Below, piece by piece: positions 1 through 13,809 of a stretch of DNA of 13,809 bases. The stretch is from Enterospora canceri (taxonomy: Eukaryota; Microsporidia; Enterocytozoonidae), in NCBI GenBank assembly GCA_002087915.1, contig LWDP01000058.1:1-13809 (forward strand), in the 5' to 3' direction. The first letter of the stretch is position 1. Each line of letters starts with the position of its first letter. Under the pieces are notes generated by a model. That model made no database searches, was not told the origin of the DNA, and saw only the letters and a list, made by a program, of their open reading frames with translations. The position numbers were made by a program, and so were the translations under genes.

Positions 1-2
1 CA

Positions 3-119
3 ACTAACATAGCAGAAGAGACAATTAATACGGTAGATGAGACAATCAATACAGTAGATGAGACAATTGATACAGTGGACGAGACAATTGATACAGTGGA
101 TGAAACAATATTAGATTAA
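3..119 (+). CDS. 3' end of an unidentified gene with a C-terminal heptapeptide repeat (partial)
   Basis: Frame 3 is open from the left edge to a TAA at 117-119, giving the last 38 residues of a protein that begins outside the window. Almost all of it is a 7-residue repeat of the form ETI(N/D)TVD: four complete units, then a broken fifth and the ending ETILD. The other two forward frames contain stops within the first 12 bases. Units three and four differ in DNA only at synonymous positions, while Asn/Asp changes occur between units, which supports real coding sequence. The repeat is acidic and regular, with Ile and Val spaced within each heptad, so it could form an amphipathic or coiled-coil tail; that is inference. 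The gene converges on the ABC transporter gene with 16 bases between stop codons. No family can be named from this fragment. Confidence 0.7.
   Translation, partial: TNIAEETINTVDETINTVDETIDTVDETIDTVDETILD
18..101 (+). repeat. 21-bp tandem repeat, four units, within coding sequence
   Basis: Units lie at 18-38, 39-59, 60-80 and 81-101, followed by a partial fifth. The pattern is GAGACAATTGATACAGTGGAC with a few substitutions between units. The unit length is a multiple of three, so gain or loss of units would keep the frame. Confidence 0.85.
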
Positions 120-135
120 TAATGTTAATAGTTTA

Positions 136-1884
136 TTATCCCCTGATTAGTTTGATTCTTTTGTCTTCTACTTTGTAAACTTTATCAAACAACCTCATTT
201 TCTCTGATTCAGGCATCACTGCTACGACAGTTAAGTCTTCCTTGCTCAGAATTGTCTTCCAAATCATTTCTTCATCCTTGGTTTCAATACTTGCGGTTGC
301 TTCATCAAGCAATAGAATTGGCTTGTTTTTAATCCACTCCCTGAGAAGTGCTATCTTCTGTTTCGTTCCTCTGCTTATCATGTTCCCGTTTTCTCCACAA
401 ATTGTTTCATATCCATTTGATAAGCTTTTTATGGTTTCGTGAACACTTAGATCTCTTGCTGCATTGTAAATCTTGTTAATCTCTTGGTGTTTGTTACCAT
501 ATTTCAGGTTATAATGGACACTCTGACTGAATAATGTGCTGGATTGCTGTATGTATCCAAACGCATCTTTGATTTCATCAAAAGAGTCAATTACATTCTC
601 ATCAAATTTGGATTCTGCTTCCGTCTGAATGTGTCTCAACATGCATCTTAATAGTGTTGTTTTTCCTGATCCATTCTTTCCTGTTATTGCTATCTTCTCT
701 CCCTTTCTTATTGTCAATGATGCACCTGTAAATAAATTCAAATAATTCAGGTTCCTAATGCTCCATTCATGCTTGAATTCTGCCTTGTTTTCTATCTTTG
801 TTCGTGCAATACTTTTATTTTCTGTTTTAACTGAAATTGGCTTGCTTTTATTGTCTCTGATATCCATCTTAAGCCTGATCATTATCAAATTAGTTGATAT
901 AATTCTACAGACTCTTGTAACACTTTTAAGCTGTGTATGTAGCTTCCCCAATGTTAAACTGAAGAATGTAAACTGTTTTACAGTTAGGTTCTTCCGGATA
1001 AAGCACTCATAAAATAGAATCTGCATCTCACAGAAGTAGAAGAACATCCCCAACACCACAGCCATTCTGTGGTTATTCTTAACATACTCACTCTCCTGAT
1101 CATACGTGTATCCTAGATAGTTTGAGAACTTCCTGGTTTCATATTCGAACGTGTTATTCATGTAAATGAGTTCCTGATTGTCCAATGTATTCTTAAGTAA
1201 TTCTTGACACTTGTCTAGTTTGATACTGTTGCTTATTCGCTGATTCAATCTAACACGGTGCATCTGATACACCAAAAATATGTAAATAACGCATACCAAT
1301 ATCAATGCAAATGCAGCAACGAGATTGATCACCCGAAATGTCGTATAAGAGTATGTAGTAATTGTGGCTATTAGTGGAATGATATCATCCATCATTGTAC
1401 TACAAACCATTTTGATTGATTCTCCATAGATCTGAATGTTCCACATCACATTTGCTGTTGGAAACGTATCAAATAGATTGGGGATTTGAGTGATGATTTT
1501 TCTGCACTGTCTTGTACAGGCTGATGTAAATGCCTTGTTTATTGCACTACATGAAATCATTTTGCTTACTTCACCAATGATTAAAGTGGTTACTTGAAGC
1601 ATAGTCACCTTAGCAAGTTCAAACCCAGAATTGTCTCTTTTTTTCACAATTGCATCTGTCAATGCACCCTTTTGCAAACTCAGTTTCGTGTTCGCAAATC
1701 CCTGAATGAAATAGAGCACTGTTATCACCACAAGTGCAATTCGGTTTCTTGTTATTCTCCAAATGTACTTCATGAATGTCAAATAGAACAACCTGGTGTA
1801 ACCAGCACCTTTAAACCGCTGTAATTCAGATACTGATCTATCTTGATCATTATTTCTTCCACTACCGATTATTGCAAATATCAT
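136..1884 (-). CDS. ABC half-transporter, ATM1-like, with degenerate ATPase motifs
   Basis: A 582-residue protein with an N-terminal membrane domain and one C-terminal nucleotide-binding domain, as in half-size ABC exporters of the ATM1/ABCB group. Visible NBD elements are Walker A (GKNGSGKTT), a Q-loop region (YIQQSSTLFSQ) and Walker B (ILLLDEATA). Two elements are abnormal. The usual LSGGQ signature reads ISRGT, and the H-loop segment after the last core strand reads TVVAVMPES with no histidine. In fungi ATM1 exports a sulphur compound from the mitochondrial matrix, and microsporidia keep ATM1-like half-transporters with their mitosomes. That link is plausible here but not proven. The start at 1884 is chosen because CCCC lies three bases upstream of that ATG. 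An in-frame ATG at 2019 would add 45 residues including a hydrophobic stretch. The gene is on the same strand as NFS1 and SSF1. Stop is TAA. Confidence 0.8.
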   Translation of the reverse strand: MIFAIIGSGRNNDQDRSVSELQRFKGAGYTRLFYLTFMKYIWRITRNRIALVVITVLYFIQGFANTKLSLQKGALTDAIVKKRDNSGFELAKVTMLQVTTLIIGEVSKMISCSAINKAFTSACTRQCRKIITQIPNLFDTFPTANVMWNIQIYGESIKMVCSTMMDDIIPLIATITTYSYTTFRVINLVAAFALILVCVIYIFLVYQMHRVRLNQRISNSIKLDKCQELLKNTLDNQELIYMNNTFEYETRKFSNYLGYTYDQESEYVKNNHRMAVVLGMFFYFCEMQILFYECFIRKNLTVKQFTFFSLTLGKLHTQLKSVTRVCRIISTNLIMIRLKMDIRDNKSKPISVKTENKSIARTKIENKAEFKHEWSIRNLNYLNLFTGASLTIRKGEKIAITGKNGSGKTTLLRCMLRHIQTEAESKFDENVIDSFDEIKDAFGYIQQSSTLFSQSVHYNLKYGNKHQEINKIYNAARDLSVHETIKSLSNGYETICGENGNMISRGTKQKIALLREWIKNKPILLLDEATASIETKDEEMIWKTILSKEDLTVVAVMPESEKMRLFDKVYKVEDKRIKLIRG

Positions 1885-2349
1885 AATGGGGTTAGGATGC
1901 CAATGAAAATAATCAAAAAACGACACATAGTTGTGATTTGGTGATGTTGGCTGCGGCGGATAGGTTTGTAGTATAACAATACATATTACAACACTAACAT
2001 AAAGTGATATGATAAGCATAGTGAAATTTTTATTGACTTTCTATTTAGTAAAATTGTCTATCTGTAGTGTCATCTACAAAATAACCGTGTTCATTTTTAA
2101 TAGTGTCTTTCAGTGAGAACAACAATTCGACTGAGTTTCAAGTATTCAATACAGGATATCATTTTCTTGAGCATAATAAGAGACAGAAAGACATCAGATA
2201 TTTCAGGTAAAGAATTGTAGTCGTATTCCCTAAAATATTTTTGGTAAATCTTTTCTTTAATAGGCAAGAATTAATCAGATTAGCAGCAACATTTTATATG
2301 TAACATATGGCATCCATTTTACTCAATAATCGCACTATTCAATCACTTA
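1885..2349. other. Intergenic region between SSF1 and the ABC transporter gene
   Basis: AT-rich sequence. It contains the possible 45-codon N-terminal extension of the ABC transporter (1885-2019) and otherwise no convincing ORF, tRNA or C/D-box unit on either strand. It probably holds the transporter's promoter. Confidence 0.5.
1888..1891 (-). promoter_or_regulatory. CCCC initiation signal for the ABC transporter gene
   Basis: On the - strand the sequence reads CCCCATTATG, with the ATG at 1884. The same arrangement precedes several other genes here. The ATG at 2019 has no such element, so this site decides the start. Confidence 0.5.
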
Positions 2350-2964
2350 TTAATTGTTAATATGTTTCAGTGTTATTTTTGGTCCAATCTCCTTTAAGCT
2401 CACAACATAATCTTTTGTATTATCAGTTATTCTGTGAATGTAGTGCCTTATAAAAATCAAATCGTCTTCTTTGTGGAATGCCAAAACGCGCTTAAACGTT
2501 TTCTCCTTTTTCCCATGCATTTTTTCAAAGAGTTCCTTAATCTCTTTTTCAGCACCAAAACCACTGAAACTGAGCAGAGGATTCTCCTTGTAGGTTTCAT
2601 TAGTGAAATCTTTGAATATTTCATCATATTCAACCACTTCAAACTTATGAATCTTAGAATTTCTCCTGTTCTTAATCTGCAGCATGATATCCGTATTCAC
2701 CTGCTTAACTGATATCACATGACTGATTAAGAACTCATTTGCAAACTTCTCAATCTCTTTTTCATTGGTGTACGTTTCCTTAAAACTTTTGAGACTTTTT
2801 GGCCTAAGCATCAATCTCAAATGCTTCACTAGATTAGCACACGTTTTATTTGCTTTCCTTGTGGTGTATATCAGTTTCTCATTCAGATCGCTGATATCCA
2901 CGTGTCTTGTCATCACACTCTTTTCTTTCCTGGTGTTCTTATTCGTTCTATTCTTCAATTCCAT
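2350..2964 (-). CDS. SSF1: Brix-domain ribosome biogenesis protein, SSF1/Peter Pan family
   Basis: A 204-residue protein whose landmarks match SSF1/SSF2/PPAN. It has an N-terminal LVKHLRLMLRPKSLKSFKE segment (family pattern LVKDxRxxMxPxTAxxLKE), a central NPLLSFSGFG (family PLVVLSGF), then FIRHYIHRI (family FRHY.IR) and, at the end, SLKEIGPKITL (family LxEIGPRMTL). In yeast the family acts in the nucleolus in early 60S assembly, with the Brix fold contacting pre-rRNA. This copy is less than half the yeast length, having lost the acidic/basic C-terminal tail, which is typical microsporidian reduction. The ATG at 2964 is preferred over an upstream GTG because CCCTGTG immediately precedes it. 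The gene begins 28 bases after the NFS1 stop. The first 20 residues are strongly basic. Stop is TAA. Confidence 0.8.
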   Translation of the reverse strand: MELKNRTNKNTRKEKSVMTRHVDISDLNEKLIYTTRKANKTCANLVKHLRLMLRPKSLKSFKETYTNEKEIEKFANEFLISHVISVKQVNTDIMLQIKNRRNSKIHKFEVVEYDEIFKDFTNETYKENPLLSFSGFGAEKEIKELFEKMHGKKEKTFKRVLAFHKEDDLIFIRHYIHRITDNTKDYVVSLKEIGPKITLKHINN

Positions 2965-2968
2965 CACA

Positions 2969-2971
2969 GGG
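2969..2971 (-). promoter_or_regulatory. CCC initiation signal for SSF1
   Basis: The - strand reads CCCTGTGATG with the ATG at 2964. The element lies in the 28-base gap after the NFS1 stop codon, so SSF1 probably has its own start site there. Confidence 0.45.
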
Positions 2972-2992
2972 ATAAATTTGTAAAATTCTATT

Positions 2993-4237
2993 TCATGCAC
3001 TCCATTTAATTGTATTCAAATCAACGCCTTGCTTCACCATTTCATACAAAGGTGACATCGCACGCAATTCGGTCACGGCATTTGCTGTTTTCTCAGCCAA
3101 TTCCTTAACTTTTTCTTCCTTTGAAAACCTACCAAATCCAAATCGTATTGAGGAATGAGCCAGATCGTCTGATGCTCCAAGAGCCCTTAAAACATACGAT
3201 GGCTCCAATGACGCACTCGTGCAGGCACTTCCTGAGGACAAAGCGTAGTTTTTCAACTTCATTAGCAACCCCTCTCCTTCTACGTATGGGAATGAGATAT
3301 TCACGCAATTTGATAGCGTATTCTCTCCATTCACGACCATTTCGTCCCCCAACTTCTCTCTCAGCTTGTCCACGAACACCTTACTCAATCTCCTGACCTT
3401 GCTTTCGTCTTCCTCCATTTCATTTCTAGCCAATTCAGCTGCTTTTCCTAAACCAACTGCCAGAAATGTTGGAACTGTTCCACCACGAAGTCCTCTTTCT
3501 TGGTCTCCACCATACGTCTGCTTCACCAGTCTCACACGTGGGTTTCTTCTGACATACAATGCTCCAATTCCCTTTGGACCATAAATTTTGTGGCCTGAAA
3601 TGCTCATTAGTCCAATATTGTTCTTCTTTACGTCAATTGGTATCTTACCAAATGCCTGTGCTGCATCAGTGTGGAATACGATGTTCTTCTCCTTGCATAC
3701 TTCTCCAATAGCCTCCAATGGCTGCATTACACCAATTTCATTGTTAACTGCCATTATTGAAATGAGCTTTGTTTTTGGTGTAATAGCTGCCTTTAACTTT
3801 TTCATGCAAACTCTTCCATCTTTCATCACAGGCAAATACGTCACAGCTACGCCCTTGTCTTCCAGATATCTGCATGTTTCAAGCACTGCCTTATGTTCTG
3901 TTTGCTGTGTAATGATATGTAGATCATGATCATAATATTCAGCTATGCCCTTCAGTGCCAAATTGCATGCCTCTGTGGCTCCACTTGTGAAGATGATGTC
4001 CTTTGCATCAGCATTGATCATATCAGCTACGTGCTTTCTGCCTGTTTCAAGTCCTTTTTCTGATTCCCATCCAAATGAGTGGGTTCTGCTATGGGGATTC
4101 CCAAACTGCTCCTTCATGTACGGATCCATTGCCTCCAGAACACGTGGATCTATTGGTGTTGTTGCCTGGTAGTCGAAGTAGTTTGATGGAACTTTGTAAT
4201 CATACGACTTACTGGAATTAAAAATTTTATCAAGCAT
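2993..4237 (-). CDS. NFS1: Cysteine desulfurase, mitosomal type
   Basis: A 414-residue PLP enzyme of the NifS/IscS/Nfs1 family, full length for the eukaryotic mitochondrial type. It takes sulphur from cysteine as a persulfide and passes it to the Fe-S scaffold. Visible residues: YFDYQATTPIDPRVLEAM near the N-terminus; TEHKAVLE with H115; HTDAAQAFGKI with D191 contacting the cofactor; SGHKIYGPKG with K217 as the Schiff-base lysine; RGGTVP at 251-256; and SSGSACTSASLEPSYVLRALG with C339 as the mobile catalytic cysteine. The C-terminus ends NTIKWSA, resembling the conserved IKW tail of eukaryotic NFS1 used in scaffold contact. In microsporidia this enzyme is mitosomal. Only about 20 residues precede the conserved core, so any targeting sequence is short. 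The stop is TGA, which shows that TGA is used as a real stop in this genome. Confidence 0.97.
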   Translation of the reverse strand: MLDKIFNSSKSYDYKVPSNYFDYQATTPIDPRVLEAMDPYMKEQFGNPHSRTHSFGWESEKGLETGRKHVADMINADAKDIIFTSGATEACNLALKGIAEYYDHDLHIITQQTEHKAVLETCRYLEDKGVAVTYLPVMKDGRVCMKKLKAAITPKTKLISIMAVNNEIGVMQPLEAIGEVCKEKNIVFHTDAAQAFGKIPIDVKKNNIGLMSISGHKIYGPKGIGALYVRRNPRVRLVKQTYGGDQERGLRGGTVPTFLAVGLGKAAELARNEMEEDESKVRRLSKVFVDKLREKLGDEMVVNGENTLSNCVNISFPYVEGEGLLMKLKNYALSSGSACTSASLEPSYVLRALGASDDLAHSSIRFGFGRFSKEEKVKELAEKTANAVTELRAMSPLYEMVKQGVDLNTIKWSA

Positions 4238-4334
4238 CAGGCTAAAATATTTTACAATTTGAATGAGTGTGATTCAGGTGGATTTGGTTTATTGCATCAA
4301 ATCAGTTGAAATACGAATAAATCACTAATTTCTA

Positions 4335-4338
4335 CCCC
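4335..4338 (+). promoter_or_regulatory. CCCC initiation signal for the DcpS gene
   Basis: The sequence CTAATTTCTACCCCAAAATG places CCCC three bases before the ATG at 4342. It closely resembles the CTAATTTTACCCC in front of the snoRNA-like array. Confidence 0.55.
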
Positions 4339-4341
4339 AAA

Positions 4342-5109
4342 ATGCTACTGCAAAATTTCAGTATTTCTAGAATCAATCACATGAAAGGTTTGATTGTTGT
4401 GGTAGGAGAAATGGAAGGAAAACAATTCGTATATCTTATTGATAATACGAGCAGCCTTGAGAAGTTGAGCAACGATATTATTCTCGATCAAATTGATGGA
4501 AAAAGAATGGAACCTAAAAGTGCTAAATTTGCTACAAACGTAACATTCAGAACAACATTAGCGTATCCAGCAACAGAGAAGGATGTCAACAAGTATTTTA
4601 ATGAGAACAAGTACATCAAAGAAAGCCACGAAAACTATTGTAAGCAGAATATTGTCACAGATATTCCTTGGATTGATCAAATATTTATGAATGAAGTCAA
4701 TACTAAAACTGGACCAAATTATTATATGGATGCCAATTTGGTGGTTACTACGGATTACAAGTGGAATGGAAACGTAGATGAGTTATATCTGCTCTGTATC
4801 TTCAAAGATGAAAAATACAAGTCACTACGTAATTTGGACAAATGCGACCTGAATCTGCTGAAATCAACACGAACCAAAATTCACTCAATTTTAAAGGAGA
4901 CGTTTGGCCTAAGCAAAGAGGATGCGGTACTCTTCTTCCACTACAGACCATCGTACTACAAGCTACACATTCACATCGTAAACATCAGCAAGTCAAAACT
5001 GTGTCTCTACAACTGTAGAAGAAATGTCTATTTGGACGATGTCATTCGCAATATCGAGAACTACGATGATTATTATAAGCATGATATGCATTTGATAAGC
5101 AATGCATAA
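4342..5109 (+). CDS. DCS1: Scavenger mRNA decapping enzyme, DcpS/DCS1 HIT family
   Basis: A 255-residue protein with the two-part plan of DcpS: an N-terminal swapped-dimer region, then a HIT hydrolase domain. DcpS hydrolyses the m7G cap left on short oligonucleotides after 3'-5' mRNA decay. The C-terminal segment FFHYRPSYYKLHIHIVNI (about 198-215) matches the family signature HxxPSYYHLHxHxxxL. The central and last histidines of the triad are present (H209, H211), but the first is replaced by lysine at 207. NLVVTTDYKWNG (132-143) matches the strand leading into the HIT fold, and the end, with DVIRNIENYDDYY, matches the family's LxxVIxNLE..xxYY helix. The start is set by the CCCC three bases upstream. 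The gene is divergent from NFS1 (104-base gap) and converges on the membrane-protein gene with 16 bases between stops. Confidence 0.88.
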   Translation: MLLQNFSISRINHMKGLIVVVGEMEGKQFVYLIDNTSSLEKLSNDIILDQIDGKRMEPKSAKFATNVTFRTTLAYPATEKDVNKYFNENKYIKESHENYCKQNIVTDIPWIDQIFMNEVNTKTGPNYYMDANLVVTTDYKWNGNVDELYLLCIFKDEKYKSLRNLDKCDLNLLKSTRTKIHSILKETFGLSKEDAVLFFHYRPSYYKLHIHIVNISKSKLCLYNCRRNVYLDDVIRNIENYDDYYKHDMHLISNA

Positions 5110-5125
5110 TTTATTCACAGTTGAT

Positions 5126-6058
5126 TCAGATCTTCAGGTCTCTTCCAACAAGATGCTTGAATTCACTCACTGAAATATTAGAAGAGTCGTCTTCCTTCTG
5201 TTTCTTATCAGTATGCTTGTTTTCATTCAGCTTTTTCTTTACTGGCTCAAAATCATCTTCATCTGGTTTGTCTGTGATGAAGATCATCAATGAGATCCCA
5301 TATAACTCAGCCAAATTGGAGAATATCCTAATAAAGCACGTGACTTCCTTGGCAATCTGTGTGTAATCATTATCCAACATTGAAGATAGTTGTATAAATG
5401 TTATTCTGTATATTATTTCCAGAATCATCGCTATTAGAATATAGCACATTCCCATTTTCCAGCTCTTAAGCAGTCTTTCTATACCAAATTTGTCTACAAT
5501 CATCTGCTCCTTGATCTCTTTCTTGAACCACTCTATCAGGTACAATACGTACATTGATATTAGTATGATTCCAATTGCCTCAGAAATATCAAATGCCTGA
5601 AATGCAACTACAAACAGCGTATAGTCTGTACCAGCTATGTTCATAAGTCCACCTAAAATGAACATTCTAAAAATGTTGTATCCAACCAGTGCATTTGCCT
5701 TAAATGTGTTGTCTTTGAATCCAAATTCCTTCAATTTGTCTAAGTCATTCAGAAATATCTTAAATGGATACATCACACACGTTTTGGTGGCTGCCTCCAG
5801 AATCAGCTGTGCCTGCTTCAGTTTCAGGAAACTCACGTTTGCATCAAATTCCCATAAGTTGTGCCTATAGGCCGCCTTTAGTGCCACAAAGCAGTAGGCT
5901 AAGTTCATGAAGAGGAGACAGAGTACACCAGTCTGCAATCCAATCTTCTCTTTGGTTACGTCACTCTGGTTCTGAATTTTCCCAATGAAGTAGAGAATGA
6001 AGACGACGTAAACCACCATCATCAACAGTATTACAATTGGTTCCAGGTTGATGATCAT
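5126..6058 (-). CDS. Polytopic membrane protein of unknown function
   Basis: A protein of 310 residues with roughly six hydrophobic segments. In order, they are centred on ILLMMVVYVVFILYFI, VLCLLFMNLAYCFVAL, YNIFRMFILGGLMNIAG, AIGIILISMYVLYLIEW, MCYILIAMILEIIY and AELYGISLMIFIT. The last 55 or so residues are hydrophilic, rich in Lys, Asp and Glu, and presumably cytosolic. I do not recognise a family; it may be microsporidia-specific. The reading frame extends upstream to a TTG at 6103, but the first ATG is at 6058. No CCC element precedes it, so the start is less sure than for its neighbours, and a methionine pair about 12 codons further in is an alternative. Stop is TGA. It is convergent with the DcpS gene and divergent from the snoRNA-like array. 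Confidence 0.7.
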   Translation of the reverse strand: MIINLEPIVILLMMVVYVVFILYFIGKIQNQSDVTKEKIGLQTGVLCLLFMNLAYCFVALKAAYRHNLWEFDANVSFLKLKQAQLILEAATKTCVMYPFKIFLNDLDKLKEFGFKDNTFKANALVGYNIFRMFILGGLMNIAGTDYTLFVVAFQAFDISEAIGIILISMYVLYLIEWFKKEIKEQMIVDKFGIERLLKSWKMGMCYILIAMILEIIYRITFIQLSSMLDNDYTQIAKEVTCFIRIFSNLAELYGISLMIFITDKPDEDDFEPVKKKLNENKHTDKKQKEDDSSNISVSEFKHLVGRDLKI

Positions 6059-6150
6059 ACTGTCCAAATATCTCAGACTAAAATAAAACAACTTCTGACA
6101 CAATCAAAACAGACACAACATGATGGATAATCCACCCATCTCTTTTTTTC

Positions 6151-6176
6151 TATAAATTTTGTGCTAATTTTACCCC
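6151..6176 (+). promoter_or_regulatory. Putative promoter of the snoRNA-like array: TATA-like box plus TTTTACCCC initiator
   Basis: TATAAA at 6151-6156 is followed by TGCTAATTTTACCCC at 6162-6176. A near-identical TGCAAATTTTACCC lies at 8421-8434, upstream of the isolated C/D unit. The distance from the end of ACCC to the first C box is 82 bases here and 78 there. The same TTTTACCCC-type element precedes protein-gene starts, which suggests these RNAs use the ordinary mRNA-type initiation signal. A 44-codon ORF at 6185 is the competing explanation. Confidence 0.5.
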
Positions 6177-6184
6177 ATGGCGAG

Positions 6185-6319
6185 ATGCTATTCAGAGTCT
6201 TTTGTTTAGTTGGCCATCTTGTGCTTGCTTTTAGCACTACAATAACCATGGCTGGGATGAAGAGATATTTGCTAGGGGTGATTGTTGATCATAATAGCTA
6301 TCTGACCAGTTCTATTTAA
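6185..6319 (+). CDS. Possible 44-residue peptide with signal-like N-terminus (doubtful)
   Basis: An ATG at 6185 lies eight bases after CCCC and opens 44 codons to a TAA at 6317-6319. The first 18 residues (MLFRVFCLVGHLVLAFST) look like a signal peptide. The promoter-like context is as good as that of several real genes here. Against it, the second half overlaps snoRNA-like unit A (6252-6309), whose box and stem pattern explains the sequence better. An earlier ATG directly after CCCC at 6177 gives only 10 codons. It is listed because a gene this short is easily missed, not because it is likely. Confidence 0.2.
   Translation: MLFRVFCLVGHLVLAFSTTITMAGMKRYLLGVIVDHNSYLTSSI
6252..6309 (+). ncRNA. 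C/D-box snoRNA-like unit A
   Basis: Terminal stem CTGG (6252-6255) pairs with CCAG (6306-6309). The C box is ATGAAGA at 6257-6263 (one mismatch to RTGATGA), and the D box is CTGA at 6302-6305. The C-to-D span is 49 nt, the same as unit B. The antisense element next to D would be GATCATAATAGCTAT. The one-base C-box mismatch lowers confidence, but the stem and spacing match the other units. It is the first unit after the TATA/ACCCC element. Confidence 0.5.
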
Positions 6320-6436
6320 TAAATCGGTATTGTATGGGGTTGATATGGGTAAATGTGAATAGTCGAGGATAAACGCGATTTATGTTGTAACAAGAAAACA
6401 AATTGATCCGTTTGGAAGAAGAGTGTGCACTATCTG

Positions 6437-6494
6437 CTGGAATGATGACTAACAGTTCACTCGGTTAACTTTGACGATAAACATGTCTGACCAG
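6437..6494 (+). ncRNA. C/D-box snoRNA-like unit B
   Basis: Stem CTGG (6437-6440) pairs with CCAG (6491-6494). A perfect C box ATGATGA lies at 6442-6448 and a D box CTGA at 6487-6490, with a C-to-D span of 49 nt and total length of 58 nt. The sequence before D (GACGATAAACATGT) is the candidate rRNA- or snRNA-pairing guide; the target nucleotide would pair with the fifth base upstream of D. No target could be confirmed by eye. Confidence 0.68.
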
Positions 6495-6499
6495 GAACA

Positions 6500-6566
6500 A
6501 TGATGAATACACTGCTTCTGAAAAAGAAGGAAATTAATTTGTAACATTGATCAATAATAAGTCTGA
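6500..6566 (+). ncRNA. C/D-box snoRNA-like unit C, atypical
   Basis: C box ATGATGA lies at 6500-6506, a D'-like CTGA at 6518-6521 and a D box CTGA at 6563-6566. The span is 67 nt, longer than the other units, and I see no terminal stem between the flanks. Candidate guides are AATACACTGCTT (before D') and ATCAATAATAAGT (before D). It sits only five bases after unit B and immediately before unit D. It may be a real unit with an open terminus or a degenerate copy. Confidence 0.4.
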
Positions 6567-6567
6567 T

Positions 6568-6627
6568 CTAGAATGATGATAAATAATAACTTCCTGCTAA
6601 TTAGTGAAGAAAAATAACTCTGACTAG
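6568..6627 (+). ncRNA. C/D-box snoRNA-like unit D
   Basis: Self-complementary CTAG at both ends (6568-6571 and 6624-6627) forms the stem. C box ATGATGA lies at 6573-6579 and D box CTGA at 6620-6623, a span of 51 nt. Internal D'-like CTGC (6594-6597) and C'-like GTGAAGA (6604-6610) are present in the correct order. Candidate guides are TAATAACTTC (D') and AAAATAACT (D). Confidence 0.6.
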
Positions 6628-6684
6628 CATGTAACAATTTTAGTGATCAGTTATCACAAAATATTCAGACTGGTTTTAAGTCAC

Positions 6685-6749
6685 AATCAGGAATGATGAC
6701 CAAAGTCTAGAAGAAATGATAGATGAGTATGAAATAGTCTGACCTGATT
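6685..6749 (+). ncRNA. C/D-box snoRNA-like unit E, strongest stem
   Basis: Seven perfect stem pairs, AATCAGG (6685-6691) with CCTGATT (6743-6749), bracket C box ATGATGA (6693-6699) and D box CTGA (6739-6742), a span of 50 nt. This stem differs in sequence from those of units A, B and D yet still pairs, which favours a conserved structure over copies of one repeat. The candidate guide before D is GAGTATGAAATAGT. It is separated from unit D by 57 bases, in which I see only a small hairpin (GTGAT/ATCAC). Confidence 0.7.
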
Positions 6750-7054
6750 ACTTTATCCAGACATGAGAATTGATTTGTCTTTCGTTTTTGTGTTCCTGTA
6801 AATATGTGTTGTTAACACAAAAAAGAGACTGTGATTTGGAGAAAGCTACAATTGATCTTTTAGACACCTGATGAGTGTTTTCATCACCTTAATGGGTATG
6901 AGTAATGTCAGAAAGACTTTAAATATCTTAAGTAAAGGATTGGTGTTATTCACTCTTACAGAGACAATTACAATTTTAATTCAAGCTATCAGTGTCTCAA
7001 TGAGAAGTCTAAACAGGATGCAATATCTCTCTAATCAATAAGCATTTATTTAGC

Positions 7055-8253
7055 TTAGGCTGGAACTGGTACACCATAATGTCTTAGTAATTTGGCTTCT
7101 TTTTCTATATATGAAAATAGCTTTTCCCTTGAATACCTCAGTGGTGCTTCAAAACCGGTGATTCCCAATGAAACCTTACATTGGTCCAAGAAGTTCCCGT
7201 ACACAATGTAATCAAAATCATTATCTAGAAACACGCAGCTTATTGTGATGTGTTCCAAAAGTTTCTCCATTTTTCCTGATTTGAAATCCACGTTCTTCTT
7301 TGATTGTGCATCCTTCATAAATTCAAGAAATGTATTTAGGAATTGCTTGAGTTTTGCCGTAACAAGTGTTTTGTATTTCATCCCCACAAATTGATCTCGT
7401 ATTATCTTAAGAGTTGGTTTATCTTTTTTCATTAAATTATCATTGTGAAATGGTAATGGAAACAAGTAGTGCATGTAGTAGACATCATTCATGAAGAAGT
7501 CGTAGTTTGCTGGATCATATTTCAAAAATTGATCTGATGTTAAATCGTGCTCAGTCATGAATCCCTTTTGGAACCAGAAGTTGTACAAATCCACATTGTA
7601 CTCCATAATCAGCAGAAAATGGAGTTTTAAGCTTTGTTCCCCTATGGTTCTGTTCATCTCTACCACATCATTTTCTATTTTATTCAGGTTGTTTATAATG
7701 AAATTGTCCTTTGCACACGTCTTCAAATATTCCTTCGCTGTTTGTATTCTGCTGATTCTATTCGATTTCTTCAATCCATAATAATCTCTGTTGTTTGGTT
7801 GTGCATAAGTTTGAATTGTTATTATTGGTCTCTTAAACCTCTCCAAATCAACTTTTCTTTCCTTCTGCACCACCTTGAAATCTACTTCAGCCTTTTCCTT
7901 CATTTCCTTCAACTTTCTCTGATATTCTTCCAGCTCCTTTTACTTCCTAATTCTCTTTTCCTGATTCCTCTTCTCTCTTTCTTTCCATTCTGCCATCACC
8001 TTTGTATTGTCATCTGCTTCTTCAAGTTCATGTTCATAGGCCAAATAGTCATTTTCTCCTCAAGCTTCTGAGTTGGTTTCTTGATTGTTTTTGTTGTTGC
8101 TTTCTCTGTTCCTGTTTTCTCCTTCTCCATTTCATTTTTCATTACCTGAACTTTCTTAAGAACCATCCAAATTACGACTGATGCAACTGCTGCTACCACA
8201 GCAGTAATGATTCCCAGTACCATGAAGAAGACATAATCACTCTTTATCTTCAT
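7055..8253 (-). pseudogene. Membrane-anchored charged protein of unknown function, frameshifted and stopped
   Basis: The ATG at 8253 opens a frame starting MKIKSDYVFFMVLGII. It has one transmembrane segment at about residues 7-31 (hydrophobic, Ala/Val-rich) followed by a Lys/Glu-rich stretch. That frame runs to a TGA at 7996, but the likely coding sequence leaves it near the T4 run at 8052-8055 (A4 on the coding strand), where one extra A would keep it open. It continues as DYLAYEHELEEADD, then a charged coiled-coil-like region (KEREKRNQEKRIRK). It next meets an in-frame TAA at 7940-7942 and then reads on for about 300 residues to the TAA at 7055. The restored length would be about 400 residues. 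The C-terminal part is folded-looking and is not recognised. Two lesions suggest a decaying gene, though low-quality sequence could produce both. Confidence 0.65.
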
Positions 8254-8420
8254 AAGGTTCCACAATATTTTTTAATTTATCTAAAATTGATTGGTTGAAA
8301 CACATTACCCGTTTGAGTTTATATTGAGATTCAATTAGTTAGTCAACTAGGCGCATCTTGAATAATGAGCTGATCAATATTACGCCTTCTATTCTCAAAA
8401 TGTCGAGTACTTGAAAATAA

Positions 8421-8434
8421 TGCAAATTTTACCC
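8421..8434 (+). promoter_or_regulatory. TGCAAATTTTACCC motif upstream of the isolated C/D unit
   Basis: Matches TGCTAATTTTACCC at 6162-6175 at 13 of 14 positions. It lies 78 bases before a C box, against 82 at the other site. No ORF with a nearby ATG follows it, so it is not explained as a protein-gene start signal. Confidence 0.5.
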
Positions 8435-8504
8435 ATTAATTTCTGACTAATAAATTCACTAAAAGACAAAGAAGAATGAACTGATTGAGTGCTATCTCGT
8501 AACA

Positions 8505-8567
8505 AACTGGAATGATGATTATGATTGGTGTTGCGGATTCGTGAAGTTAATGCCCTTCTGACCAGTT
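8505..8567 (+). ncRNA. C/D-box snoRNA-like unit F, isolated copy
   Basis: Six perfect stem pairs, AACTGG (8505-8510) with CCAGTT (8562-8567), bracket C box ATGATGA (8512-8518) and D box CTGA (8558-8561), a span of 50 nt. A C'-like GTGAAGT lies at 8541-8547. The candidate guide next to D is TAATGCCCTT. Between the boxes it shares little with the array units, as expected of RNAs with different targets rather than copies of a repeat. Confidence 0.72.
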
Positions 8568-8678
8568 ATCTACCACTCGTTCATATTGTAATATTTGATA
8601 AATGTGTCTGTACAGTTATTCTAGCACTATATTCGGTCAGTCAATTTGTCCTAACATTCTTTTCCTAATTTAACACAT

Positions 8679-8682
8679 CCCC
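8679..8682 (+). promoter_or_regulatory. CCCC initiation signal for DNA polymerase kappa
   Basis: CCCC lies ten bases before the ATG at 8693, preceded by CTAATTTAACACAT. The spacing is longer than at other genes here. Confidence 0.4.
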
Positions 8683-8692
8683 AATTCAACGA

Positions 8693-10231
8693 ATGGTAGA
8701 GGGTGTGAAATTCACAGTAGTAAACAGTACAGGAGAGCTGTTTGAGGAGAACGAGGAACAGAGAATGTTCGCAGTGCACGAGAAAGCAGAGAATTTGAGA
8801 CAAAAATACGCAGAACGAGTTGAAGAAATTCAGGCAGCACGAAATTACGTGGATATGGATATGGAAATAGACAAATTGAAAATGGCATGGCCAGCTCTCT
8901 TTGGACTTGATGATCCCGATGAATTCTACGTCCACGTTGATTTGGACAGCTACTACGCATCCGTTGAAACACTATTGAATCCAAAACTAAAGGATGTTCC
9001 ACTTGCAGTTGGAAGCATGGCAATGATTGCAACAAGCAACTACAAAGCAAGAGAATATAACGTAAAGGCAGGTATGCCAGGGTATCACGCTAAGAAACTC
9101 TGTCCTCATCTTGTTATAATACCACCACAAATGAATCAGTACAATTATTATTCTGAAGTGATCATGGAAATATTAAGCTGTTACGACACTCAGATTGAAA
9201 TATACGGAATTGATGAGTCGTGTATGGTATTCAATGAGGATAAATTAGTTCAGGCCTATGAATATCACAACAGTACAAATGCTAAAAATGATCAGATAAA
9301 ATATGGTGGATTCAATACCACCAGTATATCAAAATTAGTAGAAAAAATACGACAAACAGTCTACAACAAAACAAAACTAACAATCAGTGCAGGAATATCA
9401 CTATGTAGAGGTCACGCAAAGTTTGCATCCAACATAAACAAGCCAAATGGACAACTGTGTATTATAGACAATTTTGATCAATACATATTAAACCTACCCT
9501 GTGACAAAATAAATGGGATTGGGAAAATGACCAAATTGCGGCTGTCGAAGACGTTTCAAGTGACAACAGTGGCTGATTTACGAAACAAACATGCAGAATG
9601 TGCGTTGGTCTTTCCAACCAAAACATTTCTGAATGTGTTCAGGTTGTCATTTGGGTTCTCTCAATTTGATTTCGCACATTCATCAAAATACAACAGCAAC
9701 TTCAAATCAATTGGAAACAGCTACACAATCAGAAAAACAACGAGCTATGTCGAAACAGTGCAACGACTGTACGAGATATCGCAACAAGTGTGGCAAAGAA
9801 TGAAGAAATGTGACATGTATGGAATGGTGGTGACTCTTGTGATAAAATATAGCACATTTAAGCTTGTTACACGGAGGAAGAAGATTAATTTTGTGATGAA
9901 AAGGCACAGAGAACTCTTTGAGACAGTGGTAGAGCTGTTACAGGAGAATGTGGTGATGAATGAGAGCAAAATGAAGGTAGTGGACGAGGAAATCAGGATG
10001 CTGGGCGTAACTGTAAGTGACTTATCAAAACGAAGCAACCTGAAGACATTAGAGGAATTTGTGGTGGAAAAGAAGGCAATAGATCCACGGAAGTGTTTCC
10101 TGTGCCAGAAGCTGTTTCTTCACGAATCAGATGTTGTATTCGAGTCACACGTAAACAGGTGCGTAGACAAGGCAGAACGAGACGAAAAAGAAGCCAAAAA
10201 GAGAATCGACTATTATATAAGGAAGAAATAG
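8693..10231 (+). CDS. POLK: Y-family translesion DNA polymerase kappa with UBZ zinc finger
   Basis: A 512-residue DinB/Pol kappa-type polymerase that copies past damaged template bases in the nucleus. An N-terminal helical extension of about 75 residues (the N-clasp that marks kappa) precedes the palm. HVDLDSYYASVE (81-92) carries metal-binding D83, and YGIDES (171-176) carries D174 and E175. The fingers segment AIATSNYKAREYNVKAGMPGYHA-like region is at about 111-133, and the helix-hairpin-helix INGIGKM at 273-279. A little-finger domain follows to about 450. The end has a C2HC finger (C468, C471, H486, C490) of the UBZ4/Rad18 type, which in human Pol kappa binds ubiquitinated PCNA. The last residues, RIDYYIRKK, loosely recall a PCNA-binding motif. 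All catalytic acids are present and the frame is intact. It converges on uL14 with 16 bases between stops. Confidence 0.93.
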   Translation: MVEGVKFTVVNSTGELFEENEEQRMFAVHEKAENLRQKYAERVEEIQAARNYVDMDMEIDKLKMAWPALFGLDDPDEFYVHVDLDSYYASVETLLNPKLKDVPLAVGSMAMIATSNYKAREYNVKAGMPGYHAKKLCPHLVIIPPQMNQYNYYSEVIMEILSCYDTQIEIYGIDESCMVFNEDKLVQAYEYHNSTNAKNDQIKYGGFNTTSISKLVEKIRQTVYNKTKLTISAGISLCRGHAKFASNINKPNGQLCIIDNFDQYILNLPCDKINGIGKMTKLRLSKTFQVTTVADLRNKHAECALVFPTKTFLNVFRLSFGFSQFDFAHSSKYNSNFKSIGNSYTIRKTTSYVETVQRLYEISQQVWQRMKKCDMYGMVVTLVIKYSTFKLVTRRKKINFVMKRHRELFETVVELLQENVVMNESKMKVVDEEIRMLGVTVSDLSKRSNLKTLEEFVVEKKAIDPRKCFLCQKLFLHESDVVFESHVNRCVDKAERDEKEAKKRIDYYIRKK

Positions 10232-10247
10232 CTGTAGTAAATACTGT

Positions 10248-10694
10248 TTAATCAATTGATGATGCCTGGGATGCAATCTTAGGCCATGCTTCTGCAACTT
10301 CTCTAGGAATCGCACCAGAAATCTGAGTTCCCTTCAATTCGCCATTTTCATTAACCAGAATACACGCATTATCATCGAAGCAGATATTCACGCCGTCTTT
10401 CCTCTTCCAAATCTTCCTCTGTCTTACCACAATCGCAAGAACCACCTTCTTTCTCAGCTCTGGCTTTCCCTTTCTCACCGAAACACGAACTACATCACCA
10501 GGCCCTGCCTTTGGAATTGTGTTCTTGCTGGTCTGTAGGTGCTTTACGCCAATGATCTTCACCTCTTTCGCTCCAGAATTGTCTATCACCTTCATCATTG
10601 TCTCAGTTTGCACGCCTCTTGTGATGTTTGTTCTTGCCTTCTTTGGGAGCTTGTCTCTCTTCAACACCTGTGCTGGAGCAACTTCTTTACCCAT
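10248..10694 (-). CDS. RPL23: 60S ribosomal protein uL14 (eukaryotic L23)
   Basis: A 148-residue cytosolic large-subunit protein at the 60S subunit interface. It matches family uL14 along most of its length: TMMKVIDNSGAKEVKIIGVK (about 32-51), the basic VRVSVRKGKPELRKKV (69-84), VVRQRKIWKRKDGV (89-102), FDDNACILVNENGELKGTQI (106-125), and the C-terminal EVAEAWPKIASQASSI that matches the eukaryotic end. The first 25 or so residues, rich in Lys and Pro, replace the usual eukaryotic N-terminal tail. The start at 10694 (MGKEVAPAQV) is set by CCCC five bases upstream; an upstream GTG or other in-frame start would add unrelated residues. It follows OLA1 on the same strand after 69 bases. Confidence 0.96.
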   Translation of the reverse strand: MGKEVAPAQVLKRDKLPKKARTNITRGVQTETMMKVIDNSGAKEVKIIGVKHLQTSKNTIPKAGPGDVVRVSVRKGKPELRKKVVLAIVVRQRKIWKRKDGVNICFDDNACILVNENGELKGTQISGAIPREVAEAWPKIASQASSID

Positions 10695-10699
10695 TTTAT

Positions 10700-10703
10700 G
10701 GGG
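10700..10703 (-). promoter_or_regulatory. CCCC initiation signal for uL14
   Basis: The - strand reads CATCCCCATAAAATG with the ATG at 10694. About 20 bases further upstream is TGCAAATTTTTA, similar to the motif ahead of the snoRNA-like units. Confidence 0.55.
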
Positions 10704-10763
10704 ATGAAAGAATAAAAATTTGCAAAATAATTCATAAGGCCCCATTTACCTAAATTAGGCTTC

Positions 10764-11909
10764 TTACTTCTTTCCCTTTGGAACATTGGCCTTAAAGTGT
10801 AGGATGTCACCGTCCTTAACAACGTAGTCTTTTCCCTTTTGCATAAACTTGCCTTTCTCTTTCATTTTCACCTCAGATGGATTCTCCTTGAAATCCCCGT
10901 ATTCCATGACATCAGCACACACAAAATACTTCTCGAAGTCGCCGTGTATCACTCCAGCAGCCTCTGGTGCCTTCATTCCCCTTCGTATTGTCCAGCTCTT
11001 TACTTCATCTTTTCCTACTGTAAAATAACTTATCAAATCAAGTGTTTCGAAACCATAGGAGACCAGTTTCTTTATCACGTCCCCATCTATGAATTTGCTG
11101 CAGAGAACTATCGTATTCTCTTTGTATTGGTCCAGGACAGCCTTCAGGTGCTTATTTCCCTTACGCTCCTTGTAGTGCTTCTCAGATATGTTTGCTATGA
11201 CTGTAACTCGCTTAGTAGTCAGAAGATTCGTTGTGTTGATGAATTCAACATCTTCAGAAGTCCACTCCGCCTCACTGATGAACTTCTCTTTGAGGACTTC
11301 AATCATTTTATCACACAGCTGCACGTGCATTTGGAGCTTCTTGTTGTGTGGATCAGCTCATGCCACTTTCTCAGCTCTGAATTTCACTTTTCCTATCAAT
11401 TCAACATCTTTTAGTCTCAATTCCTCCTTGATCGTGTTGATATCTCGAATTGGATCAATATTGCCGTCAATATGAGTTATTTCTGAGTCAGTGAAGCAAC
11501 GTACGACCAGAAAAATGCCGTCTACTCTTCTTATGTGTTCTAGAAACTGATTTCCAAGGCCAATGCCTTCTGAAGAACCTTTGACCAGTCCAGCGATGTC
11601 TACGATCGTAAGAGTGGCATTACAGATCTTCTTTGGCTTGTATGTACTGCTAAGGAACTCAATGCGTTCATCTTCAATCTTGAGAATGCCGTGGTGAGGA
11701 TCTTTGGTGCAAAATGCAAAATTTTCAGCTCGTACAGCCGAATTGGTCAATGCATTAAACAAGGTGCTCTTTCCAACATTGGGCAGCCCAACTAGGCCAA
11801 TTGATAGGCCACTTGTTTTGTTTGGCCTGGCAAACAGCTTGACAATCTGCGCCTTGGATGACAATTCTTTTTTGATTGATTTTTTAACATCTTTGAATTC
11901 TGTGTTCAT
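10764..11909 (-). pseudogene. OLA1: OLA1/YchF family P-loop ATPase, interrupted by an in-frame TGA
   Basis: One continuous 381-codon frame with a single TGA at 11358-11360 (codon 184). The N-terminal half has G1 GLPNVGKST (41-49), FCTKDP with the switch I Thr, G3 DIAGLVKGSSEGIGLGNQFL (about 104-123) and THIDGNIDPIRDI. The C-terminal half has G4-equivalent NISE (240-243), which marks the ATP-preferring OLA1 subfamily, and the TGS-like domain with YFTVGKDEVKSWTIRRGMKAPEAAGVIHGDFEK. OLA1/YchF binds ribosomes and affects translation and stress responses. Total length fits human and yeast OLA1, so nothing else is missing. The stop falls in a variable linker (KVA-stop-ADPHNKK), where other eukaryotes have unconserved residues. 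A sequencing error, a nonsense allele or readthrough are all possible. The ATG at 11909 is the first in frame; no CCC element is seen. It is divergent from TFIIF beta by 124 bases. Confidence 0.9.
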
Positions 11910-12018
11910 GAATAAGGCATCACAGGAAAATAATTTATATACAGCCACTGATCAATATTGATTAAATAGTTACTGCTATTCAATCAGACAGAGTACCTGA
12001 AAATATCAGAATTCCAGT

Positions 12019-12266
12019 ATTGAACCCCAGTTTATGCCTAAGGAAATCAATAGAAATTCAACCAGAGCATTTCTAGTCAAAATGCCAAAGTATCTCAGCA
12101 ACCAAATAAAGGAATGTCTAGAGAATGAGACAATTGGTCATGTGAAGCTGGATATGACCACATCTGACACAGAAGCAGAAATAAGATTCAATAGAAGATT
12201 CAAGCCAAGTCAATACAAGTTTATGCAAAGAAGTATGGGTAAAAAAGACAAACAGGCAGTTTCCTT
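12019..12266 (+). repeat. 248-bp exact duplicate, left copy (assembly overlap at the n)
   Basis: Identical to 12268-12515, with a single n at 12267 between the copies. The duplicated length plus the n is 249 bases, so the frame is unchanged, but 83 codons of TFIIF beta appear twice. Exact identity flanking a one-base gap is the mark of two contigs joined without merging their overlap. Confidence 0.92.
12025..12028 (+). promoter_or_regulatory. CCCC initiation signal for the TFIIF beta gene
   Basis: TTGAACCCCAGTTTATG places CCCC five bases before the ATG at 12034, the same spacing as in uL14. Confidence 0.5.
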
Positions 12267-12669
12267 NATTGAACCCCAGTTTATGCCTAAGGAAATCAAT
12301 AGAAATTCAACCAGAGCATTTCTAGTCAAAATGCCAAAGTATCTCAGCAACCAAATAAAGGAATGTCTAGAGAATGAGACAATTGGTCATGTGAAGCTGG
12401 ATATGACCACATCTGACACAGAAGCAGAAATAAGATTCAATAGAAGATTCAAGCCAAGTCAATACAAGTTTATGCAAAGAAGTATGGGTAAAAAAGACAA
12501 ACAGGCAGTTTCCTTAGAAGGAAATCGAATCCCACTCTATGAACTAAGCAGAATGATGACAGTACAGCCAGAAATGAATGATGAGTACTTTCAGTTCAAG
12601 AGGGCTCTACAGCAAACCAGTACTAGGGCAACCCAGGAATTGTGCGTTTTTTACTCCTCCGAAACATGA
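12034..12669 (+). pseudogene. TFG2: TFIIF beta subunit (RAP30/Tfg2), truncated by a transposon and duplicated by assembly
   Basis: After removing one copy of the 248-base overlap, the product is 128 residues. RAFLVKMPKYLSNQIKECL (about 11-29) matches the RAP30 LVKVPKYLSQQW segment, then comes the GHVKLDM/EAEIRFN dimerisation strands, and LEGNRIPLYELSRMMT...EYFQFKRAL matches the family LEGxxxxRxECRPxxxxxYMxLKR. This is the TFIIF alpha-contact domain of the Pol II initiation factor. The C-terminal winged-helix half, expected in a protein of about 250 residues, is absent. Near residue 112 the sequence turns into what looks like a hAT transposon end, and the last 16 or so codons (to the TGA at 12667) are non-native. 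The start is supported by CCCC five bases upstream. Confidence 0.75.
12268..12515 (+). repeat. 248-bp exact duplicate, right copy (assembly overlap at the n)
   Basis: The second copy of 12019-12266. It runs on without a break into the rest of TFIIF beta and the transposon, so the TFIIF-transposon junction lies within one contig. Confidence 0.92.
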
Positions 12670-13043
12670 GTAAATATTGTTTGTTTGTTGTCGAATGTCT
12701 GTATATTAATTTTAGGGGTTAACCAACATGGCATTTTAAATATTTTATTTGTTTACTTCTCGCTTTTTGTCATTCTCCATTACATGTTAAAAAACCTTGA
12801 ATTTTATACTAAATGGGACAATCAAAAAAAGTAAGGTTGCAAAGATAGCTGAATTGGTCAGTTTAGAACCAGAAACGCTTTTTTCGGTATTAAACAGATT
12901 TCTGTTTTGCTGTGCGTGTAGAACTGACATCAAATCCCTTACATCAAGGGATGTCAGGCGACACATTGGGTCAATATTACATAAAAATAATGTTTTATGT
13001 ACTAGACTCAATGTGTTATCTACAAAAACTTATCAAAACGATA

Positions 13044-13122
13044 GGTTGGTCGCGAAAACTGTTACGAAAGGTTTTCTAGAAGCTGATATTCCTCTCTACA
13101 AGCTTCGAATAGATTCTATCAA
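13044..13122 (+). repeat. 79-bp exact duplicate, left copy (assembly overlap at the n)
   Basis: Identical to 13124-13202, with one n at 13123 between. Removing one copy plus the n deletes 80 bases and brings the two transposase reading frames into register, which supports an assembly join rather than a biological repeat. Confidence 0.92.
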
Positions 13123-13123
13123 N

Positions 13124-13202
13124 GGTTGGTCGCGAAAACTGTTACGAAAGGTTTTCTAGAAGCTGATATTCCTCTCTACAAGCTTCGAATAGATTCTATC
13201 AA
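13124..13202 (+). repeat. 79-bp exact duplicate, right copy (assembly overlap at the n)
   Basis: The second copy of 13044-13122, continuing into the catalytic core of the transposase. Confidence 0.92.
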
Positions 13203-13809
13203 ACGTATGTTTGACGATCTGGCCGTTGGAGCTCCCAGTGAGTCGGTTTGTAGGCGCATGGTTGCTGATATTGCAACTGATCAGAAAGCGCTTATCAGGA
13301 CGCAAATATCAAACCAACAGGTCTATGTAATAATAGATGAGACTGAAAGGAAGAAACATAAGATATTTAATGTCATATGTGGTTTGATTATGCGTCCTGA
13401 TAAACGATTTCTGATTGCATCATGAGCTATCACAGGTTCGGCATGCGCAGAGATGCTAAACAGCGTAATACTTCAGGTATTTGCTGAGTATGGCTTGCGA
13501 CATGAGCAGCTTTGCCTGTTGATCACTGATGGTGCCTCCTACAACATCCGTTGGTGTCGGTTGTTCTCGGGCCATTACATCAACTGTCTGCACGTCACCT
13601 GCTTTGCGCACATCCTGCATAACATGTCTGAGGAAATATTTAGACGTGATCAGGGTGTATTGCAATTTATTGAAACGTTTAGCCACGTTTTGAGCAGGAA
13701 CCCTGAAGCTACATCATTTTTCAGGTCGCTTGGAAAGTTCGAACATCCAATACGTGTTCGGTGGGGTACACTGTTAAGGGCAACGAACTTCATCAACACC
13801 TATTTTGAT

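Follow-up and report, generated by a model that had tools for sequence, protein, structure and literature searches.

What occupies the 951-base gap at positions 6104-7054 of this DNA, a gap flanked by two ORFs on the minus strand? The stretch analysed, here called the window, comprises 13,809 nucleotides and is contig 56 (1-13809) of an assembly of 2.24 Mb in 75 contigs. Pfam matches in the window comprise an ABC transporter, a Brix protein, a class-V aminotransferase, a DcpS-like protein and a Y-family polymerase, together with uL14 and a YchF-type GTPase in two parts. By its homologues the aminotransferase is NFS1, and an earlier note on this DNA was right to call it microsporidian because the nearest named relatives of that protein are those of Ecytonucleospora hepatopenaei (74%) and Enterocytozoon bieneusi (72%). 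The same note read the gap as an array of box C/D guide RNAs. The comparisons that follow indicate that the array is very probably a box C/D snoRNA gene cluster of a microsporidian close to the Enterocytozoonidae, and it appears to add a further example to a gene set of known type.

Boxes C and D occur in order, at a spacing suited to a single small RNA, in all six units of the window (Table 1). For u1 to u5 the plus-strand order given in the earlier note was confirmed, with C boxes reading ATGATGA, once ATGAAGA (in u1), and D boxes reading CTGA; so were the C-to-D spans of 49, 49, 67, 51 and 50 nt and the stems of four units, the 67-nt unit being without one. Two features had been overlooked, namely u6 (8505-8567, stem AACTGG/CCAGTT), which lies in 8266-8692, the next largest gap between ORFs taken as genes, and a U3-like 5′ part at 6178-6256. 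A terminal stem closing the k-turn is present in five of the six window units, the exception being u3, and these stems leave one unpaired base ahead of box C and zero after box D. The C-to-D interior is mostly 35-40 nt. By eye, every window unit carries a C′-like motif 9-10 nt upstream of D; an exact internal CTGA as D′ occurs in the window only in u3, and also in v1 and v2 of a second cluster described below. The segment 6312-6435, between the putative U3 and u2, is without a recognised unit and contains GGG runs; GTAACA words recur there and near other units (by eye).

Table 1. Features of the two clusters; window coordinates unless contig 74 (C74) is given.
Feature	Location	Strand	Details
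Promoter-like signal	6166..6176	+	AATTTTACCCC (AAATTT-like + CCC-like); ends just ahead of inferred U3 start
Putative minimal U3 snoRNA	6178..6311	+	both ends inferred; Rfam U3 end-to-end at 6182-6310
Box A-like heptamer	6193..6199	+	CAGAGTC, exact complement of GACTCTG, SSU nt 10-16 of the same genome
u1	6252..6309	+	ATGAAGA 6257-6263, D 6302-6305, stem CTGG/CCAG; 3′ domain of putative U3
u2	6437..6494	+	C 6442-6448, D 6487-6490, stem CTGG/CCAG; C′-like TTGACGA 9 nt before D (by eye)
u3	6500..6566	+	C 6500-6506, internal D′ CTGA, D 6563-6566; terminal stem absent
u4	6568..6627	+	C 6573-6579, D 6620-6623, stem CTAG/CTAG; C′-like GTGAAGA (by eye)
u4 upstream guide	6585..6595	+	aataacttcct; 11 Watson-Crick pairs with LSU 1511-1521
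u4 D guide	6611..6619	+	aaaataact; 9 Watson-Crick pairs with LSU 1515-1523, +5 = A1519
u5	6685..6749	+	C 6693-6699, D 6739-6742, stem AATCAGG/CCTGATT
u5 D guide	6730..6738	+	tgaaatagt; 9 Watson-Crick pairs with SSU 1186-1194, +5 = T1190
Promoter-like signal	8425..8434	+	AATTTTACCC; upstream of u6
u6	8505..8567	+	C 8512-8518, D 8558-8561, stem AACTGG/CCAGTT; D′ CGGA-like, C′-like GTGAAGT (by eye)
v0	C74		C box ATGATGC, stem GCGAA/TTCGC (by eye), D′ CCGA
v1	C74		stem GTAGAA/TTCTAC
v2	C74		stem CCAAA/TTTGG
v3	C74		stem AGAA/TTCT

Might such motifs have matched by chance in AT-rich DNA, or be what is left of a decayed repeat? Box sequences are short, and A+T makes up 66% of the gap, yet we consider the suggestion exceedingly improbable. 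A strict form of the unit (ATGATGA, 36-42 nt, CTGA and a stem of at least 4 pairs) is found four times on the plus strand of the whole window, as u2, u4, u5 and u6 with u1 outside the set, and zero times on the minus strand; all 400 dinucleotide shuffles lack it. A looser form gives six matches on the plus strand and zero on the minus strand, where the shuffles average 0.10 and never exceed 2; its match at 5907, inside an ORF, was dropped. Genome-wide, AATGATGAN{33,45}CTGA occurs at 24 places, four of them in the window and all four with stems, and AATGATGA followed by CTGA 33-45 nt on gives the same 24 and four. Nine stem-bearing units from both clusters were then aligned by sequence over five stem pairs, leaving out the stemless u3. 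The pairs form in 93.3% of cells, a percentage favoured because the nine units were chosen for having stems; 19 cells are changed on both sides and the covariation score is 1.033. None of 500 shuffles reaches any of these three values, and slid registers are at most 53.3% paired. Pairs with a change on both sides (reached by 67 of 500 shuffles) and further pair types (222 of 500) are ordinary in number. The interiors of the units are unrelated. The strict units, the covarying stems, the unrelated interiors and a second cluster with a match to snoR38 all argue against chance or decay, and the C/D snoRNA reading is well supported.

A first C/D pattern, with 709 matches, was too loose for use, and C boxes of the GTGATGA type give 64 matches genome-wide by pattern alone. 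The 278 kb of examined loci hold 142 C/D-like places, overlaps counted, and 14 rows with stems of at least 4 Watson-Crick pairs. Eight of these are the u and v units described here; six lie elsewhere, of which two were inspected. C71:44692, with a 6-pair stem that includes two G-U, was rejected as repetitive and, by eye, an FG-type coding repeat. C14:43250 (L073:1501) is a possible solitary C/D unit in intergenic-looking DNA, its stem displaced two bases from the boxes.

Searches with Rfam at gathering thresholds returned zero families in the window. With E values up to 5, the region 6100-8700 yields 15 matches, 12 of them within 6182-6749 and all of these to C/D families on the plus strand; of the other three, SNORD52 lies at u6, an H/ACA model falls within an ORF and an IRES model covers 7024-7143. 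The best is SNORD26 at u4, with 30.5 bits (cut-off 44) and an E value of 5.4e-4. Weak matches of u5 to SNORD64 and of u2 to snR73 or SNORD101 were not accepted. Of six minimum-energy folds five are ordinary against shuffles, and that of u5 is reached by 13 of 200; folding lends the reading little support.

The second cluster, on contig 74 (L093), consists of four units in a row on one strand, v0 to v3, and the best match for each is a eukaryotic family. With 45.1 bits against a cut-off of 45, v1 lies just above the threshold for snoR38/snR38 (RF00213) and has the same, conserved D′ guide, although the match covers 62 nt compared with a model of 91 positions and v1 is off the window contig. Its D′ guide forms 12 bp with LSU 2011-2022, with +5 on G2015. 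The D′ guide of v0 is nearly identical to that of SNOR75/snR75 (RF02539, RF01185) and its D′ box is as in the SNOR75 consensus, but the unit falls far under the cut-offs (SNOR75 23.1 bits against 50, snR75 16.7 bits against 40) and its C box differs. This guide forms 10 bp with LSU 1581-1590, with +5 on G1584, and the D′ guide of v2 forms 11 bp with LSU 1692-1702, a stretch that contains the predicted methylation site A1695. Judging from the shared guides and the yeast contexts, we take the target bases of v0 and v1 to equal the yeast Gm2288 and Gm2815 sites. In yeast snR38 directs Gm2815 and snR75 directs Gm2288, according to PMC5199042 and PMC8817022.

Do the units act as guides? Seventeen guides, ten at exact D boxes and seven at D′ boxes, were compared with the rRNAs of the same genome, numbered from starts at L033:5629 and L001:1501, and with 200 rRNAs shuffled base by base. 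Nine score at least 8.7, whereas the 200 shuffled controls average 2.0 such guides and never have more than 6. The count of nine is partly post hoc because the D′ boxes of v0, v3, u4 and u6 (CCGA, CTGC, CGGA) were assigned with pairings already in view. Restricted to guides at exact D boxes, it falls to three out of ten. It is attained by four of nine window guides, the remaining five being lower, and by five of eight on contig 74. Only the D′ guides of v0, v1 and v2 and the D guide of u4 have pairings reached by at most 5 of 200 shuffles.

The pairing of the u4 D guide is reached by 5 of 200 shuffles. The upstream guide of u4, with D′ at CTGC, counts 9 bp and is reached by 12 of 200; its +5 base varies with the placement of D′, being T1517 with CTGC and A1515 with GCTA. 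By context we take its target to be the LSU region of yeast Am2220, and we assume SNORD36 to be equivalent to yeast snR47, its positions likewise. The match of u4 to SNORD36 is weak, with 24.6 bits against a cut-off of 30. The pairing of the u5 D guide with the SSU is reached by 12 of 200 shuffles. The D′ guide of u6 forms 9 bp plus one G-U and is reached by 38 of 200. No convincing rRNA target emerged for four of the D guides (u1, u2, u3 and u6) or for the D′ guide of u3, the best match of the u1 D guide being reached by 96 of 200 shuffles and the best pairing anywhere in the u2 interior by 31 of 100. A U6 gene was not found with the Rfam model or with a core motif at up to 3 mismatches. The earlier note had proposed looking for a guide with at least nine rRNA pairs. 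Such pairing is present in u4 and u5, weakly in u6 and more clearly on contig 74; guide function for u2 and u3 is not supported, no convincing rRNA target having been found for either.

These mixed results bear on whether some or all of the units are instead orphan C/D RNAs that serve rRNA processing or other RNAs and do not guide methylation. The lack of a convincing rRNA match for the D guides of u2, u3 and u6 and for the D′ guide of u3 would fit, as would the distance from C′-like motif to D, only 9-10 nt by eye. Set against this, u4 and u5 pair free of mismatches over the nine bases adjoining D, and three D′ guides on contig 74 pair with the LSU over 10 to 12 bp. We regard the orphan explanation as possible, though on the unlikely side, and retain methylation guides as the preferred reading of the guide-type units.

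The first unit stands apart. We consider u1 less likely to be a methylation guide, as the earlier note had supposed, than to form the 3′ domain of a minimal U3 snoRNA whose start lies near 6178. The Rfam U3 model (RF00012) aligns over its full length with 20.1 bits (cut-off 34; E 0.11 over 2.6 kb and all families, 0.0091 over 217 bases) and, at E up to 5, matches u1 alone among the ten units scanned. It puts its C′-type box on the ATGAAGA of u1 and its inner stem on GCTA/TAGC, giving a C′/D domain with an inner stem. The putative U3 differs from the family in falling under the cut-off, in a length of about 130 nt compared with 219 model positions and in missing most of the 3′-domain arms. The box A-like heptamer occurs once in the window, counting both strands, lies at the U3 box A position and complements the SSU 5′ end, where the usual eukaryotic sequence is GATCCTG. 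Since 244 of 5000 shuffles of the 5′ part contain a run of at least 7 pairs at some point within SSU 1-40, it is the place of box A and its change together with the SSU that carry weight. Boxes B and C are seen by eye only in degenerate form, as GGTGA and TTGATCA, the consensus being fungal (PMC5832005). The same source describes, for fungal U3, pairing of the 18S 5′ end with a 5′ hairpin that carries box A′ and part of box A. Between the U3 hinge and the 5′ external spacer, 9-bp runs lie at several places within 1500 nt upstream, scored without a control, and nothing about them is distinctive. A U3 search of the genome gave one match, of 10.6 bits on C68, and leaves a U3 elsewhere possible because the window match itself went unreported there.

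Could u1 be an ordinary methylation guide after all, the U3 likeness of 6178-6311 having arisen by chance? The modest score of the U3 match and the frequency of seven-pair runs in the shuffles would be accounted for in that way, as would a second 7-bp pairing (CATGGCT with SSU 46-52), a fold of 6178-6311 that 92 of 200 shuffles reach and a weak match of u1 to the guide family snoU54 (18.3 bits). Chance is less at ease with a full-length U3 alignment confined to u1, with a C′-type box and inner stem that fall on motifs of that unit, with a heptamer that sits at the U3-homologous place and complements the genome's own deviating SSU, and with an inferred start directly past the CCC signal; nor does the rRNA match of the u1 D guide commend it. 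An ordinary guide is in our judgement a doubtful explanation, and the minimal U3 is the one we carry forward.

According to PMC2803860, most E. cuniculi genes have a CCC-like motif immediately ahead of them, and at ribosomal-protein genes this motif follows an AAATTT-like signal, in Enterocytozoon bieneusi too. The pattern AATTTN{2,8}CCC has four plus-strand matches in the window: ahead of the ORF at 4342, of that at 8693, of the array and of u6; it thus precedes two of the three plus-strand ORFs with Pfam matches, the third being that at 12034. Over both strands there are six occurrences where 3.4 are expected, a count that alone is not unusual because 25 of 200 shuffles reach it. The motif also ends 30 bases before the C box of v0, L093 having three in total, the other two overlapping on the minus strand. 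The row may be one transcript. The term polycistronic, as used in the earlier note, is unsupported as written because its basis is one promoter-like signal and short spacers. A fuller picture, in which a U3 of about 130 nt, its box A changed in concert with a deviating SSU 5′ end, heads a polycistron with archaeal-sized guides under one promoter, is a speculative proposal, and we hold it tentatively.

Several features of the assembly are recorded as observations in their own right. The two parts of the YchF-type GTPase (10764-11948, minus strand) are N- and C-terminal frames in the same phase with a stop near 11358 between them; a split gene, a pseudogene and a sequence error are the alternatives. 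Single N letters are present at window positions 12267 and 13123 and in the frame at L033 716-5272, with adjoining sequence repeated across each; these repeats have the look of contig ends left unmerged, not of biology. One frame duplicated around an N letter is that at 12034-12669, which corresponds to the TFIIF beta N-terminus (Pfam). Plus-strand frames in 12797-13809 are transposase-like by eye, and the two tested match no Pfam family. A 5.6-kb spacer (L033:1-5628, G000:C2) separates the SSU from the LSU rRNA. It contains a frame, listed at 1518 aa and lengthened by the N-flanked duplicates, that is endonuclease- and reverse-transcriptase-like by eye and resembles a non-LTR retrotransposon inside the rRNA unit.

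The genome encodes fibrillarin, two Nop proteins and five L7Ae-family proteins, none of the last assigned to Snu13/15.5K. Each unit would form a k-turn to which an L7Ae-type protein binds, and the folded unit would recruit the Nop proteins and fibrillarin. In guide-type units the bases just before D or D′ would pair with rRNA, and the rRNA base opposite the fifth guide base is predicted to be 2′-O-methylated. As a minimal U3, 6178-6311 would use box A to pair with the SSU rRNA 5′ end during ribosome assembly, and the entire row may be transcribed from its promoter at 6166-6176.

For E. cuniculi, 10 snoRNAs are given in PMC6461891, citing Belkorchia et al. 2017. The accessible portion of the MicroAnnot paper (PMC10815200) does not contain the word snoRNA, and that of the Spraguea genome paper (PMC3749934) has it only within a reference. 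Among the matches listed in a literature search by titles and abstract starts, such a cluster in the Enterocytozoonidae was not found; a report in print is possible. With the C/D snoRNAs of other reduced eukaryotes (Encephalitozoon cuniculi, the Guillardia theta nucleomorph) the units share common C/D boxes, short genes and a small set, but here they form a tight row on the same strand with interiors of mostly 35-40 nt. The snoRNAs of E. cuniculi are reported to target only the LSU. Archaeal C/D sRNAs are similarly compact, and sR families match weakly on contig 74 and once at u5; the genome here is nevertheless eukaryotic, as is the best match of each contig 74 unit.

Microsporidian ribosomes are strongly reduced and, to our knowledge, the rRNA modifications that these organisms keep have hardly been mapped. 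C/D snoRNAs, U3 included, help to build the ribosome. With guides and targets definitely listed for one genome, microsporidian rRNA modification becomes testable by methylation sequencing, and the minimal U3, if true, would reveal which parts of U3 are kept by a eukaryote under strong reduction.
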